Positions 1-64,000 of a stretch of 64,000 nt of DNA are shown in pieces. The notes under the pieces are model-generated. The model was not told the origin of the DNA. It worked only from the letters and a program-made list of their open reading frames with translations, and did no database searches. This stretch comes from Erigeron canadensis (lineage: Eukaryota; Streptophyta; Magnoliopsida; Asterales; Asteraceae). Each line of letters begins with the position of its first letter. The stretch's first letter is position 1. The stretch lies in NCBI RefSeq assembly GCF_010389155.1, contig NC_057761.1, forward strand, positions 57,224,587 to 57,288,586, in the 5' to 3' direction. Made by a program: the position numbers and the translations under genes.

Positions 1-131
1 AATTAAATTAGTAACTAAAGAATAAGGTAATTTAGAAAATAAGAAAGGGGTATTTCTGTCATATCGCACAGAGTAACTTTCAACATTTCCAAAAATAGAA
101 AGGGCTATTTGTTTTTATAATATAGTATAGA
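1..131 (-). mobile_element. Helitron-like element, 5' end only
   Basis: Read on the minus strand, the segment starts TCTATACTATATTATAAA at position 131, with a T at 132 on the plus strand. This is the start of a non-autonomous Helitron-like family seen repeatedly in this window (11,936-12,268; 31,957-32,795; 32,054-32,462). The 3' end lies beyond the left edge. No protein is encoded. The family assignment rests on shared ends and is by eye. Confidence 0.5.
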
Positions 132-182
132 TAGTATTCACTCTTACACATATTAAAAATTGATAAGGTGAGATATAAATAA

Positions 183-442
183 GGGATTAATCACGAAAAG
201 ACCAACGTACTTTTTCATTTGTACACGATTGCCTATCATACTTTTTATTGATGAGGTTTACCCACATACTTTTTTTTTGTACACGGTTGACCAAAAGTTG
301 ACCGGTTTACCTGTGATAGTCGGTAATATTGGTCAACCGTGTACAAAAAAAAAAGTATGTGGGTAAACCTTATCAATAAAAAAGTATAATGGGCAACCGT
401 GTACAAATGGGAAAGTACGTTGGTCTTTCCGTGATTAATCCC
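183..442. mobile_element. MULE-type foldback MITE with 9-bp target duplication
   Basis: The two halves are inverted copies of each other. The left end begins GGGATTAATCACG and the right end is its reverse complement, and the similarity runs inward through a shared GTACACGG motif. The element is flanked by perfect 9-bp direct repeats TATAAATAA at 174-182 and 443-451. A 9-bp duplication is the signature of Mutator-like transposases. No transposase is present, so it is non-autonomous. An open frame on the minus strand across it comes only from the palindrome. Confidence 0.85.
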
Positions 443-451
443 TATAAATAA

Positions 452-2050
452 CATAAAATTGACATATACAACAAGCCAACAACAATGTTCTGGTTTAGAT
501 TGTACTGTACTATACTTAATTACTTATATTTATGAACAATTTATGTTATGAAATCTATCAACTGTATAAAATTACGGTTTGGAGGCTTTGATGACTTGAT
601 GTTAGACGGATATAATTTCATTAAAAATTTTTTTGACTCATAAATATTTGGGCTTTTTTCAAAAAAATACACAAGTGGGCTTGATACCCTATTATGATGC
701 CGTAGTTCGGCTTTATTTTACAAGGTTCGCAAATATGCTATACTTGGATAGTGGGACCGTCATTTCATTGGGCTTGGATAAGATTAATTGTAATATAATA
801 GAACCTCGGTAAATTAATAGATTTGAGACCGAGATATTTTATTAATCTAATGAGTTATTAATTTATTGAGTATTAATTTACAATATTCTTTTTAAGTTGG
901 AACTGAACAAATTATTAATTTTATCGAGATATTAACTTATCGAATATTAAATTGTAGAGGTTTAACTTGTATGCTATATATGTCGAAAATGATGAATGTC
1001 CGAAGGAAGGGTGTCGGCCTGACGGGTAGTTTTATTGAAAATAAGCTGATGAAATATAATTGGGCTTTGTTCAAGTCCAAAAAAGGAGAACGCAATGGCC
1101 CGATTGGACGTGATGGATAGATACTTAGATATATTGGGATTACTAGGACTCTGATTTGTACATCACACTTATTATCTTTATTACCTATATCACACTAATC
1201 ATCGTATGATAAATTTTGTATATCTTGTAAATTGTCACATAAACTATAATTTATTGTTAAAAAATATGTTGTATAAACATATTAAAACAATCATAATGGT
1301 GTATCATGTATGAAGTAACTATGTGTCACAAATCACATTCTTTACTAACACAATATCTTAAGTTTCAAATAAGAGTGCCTTTGGTTAATTTTTTGGTTTT
1401 TCACAAATTTTAATTTTCAAATAATTAGAACCCTCAAATATAAATTGTGGAGTATGAATCGATTTCCAGATACAATGATCGATTTGATCGTTGTTGTAAA
1501 GGGTTGAAAAATTGAAATGTTTATTTTAATAGCTATTGAAGTATAAACCTAAGAGCGTGGTTATTTTATCCACTGATTTATGCCGCTTCCATTATTACTA
1601 TTGGACTTGGCTATAAGACTTGTTTCCATTGCACCTGGAGTTCGTCAAGATACTCTTTCGGGTCAAGCTCTAGTGTTGTTTAAATAACTATTATTTGTGT
1701 AAATTAATCAATATTGTTATTTGTTCTATGTGTTAAATATACAAAGTCATATTAAAAATAACGACCTAATTGGTTAAGCAGTATTTTGTGACTTACGTTA
1801 GTTAAAAGATTAAACATACTATCCTCACGTATAGAAAAATAACAAATCCGTATGGAATCCTAATTTGTCATTTTTCTATATTATTATTTAAAAAAAAAAG
1901 GGATTTATTAAACGTTCTTATAGAAGAATTTTTCCAAAATTAACACCCACTTTTATTAGCAGAAGAATCGAATAAAGAGTGCGCGTTGAAGTAAACAGCT
2001 TTTATACTTTGTTTCCTTTCTCCCTCCCCCAAATCACTACACACACACAA
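452..2050. other. Intergenic, AT-rich
   Basis: No gene was recognised. An imperfect inverted repeat at about 803-962 has ends resembling AACCTCGGTAAATTAATA and AACCTCTACAATTTAATA and could be a decayed MITE, but no convincing target duplication was seen. From about 1,980 the sequence becomes pyrimidine-rich with a CA-rich stretch near 2,040, fitting the promoter and leader of the next gene. Confidence 0.5.
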
Positions 2051-2127
2051 TTCTTCACACATTTATTTTACCTTGATCTTCTCCTATTCCAAAATCAGTA
2101 CAATAAAATTACAGTTTTACCACGAGA

Positions 2128-5100
2128 ATGGAAAAAGTGATGAACATAATAAAACCAAAACCTAATCCACAACAACTCTTACGCGATTGGCAACGCCGTC
2201 TCCGACAAGAGACTCGCAACATCGATCGTCAGATTCGCGGTAACTTTTTCCTTTTTTTTTATTGATTTACTATCTGTAAAACTATATAACTGTTTAATAC
2301 AGTAATTAATTAATTAATGTGTTTTGTTTTTTGATTTGGTTAGATATTCAGAGAGAAGAGAAAAGTGTTCAGAAAGCGATCCGAGAAGCCGCCAAGCGAA
2401 ACGACATGTCTTCTGCCAAGGTTTTCTTTCTTTTCTTTTACTTATGGTTTTAGGGTTTTGTTTGTTTTACTTTAAAGTTTGATTCTTTAGTGTTGCTTTT
2501 TACAGTTTATATTGCTATTGAAATATTTCGTACATCTAGAGTTTATTATGTTAATTGTCATCAAATTGTCGTTCAGTAAAATGCAGACTATTGGATAAAT
2601 TAGTAGGGAACATATCCTCATTGTCATTCAGCACACAAAAAAGAAAGAAAATTTGTTTCTTTTATCTAGAAACGCGTTTTTAGTCAAGAAACAATTTATT
2701 CAGGCAACATTAAATGGAAGAAAGGAAAAGGAAACAACCCCTTAGGCCGTTGCTTTATCTGCATAGCTGAACAATGATAATTTTTCAACTTATAGTCAAG
2801 ATAACTTTAGTACATTACCCTAATAGATGCCTTGTGAACCGGCCTTAGACTATTCCTTGAGAAAGTGATTGTTGCATACCGGCCTACTAATTATCTGACC
2901 CGATTTACGCGATTTTTGTTTGTTTTGGCTGATAACTACAAGGCTTAATTGTCTCGTAAATACTTATGTATTTATGTTTGAATTCATTCTTTCTAATGTA
3001 TTCTTTTCCATGTAAATTATTGACCTCAGTCACTGGCAAAAGAAATCGTGAGATCCAGGAGAACCGTGAACCGCCTCTATGAAAATAAAGCTCAGTTGAA
3101 TTCAATATCAATGCATCTAGGAGAAAGTGTCGGTAAGTTCTATGTGCTATCTTTTGAGTCTGTTCATCTAACTTCAAGAAATTATCTTTTTGCTTTACTT
3201 TATGCATGGATTGATGTTACCTGCCCATCATTAGTCATTAACGCCTAGGTATTTGCTGCATTTGTGTTTATGTCATCTTTTGGTCTGTTGTTAAGATAAA
3301 ATCATTGTTATTGTAGTTGTTTGTGAATTTAATTTGAGTATGAAGGAAGTAGACAAAATATTTAGTCCTATAGTGGAGTAAGTGAGCAGTCTGCATCAAC
3401 TAGAATTGTTTTGCTTAGAATAATAACGATGTACAAAATTAACGGATCTTTGGAATCCAACTAGATGACTTGTGTAACTTCCCTGCCCAAAAGTACTGCT
3501 TTTCTTTAACTATGTCTCGGGTACAACATGCTGATGTGTTAGATACTTACTACTTAGATCTCCTTAGATTTCACCGACCATTGTATATTGCTGATGTGTT
3601 AGATACTTGTTACTTAGATCTCCTTAGATTTCGCCAGCCATTGTATATTTTTTTATCATTTAAAAAAAAAATAATAGCGATGTACAAAATTGATGGATCT
3701 TCTGAACCCAACTAGATGACCTGTGGTCTAACGGGGGTAACCTTTTACCCCGAAAAACTAGATGATTTGTGTTAACTTACTAACTTCCTTGCTTGAAAGT
3801 ACTGCTTTGCTCTAACTATGAGTCTATGACCTAGGTACAACATGCTGATGTATTAGATCCCCTTAGCTTTCCCTACTCGTTGTATAATTTTTAAATTCTT
3901 TTTTGTTTCCGTATGCTATATGAGAAAGTCGAAAGATTGTTATTAAAGGTGGCACTTTTGACCAATTTATTGACGGATGAGTCATTTTAGGCTATGGAGT
4001 TGTGGTTTATCGGCAATTCGGCATGCTATATGGTGTTTTTTTCTTTCTCTTTAGCTAAAAACAGGGGTTGAAAGGTTTTGAATGCTGTGGAATGTTTATA
4101 ATGCTTAGCTTTAAGGCATCCTAAAAAGCTAGTTAAGTATGGGAGTGACATAGCTCTAATCATATTTAACTCATTAACTACTTATAAAAAACAGACGAAA
4201 GATTGTGGGTTGACCATAACTGACCCCTTATGACACATCGTAAAAACAAACTGTTTCAGTCAGAGCCCATTTTGACATGTTACCTAACCTACCCATTTGA
4301 GTGACAACCTCTTATATGATGTATCAACATTAAATTATTGGGTTGCCACATGTATTGGTTATTTTATCAGCTTGTGACAACCTCTTATATGATGTATCAA
4401 CATTAAATTATTGTCAGTGATGGTTATAAAACTGATTTTGTTGAGTGAAGACCTTTAGCATGTAAAATATAAGCCTTGTTTCTTTAAGTTGGTACTCCTT
4501 AATTCCGGTTACATGCTGAATATTTTTTGAGATTTTCGATTGATACTGGAGAAGTTATTTGGTAATTTAAATGCCTTTTCAAGCCAGTCATCTCTTTAAG
4601 CCTGTGAATGAGTTCCTCAAATGGCTACCATGTTTTGAGTTCGCTAGTTATATCTGCTGAATCTGAGTCTTTGCAGCTGTAGCTCGTACGGTGGGGCATC
4701 TGTCTAAGAGTGCTGAAGTTATGAAGATAGTTAATAACCTAATGAAGGCTCCAGAAATGGCTGTCACAATGCAAGAATTCAGCAAAGAAATGACTAAGGT
4801 ACTTCATATCTTGAATTCTGTTTACTTTTTGTCAAATAGTCAATTCATGATTTCATGCAAGTTTATCTGCATATGCATTCGTTTATTAGGCATGTGTGTC
4901 CTTTTAGAATGTTGAATGGACTTTGACCAAGGGTTTGTATGGATGGGCACTTTGAAATAGTTAGAATTAGACAATCAGCTGTAGTAGCATGGGCTGTAGA
5001 GAGAGTATTTGTATTTTCTGCTGTGATCATCATATCATGAAAATGCTGAGGTTTTTGCTAATTATATAATAAGGAATTCGTAGATAAGATTACCAAAATT

Positions 5101-5717
5101 GCCATATAAAAAGGAGAAAAGAGGTTCTGTGAAATGGGGGAAGGGTAAATTTTTACCATTAGATAATCAGTTTTGTTGCATACGGTATCAAGCTGATCAT
5201 TTAATCAGATAATGTGTTTTAGAACGCAAATTTTAAAACCCCAATCACTGCTTGCTTTTATCATTCAGCAAGTTTTTTAAGGAATACTTATATGTATAAT
5301 ATTGACTCTTGGTATGTTATTCCAGGCGGGTGTTATTGAAGAAATGGTGAATGATGCTGTTGACTCTGCACTGGATTCAGATGACATAGAAGATGAGATT
5401 GACGAAGAGGTTGATAAGGTTCTAACTGCAATAGCTGGCGAGACTGCTGCACAGCTTCCTGAAGCAGTCAGGAAAGAGCGGTTAAAGCAACCTGCTCAGT
5501 CAACTGAAGATGTAGAGGTGCTTTCCTGACTTATATCTTTCATCAAAAGTTTATTGTAGACATTAGGATTATGCATGGTCCGGATTGAACGGTTTTAACT
5601 AAGAATTTAGTCCAAACCAATAATAACGGTTTAATGTTTTTTCAAACCAAACCGTCCAGATCAGTGTCTTAAACCAAACCAACCAAAACCAATTAAACCG
5701 GTTTGGTTTGGCCGGTT

Positions 5718-5748
<31 letters not shown>

Positions 5749-6676
5749 AATCGGTTTTAGGTAAAATAAAACAACTATTAAAGTAAAACAAATAAAACAA
5801 TAGGTCTCGCTTCATTGAAAATCATCGTGCATCAATTGCTTCGTGAATCTTCGTGCATCAATTTAATCATGATCTAAGGGTCAAGATCCTGTCTTATTTG
5901 TTTTACTTTAATACTTGTTTTACAATATCCAACCCCTATAAAAATCATATGGTTATAGCTAACATACTAAGATATAGTGAGATTATATTCTTCATATGTC
6001 ACAATTACCATGATATAATTAATACAATGACATAATTACTTGAGTAGAAATATAAACTTATATTAATAATTACATATGTTAATCTAATGGTCCGGTTTGG
6101 TTTAAATGGTTGGTTTAATCTTTAAAACCGCAAACCAAACCGTAATAACGGTTTATGAGGAGAAAAAACCGTCGGTTTAAATTTTTGATTTCAAACCGAC
6201 CAAACCGTACAATTGGTTTGGTTTAACTGGTTTTATTGGTTTCAACCAAACCATGCACATCCCTAGTAGACATCACCAGATAACATGACAATTTTGACTT
6301 GTTTACTTTTAAATGGGTCGATTTGGGTTATATTTAATCTGTAATGGGCCGAGTGAGCAAATTTAAAAGTGTGGTTGAAAGCTGCCCCACAATTTATTTT
6401 TTATATTATTTTTAAACTTGTCAAAAAAAAAGAAACTTATGAAATTTTAAAAGTGTTCTAATCATTGTTGAAAAACTAATCATTAAGAAAATGTTCGATT
6501 TTTTTTGGACAAAAGGTGTTACATTCTACCCCATCCCAACTAGCAACATTTACCAAAAGTTACCCATGTCTGTTTTTGTACCTCTAATTGTGGATGTGAA
6601 TATGTAGGATGAGGGTGTCGATGATGAGGAAGAATTAGAAGAAATAAGGGCCCGCCTTGCCAAAGTAAGGTCGTGA
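2128..6676 (+). CDS. VPS24: Vacuolar protein sorting-associated protein 24 (CHMP3-like ESCRT-III subunit)
   Basis: Six exons: 2128-2239, 2344-2420, 3030-3132, 4677-4798, 5326-5517 and 6608-6676. All introns are GT-AG with consistent phase, giving 224 aa, close to the usual plant length. Family knowledge: VPS24 polymerises with the other ESCRT-III subunits on endosomes, forming intralumenal vesicles that carry membrane cargo to the vacuole. Visible features are a basic N-terminal helix (starting MEKVMNIIKPKPN, then an Arg-rich stretch), coiled-coil-prone middle exons, and an acidic region near residues 145-165. The extreme C-terminus (EELEEIRARLAKVRS) fits a MIM1 motif, which binds the MIT domain of the VPS4 ATPase. 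The start is the only ATG in frame with exon 1 after the CT-rich leader. Intron 3 holds tandem repeats and intron 5 a hAT-type element. Whether this is paralog 1 or 2 cannot be told. Confidence 0.93.
3422..3900. repeat. Nested tandem duplications in VPS24 intron 3
   Basis: A unit of roughly 62 bp (GCTGATGTGTTAGATACTT onward, ending CATTGTATAT) occurs twice in tandem at about 3530-3650. The larger surrounding segment starting CGATGTACAAAATT is also repeated, at about 3428 and about 3679, with the second copy carrying small insertions. No transposon ends were seen, so local duplication is the simplest explanation. Confidence 0.7.
4302..4416. repeat. Short direct repeat in VPS24 intron 3
   Basis: A segment of about 41 bp beginning TGACAACCTCTTATATGATG is present at about 4302-4342 and again at about 4376-4416, with about 30 bp of different sequence between them. 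The copies look identical by eye, suggesting a recent local duplication. Confidence 0.75.
5564..6265. mobile_element. hAT-type non-autonomous transposon in VPS24 intron 5
   Basis: The 702-bp element has inverted ends: left TAGGATTATGCATGGTCC and, read inward from the right, TAGGGATGTGCATGGTTTGG. It is flanked by perfect 8-bp repeats GTAGACAT at 5556-5563 and 6266-6273, the length expected for hAT insertion. The interior is dominated by repeated AAACCG and GGTTTGGTTT motifs on both strands, so the arms can fold back, and it contains a (TA)n run near 5727-5749. No transposase is encoded. Confidence 0.85.
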
Positions 6677-7684
6677 TCAGGCTTTTGTATCATCTGCATT
6701 AACGTATGAGACGGTATATACTATTTTCGAGATGTGGCTGCAAGTCTGCAACTATATACCCCTTTATCCAATATATAGCATCTTTAGGGTATGAAAAACA
6801 TCTGTTTACTGTAATCAGAAAATTGTTACTCCCTATATAATGTAATATTATGTGTCCCTCATGTTAATTTTTGAAAGACGGATATTTATGGCTGCAATCA
6901 CACATTTATTATGTGATAAAAAATATTTGCAGCATATGTAAATCATCGTGTAAACAGGAAATTGTCTTGCTACTGATGTATTATTTATTTATCTTTCTAT
7001 GTTCATCGCATCCCTCTGGTGGTGGTTGTGTTTTAAGTAATGAAACATGCCAATTAATGTGATGTATATTGGGATGTAATATGTGGGTGTAAACTTGTTT
7101 TTGATAAGAGTATAAATATAACATTTTTCCTTCACTTTAGATGCTTTCTTGCTTTAAAGGCGAAGGGTTGCATACTTGCATCCAATTAGTTGAACATAAT
7201 GAATATTCATGCTTAACAACACACCACATGTAAGCTAGTTGGGTTATCTGTTTCGGATACCACCAGGTCTATTTAAAGGAAACCTAGCAAATCTAAGGGA
7301 TAGCAAGAGACAACCAGATTCTCTGTGATAATGGCAAACCAATGGTGAACTGAGCCAGCCACGTCTAGTCAGTAGCGATAAACATTTGGTTGGTTCTGAA
7401 TATCTGATTTGTTTTCATCCATCGTTTCGTTTCATTGGCCTAACTTATAGACCAAATGAATCCAAAGACAGTTAAACATGGAAGGTGGTTCCGTTTCTTT
7501 TTCTACTTTTTGGAAAGCCAAGAAACTTCTATACCCAAATATTCAATTACCTCCAAATTGGCTAAACACTACTTAAACAACTAATCAAATCGGCATTGGA
7601 AAGTGCTTCAACTTCTATTCAGGAAATTTAGCAATTCAAGATTATTATTTTGGAGTTTGGACAAACCAAGATTACTATTAAATA

Positions 7685-7741
7685 ACGGACGATGAAGAGA
7701 CACGTCGCTGAGTCCAATCACCACTGCTGCTAAAAAAAAAT
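7685..7741 (+). mobile_element. SINE, 5'-truncated 3' end fragment
   Basis: The fragment starts at GGACGATGAAGAG and ends in CCACTGCTGCT plus an A run. The same tail ends the SINE at 17,942-18,170. It is flanked by a 16-bp duplication with one mismatch (AGATTACTATTAAATA at 7669-7684; AGATTACTATTGAATA at 7742-7757). Truncation, an A tail and a long target duplication are what LINE-driven retrotransposition produces. Confidence 0.75.
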
Positions 7742-8000
7742 AGATTACTATTGAATATGATGTAATCGCCGTAGAGGAGCAGATAGTTTTTATTACATGA
7801 GATTGATTAACCGTTACATTGTTGACTATGAAATAAAATAAGAATCCATGGATTTCACCAAATTAAAACACCTGGACTATGATCACTATTAGACCATTAT
7901 TTGTATGTCTTCTTCAAAGTAAACAACGTGGAATCTTTAAACATTGCTAACATCCATAACTTTAACTTTAATCTTTGTATCTATGTATGTCTTACCCAAC

Positions 8001-8200
8001 CAGCGGCGGACTTGAACAACATACCAGGAGGGGTCAAATATTTTTGAAGTTTTAGATTTTCTCTTTTCTACATCTATGTTTTGTTTTTGAGGGGGTAAAA
8101 ACACATAAAATCTTTTATTTATTCTTAAATAATATATAATTACTAAATATGATCCAAAATTTTGGAGGGACCATAACCCTTTGGTCCTTATCCGCCACTG
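8001..8200. mobile_element. hAT-type MITE, CAGTGGCGGA family (copy 1)
   Basis: A 200-bp element with ends CAGCGGCGGA and TCCGCCACTG, flanked by perfect 8-bp repeats TACCCAAC at 7993-8000 and 8201-8208. The internal sequence is homologous, in inverted orientation, to the element at 47,035-47,239. It has no coding capacity. Confidence 0.88.
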
Positions 8201-8729
8201 TACCCAACCATAGGTATCGATATAGATTACGAATTTTTATATACACCACAATATTTTGTTTACATAAGAAAACTTTTACTAATGATTTTATGGTAAATAC
8301 CACATAAGCACTTTCCTCGACTCTTAAAGGCCCAAAACATAGTATTTAGTAGAATTGGGTTTGGTATTCAAAAGGGGGTACCTGCCATTGTAATGTAATG
8401 ACTTTCTGTGAATAATGTATTTGGTTATATTCAAGAAAATAAAATAAAATAAAAAATAAAATAATGAATAATAATAAGGGTTTTGTTAATGACAGTCCTT
8501 TAACTTGTATGGTGCGTTAATTAAACTAGAGTCTAATTTGGTACAGATTTGGTTAAATTTCGATACACATCGGGTCGGACTGTGAACCAGATTATCGACA
8601 ACATGTTGGAGAAACCAAGAACATAAAGAGTTGACTTGCGAGTTTGAGATTATGTAGTTTACTTCTTGAATACAATAACATTGATAGTATTGTATAGTTT
8701 TTTTCCACTAAAAAAAGTCATATTGTTTG

Positions 8730-8767
8730 ATTAGCTAGCTTAAATTCAATTAGCTAGCTTAAATTCA
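8730..8767. repeat. Tandem 19-bp repeat, two copies
   Basis: The unit ATTAGCTAGCTTAAATTCA is repeated perfectly head to tail just upstream of a SINE insertion. Confidence 0.8.
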
Positions 8768-8805
8768 GAATACGAATATATTGTTTGATTAATTAATGAA
8801 TACTC

Positions 8806-9042
8806 GCCATTGGGGTGTTAGCCCAGTGGTCAGGGGGTTTTCCACAAAGAGGTTTCCTTCTGGGGGGTCTCAGGTTCAAATCCTGCCACATGCAAATGTG
8901 GTGAGAGGGCCTTAGCAATGCTATACTCATCTAACACATGAGGAGCAAAACCTTTAAGGCATTGCCAGGAGATGAACCGGCGTGGACGCATCCGCGTGGG
9001 AGGTGTTAGCCATTTATCCGTTACTGCCTTTCAAAAAAAAAT
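8806..9042 (+). mobile_element. tRNA-derived SINE, full length
   Basis: Pol III promoter boxes are visible: A box TTAGCCCAGTGG at 8818-8829 and B box GGTTCAAATCC at 8873-8883, followed by a tRNA-unrelated body and a terminal A run. A 13-bp target duplication TTAATGAATACTC flanks it (8793-8805 and 9043-9055). The intact duplication suggests a fairly recent insertion. Confidence 0.88.
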
Positions 9043-9634
9043 TTAATGAATACTCCGTATTTTATATGAGATGATATGGGTCTTAATATGTTTGTTTTAA
9101 GTTTATTTTGTCCTATCGGTAAAATCAAAATAGAGTATATATAAAACTCATGAAAACAACACATCAAGGACATTATTATTTCAAATTTCAAATTTTCAAT
9201 ACACTGAAACAAAATTATTAGCACACGTCGAATAAAAATAGTGTTTGGTTGCGACAGAATATTAAAAACCAAGTTTAAAAATAAATATAACGTGAAATTA
9301 AAAAATTTATTACCAATTTTGAGCATGAAAATTGAGTAGCTAAGTTTATCAACCTTCTAATTCGATCGTTTTCTATAGGTTGCAATATAACAACCTTTTT
9401 TGTATAAAGAACACAACATGTGTACAATGATTTTTGACCAGACAAGGGTTCCTTTTTTTTTTATTTAAATTTTTTATGTCTATCTATTTTATTTTTTTTT
9501 TATTATTCGTTCACTTAAACTTGTACAAAATATATGTAACTTTTTAAACATGATAATAAATGGTCTAATTGGATTTAACGGTTACCTTTTTATGAGTTAT
9601 TTAAAAAAAAAACAATAATTGGAAAAATACTATG

Positions 9635-9866
9635 TTAGTTCGCGATAATAAAGGGAAGAAGATGATTGCAAGAGATACGATAGTTATTTTTGCACATATA
9701 CTCTTGAACTTTTCTTTGGGTGATCATCCTCAGAGACACTTTCGGTTTTATCCAAAGTCTTAAGTTCGATCCTATTGGAAAGACGAGCCTGGAGATTTTT
9801 CCCTCTGAATACTTGTAACGACCCATGATCAACATCTTGTTGTCTAGGATTCGTGCAAGGTTTCAT
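9635..9866 (-). other. Unrecognised exon-like fragment
   Basis: The minus strand has two overlapping open frames of about 60-66 codons with less AT-biased composition than the surroundings. One reads MKPCTNPRQQDVDHGSLQVF and continues to a Lys-rich end. I recognise no family, and no partner exons were found nearby. It could be a gene fragment captured by a transposon or chance. No function is proposed. Confidence 0.2.
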
Positions 9867-11935
9867 TATTATACGGTGAGGTTTCTCTGATGTCGTATAT
9901 TGACTGAATGTGTTTTTTTAAAAAAAAGAATACACTCTTGAATTTGCATGTAATAAATTTTTTTTTGAAAACTTTTAAAAACAAGAAATAAAACAAAGAT
10001 ATATTGCCCTTGGTGTATGCATGATGATAAAAATTTTAACTAGATAGTTATGATAAATTTGATAATTTTTTATTTTTATGTTGTTTTATTTTTATGATAT
10101 TCTTTGTATTTCAAAATTCAAAAAACAGGTCTAGTGTAATATATAAGAAATAAAATTTACATTTCTAAAATAATCTTAGGTCTTGATACAGAATTACCTA
10201 CATGCTTAAAAAATTATATTTTGCTCTCAAATTATCAACGACCTAATTAAATTTTCCAACCATGTTGTGAAATTTATAAGGTGTTTGAAATTGCATTTTA
10301 ATTGATTATATTAATTGTTGTTTTTGAAAATACAAATAATTAGAAAAAGTGTTTGGCTATTAAATATTTAGAAGAGAGTGTTTAAAGAAACCTCCAATAC
10401 ACTCCTATATAATCATTAATTTAACTAATTATGTCATTAAATATTTTTTTTTCTTTCCTAATCATTAGATATCATATTAAATAAACTACATTAATTATCC
10501 TTTTCTCTTTCTAACGATTATTTCATAAAATAATTTTTTTAAATATATATATATCTTTTAATAAACTTTTTATTTAATAGTTTATATATATATTTTTATC
10601 TTTATATTAAATTGTGTTAGTGATATTATTAATAAATTTTCTTTTTTCATAAAGATCCAAAAATAACATAAATCATAAAGAAATATTTAAAAAACAATAC
10701 CAAATACAATAACATTAAAATATCTAATATATAGACTAAAACTCTTTCATGCAGAAAAAGTTGATCATATAAATCTAAACGTTGTATAAGCGAAAAAAAA
10801 AATAAACTTACAAACTAACGCATCTTAGTATATGAGAGTACTTATAGTAGGTCCTTTTTTTATTAACACAATTAATTTTTTCAAAACTTTTAGTCACCTA
10901 TACATACATATGTATATAAATTTCACACCAACAGACTCTTAAATTGGAAGCTTTGGTCTTAGCTTTGTATTCAATCCAGTAATTTTTCACATGACTTAAA
11001 ATAATAATAATAATAACAACAACAATAATACTAATAATTTCTTGTAACTAATTTTAATTTGATGTATTAAATGCAATGTTTGAGCATATTTAATATGATG
11101 TAATTTAATGTTAATGTTTGATATAAAATTTGTTTAAATAACACATTAGAAATATAAATGAACAAAAAATTTGACTAAAAATTAATGCTATAGGGTTTAC
11201 TTAGTAAATGGGGGTTTCAATAGCATGTTCCATTTAGAATGAAATCACAGTTTTGATAAAGCAGATAGAGACATATATTTTTAAAACACAATATTAAAAA
11301 CGCAAAATTTAATTTGAAAACGTAATCCAAAACACTCGCTAAAGATACCTAAGAATAACATGATGAACGAGATCAACATGAAAAACAACTTCCGTATCAA
11401 GAAAATCACAATTCACAAACCACATCAACATTATAAACAAAAGATTTTGTTTTACGTGAATCAATCATATAGATGAAGGCATGCTCATTTTACTGTCGAT
11501 AATCTATTTAGGTTTTACATAGAATTTTGATAATAATAGCCCTAATATTAATTGGTTATCATATATTCATATGTAAACATTATTTTTCTAACAAGAAAAT
11601 TACAAATTTTGCAACAAACAATTAGTTGTAAAAGCTTTTTAAAAGTAGTTAAAAGATAAATTCATTTTATATCAAAACCCAATAATTTATTTCGGATTTG
11701 AAAATACTTTGATACTTTTGACCTATTTCTTAGTCAAGTTTCAAACTGAAACAATCTCTCTATTATCTTTGCAAGAATTACCAACAAACAAATCGAAAAG
11801 ATCAACTATTTAAAGAAGTTCTATGTATATAAGTGAAACATTGAACAACATACATGAATCTTTGAGCATTAATTTTATTAGGCATATGGATGGATTAATT
11901 CCATATAATGAACATATATCTTCCATTAATTATCA

Positions 11936-12268
11936 CGAGCATGATACCCGCGCAATGCGGCGGCGGTGGTGTAGAAGACGGTCTAGTGGTGGCGGTGATG
12001 GTACTGTTGGTAGTGGTGGCGGTGTCAAGTGGTATAGGTTGATGTAATTGTGATAGTGAAAAGTTTTAGAAGATAAGGGTTTAAAGTGTTAAGTATTAAA
12101 ATAAGGGTTTATGGTGTAAATTAATTAATTAAGGGCAAAGTTGGTAATTTATAAAACACTTTTCATAGTGGGTTTTTATTAAGGGGCAATTTGGTAAATT
12201 TCCCTGTAACATTTGAGTAATTATTTCTAAAAATGGAAGGGGTGATAACCTTTATATAGGAGTATAGA
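11936..12268 (-). mobile_element. Non-autonomous Helitron-like element
   Basis: On the minus strand the element starts TCTATACTCCTATATAAAGG at 12268 (T on the plus side at 12269) and ends in CTCG at 11936 (A at 11935). The ATGATACCCGCGCAATGCGG stretch near the 3' end can form a GC-rich hairpin. Ends and hairpin match the nested copy at 32,054-32,462, whose boundaries are certain. The GGC-rich open frame across it is not a gene. Confidence 0.65.
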
Positions 12269-12526
12269 TATTAATGTGAGTAGTAATTATGTTAGTCAAA
12301 GTTAACCATAAAAAATTCAAAAAGAAAAAAAGGTTGAAGAAAGAGTCAAATGAGTGTTTTGTGATAAAGAATGCAACTATGGAATCATATCAAAGGACAA
12401 ATCACAGGAACATCCCCATAGTTAGGTTGAGCTCCCTTTCATTTTCATGCACTCCCTTACATAATGTGAATGAATCACAGCTCTTTCACACACTAATCCA
12501 AGAATCACAAACTCACTATCAAACAC

Positions 12527-12535
12527 TATATATAT
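12527..12535 (+). promoter_or_regulatory. Probable TATA box of the carboxypeptidase gene
   Basis: TATATATAT lies about 80 bp upstream of the chosen ATG at 12,613, in a C/A-rich leader context (CATATACATATATCCATC follows). This placement argues against the earlier in-frame ATG at 12,289, which would lie upstream of the promoter. Confidence 0.45.
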
Positions 12536-12612
12536 TCCATACATATACATATATCCATCAAACTCCCCACACACTTTTTCTTTCTAGCTTCTATCTTCTC
12601 TTCACAATCAAT

Positions 12613-15600
12613 ATGGCTACTTCTTTTCATCCTCAAATACTCTATCTCATTCCATTTCTTGTTCTTGTTTTCATTCCATCATCATTTCCAAGAAACATTA
12701 ATAATCCTTATTCATTTCATCATTCAAAATCTTTGAAAAAAACAGGCCATCAACTTATCAAAGACCTCAACTTGCATCCAAAACTTGATATTAATATAGC
12801 CAAGTCCTACAACCATACTTCATCTCTTGATCAAGAACTAAAGGTTACACGAGGAGGGATCGTTGAAAAACGGTTGTCTTTATCGGTTCTTGGTGACTCG
12901 GGTGCCACAGTTCATGATCTTGCCCAACATGCTGGATATTATCGTATTGAACATACGGTTGATGCCCGGTTTGTACTAGTGTTTTCTTGATACTTGTTAA
13001 TGTGACTACATATTTTACCTTAAACTTTGTGAATTCAAGATCATATTTGGTGTGAAAAATGCAGTCTTTATCTATGCAGTTTAGACTTTCGTTATGCGTG
13101 CATTAAATTCAAGAAAGATTGACACTAATCTTTTATGATATGTTTATATAGGTTCTATGGTAATGATATAAGGATATGAACTTTTAAGAAGAAAAAATAA
13201 CACCAATCCTTTGAAAATAAGGAAGTTAGGAACATGTTAGGAATATTGGGTGGGAAAGTTGTCTAGTCCTTTTATTCTATATATGTAGATTTTCTTGTAA
13301 ACTTTCAATGATTGGAATATTAAAGTGGTTGGCATTTTTAAAGAAAGCTAAGAGTTCTAATTCCACACTCTTTTGAAGTCTCTCTATCTTCGGATAGAGG
13401 TATAATTGTCTACATCGGACCTTCTCATATCCCACCCATGTCGGGAGGTTTTGTGTTGTAAAAGTTCTAAGATGGGTAATAAAGATAAAATATATTTATT
13501 ACCGCATTTACTTGAACATGAACTTTCTTGTACAGGATGTTCTATTTTTTCTTTGAATCAAGAAAGGCCAAAAGTGATCCAGTAGTCATATGGCTTACTG
13601 GAGGACCAGGATGCAGCAGTGAATTGGCTCTCTTTTATGAAAATGGTCCTTTTAAACTTACCAACAACTTGTCTCTTGTTTGGAATGACTATGGTTGGGA
13701 TAAGGTTTGTTTGGCTTGAAAAACATTCTTTGATTCTTTGAATTAGAGGTTGAAATACGCGGGTCAAATGGAATCTTTGCACTAGTCAAAACGGCCCGTG
13801 TGAAACACTTGATGTCCAGAATTTGGTTTCTTTTGTAAATAATTAGTGTGTATACTCGTATAGCATGATTGCAAAAAAAGTTATATAACTTTTAAGGTAT
13901 ATAATTATAATTTTCGATAAAATGATTTTTATGCATAAACTTTATTTTCATCGATCTGTTTGGCCCGTTTGCCTCAAAAGCTTAACTTTGGATGTACTTT
14001 ATCCATTTGACCAGTTAGATATAAGTTGTAAACCGAGCTAATTTTATTCAACCTTCGAATGTATCAAAATTGCTCACGAGCTACTTTTCATGAAACAGGT
14101 TTCAAACTTGATATATGTTGATCAACCCACAGGAACTGGATTCAGTTATAGTTCTAGCGACCAAGACACCCGCCACGATGAAACTGGAGTCAGCAATGAT
14201 CTCTACTTCTTTTTGCAGGTTTGTGGCTGTCATCCTAATTAGTCTTTTACTTAGTCCAACAATCTAAACTCTGTAGTACTAAACTAAAATTTAGGATGTT
14301 TCTGATTACAGTTTTCTAGTAATGCATAAATCTTGAAATCATTCCATGTATCTAGGCATTTTTTAAGGCGCATCCTGATTATGTAAACAATGACTTCTAC
14401 ATCACCGGGGAATCATATGCCGGGCACTACATTCCAGCTTTTGCTTCTCGAGTTAACCAAGGAAATCAGAAAAAAGAAGGCATTCATATAAACTTGAAGG
14501 GTTTTGGAATTGGAAATGGGCTTACCGATCCTGCGATACAGTATAAAGCTTACACTGATTATGCTTTAGCTAACAGCTTGATATCACAATCAGATTACTC
14601 TCAAATAAACCAACAAATCCCAGATTGTGAAGCGGCAATCAAAGAATGTGGTAAGCATTCTTCATATATTTGACTTGTGTTTCTTTCCAACCTTTTAGCA
14701 AAGATTCATCTTTTGAATACCTGACAAGACAGGCAGGTAGGGCGGGTTGCGCCATGAGCCAAAAAGGGTTGGGATAAAATATTCTGGTTTCAGTATGGGT
14801 TGGGTCAGGCAACCAGAAAAATAAAAACTTGTGTCCATTAATTATACTAAAAGTCAGTCATAAACATTTAAGTATTTAACACGCCCATTATAATTACAAT
14901 AATTATCTAAATCTTTCAACCAACTAATTAGAAGCTTGTATGCGAGGTGATTCATTGGCCTAGGAGCATTAAGATAAATGAGTCATTAACTGGAACCTCT
15001 AATTTAACCATATCGTGATGTTGTTATGGATTATGGCTTCAGGTACAACAGGTACAACCTCATGTGAAATGGCGCTGGCAATATGTGAGCAAATTTTCGA
15101 GGATATCCTGGATATCGCAGGAAATATAAATGTAAGAAACTATATTACTTGCCTGAAATTGTAATATTTATACATAGAAGTATTAAAATCTAACTGTCTG
15201 ACTCTTCATATGTTCTCTTTTTGTAGTATTATGATATTAGAATACCATGCAAGGGATCTTTGTGCTATGATTTCTCAAACATGGAAAACTTTCTAAGTGA
15301 ATCATCGGTGAAAACAGCTTTAGGTGTTCCAAGCGACATAGATTTTGTTTCGTGTAGTAGATCAGTGTATGACGCCATGCTTGATGATTGGATGAGAGAT
15401 CTTGAGGTCGGGATTCCGGCACTTTTGGAGCAAGGAATTGAGATGCTCATATATGCGGGAGAATATGATCTTATTTGCAATTGGATTGGTAAGTTCTTGA
15501 CTTGAAAATTGCTAAGATAAAGAATAATATATCGCCTTAAATTTAGCCTTAGAAAGGCTCAAGCTTACCAACATTTTGCGTTTAGAGCAACCTGCCCGAA

Positions 15601-16235
15601 TTACCTGGCCAAACTAACGACGTGGTAGCTGACATGTCAATAACTTTGACTATGTAGGCTATTTCCCTTACCTGCACCGATGTTGTGTTTGAGATCGGGC
15701 TATTTTACAAGATTATCGAACTGAAAACATTTTAAAATCCTTAGGGACCGTTCGGTTCAAAGCTTTTAATGGGATTTGATGGAAAGGTATTAGGAATTTC
15801 CTATGACAAGGAAGGAAATCCAAATTCCCTTAGTAATAGAATCTTTTAACAAATGACCCCTTAGTCTTTTGAGGGCAAAAAGCAAATTGTGTTACACAAA
15901 ATTATGTTACTATATATGCAATAACCCGAAAAAGAAACCACTAGAAATGTCATTTTATTGAAAATATTGGGAAATTTGCAGGGAATTATAATTGGGTCAA
16001 TGCAATGTCATGGTCTGGTCAGAACCAGTTTGTGGCAGCTTCGAACGTTTCATTTGTAGTAGGTGGAAAAGAAGCCGGAATTATGAAGAGTCATGGGCCA
16101 CTTACATTTCTTAAGGTTCATAATGCTGGACATATGGTTCCTATGGATCAACCGATTGCTGCATTACAGATGCTACAGCTTTGGACAACAGGCAAACTTA
16201 CTCAAAACAAAAATGGAAAGACTATTCTTCCATGA
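12613..16235 (+). CDS. Serine carboxypeptidase-like protein (SCPL48/49 type)
   Basis: Seven exons: 12613-12968, 13536-13704, 14099-14218, 14356-14650, 15043-15131, 15227-15488 and 15982-16235. All are GT-AG and in phase, giving 514 aa, normal for peptidase family S10. The protein starts with a hydrophobic signal peptide (residues about 8-25), so it should enter the secretory pathway, with the vacuole or apoplast as likely destination. The catalytic triad is intact: Ser235 in GESYAGH, Asp424 in AGEYDLICNW and His481 in HNAGHMVP. The oxyanion-hole segment GGPGCSSE is near 141-148. Cys residues around 353-382 fit the family's disulfides. The full triad and the LTGGPGCSSE and GQNQFVA contexts point to a true carboxypeptidase of the SCPL48/49 clade rather than an acyltransferase-type SCPL. 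The substrate is unknown. Introns 1 and 6 contain small transposons. Confidence 0.92.
13365..13463 (+). mobile_element. Au-like SINE 3' end in SCPL intron 1
   Basis: The motif order GTCTCTCTATCTTCGGATAG, GAGGTATAATTGTCTACATC, CATATCCCACCCATGTCGGG and a final TTGTGTTGT matches the 3' half of plant Au-type SINEs, which end in GTTGTTGT repeats. The head is not recognisable, so this is a truncated or old copy. The assignment is from remembered family structure. Confidence 0.5.
15744..15860. mobile_element. Tourist-like (Harbinger-type) MITE in SCPL intron 6
   Basis: A 117-bp element with related inverted ends (GGGACCGTTCGGTTCAAAG on the left; GGGGTCATTTGTTAAAAG read from the right). It is flanked by TTA on both sides (15741-15743, 15861-15863), the PIF/Harbinger target. 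The three-base duplication alone is weak, but it coincides with the inverted ends. Confidence 0.6.
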
Positions 16236-16906
16236 TCATAGAGAATGACAGTAAAGTTTTAAACATGTAACTGTTCAAAGTATTTGATGTTTTAATGCAT
16301 ATTGTTACTTTTAAAGAAAGATTTACTTGTAAGTAAACATCAATTTGCCAATTCCCATTTGAAGTACTTGTATACATTACTATACTTGTCAAGAAATTTG
16401 CAAAGAAACATGACTTTTCATTTGTTACCCTCTTATAACGTATTAACAGTGATGCACTAATGGTGTAAATGTAATAGAGTCGAGTAAATACATTTGAAGG
16501 TCGTATAAACGGAACTCAAAACAATCAGTACACCAAAACATAACTTAGTATATATTGTCTCGCTAAAAAAGGTGGCTTACATATCGTTGCCTAATGAAAA
16601 CTTATAACGGGTATCATTAGGTTTTATTCTGGCCCTAACCAATTAATACTTGTCTGTATATCTAGATAAACAAAACATGAACACCGTCTACAAACTTACA
16701 GCGTGGGCTTTACAAGCCGGGTATCATAATACTCCATCCGTTCCAAAATACGGAATAGTTTCAGTTAAGAGAAACATTAATAACTGCATTAGTTATGTCA
16801 GTTTTTTTTCAGATGAATGTTATGTTTACTTTGGAGCTAGGAAAAAAAACATCTATTTCTCGGCTTTAACCAGTTTGTATATCTAGCTGAAGAAGAAATA
16901 CATGAA

Positions 16907-16911
16907 GCGGG

Positions 16912-16954
<43 letters not shown>

Positions 16955-16979
16955 ACGTGTTCGATCCACGTTCACCGCA
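16907..16979 (+). tRNA. tRNA-Phe (GAA)
   Basis: A 73-base cloverleaf with acceptor stem GCGGGGA pairing with the 3' end, D loop AGCTCAGTTGGGAGAGC, anticodon loop CTGAAGA with GAA at 16940-16942, and T arm with GTTCGATCC. There is no intron and no encoded CCA. Downstream CTTTTTA (from about 16982) is a plausible Pol III terminator. It matches the standard plant nuclear tRNA-Phe and appears functional. Confidence 0.96.
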
Positions 16980-17292
16980 TGCACTTTTTATTTTTCTTCA
17001 CAAACAAATACACTTTTATTAACTGATAAAACCACCAACGAACCTTCTTTTTTTTGGAATACTTCAAACCCCCATCTGGAAATTACTTCCCCCCTGATTC
17101 TAATTTATAACTTTCAGGTAAATTTTTCTACTTTTTATGTAGAGAATTCATTTTTATCATACATGTGTAATCTTTCATATATCTCGAATTCATTATTATC
17201 ATATATCTATATATAATCTTTCAAATATTTACTCATCTGGGTTTTTACTGCAGTGAAATTGTATACTGATTATCAGTATTCTTATAACCAAA

Positions 17293-19337
17293 ATGGAGGC
17301 TGACAGGTAAACACTTGTTTTTACATATTTTTTCTTTGCTTTTGGGAATGTCAAGAGACTGCTTCCAGAAATGCCTTTGGTTGTTTTATTTAAAAAAATG
17401 CGTATAATAGTGATAGTTTTGTGTTTTAGGTTAAATTCACCACAAACTTCGGCTGTTTCGTTTGAAGTTTTCGGCTATCAGCTGCAGTTTTCTCAGGTTT
17501 TGTCATGATTCCATTACATAACTATTTCGATGTTTAGAAATGTGTTTTTTTAATTTAAGACTTTGTGTTGTTAGGATCCGAATTCTAAGCATTTAGGGAC
17601 AACTGTTTGGGATGCTTCTATGGTATTGGTCAAGTATCTGGTAACGTTTATCGTTCCTTTTAAGAGCTATTTACAACATGATAGCTTATGAACAAATGCT
17701 GATGGCTTGATCTTTTTTCTTCTTATACCGTAGGAGAGAAATTGCAGGAAGGGAAGGTTTTGTCCTTCTAAACTAAAAGGCAAACGTGTTATTGAACTCG
17801 GGGCAGGTTGTGGGGTTGCAGGTTTTGGTGAGAACTGACAAGTTAGTCTTTGATAATTTCGAATTTATAATATAGATAAAGGAATTTTGTGGATTCAATT
17901 AAGCAAATATGTTGTGGCCAAATAGGTGGTTCAAATCTTGTCATGGATTCGAAACCTTTGAAATGCATATTGGGAAGTCCTTGCCAATGAGGTGGGGCAT
18001 GGGGGTTTCTCTAGCATTTAGCTGGTTTTCTCCAGAACGGTAGTGGGACTTCCACCGCCAGTCATGCCCTCGGATTGACTGTGCTGGTGACGTGGTCGAT
18101 CTCTACCGGACGATGAAGAGGCACAGGCAATGCCGCTGAGTCCAATCACCACTGCTGTTCAAAAAAAAAAAAATCTTGTTAGTCCAATTCTATTTTATGG
18201 CCTTATAGGATTTGAAGTTCCTTTCTTTCTTAGGCATGGCAATGCTTGGATGTGATGTTGTTTCAACTGACCAAGTTGAGGTTCTTCCACTTTTAGGGCG
18301 AAATGTTGAGCGCAATTTTTCTAGAATCATGCAGATGAATCCTGATGCAGGTTTGTCAATCTTTGATTGTTTTGTTTCCTTTATGACCGAATACCAAGAT
18401 GAGTGGGTTGGGCGAGTTTGGTAACAGGACAAAACGTGTCTTTCTTTAGTATCGATCAAAACAATCTGGGCTGGGTGAACTCGATGTTGTGATTCCCGTC
18501 TCTTGCTTCCAATTAAGACTTGGTTCAATTCCTGAGCTAACACTATGAAGGCTATGCTATTATAGATTCTATTGGATCCATTACTGCTGCAGAGCTCAGC
18601 TGGGGTAACAACGACCATATAAGGGAACTTGATCCACCTTTTGACTACATTATTGGCACTGATGTTGTATGTTCACCTAAAACCAGACTTGGTCTATTCA
18701 ATCTTTGTAAATCGGAAGAATGTGATTTTAATTCTTTCATTGTTATTACAAGGTCTATGCCGAGCATCTCCTGGAACCACTACTGCAAACAATGCTTGCG
18801 TTGTCGGGACCTAAAACCACAATTGTGGTAATTGTTCAACAAAACTAATCTCTTACTCATCCAATGTTATGCACACATGACTCTTACCTGTTCTTTTTCT
18901 GTAGATTGGTCATGAAATTCGTTCAACAAATGTTCATGAACAAATGATACAGTTATGGAAGAAGCACTTTGAAGTGAAAATGGTGCCCAAATCAAAGGTA
19001 AATATGATTTTACAACTACATTAATTACATTGATTTTTAGATCATTAGATGTTGGTCGTCCTCAAGACTGTATTCTATTCCATAGATGGACATCAAGTAC
19101 AAACATCCAAGTATACAACTTTACATCATGACCTTAAAGAGTCCAGAAGGGAACATAAATCTAGATCCCCTCATCGAAATTGGCGCAGCTGAAAAAACCG
19201 AAGATGATACCGATAGCAAAATCGAATATGAAGTTGATAATACATTACCAACAGAACCCAAAGATCTCAGTGATTGGGAGGCACGAAGATATGGGTCCAT
19301 GGCTGCCCGGCTTCTTCATGACATCAAGATAACTTGA
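17293..19337 (+). CDS. METTL21-type protein methyltransferase (putative protein-lysine N-methyltransferase)
   Basis: Nine exons: 17293-17306, 17430-17496, 17575-17640, 17734-17827, 18234-18350, 18566-18666, 18753-18827, 18905-18997 and 19086-19337. All are GT-AG and in phase, giving 292 aa. It is a seven-beta-strand SAM-dependent methyltransferase of the Methyltransf_16 family. Motif I is IELGAGCGVAGFG (about residues 74-86). VVSTDQ supplies the acidic residue expected to contact SAM ribose. The sequence DYIIGTDVVY carries the D-x-x-Y type post-motif characteristic of METTL21-like enzymes, which methylate lysines in proteins such as chaperones. The C-terminal exon adds an acidic, poorly conserved tail. 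No targeting peptide is seen, so a cytosolic location is likely. The true substrate cannot be inferred. Intron 4 holds a SINE. The last exon is partly duplicated downstream at 21,882-22,166. Confidence 0.85.
17942..18170 (+). mobile_element. SINE in methyltransferase intron 4
   Basis: A B-box-like GGATTCGAAACC lies at 17945-17956. The body ends with GGACGATGAAGAGGCAC, then CCACTGCTGTTC and an A run. Its tail matches the fragment at 7685-7741, so both belong to one family. It is flanked by AAATCTTGT at 17933-17941 and 18171-18179. The A box is missing, so the copy is 5'-truncated. It is in sense orientation inside the intron. Confidence 0.75.
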
Positions 19338-19525
19338 TTCCTGCAGCTTGAAACATGGTTTGTGAACGAATTCGACAAAATGTATTACTTCTTGTTTACT
19401 CTAATCATAAGATAATGGGATTTATTCTATTGAGGAAACATGAGTGCAATGATACATGATCTGGTGCAGAACTTGAATAGAGGCTACCCTTTAAGTTAAA
19501 AAGAGAGTTTGAGGTCACTGTGTGT

Positions 19526-20275
19526 TCCCAATTATAGACACTATATCAACATAAAGTCCAGAATAGGCAAATAAGCAACCAGTGGGTCTGACCTAGACTT
19601 GTTGATCACGAGTTAACTTTCTACCCTCAGGAACCATAATAGTCATCTGTTATCAACCGTGGTCCTGCTCAAAACTTCTCTGACCCATTTGAATTGGTAC
19701 TTGCTCTTGTATAAAACTGAAACTCAAGGATTCTTCAAATTCCCAATTATAGGCACTGTATCAACATAAAATCCCAAATAGGCAAATAAGCAACCAGTGG
19801 GTCTGACTACTTGTCAATAAACTTTCTACCCTCAGGAACCATAATAGTCGTCTGTTAGCATACTTGCACTGTATAACACTGATACTCACGGATTCTTGAA
19901 ATTCCCAATTATAGACACTGTATCAACATATAGTCCCAAATATGCAAATAAGCAACCAGTGGGTCTGACCTAGACTTGTCGATCATGAGTTAACTTTCTA
20001 CCCTCAGGAACCATAATAGTCTGCACTTGTATAACACTGATACTCACGGATTCTTTAAATTCCCAATTATAGACACTGTATCAACATATAGTCCCATATA
20101 GGCAAATAAGCAACCAGTGGGTCTGACCTAGACTTGTCGATCACGAGTTAACTTTCTACCCTCAGGAACCATAATAGTCGTCTGTTAGCGACCTTGGTCC
20201 CGCTCAAAACTTCTCTAACCCATTTAAATTGGTACTTGCACTTGTATAACATTGAAACTCACGGGTTCTTTAAAT
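19526..20275 (-). repeat. Fourfold tandem repeat of the fucosidase C-terminal segment
   Basis: Four units start TCCCAATTATAGACACT (plus strand): 19526-19740 (215 bp), 19741-19902 (162 bp), 19903-20060 (158 bp) and 20061-20275 (215 bp). Each carries ACCCTCAGGAACCATAATAG and a CACGGATTCTT-like end. Units 2 and 3 share internal deletions relative to 1 and 4. The intact FUC1 gene has this segment once (about 22,350-22,610), so the expansion is private to the pseudogene. Confidence 0.92.
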
Positions 20276-21741
20276 TACAGATAGATTTCCCAGTGATATA
20301 GATTCTTATTAGGAGCCCACTAGTGTAGATGCCTTCTTCACGGAGAAGTGGTAGAACCACATATTGGATGAGTCAAGTGCAGCAGCACCTGGCACTCGGC
20401 CCAGTTTGAGTAGGATCGCTCCAAGATTTTGTTATATACTTAAATAATTTGTTTTGACTCGATTAAACGATGGAACTGGCGCCAAACCACGTGTAATTAT
20501 AACCACCTTGCTTACCGCTAGCAGAAATAATGCCCGTTTTCACTAAATTATGGGAAAAGGTTGATTTTTTCAGGTTAGAAAAATCTTCGAGGATGTTAGC
20601 ATCTTCTTTAGTTATCAAACCTGAAGAGATGGTGGCACATTTAGACATTTAGTAAAAGACGGTTTCACCCTACTGAATTGTAGTACAGTTCAAGGAGGTT
20701 TTTGGTGGATTCAGGAAACTCAGATGGCTGTTAAAACCTACGGGGCCTGATGGAAACATCACATTTAGGTGTCCCCAATCATGTCCTAGCAGATCTCCAA
20801 CTTGCAAGTACCTGTTAGGATGCATATGTTACAATTAATTAAACGCTTCAAATACCAAAGTCAAGTCTGCATCTTCGTTTTGACATAAACCAGACTGACT
20901 TGAGATCAATGCCAGGACCAGTGGCGGCCATAGCAGCCATGTCCGATTAAAAGCGGGCAACATGTGCTACTCACGTAACCTTCCTCATTGCCGACCCATC
21001 TGATGTCTGGACCATAACAGGAGAGCATAACCGAACAAGGCTGCAACTAGTGGATCAGGCTAACCCAGTTTTAATAGAAATATCGCATGTCCTCAGCTTC
21101 TTTTCCTTTACCAGCATCTTCAAATACTTCCTTTACTTCCCTGTATTTGTTACAGTTTAAGATGACACAAAGGAAATTTTCAATAGCAAAATGTTAAACT
21201 ATAATTGCTACCCAAATGTCAACACAATGTTACGCCTTCCCATGGAGCAACTAGTTCATGTCTATCTCACAGAGAAAGATAAATACCCAACTAAATTCCT
21301 GCTTTTTCAGCAGCTTTAGCCAATTCACTTGCCACATCGCCCTTCCCATTTCTCCATGGCCACAATTCACAAACAAAACCCATAATGGTGTTTTGCTGTT
21401 AGTATGACCCTAGAAAACCTGTTTCCTTCATTACAGTGACCCGATGCCCGATGGGTCACCGGTCACGTTAAGCGCAATCAGGTTAAAGACCGTTGCCCGC
21501 TGGGTTAACATGTATAGAGTCCCATTCTTCACCTGTGAATGTGATGGGTCCAAAGTGAAGGAACATTGCCAACCCTGAGAGCCTGGAAGGGTAAGATTGG
21601 AGTCGGTGGAGGTTCTGGGAAGGGATTGGTAATAGTGGAGGGGTAGAGAGTGAAGATGATGATGATCAATGGGTTTCTTGATACGGGTCGAGTAATTAGG
21701 CTGGGAATATGATAATGCTCTTCAGATCTCTTGATCTCCAT
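19526..21741 (-). pseudogene. Alpha-L-fucosidase 1 pseudogene
   Basis: Minus-strand remnants of the neighbouring FUC1 gene appear in order. The start region (ATG at 21741-21739, then ITRPVSRNPL-like sequence and a Pro-rich stretch) is followed by pieces matching the catalytic domain at about 20,700-21,420. A C-terminal piece, open at 20,463-20,648, matches LISEEDIKVLGEFSNLK of the intact copy. Frameshifts, stops and deletions interrupt all parts, and the intron is far shorter than in the intact gene. The final C-terminal segment is present four times in tandem (19,526-20,275). It cannot encode an active glycosidase. It arose by tandem duplication with the intact gene at 22,262-24,933. Whether it is transcribed is unknown. 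Confidence 0.88.
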
Positions 21742-21881
21742 TGTTGCTGCTGGGAAAGATAGTGATTGATGTCTCTTTTTAGAAGGAAAACACATGCAGT
21801 CTGACCAATTTGTAAAACACGGGTAGTTCAAATTACTAAATTTCCGATAGACAATTTATTACATAATACCATTTTAAAAAC

Positions 21882-22166
21882 TAAGCATACCCAACATCCA
21901 AATACACAACTTTACATTGTAATTTACCATTTGTCCCACTGGCATAAGTACCTTTCTCACAGCCTATTTGGTTATTGTAGCATGTAGCAATAATATGAAA
22001 ATTTTAAAATAAAAGATAATAAATCTAAAAGTACATTGAAGCATACAACTTTACACCATACCATTAAAGACTTCACATACAGATCTTCATCTCCAAATGG
22101 AAATTGATAGATAAGTCTCTATGGTTGCTTGCCTTTTCCAAGACTTCAAGATAACTTGATTCATGG
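21882..22166 (+). pseudogene. Duplicated remnant of the methyltransferase last exon
   Basis: At 21,882-21,920 (CCAACATCCAAATACACAAC) and 22,029-22,166 (GCATACAACTTTACACCATA, then ACTTCAAGATAACTTGATTC) the sequence resembles the start and the very end of methyltransferase exon 9 (19,086-19,350). The middle of the exon is lost or unrecognisable. The remnant sits just before the intact fucosidase 3' end, exactly as the real exon 9 sits before the fucosidase pseudogene. Confidence 0.7.
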
Positions 22167-22261
22167 TATTTTCTTTTTAAACAAAGAATGGTAATGTATA
22201 TTGAAAATGTTACAGTTTTGTTCCTTCTCTTACAAAGAACACATGACAGTTCACAAAAAAA

Positions 22262-24933
22262 CTACATTGAAGAAATATGTGTGTGATTATATACAATCTT
22301 TTGCTGAAGATGACTGCCATTAAAACTTGTGGTAGTGTTACTCTTATTGCTCCCAATTATAGAAACTGTATCAATGTGAACTCCCAAATAAGCGACCAAC
22401 GGGTCTGCCCTAGACTGGTCAATAACAAGCCGTAGGCTCTTAGTTTTCACAGTTTGGAAGCGTAGTATCCTCCGGTAACCTACCGTGGTCCCATTAAAAA
22501 CTCTATACCATTCACCGTCTTCATTGACAACATCCACATGAAACTTAACAATTCTCTGACCCATTTGAATGGGTTCTTGTATTTGTACAACATTAAAACT
22601 CATAGATTCTTGAAAATCTAGATATATTACCCAGTGAGATTGATTCTTAATAGGAGCCCAATAAGTAAAAATACCTTCTTCCAAGATAGAACGAGAGGTG
22701 AAGCGTGTATCATTATAACCACCACGAGTGCTGCTAGCAGAGACGGTGGCAGTTTTGGCTAGATTATTTGAAAATATGGATCTTTTGAGGTTAGAAAACT
22801 CTCCAAGGACTTTAATGTCTTCTTCGGATATCAAACCTGAAGAATTTGGTGGCACGTTTAGTAGTAAAAGACAGTTTCGCCCTACCGAATTATAATACAA
22901 TTCAAGGAGGTTTGTGGCAGATCTAGGAAGTTCGGATGGATGCCAAAACCAGCCGGGCCTGATGGAAACATCACATTCAGCTGGTACCCAATCATGTCCT
23001 AGCAGATCTCCACCTTGAGAGTATTTAGGATCTGTGTCACCAATGGCAGCATTGCTCCGATTGAAAAGTGACCAACAGGTGGTGCTTGCATAACCACCCT
23101 CGTCCCCGACCCATCTGACATCTGGACCAGCGTCAGAGAATATGACTGAACCAGGCTGCAGCTGGTGGATCAGGCTAAACCAATTCTCAAAGAAATACTC
23201 CATGTCTTTCTCTCCTTCCCCTTTAGCACCATCTAGCCATACTTCCTTTACATTCCCGTACCTGTTACAATCAACTTAAATTAGGGGTTTTGGCATTTTC
23301 TTTTGAAAGTGGTTATGCAATACAAAATGATCAGTACACATAGGCTGCATAAGACCATGTTTAGATGTGCTTCTACTGTTCGATAATCAGTTGTGAATCT
23401 CGGTTATTTCAGTATTTGAAAAGTGTAATTATTTCATTATTAACAAAGTTACATGTAAAATGAACACTATGTAAGGCGGACCTGTTTTGTCACAGTTTGA
23501 GCATTATCATAATCAGAAAATTAGTTGTTCGTTTGGAAATTTTTAAAAAAAAATTTGCACGTACAACAAACCTCGAATCATCAAATAATAACTGCTACTT
23601 ATGTCGCTATTTATGACTCCTAAACAATAAACTAATCGTTATGTGATACATTGTATGATGTACATGAAAATGTAACAACCTTATCATTTCTATTGCACTT
23701 ATCATACTTCCGAAGTCCCTAAACATGTTTTATGTCTATCAGACCTTAAATTTCCATATGGTATGAATGCATCTATCTTGTGACCTCTTAAGCAAGAAAC
23801 CCATAAATTTCAAACTTCTGTAACTTTTTTTTTCCAGACATAGCAACCATATATACAAACCATCACTACCTACAGGTTTACAGGTTATAAGAGGTCAAAT
23901 ATACCAAGAATATATAACATTATATAAAAAGTTGGATACAATATGGTTGCTAGTGTTTATGTATTGTCGACTTGTGCTAAAGTATGTTAGGTCGTATGTT
24001 TGCTATTCTTCTCTTCTCTTAATGTAGCCGATGGATACTCGGCAGACAGGTATATCTTCCTAGACTATTTTCAGCCGATAGGTATGGTAACTAAACATTT
24101 CGCACTTTCCTACTTTTATCTCTTTGGCCGGAGGTCCTTATGGAAGAAATCTCTCTACCTTTGGGTACAGGTAAGACTGTCTACAACTTACCTCCCTCGT
24201 ACCCCGCTCAGGGATTAGGTCCTGTTGTTATTGTTGTTGTATATAATGAGTCGGATACATTTCACGCACAATAAACACAAACTATCTACGATAATTTTAA
24301 TCAATTTCGAAATGCAAAACCGAACAAATTGAGAAAAAAAACAGAAGTTGATTATTACCTAGTGAGCAATTCAGTCATTTGAGCCAAATAATACTCATTA
24401 TACTCTTGTGTTTTCCCATAAGTAACTTCATGTCTGTCCCATGGAGATAGATACAACCCCAATTGTATCCCCTCTTTTGCAGCAGCTTCTGCCAGCTCAC
24501 CCACCACGTCACCATTCCCATCTCTCCAAGGACTGGATTTCACACTGTAATCTGTGTAATCAGATGGCCATAAACAAAACCCATCGTGATGTTTTGCAGT
24601 CAGGATGACCCGAGAAAACCCATTTTCTTTAGCAACATTGACCCATTGGGTTGCATCTAATGAACTCGGGTTGAACACTGATGGGTCGGCATGACCCGAT
24701 CCCCACTCTGTGTCAGTAAAAGTGTTGGGCCCAAAATGGAGAAAGAGGGCCATTTCTGAAAGTTGCCAAGAAAGCTGGTTTGAAGTGGGTATGGGTAAGA
24801 TTGGAATTGGTGGGGGTTTTGGAAAAGATGTTATAATGGTTGTTTGATACAAGGTGAAGATTATGGTTAGGATTAACGGGTTTCTTGAAATGGGTCGGGT
24901 AATCGGATTGAGGAGAAGATTCTTCATCTTCAT
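22262..24933 (-). CDS. FUC1: Alpha-L-fucosidase 1 (GH29)
   Basis: Two exons on the minus strand: 24933-24359 and 23261-22262, separated by a GT-AG intron of about 1.1 kb, giving 524 aa, similar to Arabidopsis FUC1. A hydrophobic segment near residues 20-38 fits a signal peptide or anchor, followed by a Pro-rich linker. The glycoside hydrolase family 29 catalytic domain shows FLHFGPNTFTDTEWG, LTAKHHDGFCLWPS and WLDGAKGEGE. The Asp of WLDG (about 202) is in the position of the GH29 nucleophile. The C-terminal third resembles a galactose-binding-like beta-sandwich. Family knowledge: plant FUC1 removes alpha-1,3/1,4-fucose, for example from Lewis-a-type N-glycans, in the secretory pathway or apoplast. 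The gene is convergent with the methyltransferase gene upstream. A degenerate tandem copy lies between the two. The intron carries an Au-like SINE. Confidence 0.92.
24115..24241 (+). mobile_element. Au-like SINE 3' region in FUC1 intron
   Basis: The order TATGGAAGAAATCTCTCTAC, GGGTACAGGTAAGACTGTC, CCTCCCTCGTACCCCGCTC and a terminal TTGTTATTGTTGTTGT fits the 3' half of Au-family SINEs. It is antisense to FUC1. The 5' head, perhaps from about 24,000, is uncertain. Confidence 0.6.
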
Positions 24934-25149
24934 TGTTGTCGTTGTGGCTTTTGGAATGACTGATGTTTGACCAAATATAGTAACAAGTGGCTACTCAGTT
25001 TAGCATGTCTTGACGTCTAAACAAATTTTGGTATAGGATAATCTTGATGTTTGAGAAATTTTGTGCAAAAAAGATTTATTATAGACTAATCAAATCGGTT
25101 GATAATTGACTTTTTAGCAAGTTTCATTAATAAATCTCAAAATATGAAC

Positions 25150-25554
25150 TGAACTACCTAAATTACCTTCCTTCTTTATTCACTAATTTAAATATCTATA
25201 CATAATATATCTATAATACCTTTAAATCCTAACCACTCATTTTTTTTCTCTCCTCAAATCTCAATCACTCATTTTTTTCTCACTCCTACATAAATCATTT
25301 TATTATTCTAATTTATTCAAAATCTTCTATCTCAAAAATCGTATATCGATAAATTATAAAAATTGTATGGATGTTTTTAAAATTTCATGTTCTTTCATTA
25401 AAGATGTCATTCGATATACTTTCGACAAATTTTAAATCCGAGTACGGAGCCCGTCCAACTAAGGCATTTGGCTATCACACTCTATAACTTATCACCTCTT
25501 ATGACCTATCACTCCCACCATCTTACGGCCGCATTACACGAGTACTATTGCTCG
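25150..25554 (+). mobile_element. Helitron-like element, 5' end uncertain
   Basis: The sequence closely follows the plus-strand family member at 32,463-32,795: an AACCACTCATTTTTTTTCTC-type tract, then a region with TATATCGATAAATTATAAAA, TTTCATGTTCTTTCATTAAA and GTACGGAGCCCGTCCAACTA, ending in ACACGAGTACTATTGCTCG with T following. The 5' boundary could not be fixed. Confidence 0.55.
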
Positions 25555-25847
25555 TTTAATATAACAAATGTCTCTTTTTTCTCTTTAAAATTTATTAAGC
25601 CTTTGAAATACTTCTATACATTTTACATTTCTGACATTCAATACTCATGATTTACCAAAAGTAACTTGTCTCTGCAACGTACGAGTACCTGTCTGATAAT
25701 TTTGATCTTTGATAACTTTTTATAAAAGTTTAACTATCGACGAATTAAATTAGTTCAAAATTGACCCATAATTTTATTATTTGATGAAATTGTGCAAATG
25801 GTTTGATTATCGGCGAATCAAATCAGTCAATGGTTGACTCTCTATCT

Positions 25848-26310
25848 CACTACAAGTGTGTAAGAAATTTCTTAATTTGTTCACACTTAAAAATGTTTAA
25901 AAAGTATTCATATTTAAAAGTGTGAAAAAATTTGAAAAATCATAAATTTTTCACATTTATATATGTGAGGGAAAAAAATCACACTTCCAAGTGTGTAAAA
26001 CAATATCGTTTGTTCACACTTAAAAGTGTAAGAAATAATTTATAACACCAAATTTCTCAACACCTTTTTCGTGTGAATATATTTGACTTTCACACTTTTA
26101 ATTGTGAATATATTTGACATTTGTTTACACTTTTAGATGTGAATTTTTTCTTTTCACATATATAAGTGTAAAAAAATTATAATTTTTTAAAAATTTTCAC
26201 ACTTTTATGTGTGTATACTTTTTAAACATTTTTAAGCGTGAATAAATTAAAAAAAATTTTCATACTTCTTTAGAGAAAATGTGAATAAATGAATTTTTTT
26301 TTTTGTAATG
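25848..26310. mobile_element. CACTA-like foldback element
   Basis: It begins CACTACAAGTGTG. Read from the other end it begins CATTACAAAAAA, close to the CACTACAAGAAAA terminus of plant CACTA (En/Spm) transposons. The two arms, roughly 200 bp each, are inverted copies rich in the motif CACACTTxxAAGTGTG, itself a small palindrome. Flanking triplets are TCT and TTT, so the expected 3-bp duplication is imperfect. It has no coding capacity. Confidence 0.65.
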
Positions 26311-26857
26311 TTTATAACATGATGTATGATTTAGTGGTTATGATTATAGGATTTTTATGAATTGAATTTTAAACCTTTATATTATATGTGGTAAGAATGT
26401 AAGCTTTTCTTCTAATGAAACTACATGTAGTTAGTATAATATTTGACATATTGCCTTGTGAATCATAAGATATGCTTAAATACGTATTATTAATGAATGC
26501 TCTTTAACCTTTCAAGCAATTATTTTGTTATGATTGTCACATATCTATAATCACTTGGGGGATACTAGTTGGGTTCCATTTGGGTTCGACGAAGCCGATC
26601 GGTAACACCAATGCCACCTATCGGGTACTATTTGTGAAACCAAACTCCCGGTATATGATTTGAATGTTGGAAAATGTGGACCCCCCTAAATGGCTACATG
26701 AATGTAATTTAAAATAAAAAGAAAGACTTTTACCCCCTTTTATCTACACAACCACATCTTATTTCACACACAACTTATTAATTTTTACCATCTTCTTCAA
26801 TATCTTACATCATCTTCTTCCACACATCTTATTTCACACACACTTTCATCCACTACA

Positions 26858-27200
26858 ATGAAGCTTCAGGATTGTAAAATGGCGATCCAAGCTCACCTGA
26901 ATAACGACTCCAGACACCGCTCTGAAGTAAACAAAGTCATTCAGAGCGTTTTTGACAACAAAGCGGCTTACCAATCAGAAATCAACCGACTTGAAGCTCC
27001 CAATCTGGTTCGTACCACGGGCGGAAAATGAGTACCTTGTATATCTTTGATAGAAAATCGATTGGCTGAATCAAGTTATTTTTCAGCTTACCACCGCTTA
27101 TACGACGTTGAGTGGGGCGCTAGACCACGAGTTATTTTGGCAAGAGAGTGTCGGTGGTAGTCAATATGTAGATTACTATAGCGACCCATGGGAGGAGTAA
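26858..27200 (+). CDS. Unrecognised small two-exon gene candidate
   Basis: Reading from ATG at 26858, exon 1 would end at 27007. A GT-AG intron at 27008-27086 (acceptor TTTTTCAG) keeps the frame, and exon 2 runs to TAA at 27200, giving 87 aa. Without splicing the frame stops at 27031 (57 aa). After the TAA the frame stays open for about 33 more codons with acidic, Tyr-rich residues ending DSDYSEC, so the TAA could be a mutation of a longer gene. Composition is clearly less AT-rich than the flanks, and a CA-rich leader precedes the ATG. I recognise no domain. It may be an accessory frame of a decayed transposon or an orphan gene. Confidence 0.35.
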
Positions 27201-27309
27201 GTATCTCTTCAACCCGGCGACGCTGTCGGGTCTCCTGAGCCCTACCGCTACATTCACCACAATGACGGTGACAGTACTGTGGACTCGGACTATTCCGAGT
27301 GTTAGTTAT

Positions 27310-28379
27310 GTATTTTAGTATTTTATGAAATGTTTTTATTATGTATTTTTTAGTATTATTTATGTGTTTTACTATTTATTATGTGTATTTTAGTATTATT
27401 AATGCATTATGTTTTTTTAATTTTAATGGAATTATGTTTTATTATGTTTTATGTTTATATGGTTTTAATTATATGTATTAAATTTAAATGGAAAAAAAAA
27501 AAGAAATTGGGTAAGTTTAATGAATTGGGTATGTTATGCCTAGGATTTGGGTAAGAATTGGGTAAATTTGGGTAGTTATGAGTTGGAAGGTTTGATTGAA
27601 GGATGATTTGGGTAAGTTTAACTCTTTGGGTACCATTCCCTCCCCTTTAATCCTTGTTATGTTGTGATCTCTTAATGCAACTGGACTACTTGCCTATTTT
27701 CTATGCAATCAATGTTTGTTGTATTGAGGTTTCAACTTCTTGAGGTTGACGTTGTTCATTGACCTTCATTGTTGGTAATAAATCGGTTGAAGAAAAAAGT
27801 AATTAAACAGACTTATCATCATCTGAATCATCCAATGTGCTTAACATCTCTAGATCTTCGAGATTAGAATCAAAACACGTTTTTGTCAAATGAATTTGTT
27901 AAATATATATATATATATATATAGATAAAATATAGAGAGCCATGGTATCTTTTTCGTTCTTACTTTTTTAGTTTTAACTTTTTATCATGTAACAAATAGC
28001 CACGAGCCCATGAACAATTACCCACAAGCCCACAAAAATCTTATCTAAGCTTGTAAACTTTGATCTTCAAATTAAGTAACTAGCCCAATATGTAGAATAG
28101 AACTTTTGGCTCAATATCATAGATGTGACAGCCCACCATATTTCTCTCTGTTTTTTTCCTTTCTTTTTTTTTTTAATTATAAAGTGCATATGATATCATT
28201 AATTTTCACGAGTACAGGTATTTTTGTGTGTATTTTCATAAGTACTTTTCATAAGAAGTTATAAACGTACAATATAAAAGAAGCTGATATCCACTTAATT
28301 ATTCAAATCAAATTTTCATATGGTTACTGGTTACATCGTATTAACCCTATGCTAAAAGAAATATGATGACAATAACCAT
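27310..28379. other. Intergenic, AT-rich
   Basis: Low-complexity T-rich DNA follows the candidate gene. Repeated GGGTAAG/GGGTAATT-like words occur at about 27,510-27,640 and a (TA)n run at 27,903-27,921. No gene or clear transposon ends were identified. Confidence 0.5.
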
Positions 28380-30647
28380 TTTTTTTTTTTAACATTCAAC
28401 TTTCATTAAACTGGATAAAAGACTAGCAAGGAGCTAGTAGGTACACTGATAATTATACACATGAGAGCAAGGTGATGCTAAAAATTGAAAGAACACCATT
28501 TTTGCCATTCAAGATCGGAATTTGTTCTATTGGTAAGCCAACGAAAACTTGTAGTCTTGATTTCTTTGGTAGTGAGACAGTATGTTGTGGTTTTATTTGA
28601 GAAGACGCGATTGTTGCGAGCCTTCCAAACTGTCCAACAATATGAGAGGATGATTAGGTTGATGAGTTTGGCTTTATCAGGGGGAATAGCGGGTCTTTAT
28701 GAAGCTCAACAGTTCTTTGATCACGGTATGTTTTCGCAGTGGCAGTTTGCACCATGATAGGAGAAAACTCCATAACATGTCTGTAAAAGGACAATCCAAG
28801 AGGAGGTGCTGAGAAGGTTCCTCACCGGCATTGCAAATAAGACAAGTGGAGCTAGGGATTGTGATGTTGCGTTGTAGAAGAAGGTCGGTTGTAGGTAGGT
28901 TGTTCATCTCAAGCTTCCAACCAAAGATATTGATTTTGATCGGGGCGAGGCGATTCCATGGAAAAATCCAGTGGTTAGGTCCATGCGTGGCTTTAATGAG
29001 GGTGTTCTTCATGGACTTGGTTGTGAAGATTCCTGATGGCTTGCAAGTCCATCTCCAGGTGTCGTCGGTTCCCGTAAGTCTACAGCTTTGGATCTGCGTG
29101 AGCAGCTCTTGGAGTTGATGTAGTTCAGTTGGGGTTACTGGTGACGAAGTCCCGTCCCATTCCCATTGTGAGAACAAGCCATTCCCGGTGCACCGGTCTT
29201 TAATATAGCAGTCCTTCCTTCTTTCAAGCTTGAATAAATCCGGGAAAGTGTTACAAAGTGGGTTGTCGCCAATCCATCTGTCAATCCAAAATCTGATAGA
29301 TGCTCCATTCCCAATAGAACCTGCAAATAAGTTGTGCAAAGAAATATCAATGCATTCGAGGTGGGAGTTTAACTTGGCAATATTCTGCCAAGCTCCCACC
29401 AAATTGGACTTATACAGAACAGGTGAGCATTCTCGGTTTGAGTGGTGAATTGCAGAGATGGTGCGTCGCCATAAGTTGTGTGGTTCAATTTTAAAACGCC
29501 ACCACCATTTTGTGAGTAAGGCCAAGTTTTTGTAACGAAGGTTACTCAACCCAAGCCCACCCGAATCAATTGGAGCAATAACCCTTTGCCAAGAGACCCA
29601 GGAAATCTTTTTTGACATACTAGCGCCACCCCAAAAAAAGGATTACGGATTTTTTCAAGTTTTTCAAGTACACATACCGGGGCCTTATACAACAAGAAAT
29701 AATAGGATGGAAGACCATCAAGCACCGAACGGATGATGGTGATTCTCCCGCCAATCGAGAGGGTAGCGACTTTTCAAATGGATAAACGGCTTTCAAAGGT
29801 TTGAATCACGGTGGACTAGTTACATGCTCGGTTCATGTTGGCACCAACCATAAGACCAAGATAGGTAATGGGGAAATGACCGCTTTGGCAATTGAGTATG
29901 TTGGTGGATAGGTTGATTTCTGGTTGTTTCAAGCCAATGCCATAAAAACATGATTTGTGGAGGTTGATCTTTAATCCGGAGGTGAGTTTGGGACCAGGTT
30001 CCACTTAGAATCGCGTCATCTGCATAGAGCAGATGTGTGATGGTGGGCCCGAAATTTGGGAGTTTGATGCATGCAATCAGGCCCAGAATCGAGGCCTGTT
30101 GGATGACACTTGAGAAGGCCTCCATGGCGATGATAATAAAGGGAGAAAGTGGGTCTCCTTGCGGGACGCCACGCTCACAATTAAATTCAGAAGTCGGCGA
30201 TCCATTTACGAGTACAACGAATCTAGTTGAGGAGAGGATTCCTCGAATCCATTTAAGCCATCTTCCAGGGAAGCCCATCTGTTGCATGACTGAAATAATG
30301 AAGTTCCAATTCAGTGAATCAAAGGCTTTTTCAAAATCAATTTTGAAGCATAATGCTTCCCTTTTGCATTTTTTTAGCCATGCAATAATTTCATTCAACA
30401 TGAGTGGCCCATCGAGAATGTTCCTATCTGAAAGAAAGACGGATTGGGTTGGAGAGATGATCTTATGGATTATTTTCTTAAGACGGTTTGCAAGAACTTT
30501 GTATATGACTTTTTTGATGGAATCGATGAGGGTTAAGGGGCGGAAATCGTTGAGTGACTTGGCAGAGGATGATTTGGGGATTAGAGTAATAAAGGAAGAA
30601 CTACAGCCTTGACTAATGGTGCCAGTATGATAAAAATCGAGTAGCAC
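28380..30647 (-). mobile_element. L1-type LINE retrotransposon remnant (RT and zf-RVT regions)
   Basis: On the minus strand, an open segment at 30647-29820 encodes the reverse transcriptase core. Visible blocks are FITLIPKS, DFRPLTLIDSIKKVIYKVLA, FKIDFEKAFDSLNW, CERGVPQGDPLSP and LLYADDAIL, the YADD active site. After a frameshifted stretch, 29618-28677 encodes the C-terminal part, ending in the zinc-binding-like region with CLICNAGEEPSQHLLLDCPF. A T run at 28380-28391 on the plus strand is the poly(A) tail. The element is truncated at its 5' side, lacking the endonuclease and ORF1, and carries frameshifts, so it is dead. No clear target duplication was found. Long plus-strand frames across it are antisense shadows. 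Confidence 0.92.
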
Positions 30648-31956
30648 ACAGAGGTATTAATTAAAAACTAATAAAGTTGATAACATAAAAGAAGCACATA
30701 AACTCAAGACTAATTAATAACCTAATTATTTGTCACTATCTAGCCATAAATAACCTATAGCCTAAAGACGATACAATGTATAAAAATAACAGTATATTTT
30801 CCTAGAAAGAAAAAAATGTTTTGGAAGCCAAAATAGAATAAGATGTAGTAAATAATGGAGAAATTGTACGTGTGGGTTCCGTAAAAGGGAAAATGGAGTA
30901 ATGTCAATGTATGGATAAAGATGGGACAAATTATAATTAAGAGGACCAGGTTCATCAAGAGCGAGGGTCCATTAGACCATACACCCCTATGATACTAGCC
31001 ACTCAGCCAGAACCATGAGCCGCCTGCGTCTGAATCTTGCTTTGCATTTTCATATATACTATATATTATTATATTAATAAAAAAATAAAAAGAAGAATTG
31101 AAGGAGCTAATCCCTCTGGGTCCTTTGTGACGTGATGAAGCGGACTACTTAAAAAAGTTGGGTGTTTGTGGACACGTTTCGACCAGTCAGCTGCCTCTAA
31201 CTCTGTATACGCAATACATGGCTTGCTCACGTCATCATTGTAATCTATGTCCTCCCAAACTATCTTGTCACTCACTCGTGTTATATGGGATATAGATGCC
31301 TTATATTCAACCATTACGTACGTACATTATCCTATTCAAGCAAACTATTGTTTCTATACTTCTAGTTAGATACGTCTATTAATTGGAACTACCTAGCTTA
31401 TATTCAAAATCGCCTTATCATGGGTCCAGTTGCTAATAGTTCAATACTAGATTTTAGGCACGTGTTTAATACATGAGGTTTACATGTTATTAATATTGAT
31501 ATATATATTAGTTATTATTTTATTGGATAAATATTAACTATTATTCTATTGAATATATATTAGCTGAGTATTATATTTTTATTTATATTAAAATTATTGG
31601 GTAAAAAGTGTAAGTTTATAATGGAAAAACAAAAAAATGTAAATTAAAGTCAAAATTGAAAACAAAAGTCAACATTAAAAAATCAAGGATTGTGATTAGT
31701 TGATAAATTATTAGAACAACTGTGTTTTAGTATAATAAAAGATCGTTATTTGACAAGTTTTTCTTTTTTATGAATTATATATGTTGGTCAAAAATGCGGT
31801 TTTTAATATGGTTTTCAGGCAACTATGTAGTATACTTATACACTTGTTTGAGTTTTGAAGCATCCATGAAAATGTAGTAAAACTGCAGCTTTGCGTTAAT
31901 TTGTGTGTATCTCACTATTAAATTCTATATTATACATATCAAACTTTTTATCTATA
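30648..31956. other. Intergenic, nothing recognised
   Basis: AT-rich sequence. A modestly GC-richer patch at about 31,100-31,310 has a minus-strand open frame of 81 codons without recognisable homology. I do not call it a gene. Confidence 0.5.
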
Positions 31957-32795
31957 TCTATACTACGAGTATATTATAAAATAAATAGCCTTTGTTTAAT
32001 ATTTTAAATTTCAACATTTACTTCTTTAAAATGTCTCTCCTATTTATTATATACGAGAGTAAGTATCCGCGCGTTGCGACGGTAAGATGGTGGGGTGATA
32101 GGTCATAAAGTGTGACAGGTCAAAATGTCATAGCCGTACGGGCTCGCCCTTGGATTTAGTAATTCGTCGAAAATATATCGAATGACATATCTAAAGAAAG
32201 AGCATGAAGTTTTAAGAACACCCATATAATTTTTATAATTTATCAAGATACAATTTTTAAGATAAAAGATTTTTAATGAATTGAAAGAATAAATGATTTA
32301 TGGAAGAGAGAAAAAAAATATTATTGGTTGAGATTTAAGGAAAGAGAAAGAGTATTATAGTTATTTTAGGTAAATATAGAATATATATAGGACATTTTGG
32401 GAAAGTAAATATTGAAACTTAAAATTTCGAAATGAAGAATTTGCTTTATAATATAGTATAGATTTACCTAAAATAACTATAATACCATGTCTCTCTACTC
32501 AAATCTCAACCACTCATTTTTTTTTCTATCCTCCATAAATCATTTTATTCCTCTAATTCATTCAAAATCTTTTATCTCAAAAACCGTACATCGATAAATT
32601 ATATGGGTGTTATTAAAATTTCATGCTCTTTCATTAAAAAGGTCATTCGATATACTTTTGACGAACTTTTAAATTCGATGGCGGAGCCCATACGGCTAAA
32701 GGCGGAGTCCGTCAAGTAAATCACCCCATCAACTTTGCCGCCATTACATCACCACCCAGCTATCACCGCCGTAACGCGCGAGTACCTTTCTCTCG
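31957..32795 (+). mobile_element. Helitron-like element interrupted by a second copy
   Basis: It starts TCTATACTACGAGTATATTA (A at 31956) and ends GTAACGCGCGAGTACCTTTC then TCTCG at 32795 (T at 32796). The CGCCGTAACGCGCG region can form the 3' hairpin. Between 32054 and 32462 it is interrupted by an inverted member of the same family. Removing that copy restores a continuous sequence matching the family. Net length is about 430 bp. No Rep/helicase is encoded. Confidence 0.7.
32054..32462 (-). mobile_element. Nested non-autonomous Helitron-like element with exact ends
   Basis: Read on the minus strand it runs from TCTATACTATATTATAAAGC (32462) to a GC-rich hairpin region and a final CTCG (32054). 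It sits between A (32053) and T (32463), with no target duplication, as Helitrons do. Because it lies within an older relative (31,957-32,795), the uninterrupted relative gives the empty site, so the ends are reliable. Confidence 0.8.
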
Positions 32796-32807
32796 TTCAT
32801 TATTAAT

Positions 32808-33290
32808 GTGTGCATTGTTTTTGTCTTTCGTTTTTCTCTCTCTCTTTTCTTCCCCATATATATATATATATCATACAATATCTTAAGACTTAATTACTTA
32901 ATTTGGGTGTGTAATATTGTTTGTAGTTTTGTACCATTCTCTTGTAATGCCTCTGCCAACGCATACGTCGACCCTTCATCAACCACCTCTTCGATGAGGA
33001 AAGGGTTGGCACGAAGCTCTTCCATGGGCTCATCAACGAAACTCTTCCATGGGTGGATGAGTGAAGACGGGAAGAGAGAGAAAAAATGTGGAACCATTAG
33101 AGAGAGGATGTTTTATTTTAAATTGAGAAAGAGGTGAGGTTGGTAGTTCGTGAGAAAGAGGTGATTTAAGAGAGAGAAAAACTAATATGATAATGTGAAA
33201 GAGAGATGATGTCTTGGAAAAAATATAAAAACTGTACAAATATATTTTCATAAAAATATATTCGTGTGTTCCTAATTTCTTGAGTACTAT
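32808..33290. other. Unrecognised region open on both strands
   Basis: At about 32,940-33,080 the composition is gene-like, with CGACGCATACG-type words and a duplicated CTCTTCCATGGG. Frames are open on both strands (109 codons plus; 67 and 86 codons minus). One minus frame contains MEELRANPFLIEEVVDEGST. No domain is recognised. It may be a transposon-carried fragment. Confidence 0.2.
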
Positions 33291-33704
33291 CATCCAAAGA
33301 CACGTTCAACCCTCTGGCTGGCTGGGTGCTTTTAAGTTGAATAGTCTATGTTTCCTTTTCCTGAATCATTCTCAAAGTCCAAAGTGTTGTGTGCCAAACT
33401 TTTAAGTTTTACGGATTAATACTCCGTATACGATGATGGTAAATGGTCAATCAAATCTTGGATTTTTAAATTGTGTCTAATGATTCCTAGACCTAATCTA
33501 TGAACTGAAAAAATAGATGTAAAAATACAATGAATCTATGAGATAAAATCATCCTCTAAGGTTATATTCTTCTCGAGTTCATTCAAGTTACGAGTATAAA
33601 TTGTGATATAAGCTAGCAAAATAGTTTGTTCTTACTTTTTAAAATTATATAGATGTAACTAGATTGATATTAAGAAGTACATTCATAAAATGAAAAATAA
33701 GCTT

Positions 33705-34045
33705 AATGATCTTTTCTTAGTCGGCTCTAAAATAAGAATGGTAATAATCGAATCGTATTTGAGGCAGATACTAAAAAACTCAAACCCAATAACAAAACTA
33801 TCACCCGAACCCGACCCAAATCACATGGAATATCTTATCGTGAAACCCTTTGGAATAAATTATTACCCAAATCTGATCTGATCCCCATTAATAAACCAAC
33901 GTATAATAATACTTTTAATTATAAAATTATTTCAGTTCGGTTCGGGTCTGGATAAGCACACTCCTATCTATAACCCCAAATCTGATAAAATTCCTCTAAA
34001 TTGTCCCGACTCCCGATACCCCGTCATGATTATCTCTTAGTTGGC
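33705..34045. mobile_element. Possible decayed DNA transposon with GGGTTCGGGT-type repeats
   Basis: The ends carry similar flanking words (CTTAGTCGGCT and CTTAGTTGGCT), and the interior is rich in CCCGACCC and GGTTCGGGT motifs on opposite strands, as in some hAT-derived plant repeats. The terminal inverted repeats are weak. Confidence 0.3.
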
Positions 34046-34710
34046 TTTAGATATCAGATGCACATTCCAATTTTTTCATTTATCCCGTACTCAAGAACAA
34101 TTAGTAACACGAAATGATAATATAACAAGATACTAAATTATCCTTTTGTTAAATATCCGACTTGATGTTATATTATACTATTAACTTCATACTCAGCAAC
34201 ATTATTCACGATGCTGACTATTAAGTGGGTTTTTATTTCCACCTTTTTCTCATATACACTAATTTACCGTGCAAAACAGTTATAGTATGCATAGTTAATA
34301 TTGAATAATAAACAAAAGAAAATGATTTATTTTTATAAAAGTTAGCTTAAAAATTCTTTTAAAATTATTAAATGTAATACGTGAATTTTACTAATTTCCT
34401 TCGCTCTAATTTTATTTATATGTTTTTATCTAATAGTTAAAAGAATTTTTAAATTATTATTTTAGAAGATCAATCGTTTTCAATAAACAAATTGGAGAAA
34501 ATTAATTTTATATATAGCATAAGAATAAACAAATTCAAGTTTATATTATGAGATTCTCTCAATTATAGAGGTTGGTTTCTTTATTATGCCGCCCCATTTT
34601 TTAATACATAGTATATCTTTGTTGATTGTGTATACAATGACGCCGTTCCTCGTAATTAGAATATTATAAATTACAAATGATGTCCTGGTTGATGTATTTT
34701 TAGTTTTATT

Positions 34711-35247
34711 AGAAGAATACCTGCATGTTGTGACGACATCTTTTAAAAGTGACAGTTAAATGAACTGTCGTCGGTTGAGTGAAGAGGATGGTTGTGTAGG
34801 TGAATGTATGATGGTGAAAACTGTAGAGAATGTTTGTGTTTTATGTTGTGTGTGTGAGATAATGCTAAGTTAGGGATAAGGGTATTTTGGGACATTCAAT
34901 GAATTAATGGATAGTGATAGCCGATAGTTATTAGAGTTAGGACATACAAAGCCGGCTTTATTGTATTAGTGGGTCAAGCAAGTGTTTTGGTGACTAGTAA
35001 GAGGCAGCAGTTAGCAGACTAGGTGACCAGTAGACGAGTATGTGGTCCTTCACTGTAACAGTTATCTTTTTTTTTCTTTGTTTGTTTTACTTTATATACC
35101 AATAAATAAACTAGGCCTCTAAAATCGATCTCGTTTAAGGCCACAAAAAAGCTTGAACCGGCTCTGAGAACATAATTGGTAATTCAAAGGCTTAAAAGTT
35201 TAAAAGAAAAAATTGACATTTGCTTTATTAGGTATTATAGATATAGA
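34711..35247 (-). mobile_element. Decayed Helitron-like element
   Basis: The minus-strand start TCTATATCTATAATACC at 35247 is followed by AATAAAGCAAATG. The other end carries AATACCTGCATGTTGTGACG, a degraded form of the family's 3' hairpin. The internal GGTATTTTGGGACATTC matches the copy at 32,380-32,410. Extra internal sequence makes it longer than its relatives. Confidence 0.45.
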
Positions 35248-36378
35248 TTACAGGTTTAGAGTTTTAACTATTTAAAATAATGAGTTTATGAGTTTTTCTT
35301 TTTCTGAAATGCTTGCTACTTATATGGAAAAGAATGTAATTGTAAGGTCTCGCTCTTAGATAGTAATATGCTTCATAATGTAGAGTCTCATTGTTCAAAG
35401 TTAAATAAAAGAGATACATTACCATATATGAAGCTGCACTCTGTTTTTCAAAATTTCAGGATACATTGTCTATATATACGTGAAAACTTTTCACATATGA
35501 ATATAGTTATTATTAAGTATAACCTGATTTATTCGTATATATGTGAACGAATCTATTCACATAACGGGCTGGGTCACGGATTCGATTTTGTTGTGTTGCT
35601 AGAACGGAGCGGGTTTTGATCCGTCCACATGCCTAATATATAGTAAATATATATAAGGTTGACCCCTGCTAAGTTCAGATGGAGAATCTCTCACATAATA
35701 ATATTTTAATGATTTTTTTTCCTAAAAACGAATTAATCATTTGAGCCCTATGTTTTTTCTTCTAAAGTTTATATTATCGTAATTTGATGGGTGCGGGTTC
35801 AAGTCCCATTTCATATCTAAAGTTTAAATTATATATGAACATTATGTAGTGTTTTATATATATATCACCTTTATAAATTCCTTAAGATTCGTCCCCATAA
35901 TATCAAGCCTCCAGTAAGACGCTATATATGCTATACATTAAAAATAACCTTTTGTATTTTGTTAAGCAATATAATTAGCATATGTTCTAGAAAGTGCGAC
36001 AATTGAGAGATGTGTCTATTGTATAGCCATCAAGTTGTTATTTGATGGCTTAGTCACTTAGACTTTGTGTTCTTTAGGAAGAAGTTATTCGAAGGTAGAT
36101 ATATGGCTTGGAAATTACACATAGGAAAATTTCTGTTAACCACCACAAACATTATATATTCGTGTTAAAGTCAATCACAATTTATTTTGTGGTTTTTTAA
36201 ATTAAGATAGAAATCGTATACAACAAGGAATAGTATTAAATATGTAATTAGAAGTTTCCATACTTTATTAACCTGATATTATCACTGCCATACTTTTTTT
36301 TTTCTTATAATGTTTAAAGAAAAACAATCTTTTTAATTTAGAACTGAATTTTAATGAAAATTTATAAACTATTAATGA

Positions 36379-36653
36379 TCACATTATTATAATATTATAA
36401 AGCAAAACAAGTTTTGATTTTCATTATTGACTTTAAGTTTCAACAATATACACATTATAATGCATGATGTACTATACATCATAGTCACATTAGATCAATA
36501 ACTTCCGTTACTCATCAGCGCCACCACCACCACCAATCTCCGCCGCTACAACTGCCGCTACCACCGCTCGCCACCACCAACGCCGTTGCCATTACAATAC
36601 CACCGCCGCCACCACCTCCATCAACGCCGCAACACGTGAATATCTTTCTCTCA
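36379..36653 (+). mobile_element. Helitron-like element
   Basis: The start TCACATTATTATAATATTAT then AAAGCAAAAC resembles the family 5' end. The 3' half is rich in CCGCCACCACC, followed by AACGCCGCAACACGTGAATA and TCTTTCTCTCA, equivalent to the hairpin and terminus of the other copies. The Pro/Thr-rich frame it creates is not a gene. Confidence 0.5.
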
Positions 36654-36783
36654 TCACATGAACATATGATACGTTTATTTCTAGGATGTGATTATGTTAG
36701 TATTTCTATATAGTAATAGCTTTTGCTTATTCTTTGTACTTTGTGTTCTAGCTCCTTGCTAATGTTTTATTATTAATACTTTT

Positions 36784-36814
<31 letters not shown>

Positions 36815-37296
36815 GAAGGTTGTTACTAATGACAGTCTAAATTATAAATTGTTACTAACAACTTATTACATATAAAAAACTAATATATTATATATATATT
36901 AAAAGTTATCCTTGAATTTTTTAACAACAAGCAGGTATAAATATTAATACGCCATATTAATTTTGACTAACAACCTTATGAGTTGTCGTTAACACAATTC
37001 TAGCTAGCTAGTATATAACGGTTATTAGGTTCACGTACGTACATCATCTCTCGCTTAAGAATTTTATTTTAATACATATAGCACTTTCTAGTCGATCGCT
37101 TTTGTATTGATCGGTCAATCAATTGTTCTAGCATGGTATGTCTTCTAATAATGGGTGATATTTATGTTAGAAGGAAAATTATTACACATATTTTCACTCA
37201 TAGTTTATTACATTCTTCGTCATAAAACTTGAACCCACTATTTATAGGTTCAAATCCTAGAAATACTGAGACATTATACGTGCATTTAATGATACT

Positions 37297-37834
37297 CTTT
37301 TTTTTTTTAACAACAGATATTCATTAACAACTAGCAAGATGCTAGAAAATGATTTTACAAGGTGATTAAGATACAAGTTTTTACCAACCGAGATACCAGG
37401 AAAAATGTTTTTATTTTTTGCTTCCATAAAAACCACATTTAATGCTTCCATACCAATGATAAAGAGAAACGGGGAAAGGGGTCGCCTTGATGAAGACCCC
37501 GTTTAACCCGAATGAAGACAACCCTCAATCCAATTTAGCCATTTTTTTTTTTTTTTGAGAACCCCATTTGTTCCATAATAGAGATAATAAAGTTCCAATC
37601 AATGGTATCGAAAAATCTCATTGACCATAAGAGAACCGTCAATGATTTGTCTATCTTTGATATAGGCAGTTTGAGCTTCACTAGTAATCGAGGAAATGAC
37701 ACTTTGTAACCTATCTGCAAGGACTTTGGCGATAATTTTGTATTGACACCCGATGAGACTTATGGGTCGAAAATCTTTAATCAAAAGTGGGTCATTAATT
37801 TTAGGAATGAGAGTAATAAATGACGCGCGAGTTG
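37297..37834 (-). mobile_element. LINE insertion, 5'-truncated and internally deleted
   Basis: The minus strand encodes RT pieces (FITLIPKINDPLLIKDFRPI, then IDGSLMVNEI, then DTIDWNFIISIMEQMGF) with parts missing between them. A T run at the left edge is the poly(A) tail. A perfect 15-bp target duplication GCATTTAATGATACT flanks it (37282-37296 and 37835-37849). It is distinct from the 28-30 kb LINE by sequence. Confidence 0.9.
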
Positions 37835-38473
37835 GCATTTAATGATACTTTGTCTATTAAAGTAAATGGCATTATATTGTTCATTTTGGTATAAGAAAGA
37901 AAATCATTATTACGTGGAACTATGGAAGAAATGATAAATACTCGTATGTGTTTTTTATTTTTCAAAAAAATTTAAGAGTAGGATAAATGTAACAGTACGG
38001 AAGTAAAGAAGTCTACAATTAAGTTTGAAAAATTAAGAAAAATGACCAGATGGATGAATAAAGTTAGGGAAAGATGTCGCAATAAGCAAACGTAACTGGA
38101 GTACAGAAATCATTTGTTGAGCTTTATTGGAAATGAAATATAAATGTAATTATTGTTACTCGTATATTAATTAATAATATAATATACTCAAAAGTTTAAT
38201 AAGCCAATCTCTCTGTTTGAGTTTGACTTGTGTTCCCTGTGTATAGTATTATACAATATTTTGATAAACCAAAAGAAAGTCTCTCCCTCCATAAAAAGCC
38301 AACTAGCATACCCACCAAACATATTTTGTCCAAAGAGAGAGATATATATATAGATAGATAGATAGAGAGAGACTACTTCTTCTGGAAAGAAAGAAAAAAA
38401 AAAAGAATCCAAATAAAAATAAGCAGTGAGATACATATATAGTTAAGCTAGCATTAATAATTATAAGAGAGAC

Positions 38474-40412
38474 ATGGGAAGAGCCCCTTGTTGTGACAAA
38501 GCAAATGTGAAGAAAGGGCCATGGTCTCCTGAGGAAGACGCAAAGCTTAAAGAATTCATTGACAAGTTTGGTACTGGTGGTAACTGGATTGCTCTCCCTC
38601 AAAAAGCTGGTATTTTAATTTAACCTTCTAGCTTCTTCATTGTTTCATGTAGCTAGTGTGACAACAACTTTTGTATATTAATAATTTACAAAAATAAGGA
38701 AAACAACAACTATATATATATATATATATGTATATGTGAATTACTAGCTACGTACTGCAGGTCTTAAAAGGTGTGGGAAGAGTTGCAGGTTAAGATGGCT
38801 AAACTATCTGAGGCCCAATATTCGACATGGTGAATTTTCTGATGATGAAGATAGGATCATTTGCAGCTTGTATGCTACCATTGGTAGCCGGTACGTCAAT
38901 CATCAATTATATATATATTACTGATATATGTAGGTCAAACACAATGTGTAAAATTTGAAGATTATATACGAACATGTGTTTATGTGATAGACGTAGAGAA
39001 ATTAAGATCGATAGAGAAAGAAAAGATAGTAAGATTGTGCCAGCTAATAGAAAATGATTGATTAATACAACTTTGGTAATTAATTAAAAAGATTCGACAA
39101 AGTCTTGACAACTATATATGGTGTATGTATATATAATGGAGTATTTATTTATGGGAATGCTAAATACAGCCCTAAGGGCTGTATTTAACGTGCATAAAAC
39201 AATTTGTACCTTCCGTATTAAAAGTCCACCCTTGATTTTCATGGTAAATGTACAAATAATTTATGCACCTTAAACACAGGCCTAAGGGCTGTATTTAGCA
39301 AACCCCTTTATTTATTTATTGAGCCAGCCAATTGGATGTTTTACGGTATTATTTATGGAAAGGTTAGTTACTAATTAAGTAATTAGATGTAAATTTCAAG
39401 TGTTACCTAAAATGTAGTATTACGGTGCAGATGGTCAGTAATAGCAGCTCAGCTACCAGGAAGGACTGACAATGATATCAAGAATTACTGGAACACCAAG
39501 CTCAAGAAGAAGCTCTTGACTATGTTTCCATCCACAACTCTTGTTCAAGAAAAACATCAAACTAATTTCTTTCCATCTACTATGTCCTCCTTACAACCAC
39601 CATTATTATTACCACATCAATATGATGATCTCAATAATAATAATACATCATCTCCTCATCATCAATTCTTGAACACTTCATCATCATCATCATCATTTTA
39701 CACTACTACTACTACTACTTTCTCCCCCACTAACAACTTCATGAATGTTGATCACAACACTACTAGTAATGCCAACTCGATTTTAGTTCATGATGATGAT
39801 CATCATGTTAACAATGTGATCATCAATGATCTTTCATCACCACATTCATCATCTCATCATGTAATTAACAGTTTGATGATGACCAACAACAACAACAACA
39901 TAGGTAGTGTTAATGATGATCATAACTCCCTATATAATAATCATCATAGTCCAATGCAAACAGAACAGTATCATAACATGAAGTTAGAAGGAATGCTCAT
40001 GTTTGGAACTCCCAGTACAAGTTGCTCTACTTCCTCTGAAGGTCTTCATCACCAGCCAAATCAGATCAAGCAAGAGAATCATGACCTGATAACTACTACC
40101 CTTCTTGATCATCATCATCATGTTCTTGGAGATGATCATCATACCCCTGCAGCTACTAGTTTCATGATGGATTATCACAAGCAAAATCATGAGTACATGA
40201 TCAAGAATAACCACCACAATGTAGGTCCCATAATATTAAATAGTAATAATAATAGTGCTAATAATGATCTGCTTGCAATGGAAGTGAATAAGCAACTGAT
40301 GATGAACTTGAGCAGCAGCTACTACTTGTTCAATCATGATGGTACTACTACTACTACTGATGAAACCAAGACAACACACTTTCAGAAAGGAATGTGTTCC
40401 TACTATTACTGA
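38474..40412 (+). CDS. R2R3-MYB transcription factor, subgroup 14 (RAX/Blind/MYB36-like)
   Basis: Three exons: 38474-38609, 38761-38890 and 39431-40412, with GT-AG introns in the conserved MYB positions, giving 415 aa. The first 116 residues are a complete R2R3 domain. It starts [20 protein letters not shown] and has regularly spaced Trp in R2, [15 protein letters not shown], the R3 helix [19 protein letters not shown], and [14 protein letters not shown], typical of subgroup 14. Family knowledge: members control axillary meristem initiation (RAX, tomato Blind) or endodermal Casparian strip formation (MYB36). Which role applies here cannot be decided from sequence. The C-terminal 300 residues are low complexity, with runs of Asn, His, Ser and Thr, and end KGMCSYYY. 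Intron 2 contains a MULE-type MITE. DNA-binding nuclear function is expected. Confidence 0.93.
39153..39306. mobile_element. MULE-type MITE in MYB intron 2
   Basis: A 154-bp element with inverted ends (GGGAATGCTAAATACAGCCC; from the right GGGGTTTGCTAAATACAGCC). Each end contains a small palindrome around AGCCCTAAGGGCT. Perfect 9-bp repeats TTTATTTAT flank it at 39144-39152 and 39307-39315. It has no coding capacity. Confidence 0.85.
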
Positions 40413-40560
40413 TTAGCTAGCTAGCTAGCTATAGATTATTCAAAATTTGATGTAATTAATTAAGACAAGCTGCTAGATGCAGCATGATCATGATGACGAG
40501 CTAGCTAGCTAGCTATAGGTAATTATGATTTGAAAAGGCAGGCAGGCAGGCAGGCAGGGT
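40412..40560. repeat. Short tandem repeats in the MYB 3' region
   Basis: (AGCT)n runs occur at about 40414-40431 and 40498-40515, and a (GGCA)n run at 40537-40559. They lie in the presumed 3' UTR. The AGCT runs are self-complementary and the two runs could pair with each other in the transcript. Confidence 0.75.
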
Positions 40561-41348
40561 GCTTTTGGTTTTAATTCAATTAATTCTAGCTAGTGGAAGT
40601 TCAAGAGTGATCAGACTTTTGAGAGCAGTTTATTGGTGTTTGTATTGTTGATCTATCTGTACTTGATGGTTACTTAATTATAAACCAATGCAAATTAAAG
40701 TTGTTTTCTAACATTGTGTTTGGTTTTACACATTTTCTTGTGTAACTTTTAACGTGGCTCTTATTTTTATAGTATGATTATATTATCATCATGTTACTAG
40801 CTGCTAGTTGTACCTAAAGAATGCATCCTTTCGATCGATCACGTTATTTGTGCTACTATATATATGTGTCTGTCAATTATATATTGCATCATGCGTTGAT
40901 ATTGAAATAATGTTGCAATAAGTCAAGGCGGCTAGAGTGAGTATAATTAACTAAAAGAAACACAAAAATTAGGAAATTAATGTTATCTTAGTTGGATTTT
41001 AATGTATGTTCTTGCTTATGTTGACTTTTTCTTACCCGTTAAAGTGTCATCTTCACTTCTAGATGGTCAAGGGTGCATTAATTATTTATAGGTAGCTTGA
41101 GAATATGTACAAAATCATGTATGACAAAAGTATATTTGTCAAATTTTGGAAAATTTATGCATGAGTTATATTGTATAGTTGCATGGGACCAAGAAAGGAT
41201 TCACATATATTTTACTTTGCGAGCATTAATTAATGTTTCTTTTTTTTGTTTTATCGGGTTACTTATTTGGTGGGCTTGATGGTGCTTCTTTATTAGGAGG
41301 TTTGAAAATGTAACCTTATATAGTAAAAACATAAACATATATATTATA
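40561..41348. other. Intergenic, downstream of MYB
   Basis: AT-rich DNA with no gene recognised. A (TA)n stretch lies near 40,857. Small open frames are not supported by composition or homology. Confidence 0.5.
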
Positions 41349-42363
41349 CTAGATATTTTACCCCGCCTGATGCGCGGCTAGTTAAAAAGGTTATTTTATG
41401 TATTAATAAATAGCTATTCTATAGGCTTATTATGTTGAAATTGATTATGTTATAGTTAATGATTAATTTCTGGATTACTATGGTCATCTTTTGTCTTTTA
41501 TGACATGTCGATATCACAGTAAACCTACTATAGTGATTACACACCAACATTTAACCTAAGATATTTTGATATCATCAACAAATCAAACGTAAATCGATAA
41601 TGTAGCATGATATATATATATTCATCAAACGAAATAAAATATACAAAGTAAAAAAACTAAACATGACAAAAATTTAGTCATATAAAATACACATAAATAC
41701 AATACGAATAAGTAAAAAATTAATAAGATAAATAAGAGAAAATCATTATAGTTTTTGCTTTCAGTTATGCTGAAAAGATGAAGAAAAAACCTTATGTAGT
41801 GACGGGAAAAAGTAATCCTAAATACAATTAGGAAATAAAGTATTTTATCTCTAACAATCAAGAAATTCATTCGTAAAACTCAAAATAACTACTTTTATCA
41901 TTATAAAATAGACATTTTTTTGTGGCTAGAATAACCTATTTTGGTTAAGGTTTCAGCCAAGAGAACGAAGGAGAAACAACAAAATTGTTTGGTCGTGTAT
42001 AACCTAATAATATTTTTAAATAAATTTTAAAATTTGATATAGTCTTCAAAGTTGTATATATTTTAATAAATAATATTATTTATGTCAAATATCATTGCCA
42101 AATTAATAGATGTATTGGACGGCTTCTTATATCTTAATATGGGTTTTGAGTTTTTTTTTTTAATTTTGTGTATATAGTTTTGATTTAATATTTTATGTTA
42201 TATTTAATAAAATAAATTATATTGGTTTGAGAATAAATAGAGGTTATAAGATAAATATTGTAAACAAAGTATGGAGATGCCACGTAGGATACAATCCTAT
42301 GTGGCAATGTTTAAAGCTAGCTTTAGGCTGAAAGAAGGGTTTAAAAGGCTATGATTTTTACTG

Positions 42364-42395
<32 letters not shown>

Positions 42396-42397
42396 GA
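41349..42397 (-). mobile_element. Putative Helitron of a second family (CTAG terminus)
   Basis: Read on the minus strand, the 3' end is CCGCGCATCAGGCGGGG (possible short hairpin) followed by TAAAATAT and CTAG at 41352-41349, with T next, the canonical plant Helitron end. A candidate 5' end (TCTATATATATA) is at 42397. It encodes no protein. A related segment, sharing GGAGATGCCACGTAGGATA, recurs at about 42,890-43,030. The 5' boundary in the TA run is uncertain. Confidence 0.5.
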
Positions 42398-42414
42398 TTG
42401 GTATACGACAGAAG

Positions 42415-42625
42415 AATAACTTTATAAATTAAAAACCAATTAAAAAATACTTCATGATTATGATAAATTAACAACAAAGAAAACTGTGAAACATAATATA
42501 TGTATAGATAGATTATTAAGAATAACTTTATAAATTAAAAACCAATTGAAAAATACTCCATAATTATGATAAATTAACAACGAAAAAAACTGTGAAACAT
42601 AATATATGTATAGTTTGATTATGAA
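42415..42625. repeat. Tandem repeat of about 106 bp, two copies
   Basis: The unit starting AATAACTTTATAAATTAAAA occurs at 42415-42520 and 42521-42625 with only a few substitutions. It lies immediately outside the putative Helitron end. Confidence 0.85.
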
Positions 42626-42884
42626 GTGTATATAGTAAATAGAAAATGAAAAAAAAAAGAAGAAAGAATAGATAATAAAATATCATGGATTATGAGTCAT
42701 GAATTATGAAGTGTTTATAGTTAAAATAAAAAAGTTAAAAAATGTCATGCAATGTTAGTCGTGATTTTTTATATATGTTTGATTTATTTAAATATAAATT
42801 ATATATATATATGCTTTTTCTATATGCCATATTTAAAATATATGTATATATATATTATATTATTTAATGAAAATCTATTAGTGT

Positions 42885-43130
42885 GAAAAAAATATGGAGG
42901 TGTCACGTAGGATAAATCCTATGTGGCATGTTTAGAGATAATTTTAATTTGAGGTGGATGACTTTAAAAAGTCATAATAACCATTGTTTTATTATGTATA
43001 TAGATATAGATAGATATAGATATAGATATAGATTTATATTTATATTTATATACTCTGTTTTATATAATATACTAGATTTTTATATAATATACTAGATTAT
43101 TGTCCTGCGTAATACGCGAGATAACATATT
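42885..43130 (-). mobile_element. Fragments of second-family Helitrons
   Basis: 42,885-43,030 resembles the 5' part of the element at 41,349-42,397 (shared CACGTAGGATA and TCCTATGTGGCA, then a GATATA run). At 43,092-43,095 a CTAG followed by ATTATTGTCCTGCGTAATAC and GCGAG looks like the 3' end of another minus-strand copy. The segment TATATAATATACTAGATT is duplicated just before it. Confidence 0.4.
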
Positions 43131-44620
43131 TAATTACTTAATTAGTGACAAGTTATCGTTTCACAATATCATACATTGACAACCATATATAAAAGATGTT
43201 GAAAATAGATTAACTAGTATCATGGTGCCAAAGTTATAAATTAATTAGTATTTTGTTGTTAATGTATGTCTTTATATAGAAAAAAAAACATAAAATTTCA
43301 TGATTTTATGTTTCTATAAACAATTAGTAACACTTCAAATTATTGTGTCAAGTGATAGTTTGAAATTCAATAAAAAAGGTTTTATTTTTAATTTTTAGAA
43401 AGTTGAATACCTTTTATTGATCAAGAAAAAGTTAGATATCTTTTATTTACTTATAAACAAAGTTAAATACCTTTTTATGTAATTTTTCCTATACTAAATG
43501 AGGGTGTCACATAAGTATTTTTATATCCCCTCTTAGTTATATTGAGGGAAGAGGGATGATTGATGAAAGAAACTAGTATATAGATTGTTATTATAATGAT
43601 TAAATTAACATTATACATATGAAATAAATTTCTCCATGATAATGTTGCAAACATACATGATATATACATCTTTGAACACTTCTATATTTATTATCTATCT
43701 ACTATGTACGATCTATATATATTTTACGACAAGATTCTACTTATAAGTTGAATAATAACTCTTTAATTAATAAATTGTCTAAGATCTTAATGAAGATTTT
43801 GATCAAATGTTGATTTTCTGAACCACTTCTGTTTAAAAAATTGCATAAAAAATATTTAGATGACATAATCGTAGTTCTATTATAAATGAAACTGGGTTGA
43901 AGTGGGTTCTCTTAAAAGACGCCTATCACGCTATAAGTTCTAATTGGTCACGGCATTGCCTTTTGAGCGACAATCAGATGGTCCCATCATCGATTGATTG
44001 GTTACTCATTGACCAATTTCTGCATCTTTATCTTATTTGTAACAAAATTAATTATTATATGTTCACAATTTTTCTTACTTACTACTCGTACTAGATAATA
44101 GTTAGCTCTATTTACTTATAAAAAAAGAAAAAGAAAAGTGATTTGAAGCAATTTCAACCACATTAATATATTTAAGAAGTATACAATTTTTGTTTATTGT
44201 ATTATTTTCAAGATAAAATACGAGTAAAATTAAAACGTATATGGGCTGTTAAAAAAAGTGTATATGGAAAATGTATTTTTTGTTTGAGTTATCTTGGGCT
44301 CATTAATTTTTCACATGGTTGTATGCAACTTAGGCACTTAGCCATAAAACAGGGTGACATATATTTGAAGTCATCGATCACCGCTACAGATAATTGAGGT
44401 TATTAGAATGATTTAATGATATCCTTGTTATAAGCTGCAGATAGCAAAATAATTTTGAGTATTATTTTCCATGGATTGCTTTCGGTCACCAACATCAACG
44501 ATGCTATATTGCTATAGACATTAAGGTATATTCATCAAAAGGTCAAATATGTTGTTCCTGCATTTTTTTTATTTATTATTATTATTTTTTTACAGATGTG
44601 GATTGAACATTAAAACGATG
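43131..44620. other. Intergenic, AT-rich
   Basis: No gene was recognised. Repeated AAAGTTxxATACCTTTTA words occur at 43,400-43,475. Open frames of about 65 codons here have no recognisable domain. Confidence 0.5.
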
Positions 44621-44639
44621 GTCTAAATTATGTTGTCTT

Positions 44640-44832
44640 ATCTGGGTCTATGTTAAAGATCGAGCTCTCTCACCCAATACCTTATAGAAGGAAAAACCCT
44701 ATATTAATCTGCCAAAAGACACAACGATTAATAAAAGTAAAACCTCTTGCTTTCTTTGATCTTGAATCTGGGTCTTCTGAGAACAAACTTTTATTGAAAG
44801 GATTTTTGTGCCACGAGACTATCAACCCAATG
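44640..44832 (-). mobile_element. Probable tRNA-derived SINE
   Basis: On the minus strand an A box TAGTCTCGTGG (44821-44811) is followed, 42 bases on, by a B box GATTCAAGATC (44768-44758). This is normal Pol III promoter spacing. Downstream sequence runs to about 44,640. No target duplication was fixed. A plus-strand frame across it is a shadow. Confidence 0.5.
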
Positions 44833-45124
44833 ACTTCTTTTAGCACTAGTAGTCATTTATAAGTACTACCTCACCAGTATTCGGCTTATTATGTTTATTG
44901 TGATTTCTTATAACTCGAGCAATGTATGTTATTTTATCTTTTTTTTGTTATGAAACGACTTTAAAGTTTAGTAATAATTAATATATATGGAGCCATACTT
45001 TACAACGATCACTAGTATGCCAAATGGTGATGATTGAGATGGTTCCTATATCTTCTTGTTTTTTAGGCCTTGACTACTATTTCTGTCATGAGAAAGTCCT
45101 ATTTATTACATAATATTGTATATT

Positions 45125-45349
45125 GGGAATTTGGGATAAATACACCGAAATATAAGTAAATAAGCATAAAATTTATTGTATGTACAAACTTAATAAAAAT
45201 GTTTAAATCAAATAACATTGTACATAGTTAATTACATAATTTGAATTTTTTTTTTTTTACTAAGTTTGTACATACAACAAAGTTTTTAAAATTTCATGAA
45301 CATTATAACATTTCATGCTTAGTTACTTACATTTCGGTATGCTTAACCC
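45125..45349. mobile_element. MULE-type foldback MITE
   Basis: Long inverted arms share ACCGAAATxTAAGTAAxTAAG and TTGTATGTACAAACTTA, and both ends begin GGG. Perfect 9-bp repeats TTGTATATT flank it at 45116-45124 and 45350-45358. The arms would form a near-complete hairpin. Confidence 0.85.
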
Positions 45350-45358
45350 TTGTATATT

Positions 45359-47034
45359 TAATTAAAAATATCATTTTTTTTTGTTTGCAAGACTAGGTAA
45401 TAAAGTTACAAATATTAATTTCAGTACCGGAAAATCAGTGTAGATAGTAAGTAAAAAGTCGTAAGAGATTGTAATGATGTGTCAAGTGGTGGACTTGAAG
45501 TAATGAGTAATATATATATATATCTAATTTAACAAATTAAATGGAAATGGCAAATTAGAGAAAGGACTAGTGAAATGAATCTAATACCTGGGGAGGAATC
45601 CCTTTTGGGAAGCAACCTGGATGTGGTCCAAAATAACATGATATTTCACAAGATCTTCCTTAACATCATATTACCCCTACTTGTTCCCTTGTCAGCCTAA
45701 TTTCGTACCATCAGAGGGAGCTGAGGTTTAATTTTATCATTTTTGTTTTTCTCTGATATTCTAAAAGTAAATTAATAAATATAGTTTTTACAATAATAAA
45801 TACCTTTAATATATATGATCATGGAAATAATGATACAAATAATGTTAACTAGTCAATCTGACAGTCTCTCAACCCGCATATAGAAGTAATTAAAGACTCA
45901 TCCATTGCATCTCCCATCCCTCATACTCCTTTCATAGATCGATGGATTGTATATCGTTGACATTTGCGTCCATGTCAACTAGTCAATGTGGATCCATACA
46001 AGGCTTAACATAACATATACTATATAGAAACCAGAACGAACATTAATTCAACTAGGTTCATTTTACTTGCAAAACACATGTACTCATCCCTTTTAATTAT
46101 AATATAATAATATTACAATATATAACTCGTAGTTTTTTAGTAGTAAAACTGAGGTATGACATATGAGGGGGGTATGGCATGAAAGTCTTTTCCATTGAAG
46201 CCTTTATTTTAAGGTCAAAAGGCATGGTCTGACAAACAAGTCCCATATATTTTAACATAAAATTCATGAACGCTTCACCTCAGGAATCACAACCCACTAA
46301 TAATAAACTATTAGTAGTTGTCACATAAAGTTTTGGAAATTGGCAGAGAGAAAAGAAATAATGTGTGTGCCTAAAATTTAATTTTGCTTATCTATCAAAC
46401 CATCAGATCAAGGTTCTCTCATTGACAGATGGTACGAGATATTTCTTCCAGGACCATGATCTTTTCTGGTCTATTTTGAATTTTGTAACACAATGAACAT
46501 ATTCTCTAATCAACTTCAACTTTCATGAATATTAACAATGTAAAAGTAGCACTAGGTACTCCTCAAGAAAATGGGTATACATGGGACGTTTATCTTGTTA
46601 AGTTACCCCCAGAATCACGAGTCATTTTGACTCGGATATATGCGGCTTGACCAGAGTATCTCATGACTCTATTAATAATGTTTTTCATGAACAAAACTAT
46701 TACACTAAATATCAAGTTACTCTTCGATTTGGAAAATGTAGAATGGTTAAAGGGTAACCAGCCCGTTTTGACCCATACTAAAAAATATTTGTTTTCAACC
46801 AATTAAGAAAGAACTCTTAAACTTATAAATATCTCATGTTCATCTGTCCCGGTCTTTCATTTGTGGATCACGCCTGCATTTTCATTCGCCACATGTGGAT
46901 AATCTAGCCCAAAAACAAAGAAAAAATGTAAATGGAATTACTCTATCTACTCTGTTTTCTATAAGCCCATCGTTGTTTTGTAGAGTTGTTATAATTACAA
47001 GGTTTACGTTACCATATCAAATGAAAGCTATATA
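45359..47034. other. Intergenic, nothing recognised
   Basis: AT-rich DNA without gene features. A patch at about 46,590-46,790 with GTAACCAGCCCGTTTTGACC resembles common intronic or intergenic plant repeats but has no clear ends. Confidence 0.45.
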
Positions 47035-47239
47035 CGGAAGATAAGAAGGACCAAAAGGGGTTATGGTCCCTCCAAAATTTTGAATCATATTTAGCAATTA
47101 TATATTATTTAAAGAATAAATAAAAGTTTTTATGTGTTTTTACCCCTCAGAAACAAAACATAAATGTAGAAAAAAGAGAAAACCTAAAACCTCAAAAAAA
47201 ATTGACCCCTCCGGTATTGTCGTTCAAGTTCCGCCGCTG
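47035..47239. mobile_element. hAT-type MITE, CAGTGGCGGA family (copy 2)
   Basis: Homologous over its whole length, in inverted orientation, to 8001-8200 (shared GGGACCATAACCCTTTGG on opposite strands and the AAAACACATAAAA block). The right end is TCCGCCGCTG-like. The left end has lost part of the terminal repeat. Perfect 8-bp repeats GCTATATA flank it at 47027-47034 and 47240-47247. Confidence 0.82.
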
Positions 47240-47817
47240 GCTATATATAAAGTTCTCCATCATCGGACCTAGCATATTTACCAAGTACATATAGCATACT
47301 AACTCTAAATAGCACAATACATATAGTAGGTATTATTTCTTGTTCACTACTTCACTGCATGCCTATTAAGTTTATATGTTAAGAGTACAATGGTTAAGAT
47401 ACTTATTATACTATAGTACAACATATATTAGGTATTCCATCCAATCCCAGATTTCCCAATATGGTATTTCTATGAATTCGGATCTTTCTTGGTACTTTGT
47501 TCCTTAAAACCTTGTCTCAAAACCTTCATATATAGTACTAGAATATCAATGAAGGGAACATGAATCAATTGGTATTCCATACTTTTGTACTATAACTAGC
47601 CTTTCGATTCAATGAATAAGGTCTGTTATCGTTTTGTAGTAAACCAATTTAGGGGGGAAAAAAAGTTAATCTGAAAAATTTGCAGGCCGTAGAGTAAAAT
47701 TGACACAGATTTACATTAGTTGATTAATGCATACAAAAATTTATTTAACTTATGTTTTTGAAAAAGAACAGTAAGATGCCCCAAGTCGCCTGCTACACCG
47801 CCTCCTATGTAATTTAT

Positions 47818-48172
47818 GGGTATGTTTGGCAAAATTAGTTGTAGCTGGTAGCTGGAGCTTGTAGCAGCTGTAAGTTATAGCATTTATTTGGAGCTGTAAG
47901 TTGTAGCTCTTAATTTTTAAAAGTGTTTGAGATGATAGTTGTAGCTGCAACTTTAAGATGAATTTGTGTAACTTTTAAAGAGTAAAGCTTCAGCGAAAAG
48001 CTAAAGCTTCTGAAACTTTACTTCAACTAGCGTTTTATTTTGGGGCATTTTCTTTCAAATAAAAGCTAAATCTAATTGCATCCGAACAAAGCTAATATTT
48101 AGGAACTTTTAGCTTAAAATGAAAAGACAAGGCTCCTGAAAAGCTCTTAAAAAGTTTGTGACAAACATAGCC
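47818..48172. mobile_element. MITE with GGGTATGTTTGGC termini
   Basis: The left end GGGTATGTTTGGCAAAAT and, from the right, GGCTATGTTTGTCACAAAC form inverted termini. The interior is rich in AGCTGTAGCT-type words and AAAGCTTC on both strands. The ends resemble hAT-derived MITEs, but no clean 8-bp duplication was seen. Confidence 0.6.
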
Positions 48173-50222
48173 TATATTTTCCATTGGCCACAAGCTACAT
48201 CAGAATCTAAATAGCGTATAGTTTTGAAATTTTTGAAAACCAAAGTTATCTACTTTTTGAAAAGTCAATAAAATACTAAATTTACTCGTATCATCTAACT
48301 AGATGGAAGTCTTTTTTAGATCTTACAGTCACCTCATTAAACCTCTTTCTTAATCCAAGTCCTTTTATTGTATTTTCATATTGGCATGTAGATAAATGAC
48401 ATTTGAAACTTTAACATCGGTTCATCTTCGTGCGTCACAAACAATTACCATCAGCAAAACTATTGTTTATGCAGGATAAAGCAACAACACGGCTTCATAG
48501 ACGTCAGGGTAATGAATAGCATTTCATATAAAAGAGATTCAAGTTTACCCACGGTCAGAGGAAATTCAACATTTGAATGTGTACTAAGAAAAAGTCAATG
48601 GATATCGGAAAATTTAAATTTTACGATTTGTACTGCTTGACTTTTAATTAAATTACCATATATAAACCTTTCCCATAGAAGACTTTTTGATATATTTTCC
48701 TTAAGGTTTTGCTAATTTCAGTTTAGGAGTTATAGACTTATAGTTATCTTGTTTAAAAATTAAAACAGTTGTACTCTTATTTTGAAATTTAAGGGTGGGC
48801 TTGTGAGTAAAAAGGGAAACCATATGAACGGGCTTAAGAAAAAGGAAACCATATGAACAGGCCCAGTAAGGACCGAGTTCGACCAGGCTTCTAATACTCA
48901 TAGGTTTCAACTGATATACGGCCCGGATTTTGCAGGAGATACTAAAAGTTAGGACTAATATAGCTCATGCTAATTAAGGATTTCTATAATTATATATCAT
49001 CTCATGATTTTCATGAAACAGGTTAGTACTTATGGAGAACGATAATGGACCAGCGATTGATTTGTTGAACATTAGATATACGACTAACACCAAATTTTGA
49101 GGCTTAAACGTTTTCTAAAAATAAACATATAGTATTTAAAGAAGTGTTATATTTGACTCATTGACTGTAGTGGTCTACTAATATGTTTTGGGAGCCCAAC
49201 TATTGGCTATTGCATTTGCACCCACAGCCTGTGGGCTAGAGGCAGGCCCAAAGCGTCTGTGAGTCAATGGTTTGACTATTAACTTTTTTTTAATAACTTT
49301 ATGGTTTTCATAAACTTTAAAAGAATTAGCTATTTAGGTTCTGAATGTAGCTTGTTGCCAATGGAAATCTAAACAGCATAAATACCCTGTAACTAATTAT
49401 ATTTTACCATTTAAAGGTTATATTTTTAACGTTTATAAACTACAAGCTAACTTTAGCTACTTTGTCAACAAATATTCTATAAAAAACTCTAAGCTACATG
49501 CAAATTGATCATTGATTCATGACATAAATTATTTCACACACTCTTTATATGCCCGAATTTTTTTTAAAACCAACATCATACTCTTTTTAATTACGACAGA
49601 ACATGTCTTTGTCACCAATCAACGTCGTCTTTATATGCCTACTTTCTATATCTTTAATGGTAACTATTAATCTAAATATGTGTTTTTGTCCTAAGGGCAT
49701 TTTTCTTTTAGTGTAGCTGTCAAAAACAATGAATGTAAACAAGATATACTTTATTAAGAAATTAGTTTTATAAACAAAAAGGGCAGGCTAAGTCACACAC
49801 ATTTTTTGAGTTTTGGCCCTTATTGTATGTAACCCGAATCTATCAATTTATTTTAAGTCTGTGGTAAATACTTACAAAAGAAAAATTATCTGGCATGATT
49901 GCTTGCGTCTTACCTAAAGCTAACATTTAGTTTTGGGACAAATTGTACACACATATATATATATTTCTAGAACTAGAAAGTTTCCCATTTGGGATATAAT
50001 ATATCTTTTATAAATATTTTGATTGTTGTGTAACAATCATATAAAAACATATATATATATATATATATATATATGAGATGATTTAGTAGAATATAATGTG
50101 GTGAAGAAATCAAGATGCATGCCGAACATATCTGATGCTAGCTACTTGTTATCATTTAAAAGCAAGTACCTTGCTATCATCTAGCTAAGTACAGCAATAA
50201 TTAAACAAACAAATCACAATCA
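48173..50222. other. Intergenic and upstream region of the ligase gene
   Basis: No gene was recognised. Near 48,800-48,860 a short segment with GAAACCATATGAAC is repeated. A (TA)n run at about 50,049-50,074 lies about 150 bp upstream of the start codon and may overlap the core promoter. Confidence 0.45.
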
Positions 50223-52523
50223 ATGTCCATGGAAAAATCCGGGTATGGCCGTGATGGAATATTCCGATCACTCTGGCAACTACACGTCCCAGCAGAGCGT
50301 GACACGTCGATGGTTTCCTTCCTTTTTCGCAACGTTTCATCCTATCCTGACAAACCTGCCTTAGTCGACGCCGATTCTGGTGAAACCCTCACTTTCTCTG
50401 CCTTCAAAACCACCGTTGCTAAGCTGTCTCACGCGTTAAACACCCAACTAGGCATCACCAAAGATGATGTTGTTTTAGTACTAGCCCCGAATTCAATCCA
50501 ATACCCTGTTTGCTTGTTCTCAGTTATCGCTCTTGGCGCCATAGCCACTACTGTCAACCCTCAGCATACTGTCCAAGAACTATCCAAACAAATCAAAGAC
50601 TCTAACCCCAAACTTATCATCACCATTCAAGAATTGTACCAAAAAGTTGAAACCTTTGGGATCCGTGTTCTGTTTTTAGGATCAGAAAGTGCAAGAAAAG
50701 GATGTTATTCATATCAAGATTTGATTTTGAAATCTGGGTCAGTTTCAGAATTGCCTAAAGTATCGATTCGAGGTGATGACACTGCAGCATTGTTGTACTC
50801 TTCTGGGACAACTGGTGTAAGTAAAGGTGTGGTTTTGAGCCATTGGAATTTTATTACTGCTTCACAAATGGCAACTTTTGATCTGAGATTGTTAGATGAG
50901 AAGGATCATGTGTTGTTGTGTTTCTTGCCAATGTTTCATATATTTGGGCTTGGGATTTTACTATATGCTCAGTTACAAGAAGGGTTTACCGTTGTGTCGA
51001 TGGGTAAGTATGATTTTGAAGGGATGTTGAAGAACATTGAGAAATATAGAGTGACAAATTTGAAATGTGTTCCACCCATTCTTCTTGCTTTGGTTAAGCG
51101 GTACGATGTGGTCAGCAAGTTTGATCTGTCTTCGTTGAGGCATATCGGTGCAGGTGCTGCACCATTGGGTAAAGAACTGATGGACGAATGTACCAAGAAG
51201 TTCCCTAATGTTTTGCTTCTTCAGGTAACTATGATCATCGATGAATTGCATTTTAGCCAATTAACATCTCTAGGGACATTTAATTATTTGAATCTTGAAG
51301 ATGTACGTCATGAGTGAATTGCATCACATATGTTAAATCAACAATTCATGTATGAGAAATCAACAATTAACAATATATAACCGCGATTTTTCAATATCCA
51401 TTTTATAAGACGTACTTTATACTCCTTATATCATGAGTATATACTACATGATATAAGAACAACTTCTACAATGACAACTTCTAATATCAGCACCTATACA
51501 TATATATATATTTACAACACAGGGATATGGCATGACTGAAACGGGCGGCGTTATAGCAGTGGAAAGCCCACTCATGGGACCACGCCTCTCCGGTTCAACT
51601 GGGAGGCTTGTCCCAGGAATTGAGGCTCAGATAGTGAGTGTGAATACGGGTAAACCTCTTCCTCCTAACCAAATGGGTGAAATTTGGGTTCGAGGAGCTA
51701 ACGTAATGCAAGGTAATTAATTAAAGTCAATTATTGTTGTAAAGTAATATTTGCCCCTTTTAATGTTACTTAATCAATTAGTTGTGAATATTCAGGTTAT
51801 TTGAATAACACCCAGGCTACAAAGTTGACAATAGATAAACAGGGGTGGTTGCATACTGGGGATCTTGGACATTTTGATGACCAAGGTCAACTATTTGTTG
51901 TTGACCGAATTAAAGAGCTTATCAAGTACAAAGGTTTTCAGGTTCTAACTAATTATTTAGACATGTTCTAGCCATATATATGTTTCTTGTTATTTTTGTC
52001 ATTTGAATCTGTAAGTTTTTTGCATTTTATTATTTTTCAGGTTGCGCCCGCAGAGCTTGAAGCACTTCTGCTTTCGCATTCTGATATATTAGATGCTGCA
52101 GTAATCCCGTAAGCTAACTAAATCTGATGCAATCCTTCTCAAAACTGATCACGCAGATCCTTCTCAAAACTGATCACGTATTCTGATATATTAGGTTTCC
52201 TGATGCTGAAGCTGGTGAGGTTCCAATTGCATTTGTGGTGCGATCTCCAGATAGTTCGTTGACACAAGAAGATGTTAAGAAATTTGTTGATGAGCAGGTA
52301 TTTTTACTCTTAATTAGCTTGTTAATTAAGTTGTTATTCACTTGCTAGCGATTTTCTCTGGGCTTTGTATTCAATGATCACCATAACACAAATGATATGA
52401 TCGATGTAGGTTGCACCTTATAAAAGATTGAGGCAGGTAACGTTTGTAAACAGTGTTCCAAAGTCGGCTTCTGGAAAACTTCTCAGACGTGAACTCAAGG
52501 ACAAAATGCGTTCGAAAATCTAA
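50223..52523 (+). CDS. 4-coumarate:CoA ligase-like protein, 4CLL7/OPCL type (peroxisomal acyl-CoA synthetase)
   Basis: Six exons: 50223-51224, 51523-51712, 51796-51941, 52041-52108, 52195-52297 and 52410-52523. All are GT-AG and in phase, giving 540 aa. ANL-superfamily motifs are present: the phosphate-binding loop [14 protein letters not shown] (about 196-209), GYGMTETGG (about 335-343), the hinge-region WLHTGDLG and [16 protein letters not shown], and the C-terminal catalytic Lys context [11 protein letters not shown]. The protein ends SKI, a PTS1-type peroxisomal signal. Family knowledge: close Arabidopsis relatives activate fatty acids and jasmonate precursors (OPDA/OPC type) with ATP and CoA inside peroxisomes. 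The substrate here is inferred, not shown. A second ATG two codons in (50229) gives a start resembling [11 protein letters not shown] of relatives and may be the real one. The sequence around the intron 4 acceptor is duplicated from exon 4. Confidence 0.92.
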
Positions 52524-53699
52524 TATTAATTGCATGTACGTAAGTACTAATTAAATATGAATTTTTTTAAATTTCCTAAAATGATTTTATATGTATGGAT
52601 AGAACACTGCAATAATCAAGGTATTCACGATGTTAGCACATCATGCCGTTTGTTGTTTAATTTTGTTAAGTGATAATAAAGTTTTTTTTCAAAACCTTAT
52701 ATATATATATATCATTTGTTAACATGTGAATGAAAACATGAGCATATTCATTCACAAGTTCACAAAAGGCTATTATGAAGGTTTTTAAAAAAGTTTCTTT
52801 TACAACATACTTTTTTATATCATTTCACATGTGAATGAAAAAAAAAAATATATGAACAAATATATTATTTAAGAGTTCTCATAATTCTTACAATAAAAAA
52901 TTATTCTCAAAATAAGGAAAGAGGGAGTTTCTGAGAACTATATTTTTAAAGATATATTATTTTTTCAATAGCTAAGAATATTGGGAAAATGTACGGGCAA
53001 CGTTTGCATGAAAAACATGTCTTCATATAGTAAATTCATGAATAAAAGATGTTTTACGAAACGGCCTAATACAAAATAAAGGAAAAGGAGATTAAAGTTT
53101 AAGAGATATTATGCTTACAAATTATCGTATTTACAAACAAACTATTACAAACCGATATGACATATGATGATATCAGAATGATAGAATAAGACTATTATAA
53201 CCATTATGTGAAGGTCGCATGAGTTGTGAAGACATCTGATTTGTGAGAAAAATGTAAATGTCATGTGTCATTCATATTGGACTATACGGGCTGTATGCTA
53301 TCATATAGGGTATACGATGAGTACTGTTTATTATTAATTTGGGGATTTCCTATAACATGACCCAATAAAAAAACCACCCAATTTTATATAAAGTTGGCCC
53401 TTTTTATTGGTTTCAAAACAAGCTTCTATATTTGTACATACAAAAGCATATGGCCTAAAACCCTTTTGAAAAGTTTTATCCTTGAGATACATTGCAAAAG
53501 TTGATCGTAATTAAAGTTAGAACCTAATTTTAGGAATCAAAAGTCCGATAGCTATATACCCAACGTCTGTTTAATTAGTGTTTACACATGGTATCAAGCA
53601 TTAACATTACGGGCAGCATGTCTTGCTATTTTCGTTTTTTCACGATTGTTACGTATAAATCAAATAGTTTCTATCTTTGGGTAATTTAGAGGTAAAAAA
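52524..53699. other. Intergenic, AT-rich
   Basis: The 3' region of the ligase gene and AT-rich spacer up to the left LTR. No gene or clear element was seen. The 5 bp before the LTR is AAAAA. Confidence 0.5.
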
Positions 53700-54398
53700 T
53701 GTTAGAATATGATCACGTAAAATGAACGTATGTCCGAAAAGTATTTAAGCCTACGGGGTCACACCTCAACGTGAATGTAACTATAACTAATTAATATATT
53801 AAATGTAATTTATTAATTAATTTGATCACGAAAAACTAACGGTCGTCTGTTAAATGTTAATAGTTAACGGTACTTAACTGGCGGACTTAACGGAGGAGAC
53901 AATTGTGATTAAATGAAAATTTAAGAAACCCTCTAGAATATTCCTAGAGGGGGGGGGGGGGGGACGGCCACTTTGAAGGGTTCTTAGAAAACCCTAAACT
54001 TGTTTTTCAAGCTAAAGTTTGGCTATAAATACAAACCCTTTTTTTAAGTTTTTCACACACACAATTATTAAGGTTTTCTAAAACCCTAAAATTCTCTCCT
54101 CCCCTCTCTCTCTTGGCTTCGGCTGTTCCACACAAAAACAAAGGGTTTTGGGTTTTGTTTGGTTCGTGTGAAAGGGTATTAACAAAGGGTTGTTTGTTCG
54201 TGATCAAGTACTAGCATACGTACGTTCCAACGTTGTGTGTGCAATCGTAGAGAGGTTAATTTAAACCTTGTTCTTGTTTTAATCTCTCCAATATGAGGTA
54301 CATATTCTATACTTTGGTTAATTAATAAAACTGCATAGATCTTGTCTTCCGTTGCGTGCTTTGTGATTTGATTTGATAAATAGTTATATAACCTAACA
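53700..54398 (+). repeat. Left (5') LTR of the copia element
   Basis: 699 bp with TG...CA ends. It contains a G run at 53949-53963, a TATA box (TATAAATA at 54024-54031) marking the likely U3/R transition, and a CT-rich stretch near 54,100. Compared with the right LTR it lacks a GC-rich block of about 190 bp near the end. Minus-strand frames across both LTRs are not genes. Confidence 0.93.
54024..54031 (+). promoter_or_regulatory. TATA box of the copia LTR promoter
   Basis: TATAAATA in the left LTR, conserved at the matching place in the right LTR (about 62,945-62,952). It lies about 370 bp before the LTR end, a plausible position for Pol II initiation of the retroelement transcript. Confidence 0.6.
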
Positions 54399-54399
54399 A

Positions 54400-54413
54400 T
54401 GGTATCACGAGCC
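54400..54413 (+). other. Primer binding site, initiator tRNA-Met type
   Basis: TGGTATCACGAGCC directly follows the LTR. It matches the usual copia site TGGTATCAGAGC except for one inserted base, and complements the 3' end of initiator tRNA-Met. Confidence 0.8.
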
Positions 54414-56147
54414 TACTATGTATGTTTTTTGATTACCAATAAATCAAAACTTGAAGGGGGGTTAGGGTTCTTGATTTAAAAAATTTCGATTATATATATA
54501 TATATTGTTAAATTGATTTTGTAATTTAATTACATTATTTAAATATGAAAAAAAGTTTTAATATATACATATATATATATATATGGATCGAAATTTTCCA
54601 GAAAATAAAAAAAATTGTTTTTTAGGGTTTCTAATCCAAGTTTTGATTAATTAAACATGTTTATGTGATAAATTGCATGTTTATATGTTGTACCTTTATT
54701 TTTAATGGTTAAAAAGAAGTAAAAATCATGAATTTTGATATGAAATCTTACTTAGATAAATTGCAAATTATTCATGATTCTTACTTAGATATATTGATAT
54801 GAAATCTTGATCATTAGGGTTTATTATGCTAGATAATTGAAGAATTAATTGTGTGACAATGTGATTATGCTTTGTGTGATTTTCTGTTTGACACCAGTTC
54901 ACTAAAACGAGCATAACTAATCAACCGTAATGAGTTGGAAGTCTAATTTTGGACAGTAGATGCATGACTCATAGGGCTACAACTTTCGTGTTTTGTGCTA
55001 AGCCCAGTTCGGCCTTCTTCAGGGCTAGAATTGGTCGACAAGCTGCTGGATTTTCCAGATCAGCATCTTGTAATTATGGTAGATAAATTTGTTATTATAT
55101 TTTTGGCTTACGCAATCAAGGAAACTTGATGTATGTGGTCTCTTTCCTTATGAAAGAGGAGCCAAATCTTATACCATAGTGACCATAATTAGGTTGATTA
55201 CCTTAATTGTTAAGTTGAAATTTAGTAAGTTACCTTAAATGTTAAGTTGTATATTTAGTAACTTACCTTAATTGTTAAGTTGTATTTTTAGTAAGTTTAT
55301 TATTTTGCATATTTATTGAGATATAAATTGTGATGCAAAATAGTTTTTGGAAAATATAAACTTGACTAAGTTATATCGAAATAGAGATTTTTTAATAAAA
55401 TTGGAGTCTTACAACCTTGAGATACACCGACTCACCCATTTGAACAAACTCTAAGAGAGGTATAAGTCGGAGTGCGCTAGCCTTCTAAAAGAGCGGGTTT
55501 TTAATTGCGTTCATTGCAAACCTTTGCCCTTGCGCTTCTTTGTGCGTTCAAATGGAGCTACCGAGCTCTCTTGTGTTGCTAAGACTATACAAATGATTTT
55601 ATTAAATATTATGTTTAGAAGATATGCATGAATCTTCGAAATATAACTTTTGATCACATATCAAATTGAATGATCCAATAAACTTAAGTCATTTGCCATC
55701 CAATTTGTCAAGGACACATGGGGTCGTTGTTTTACTCACTGGTACACAGTGGTGAAATGACAATTGCATGGCGAAACCCATTCACTGGTACACAGTGGTG
55801 GTCAATTTTGCACGTTCTTAGTTGGACGACTTAAAGCGAGTTAAGCGGTGAGACCTTGACCCGTGGCAAAAGATGGGACAAAACATGACTACAAAAGAAC
55901 ACTTGATGAATCGAGTGTCTTACGTAGGTCCCATACTTTCTAGGAATTGCACTTGTAATGCAATTATTGATCGTCACTTACCTTTTGAGTGTAATCATTT
56001 CTAGCAGATCAACTGATGAAATGGTTGCATGTCATTGGGATCCTAGACTTAATGAAATTAATTGTTTATTTTATAAACATTGGGTAATTAATTTCTTAAG
56101 GATTGATTATCGAAAATACTGATTTTTGAACTTAATCTGTTTTGTAG
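54414..56147 (+). other. Copia 5' leader, noncoding
   Basis: About 1.7 kb without a gene. It contains three tandem units of about 33 bp (55,197-55,295; TTACCTTAATTGTTAAGTTG type) and two copies of TTCACTGGTACACAGTGGTG-like palindromic sequence near 55,737 and 55,780. Long leaders are common in plant copia elements and may hold packaging signals, but this is inference. Confidence 0.6.
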
Positions 56148-57111
56148 ATGGCAATGAATCCCTCCACAAACACCAATACTTTTCGGCAAAAGTTTAAAAG
56201 AAAAGTTCTTTCTGGACAAAACTCAAATGATCTCATTCATAGACCGAGAATAGTTCTAAATGACTATGAAGTCCTTGATGAGGAGAGATCAGTTGTTCCA
56301 AGAATTGGTGCTGCAACTAATGAGTTGAGTGCAACCGATACCGCGTTTGGAAGGCAATGTTTATATGAATTGCATAAAGCAGTTTTTAGCCTACAACACG
56401 AGCAAGGAACACCAGTTGGACCTCATATACTGAAATTGAAAATGTATTTTGAGAAATTGAAAAAGCTGAATAATGCTTATGCTCCTCCATTTATGATTGG
56501 AATAATTCTCAAGTCACTTTCTAAGGATTTTGAGAGTTTTGTGAGCAACTATCATTTACATGGGACGGGTGATACCGTTACTGAACTCCATGCCATGATA
56601 ATTGAGTATGAAAAACAACTTCCAAAGAAAGTTCCAACACCCCAAGTTCTTGCAAACAAGGGGGAAAAGTCCAGAAAAGAAAACTACCAATCGCCAACGG
56701 CAATGAAATGCCTCTAACGAAAAAGGGTATACCGGCTAAAGATCAGAGCTGTCATTATTGTAATGAAGTCGGGCACTAGAAGAGGAACTGTCCTAAGTAT
56801 CTTGCCGAGTTGAACTCGAAGAAGAAGAATACTAGCGGCGCTAGTACTTCAGGTATCTTCACCATTGAATTATTTTCCTTAACTAAGCGTAAATCGTGGG
56901 TTTATGACATTGGTTGTGGAACTCACATCTGTAATGAATTACAGGGGCTTATGAAACGGAGGAAACTGAAGCCCGAAGCTTTGCAGTTGATAGTGGGCAA
57001 TGGTCTACCAGCAGTTGTTGAAGCGATTAGAGAATTTCATTTAGTTCTTCCTTCCGGTTTAATTATTGTTCTAGACAATTGTCATTATGCACCTTCTATT
57101 ACTAGAGGTGT
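56148..57111 (+). pseudogene. Copia gag and protease region, broken
   Basis: The frame at 56148-56717 is a gag of the UBN2 type (MKMYFEKLKKLNNAY-like middle, then LHAMIIEYEKQLPKKVPTPQ). After a stop, the zinc knuckle reads CHYCNEVGH, stop, KRNC, so the CCHC motif is interrupted. The following frame (56810-57111) has the protease region VYDIGCGTHIC, with Asp-Ile-Gly where active enzymes have Asp-Ser/Thr-Gly, and ends at SITRGV, where the nested LTR begins. It is not functional. Confidence 0.88.
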
Positions 57112-57795
57112 TGTAGATGCAGATTCATTGTGACAATCGCAATATAGATTTGATTATCGTTTATGTTTTAGGAACTTGTTTGTAATCATTTAAATAAGAA
57201 CTTGTGTTGATATTTAATGATTACGTTTGAACTTCAATATTATATCTATTTATGTTTTGTATTGTGTTTGTGTGTTATATATTGTTTTGCAGGTACAAGA
57301 ACATAGAATCAAGGTTTATAAGTGTCGTAGAACACTTAAACGATGATTGGATGTTATGTACGAGCCAAACGAAGTCAAACAAAGAGTCAAAGGCACGTCC
57401 CTCGTGCTGACGTCATCAGCATGAAGGATTACCCTCGTGCTGACGTCAGCACGAGGTGAATTGACTTATTGTTAATTCAGGCCTAATTACACGATTAAGG
57501 CAGAAGCCCACACAACCCAATACGTAACTAGTATAAATACAAGACCTAATCTACGAAATTAGGTGAATGATTGACGAATTCTTGATAGTTATTCACGAAT
57601 TTACGATCTAAGGTTATTTGTTCCTTCATGTGTTCTTCTACACGAACCACAAGCCTTGTGCATCTCCTTGGGTTGATTAATTACTTATTAATTAACAAAA
57701 GGCAATAGCAATCTAGTTATCTCAAGAGGATTCCGCACTCTTGACATGACGAATCGCATCTTATTACGATCTACGCAACAATAGGGCACCTTACA
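57112..57795 (+). repeat. Left LTR of the nested element
   Basis: 684 bp, TG...CA. It contains two palindromic TGACGTCA sites. The one at 57433-57456 is a perfect 24-bp palindrome with arms CCTCGTGC and GCACGAGG. AGTATAAATACAAG at about 57,530 is a probable TATA region. Confidence 0.7.
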
Positions 57796-58366
57796 AGTGG
57801 TATCAGAGCGGGGGAAACGATTTTGCTTTCAATTGCGATCTTTATTGAAGATTTTCTGCTGAATTCGTGGCTTAATTCCTGAAGATGATGAAATTCGTGT
57901 GTAACTTCGTGCTTACATCAGCACGAAGAGAGTTTTGCATCGTGCTTACATCAGCACGAACTCTGTTCTTCACGTGTATTTCACGACTTCGTGCTTACAT
58001 CAGCACGAAGTGGATCAAGTTCACGATAATGTCACCACGAGTTCATGGACAAGATATCATGAATTTTGATTAAGTTCGTGTATACGTCATCACGAAGAGG
58101 ACTTTCCCTCGTGCTGACGTCACCACGAAGATAATCACATTTTTATGATCAAGTTCGTGTATACGTCATCACAAAGAGGACTTTCCCTCATGCTGACATC
58201 ACACGAAGATAATCACATAATTCATATCAAGTTCGTGCTTACGCCATGCCTTAGTATTCCTTACTTCGCGCTGACGTCATGTTGAAGATGATATGTCGAT
58301 CTGAAGCAAGTTCGCGCTTATGCCATCACGTAGAGGTTTGTCCCACGTGCTTGCATTAACACGAAG
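57401..58366 (+). repeat. Array of imperfect palindromes centred on TGACGTCA or variants
   Basis: About a dozen sites of the form TTCGTGCTxACxTCAxCACGAAG occur at about 57401, 57433, 57905, 57940, 57978, 58074, 58108, 58153, 58188, 58230, 58264, 58310 and 58343. Two adjacent sites with their spacers form a unit of about 69 bp (AAGTTCGTGTATACGTCATC onward) repeated at 58072-58140 and 58151-58219. The core TGACGTCA is a bZIP/TGA-factor type site. Function is inferred only. Confidence 0.85.
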
Positions 58367-59881
58367 ATGTCTACTTTCTTGTTTGAATCTTATAACAAGA
58401 AACAGATCGAGTAAAGAGGTTCTAAGTTGTGTGCATCCATATTCAAAGAAGCACACAAAACAAGGTAGTAGAAACACCAAAAAAAATAAATAAAAAACAG
58501 GAAAAATAATTTTTGCCCATGGTCTTAAAATGGTATGATTCATGGAGATTTGAAGTTTGGTAGCGTTCGAAAAATTTTCGGTTCATTTGTGCGTTTTCGG
58601 CACGTTTTGGATGAAAATTTTCGGCAATTATCAAAATTTTCCCACAGTCTTATTAATAAAAATTTACGTGAATACCAATGTTTCACGTAAATGTGTTTTC
58701 CCATGAAAATTTGGAGGGAAAACGGGTATACCCTGTTTGGCGAAGAGCTCTAAACGTCGTGAGCTCTAAGCATTTTTTAAGAACCTCAAGAATGAGAGAT
58801 ACAGTAACCTATGATAGGCTGATTTTCAGAGTATTTGCAGAGAAAAGGGGGGAATAAAAAAGGTTGTTCTTCGGTGGAATAAAAATTTCAAGGTTGTTCT
58901 TCGATGAGATTTCTTCGGTTTTCTCAGCAAAACTCTGCAGGTTGTAGAATTTACGCAGAAATAAGGGGGAATATAACGATTCTTTCGAATTTCTCAGAAT
59001 AATTCTGCAATTACTCGAGTTATATTAGCAGCAAGGGTGTTACTCAAAGTGTTACTCAGCTCAGATTAGTGATCAAAGAGTTATTCTGTTCGGCTTAACA
59101 AATTGATAGTGTCATTTTTAAAATACTCGAGTAATGAAGATCATAGTGTTTTCAGTCTTGATTAACACTGTTCAATAAATGATCTTCTATATAGCAGTTA
59201 TGGAAGCTTTTGTCGAAGTATTGGAGCAATGAAGATACGGGACATAGCTGAAACTTTGTTGAAGTATTGAAATGATGAAGCTGGTTATTTGTTGTTTGAG
59301 TATTTGAAGATTGAACCTATCTATATTCCATGATGTAAGGATAATAATCAGGCGATATATAAGTTTCATTGCGAGATTAAGGTCTTTATGTGATTGGCGG
59401 TTTATATAACTGAAGGGAAGATCCGATAAGAAAGACTTCAGGTGATTAGTAGAGTCGTGGAGATACAAAACGGAGTTTTGATGCTGCTATAGTTGAGACA
59501 GGGTCTATGGTATTACATTTTTGTGATGCAGGTTGTAGAGTTTCTTATCTTTGTGATAGCTGGTTGATTTGATGCTGATTGTTGGAAATTCAACTTCTCT
59601 ATTATATGTCGATTAGGCAAGGAGAGCGACAATCCTAAGTGGAAGGTGGCAATGCTTAATTCGGAGGTGGTTAACTGTTGAGGGGGAGAACTACAATGAG
59701 ATGTGTTGGGTTAGTTGGTTGTCATAGAGGGACAGGGATTTTGCAGTTTGAAGATCAGGATGCAATGTTAGAAGATCGAGTTTCAACAAGAAGACTCGAT
59801 GTCATCAGCTAAGGGGGAGCCAGTGGATTCAGGTTTTTCAGTAGCTATTGATTATCGGAGTTCATCTAGAATTGATTGCAA

Positions 59882-59897
59882 CGGAAAAGGGGGAGTC
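59882..59897 (+). other. Polypurine tract of the nested element
   Basis: CGGAAAAGGGGGAGTC lies directly before the second inner LTR. Similar AAGGGGGAG words occur at about 59,690 and 59,812, typical of copia-like elements. Confidence 0.65.
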
Positions 59898-60399
59898 TGT
59901 AGATGCAATTTATGAGCATCTATTGTTGTCCGTCGCAATGCAATTCTATAGGTTGATTATGAAGAATAAAGGATGTCTTCAAGGTCGTGATGACGTCATC
60001 ACGAGGTAATGATGACGTCAACACGAGGCATTTGGTTCGTGTGAAGGAAGTCGAAGCCCATGAACAAGATAGAAGCCCAGCCCGTGAAGCAACCTATATA
60101 TATACTAGAATTAGGTTACAATTTGGAGAAAAAATGGTTTAGGTCTAGACAGAAACTATTCATCTTGCACGGGGTAGAGATCTATACCCCGTGCTAGTCA
60201 AATGTATACTGATTTGGTGTAATATTCATATGATTAATGATATTCATGAGTTTTACATCTGTATTTATCTCTTATTCTTCATGTAATTCGTGTTTATATG
60301 TCCATTAATTATACAGAAACCTCAAAGTCGATTATGAATGGATTCCGCACTTTCATAGTCGAATTGATCACGATTTGAACGATCCGACGTGTTTTAACA
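59898..60399 (+). repeat. Right LTR of the nested element
   Basis: 502 bp. It begins TGTAGATGCAATTTATG and ends TTTTAACA. It contains a perfect 20-bp palindrome at 59985-60004 (half-site TCGTGATGAC) and a second site at 60011-60027. It is strongly diverged from the left inner LTR apart from its ends and shared motifs. Confidence 0.6.
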
Positions 60400-60401
60400 C
60401 G

Positions 60402-61780
60402 TGGCGAAAGGTTATACTCAACGTTTCGGTGTTGATTATGATGAAACCTTTTCTCCAGTTGCGAACATTAGAGCTATTAGGATTCTCTTAGCCATAGCAG
60501 CGTACTATGACTTTGAGATATGACAAATGGATATTAAGACTGCCTTCTTAAATGGTTACTTGGTTGAAGAAGTCTATATGGATCAACCGGAAGGTTTTAT
60601 TGATCCAAAACATCCTAACAAAGTATGCAAGCTTCAAAGGTCCATTTATGGACTAAAGCAAGCATTAAGAAGTTGGAATAAATGGTTTGATGAAGAAATC
60701 AAAAAGTTTGGTTTTGTTCAAAATCCCTATGAGCCATGTGTATATCGCAAAGCTAGTGGGAGTAATGTTACTTTCCTTGTCTTATATGTCGATGACATAT
60801 TAATCATAGGAAAACACGTTCCAATGTTGCAAGATGTTAAATCCCATCTTGGAAAGTGTTTTGCCATGAAAGATTTAGGTTAAGCGGCATTTATTCTTGG
60901 AATCAAGATCTACCGAGATAGATCAAGGCGATTAATTGGACTAAGTCAAAGTGCTTATATTGATAAGATCTTGAAGCGATTCAAGATGGAGAACTCTAAG
61001 CGTGGGTCTATACCTATGCAAGAAGGACTTAGTTTATCTGTCAAACAAGGTGCTACTACGCCTAGTGAGGTGGAGCGTATGAGTAGAATTCCTTATGCTT
61101 CGGCTGTGGGATCTATTATGTATGCTGTTAGATGCACTAGACCCGATGTGGCGTTCGCGCAAAACTTCATTAGCCGATATCAACAGAATCCTGGTGAAAG
61201 TCTTTGGATTGCTGTTAAAAATATTCTGAAGTACCTACGAGCTACTAAAGATATATTTTTGGTGTATGGAGGAAATCCAGACTTAAAGCTCAAAGTGACC
61301 GGATACTGTGATGCTGGATTTCAAACTGATAAAGATGACACGAAGTCTCAATCAGGATTCGTCTTCGTTCTGAACGGAGGAGCTGTGGACTGGAAAAGCA
61401 AGAAGCAAACCACAGCTGCCATGTCTGCAACAGAGTTAGAGTACATTGCCGCCTCAGAAGCCGCAATGGAAGCAGTCTGGATAAGGAAGTTCATTAGCGG
61501 GCTTGACGTGATCCCCTAAAATGAATTACCCACTGATTTGTACTGTGATAATACCGGTGCATTAATCATTGCCAACGAACCCGGAGTTCAGAAAGGTGCC
61601 AGACATTATGCTACACGATATCACTATGTTCATGAGTAGATCGAACTAGGGGAGATCAATTTACTCAAAGTTCACACAGATTTTAACTTAGCTAATCCTT
61701 CCACAAAAGCTTTGTCTAGGCCCAAGCTTGAAAGGCATGTCGATGGCATAGGACTTAAATTAGCTAGTTATTTCATGTAA
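60402..61780 (+). pseudogene. Copia reverse transcriptase and RNase H, broken
   Basis: It begins inside the RT at KGYTQRFGVDYDETFSPVAN, followed by [13 protein letters not shown], the active-site block [10 protein letters not shown], and the RNase H region with SATELEYIAASEAAMEAVWI and a late KALSRPKLERH-like end. In-frame stops interrupt it after YDFEI, after AMKDLG, after GLDVIP and after YHYVHE. The N-terminal RT blocks and all of integrase are missing. It is a relic that cannot make an active polymerase. Confidence 0.92.
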
Positions 61781-62622
61781 ATCTGTTGTTTCAGTATTTG
61801 GATAAGGGATGTTAAACAATTTATATTTTCTATAATGAAATAAAGTACTTGATATGTTTGATTTCTCTCAATATTAAATTGTGTCCTATATTTGCATGTT
61901 TAATTCTTGAAAATTTTATTATTAAATATTCTAAATTGTCCATTGTTGATTAATTATATGGGAATATAATTAAACAAAGACAAATGTGAGTGATTGGTTA
62001 TATTCTTGGAATATGTAATGGATGGTTCCCACCAAACTCACATGATATCCATAGCGGATGCATATCGGACTACCCCACTAACGAATTATCACTTTATGGA
62101 TCATCGTCATTAAGTGAAATTCGTAAATGGTTACTTTTATTGATCCTTTGACTTGAGATACAAGTAGGTCAGCATGTATGAATCGCACTTAGTAGATGTA
62201 GTTCTAACTCACCTGAATAAGGGGGTACATAAAGGGCTATTTTCAGAAAGTGTCGTGAAGTATGATGACTGACACGTGTAGTCAATATTAGATTTGTTCC
62301 TTCAATTTGAAATTGAAGCATGATACCGTTTGGCGCCCTCATTAGGACTAATTAAAGATGTTTGCATGACCGTGCCCAAATAAATCCAGATGGTTCTCGA
62401 TTATATTTGGTAATCATTAATTAGTTATAGAATGAGAAACATAATCGTTAAATTATGAAATGACCTCGATCCATATTCATATTTAACTAAGGTATCTGAA
62501 CAAAGGGATAATAAATGACTTAACCGTTTAAAACAATACTTAAATCTTTTCGGGAGCATTGGCGTGTTGCTATACGCTAACCAATGTTATTACCTTCATT
62601 CGTTACGAGCTCAAGTGGGAGC
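61781..62622 (+). other. Copia 3' noncoding region with polypurine tract
   Basis: A noncoding stretch between the RNase H end and the right LTR. The final AAGTGGGAGC (62613-62622) is the polypurine tract that primes plus-strand synthesis. Confidence 0.75.
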
Positions 62623-63509
62623 TGTTAGAATATGATCACGTAAAATGAACGTATGTCCGAACAGTATTTAAGCCTACGGGGTCACACCTCAACGTGAATG
62701 TAACTATAATTAATTAATATATTAAATGTAATTTATTAATTAATTTGATCACGAAAAACTAACGGTCGTCTGTTAAATGTTAATAGCTAACGGTACTTAA
62801 CTGACGGATTTAACGGAGGAGACAATTGTGATTAAATGAAAATTTAAGAAACCCTCTAGAATATTCCTAGAGGGGGGGGGGGGGACGGCCACTTTGAAGG
62901 GTTTTTAGAAAACCCTAAACTTGTTTTTCAAGATAAAGTTTGGCTATAAATACAAACCCTTTTCTTAAGTTTTTCACACACACAATTATTAAGGTTTTCT
63001 AAAACCCTAAAATTCTCTCCTCCTCTCTCTCTCTTGGCTTCGGTCGTTCCACACAAAAACAAAGGGTTTCGGGTTTTGTTTGGTTCGTGTGAAAGGGTAT
63101 TAACAAAGGGTTGTTTGTTCGTGATCAAGTACTAGCATACGTACGTTCCAACGTTGTGTGTGCAATCGTAGAGAGGTTAATTTAAACCTTGTTCTTGTTT
63201 TAATCTCTCCAATATAAGGTACATATTCTATACTTTGGTTAATTAATTAAACTGTATAGATCTTGTCCTTTCCCTAATATGAACCTTGAGTCATCTACGC
63301 GACTGGCGCTTCAAAAGGCGAAACTCTCGTCGTAGTTTGGCGACCTAAGGGGCGGACACTTTTTGTTATCTAAAGGCGAAGACTCTGAAGTGGGCGAACA
63401 CTCGGCCCAGCGGGCGAACATGCCGGGCTCCGCGCACCTGCTGACACCTTTCGAAGCACTTTTTAGGTGCTTTGTGATTTGATTTGATAAATAGTTATAT
63501 AGCCCAACA
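62623..63509 (+). repeat. Right (3') LTR of the copia element
   Basis: 887 bp. It is nearly identical to the left LTR over about 665 bp, then carries an extra GC-rich block of about 190 bp (63,268-63,460) before the shared GTGCTTTGTGATTTGATTTG end. The G run is 13 long here against 15 in the left LTR. Confidence 0.92.
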
Positions 63510-63557
63510 GAAAAACATAATATAAAATTAATCTTGTATCTATCTATCTTAATCTTA

Positions 63558-64000
63558 TCTTAATATATACTATAAGACGGTTGAACTAATGACTTATTAA
63601 CCAATCAAATTGCTTAATTTTATCAAATTGACTCTCGCTTATGTCATCATTTAGATTAACTATAAATTAAAAAATCCTAATAATCATTATCCAAATATAC
63701 TATTATATTAATATTTATATTAATTTGTAAAAAAAAAGTCTCATTAATTTACATTTTTTTGTTTTCCATCAATAATTTATACTTTTGAGCCCTGAAAATT
63801 CAACTTATATATATTTTTAACCATCAACTTGAGAAGTTTTTTTGTATATATATTTAATTTTAATAATCAACATGATAATTTTATTTTAGAATTACAATAT
63901 TTATATATTTAGTTTTTTAAAGTTATAATCGTCACTCAAATCAAGAGTTCTAATTGTTATCAAAGAATATGAAAAACAATCCTAATTGTTATCTAATTAT
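63558..64000 (+). mobile_element. Putative Helitron 5' end, continues past the window
   Basis: TCTTAATATATACTATAAGA preceded by A resembles the 5' start of a widespread plant Helitron group, and the following GACTTATTAACCAATCAAAT and TTATGTCATCATTT are consistent with it from memory. The 3' end is outside the window. Confidence 0.4.

Follow-up and report, generated by a model that had tools for sequence, protein, structure and literature searches.

Among the LTR retrotransposons of Drosophila, copia has an enhancer and gypsy an insulator in the untranslated leader, each with a cluster of protein-binding sites, and LARD and TRIM elements combine LTRs, a primer-binding site and a polypurine tract with a noncoding interior. 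In the Sireviruses, a palindromic repeated motif (RM) lies upstream of the TATA box in 13 of 21 elements, with 8 of the 21 lacking an RM and Tnd-1 being also without the CGG-CCG core (Bousios et al. 2010, PMC2829016). Extra RM boxes lie before the envelope gene, the Results of that paper reporting none in the 5' leader, and no common binding protein could be named there for the Sirevirus palindromes; a C-rich integrase signal close to the end of the LTR is described for 17 of 21 Sireviruses (PMC2829016). The preliminary description of the present locus, which knew of no described element with this layout, was therefore too strong, since Sirevirus palindromes upstream of the TATA box had been described (PMC2829016). 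Literature searches in open-licence papers found no plant LTR element with an array of TGACGTCA palindromes. Palindromes before the TATA box are thus known; the present case differs in its bZIP-type core TGACGTCA, in having a leader array, carried by a non-autonomous family, and in the copies bearing two different LTRs (hetero-LTR copies).

The window (the whole 64-kb stretch of DNA that was analysed) contains an outer Ty1/copia element interrupted by an inner element, whose two LTRs group with different sets of copies, called types A and B. The features are these:

53700..57111, + strand: left part of the outer Ty1/copia element, comprising an LTR repeat, gag and the start of pol, up to the inner element that interrupts it
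57112..57795, + strand: 5' LTR, type A, from its matches to A-type loci
57402..57421, + strand: U3 palindrome 1, complete TGACGTCA core, right arm diverged; site present here in 39/39 A-type loci
57433..57456, + strand: U3 palindrome 2, 24 bp, perfect; inner 20 bp a perfect palindrome in 19/39 A-type loci
57532..57539, + strand: TATA box of the 5' LTR, TATAAATA, 76 bp past the palindromes
57729..57737, + strand: hairpin loop GATTCCGCA of the 5' LTR, present too in the 3' LTR (60341)
57794..57809, + strand: LTR end and primer-binding site, CA-AGTGG-TATCAGAGC, switch point from type A to type B
57907..58364, + strand: leader array, 12 sites in six units (57907, 57940; 57989, 58021; 58076, 58109; 58155, 58188; 58233, 58266; 58312, 58345)
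58371..59887, + strand: internal region, no gag or pol recognised in it, alike in B copies
59681..59688 and 59812..59819, + strand: upstream polypurine octamers AGGGGGAG
59853..59887, + strand: inverted repeat, left arm, abutting the terminal polypurine tract and pairing with the 3' LTR
59888..59895, + strand: terminal polypurine tract; the 3' LTR follows 10 bp from its start
59898..60399, + strand: 3' LTR, type B, from its grouping with B copies
59985..60004, + strand: 3' LTR palindrome 1, 20 bp, perfect
60007..60026, + strand: 3' LTR palindrome 2, 22 bp on from palindrome 1; spacing-22 pair in 13/20 B loci
60095..60104, + strand: TATA box of the 3' LTR, 69 bp past the palindromes
60400..63168, + strand: outer Ty1/copia element, continuation from within reverse transcriptase, integrase stretch missing

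The outer element has direct repeats (53700-54247 and 62623-63168) of 97-98% identity, a longer local alignment giving 688/726; its left part contains Retrotran_gag_2 and a Pol_BBD match under its cut-off, its right part RVT_2 at 60524-60883. The proteins closest to its reverse transcriptase come from Tanacetum, which marks the window as DNA of a plant. The inner element possesses LTRs, primer site and polypurine tract, exists in several copies and lacks gag-pol, Pfam searches with four of its ORFs having returned no gag, pol or integrase match. Several marks of the Sireviruses are present in it. The octamer AGGGGGAG occurs at 59681, 59812 and 59888 and nowhere else in the window on either strand; the terminal tract starts exactly 10 bp before the 3' LTR (59888 to 59898) and is bordered by the left arm of an inverted repeat; and the primer junction CAAGTGGTATCAGAGC begins at 57794. 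Other Sirevirus marks are missing: the attachment site is TC/TG in the window and in 9/9 A copies listed, instead of AT/TG, the window element has no CGG-CCG core upstream of the TATA box, and by reading no CCC run is seen in the last ~45 bases of either LTR, where the C-rich integrase signal was sought. Given the marks that match and these three that do not, the element is called Sirevirus-like. The host of the palindromes is a non-autonomous, Sirevirus-like Ty1/copia element.

The stretch 57402-60026 contains sixteen related palindromic sites: the 5' LTR and the 3' LTR have two each, the leader has twelve. They follow a common design, a palindrome of roughly 22 bp with an ACGTCA/TGACGTCA core. 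The preliminary description had counted some 15 and had singled out two perfect palindromes, both of which are present as claimed (24 bp at 57433-57456, 20 bp at 59985-60004). TGACGTCA is found six times in the 64-kb window, every time inside the array region, with 0.44 occurrences expected, and a 20-mer allowed up to 3 mismatches gives 24 strand-matches (0.27 expected), 23 in the array region and one at 40187. In a scan of the window by a weight matrix made from 15 of the 16 sites (58188 left out), those 15 occupy the top 15 ranks with 20.4 to 35.5 bits, the sixteenth at 58188 scoring 12.4 bits, slightly under an outside place at 63633 (13.0). TGACGTCA is kept in 4/4 LTR sites as opposed to 2/12 leader sites of the window copy (Fisher 0.008, on sites that are not independent). 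Searches of other kinds returned little: the exact palindromes had 0 stretches and 1 stretch in IMG/VR, the 1 being taken for chance, Rfam at gathering thresholds gave only a tRNA over the whole window, the translated leader frame had no candidate match, and two Sirevirus-type pattern searches had 0 matches.

The sites are organized in two-site modules, spaced at 32-33 bp in the 5' LTR (one module) and in the leader (six modules), the 3' LTR pair having a spacing of 22 bp. Leader unit starts are 78-87 bp apart. The tandem unit, earlier given as 69 bp, is ~79 bp instead (TRF period 79), with six units of two sites each, and the shorter figure is rejected. Identity of 77% over 60 bases between the 5' LTR pair and the best leader unit makes it probable that module and array are of common descent. 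The U3 pair stands ~70-76 bp upstream of the TATA box (76 bp in the 5' LTR, 69 bp in the 3' LTR).

Type A copies were obtained with the query 57381-57830, from which the best 40 of 1433 candidates were scored, the window included, and the other 39 fetched (L023 and L024 in this sample overlap). Among these 39 loci, 36 match the window's 5' LTR whole at 91-97%; L019 (89%) and L030 (87%) match the 5' LTR and extend into the leader, and the match of L036 is 57383-57801. Where a primer site follows, the A-locus matches usually end there (57809), the exceptions being L019 and L030. All 39 have the U3 pair at spacing 33, with the second site perfect in 19, and 23 have leader sites (two in 20 loci, one in 2, and four in L030, at a 34-bp period). 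Two A loci examined downstream are coding, L084 having a zinc knuckle, integrase and RVT_2 and L085 having RVT_2. Type B copies came from a leader query with at least 47 matches, the window included, among the best 40 of 239 candidates scored; the 20 loci fetched were those with a full or near-full leader match and so were selected by similarity to the array. Absence of the array from other copies was the outcome that the preliminary description had named as speaking against it, yet 10-12 leader sites are present in 20/20 of the fetched, similarity-selected B copies. Further downstream, in five B loci checked, L080 gives an unbroken match over 58599-60399 at 92% with no coding insertion, L081, L082 and L083 give two or three match pieces towards the 3' LTR, and L079 diverges past 58991. 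The array is accordingly understood as a property of a noncoding, many-copy family B. Ordinary B elements have LTRs that match each other: own LTR pairs are 94-99% identical over at least 300 aligned bases in 12 of 19 other B loci, and an automatic flank test of 8 loci gave a perfect 5-bp duplication in L061, L066, L069 and L074, partial flank matches in L070 (3/5), L071 and L072 (1/5 each), and none in L073. The primer junction of many B copies is AACATGGTATCAGAGC, unlike the CAAGTGGTATCAGAGC of the window.

If the sites bind a protein, the core should be conserved; if they form an RNA stem, the arms should be conserved or compensated. Divergence was scored as difference from the column majority with CpG positions left aside, these (in cores and arms) changing faster everywhere, and was tested by rotating the site mask. 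For the leader sites it is 0.0243, compared to 0.0499 in the rest of the leader, and only 1 of 530 rotations is as low, albeit that sites of one array and copies of one family are not independent; within the leader sites, the core (0.0181) diverges less than the arms (0.0293). For the U3 sites the difference (0.0200 versus 0.0388 elsewhere) is weak, 21 of 276 rotations being as low. Conservation of the leader site columns, stronger in core than in arms, speaks for binding by a protein rather than for an RNA stem. The B-family majority keeps the ACGTCA core at 9/12 leader sites, and any single B copy has the half-site core at 3 to 8 of the 12 (4 in the window copy), so that no copy has every site intact.

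The arms themselves do not change together, contrary to the preliminary description, which had proposed an alignment of all sites for compensatory changes and had named random arm changes as evidence against its own view; the outcome of that alignment went against it. Arm pairing among the 16 sites is 118/176 pairs, compared to a mean of 117.8 with arms dealt at random, and two further tests agree. Across copies, one-sided changes number 37 in the U3 sites (39 A loci and window) and 104 in the leader sites (20 B loci and window), as against 0 and 1 re-paired double changes, respectively; double changes of any kind expected under independence are 0.72 (U3) and 3.86 (leader), the low divergence between copies limiting the power to detect compensatory changes. 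Paired arm changes are rejected on these counts. Folding of the leader RNA, also proposed as a check, is much better than that of shuffled sequences (-190.9 kcal/mol, z -5.84 against 20 shuffles), with stable hairpins at the sites 57907, 57940 and 57989 and weaker ones at 58076 and 58109. Since any transcribed palindrome can fold, this does not separate the protein and RNA readings. Leader position, fold z-score and the said hairpins, together with the Ty1 precedent of kissing loops at the RNA 5' end as a packaging device (PMC5454406), could be taken to mean that leader hairpins with self-complementary loops behind the primer-binding site serve dimerisation and packaging and were multiplied by the non-autonomous family to compete for the helper's particles. 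We consider such an RNA role unlikely, for the core (loop) columns are better conserved than the arm (stem) columns, compensatory changes are absent across sites and copies, and the same palindromes stand upstream of the TATA box in U3. The original alternative of two-fold-symmetric binding or RNA hairpins is thereby narrowed: the conservation pattern favours the protein site, and selection for hairpins is without support from covariation.

Based on the collective evidence, the sites are probably a repeated motif with a cis-regulatory role in a Sirevirus-like lineage of Ty1/copia elements, paired before the TATA box in U3 and amplified in the leader of the noncoding family B, and accompanied in the window by a hetero-LTR layout from strong-stop transfer. 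The two-site module would have been amplified behind the primer-binding site in family B, giving six units and twelve sites. These sites would bind dimeric host bZIP proteins, for which the TGA class, responsive to salicylate and stress, is the natural candidate; the U3 pair would work as an enhancer close to the promoter, to which the leader array would contribute further sites. The TGACG/TGACGTCA core is what we take to be the TGA-class target, a textbook bZIP site. Six full cores in the window and the ACGTCA majority at 9/12 B-family leader sites agree with a TGA-type core, and binding of TGA-class factors is plausible from the core alone. Points against the cis-regulatory reading are the weak U3 constraint (21/276), the lack of a fully intact copy and the strong leader folding, which would equally be expected from a role as RNA. 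The unit structure of the array and the variable A-type leaders (1 to 4 sites, with 4 at a 34-bp period in L030) would suit a functionless module copied by slippage, the palindromes then serving mainly as templates for host small RNAs, as could be suggested by the palindrome-rich Sirevirus LTR regions that are small-RNA hotspots in maize (PMC10760457, PMC5311732). Such a minisatellite by-product appears quite improbable, however, given that divergence in the leader sites is half that of the intervening sequence and that diverged copies have the layout in common.

The palindromes were rightly placed in both inner LTRs and, densely, in the 5' noncoding part; the two inner LTRs, on the other hand, do not match as a pair would. 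Globally they are 68.4% identical, which is the level of shuffled sequences (mean 67.1%), and only ~190 bp that include the palindromes and TATA box can be aligned locally. The left arm of the inverted repeat pairs with the 3' LTR at -25.7 kcal/mol (0.002 of 500 shuffles), but it does not pair with the 5' LTR (-14.4 kcal/mol, shuffle fraction 0.346). In 7/7 A copies, pairing of this arm with the own LTR beats that with the B LTR (-20.4 to -22.2 versus -12.2 to -14.2), the lowest of 200 shuffles per copy being -21.3 to -24.1. One old LTR pair is rejected on the shuffle-level identity, the pairing of the arm with the 3' LTR only and the different copy groups. LTR identity is normally renewed at every transposition, and two different LTRs in one insertion consequently require exchange. 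The layout recurs once. Matches of the B loci begin at 57790-57828, except in L065, which matches from 57112 and alone among 39 other leader loci (20 of the first set and 19 further; L067 had no LTR match, some others a partial one) has an A-type 5' LTR. That LTR is A-like (618/649 aligned bases equal to the window's); the 3' LTR of L065 is type B, its identity being 85.5-89.5% with the L059, L066 and L068 LTRs, 74.3% with the window 3' LTR and 66.6% with the window 5' LTR. Its being of a B subtype other than the window's suggests a separate event. The outer flanks of L065, read by eye, are both ATCAA.

The hetero-LTR layout suggests that a strand was transferred from one element to another while they were being reverse-transcribed, as does L065, apparently independent, with the window's layout and matching 5-bp flanks. 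According to a recent review, packaged RNAs of plant elements are known to recombine, and microhomology at the primer site is exploited in second-strand transfer (PMC12786077). The window copy combines a 5' LTR of type A with a body and 3' LTR of type B, the two meeting at the primer-binding site. The most likely origin is a transfer of A plus-strand strong-stop DNA, donated by a co-packaged A molecule, to a B minus strand, with A LTR, B body and B LTR as the product; the A donor would belong to a family with gag-pol in two copies examined. Alternatively, the outer element could have received two independent nested insertions at the window locus, later fused through recombination or a deletion. 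The flanks of the inner element differ (GGTGT and CGTGG) and are unmatched at 5 bp, and the outer element is without its integrase stretch. With flanks unmatched and outer pol partly gone, we give fusion at the window somewhat less than an even chance. The left junction is spanned by the window alone among the 40 scored matches (the other 39 start at 57106-57112). Against fusion stand L065, with the same order of A 5' LTR, B body and B 3' LTR and with ATCAA on both flanks, and the fact that both switches coincide with the primer-binding site or miss it by no more than a few bases, a place at which the leaders of A and B are otherwise different; little besides the primer site is shared by A and B around the switch. 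Assembly error at the window locus or at L065 is another possible source of the layout.

Taken further, strand transfer and cis-regulation might be combined. We advance tentatively, as a proposal rather less than evenly probable, that a non-autonomous family has made the promoter's bZIP-type palindrome into a twelve-site leader array and repeatedly acquires, through second-strand transfer between molecules at the primer-binding site, the 5' LTR and thereby the promoter of an autonomous partner, so that single insertions come to have two LTRs of different kinds. The bZIP-type core, the constrained leader columns and the comparable U3 and leader copies make the binding question directly testable. 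Hetero-LTR copies, if true, would be natural evidence of LTR and promoter swaps between elements at the primer-binding site, and LTR swapping would also mislead dating by LTR divergence.

Lastly, the locus invites comparison with several known systems. LARD and TRIM elements have the same noncoding layout, to which the present element adds a palindrome array in the leader. With the Drosophila copia and gypsy leaders it shares clustered sites, predicted here, in the leader of an LTR retrotransposon; these are animal elements and no homology is claimed. The activator of the copia leader is named in PMC2829016. Like the BII boxes in U3 of Tnt1, which are reported to bind defence-induced factors, the present palindromes are promoter sites of a Ty1/copia element; the likeness is one of description, and binding is reported for Tnt1 and only predicted here (PMC3316501). 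The LTR control region of maize Sireviruses likewise has a palindrome cluster able to fold, but its motif is CACCGGAC...GTCCGGTG and the small-RNA data are from maize (Bousios et al. 2016, as cited in PMC10760457 and PMC5311732). Closest in arrangement are the RM boxes of the Sireviruses (Bousios et al. 2010), which are also palindromic, repeated, CpG-containing, placed upstream of the TATA box and part of Ty1/copia elements; several AGGGGGAG tracts, an inverted repeat at the tract and the CA-A(T/G)TGG-TATCAGAGC junction are further common properties (PMC2829016). The core sets the two apart, being CGG-CCG in the Sirevirus RM and ACGTCA/TGACGTCA here, and so does the placing of the additional boxes, which in the Sireviruses lie upstream of the envelope gene, whereas the present element has two boxes per LTR and twelve in the 5' leader (PMC2829016).

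The two LTRs of the non-autonomous Sirevirus-like inner element (57112-60399) have in common a hairpin with the loop GATTCCGCA, at the following positions:

57718-57750: hairpin with loop GATTCCGCA, 5' LTR (type A)
60326-60364: hairpin with loop GATTCCGCA, 3' LTR (type B)

The loop is identical in both, and the arm sequences are unlike, yet their pairing is kept; in this one place the arms do seem to have undergone a joint change. The combination of a type A 5' LTR with a type B 3' LTR recurs in a second element of the same assembly (related locus L065 with L082/L105; G000 C5, ~11986305-11990250, minus strand), which carries matching ATCAA on both flanks. The inner element has no 5-bp duplication at its flanks, and the outer Ty1/copia element (53700-63168) lacks its integrase stretch at the site of this insertion. 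Elsewhere inside the outer element lies a 33-bp tandem repeat (3.1 copies, 55198-55297) devoid of the palindromes. The sole Rfam match in the window at gathering thresholds is as follows:

16907-16979: tRNA-Phe gene

The A-type copy L030 (G000 C5:22075557-22078057) has four leader sites with a period of 34 bp, possibly representing a step towards an array. Additionally, open frames of at least 90 codons are present in A-type copies L125-L131, at most 2.5 kb upstream of the 3' LTR. Some Sireviruses harbour an envelope-like gene upstream of their 3' LTR, and the open frames occupy the same position.
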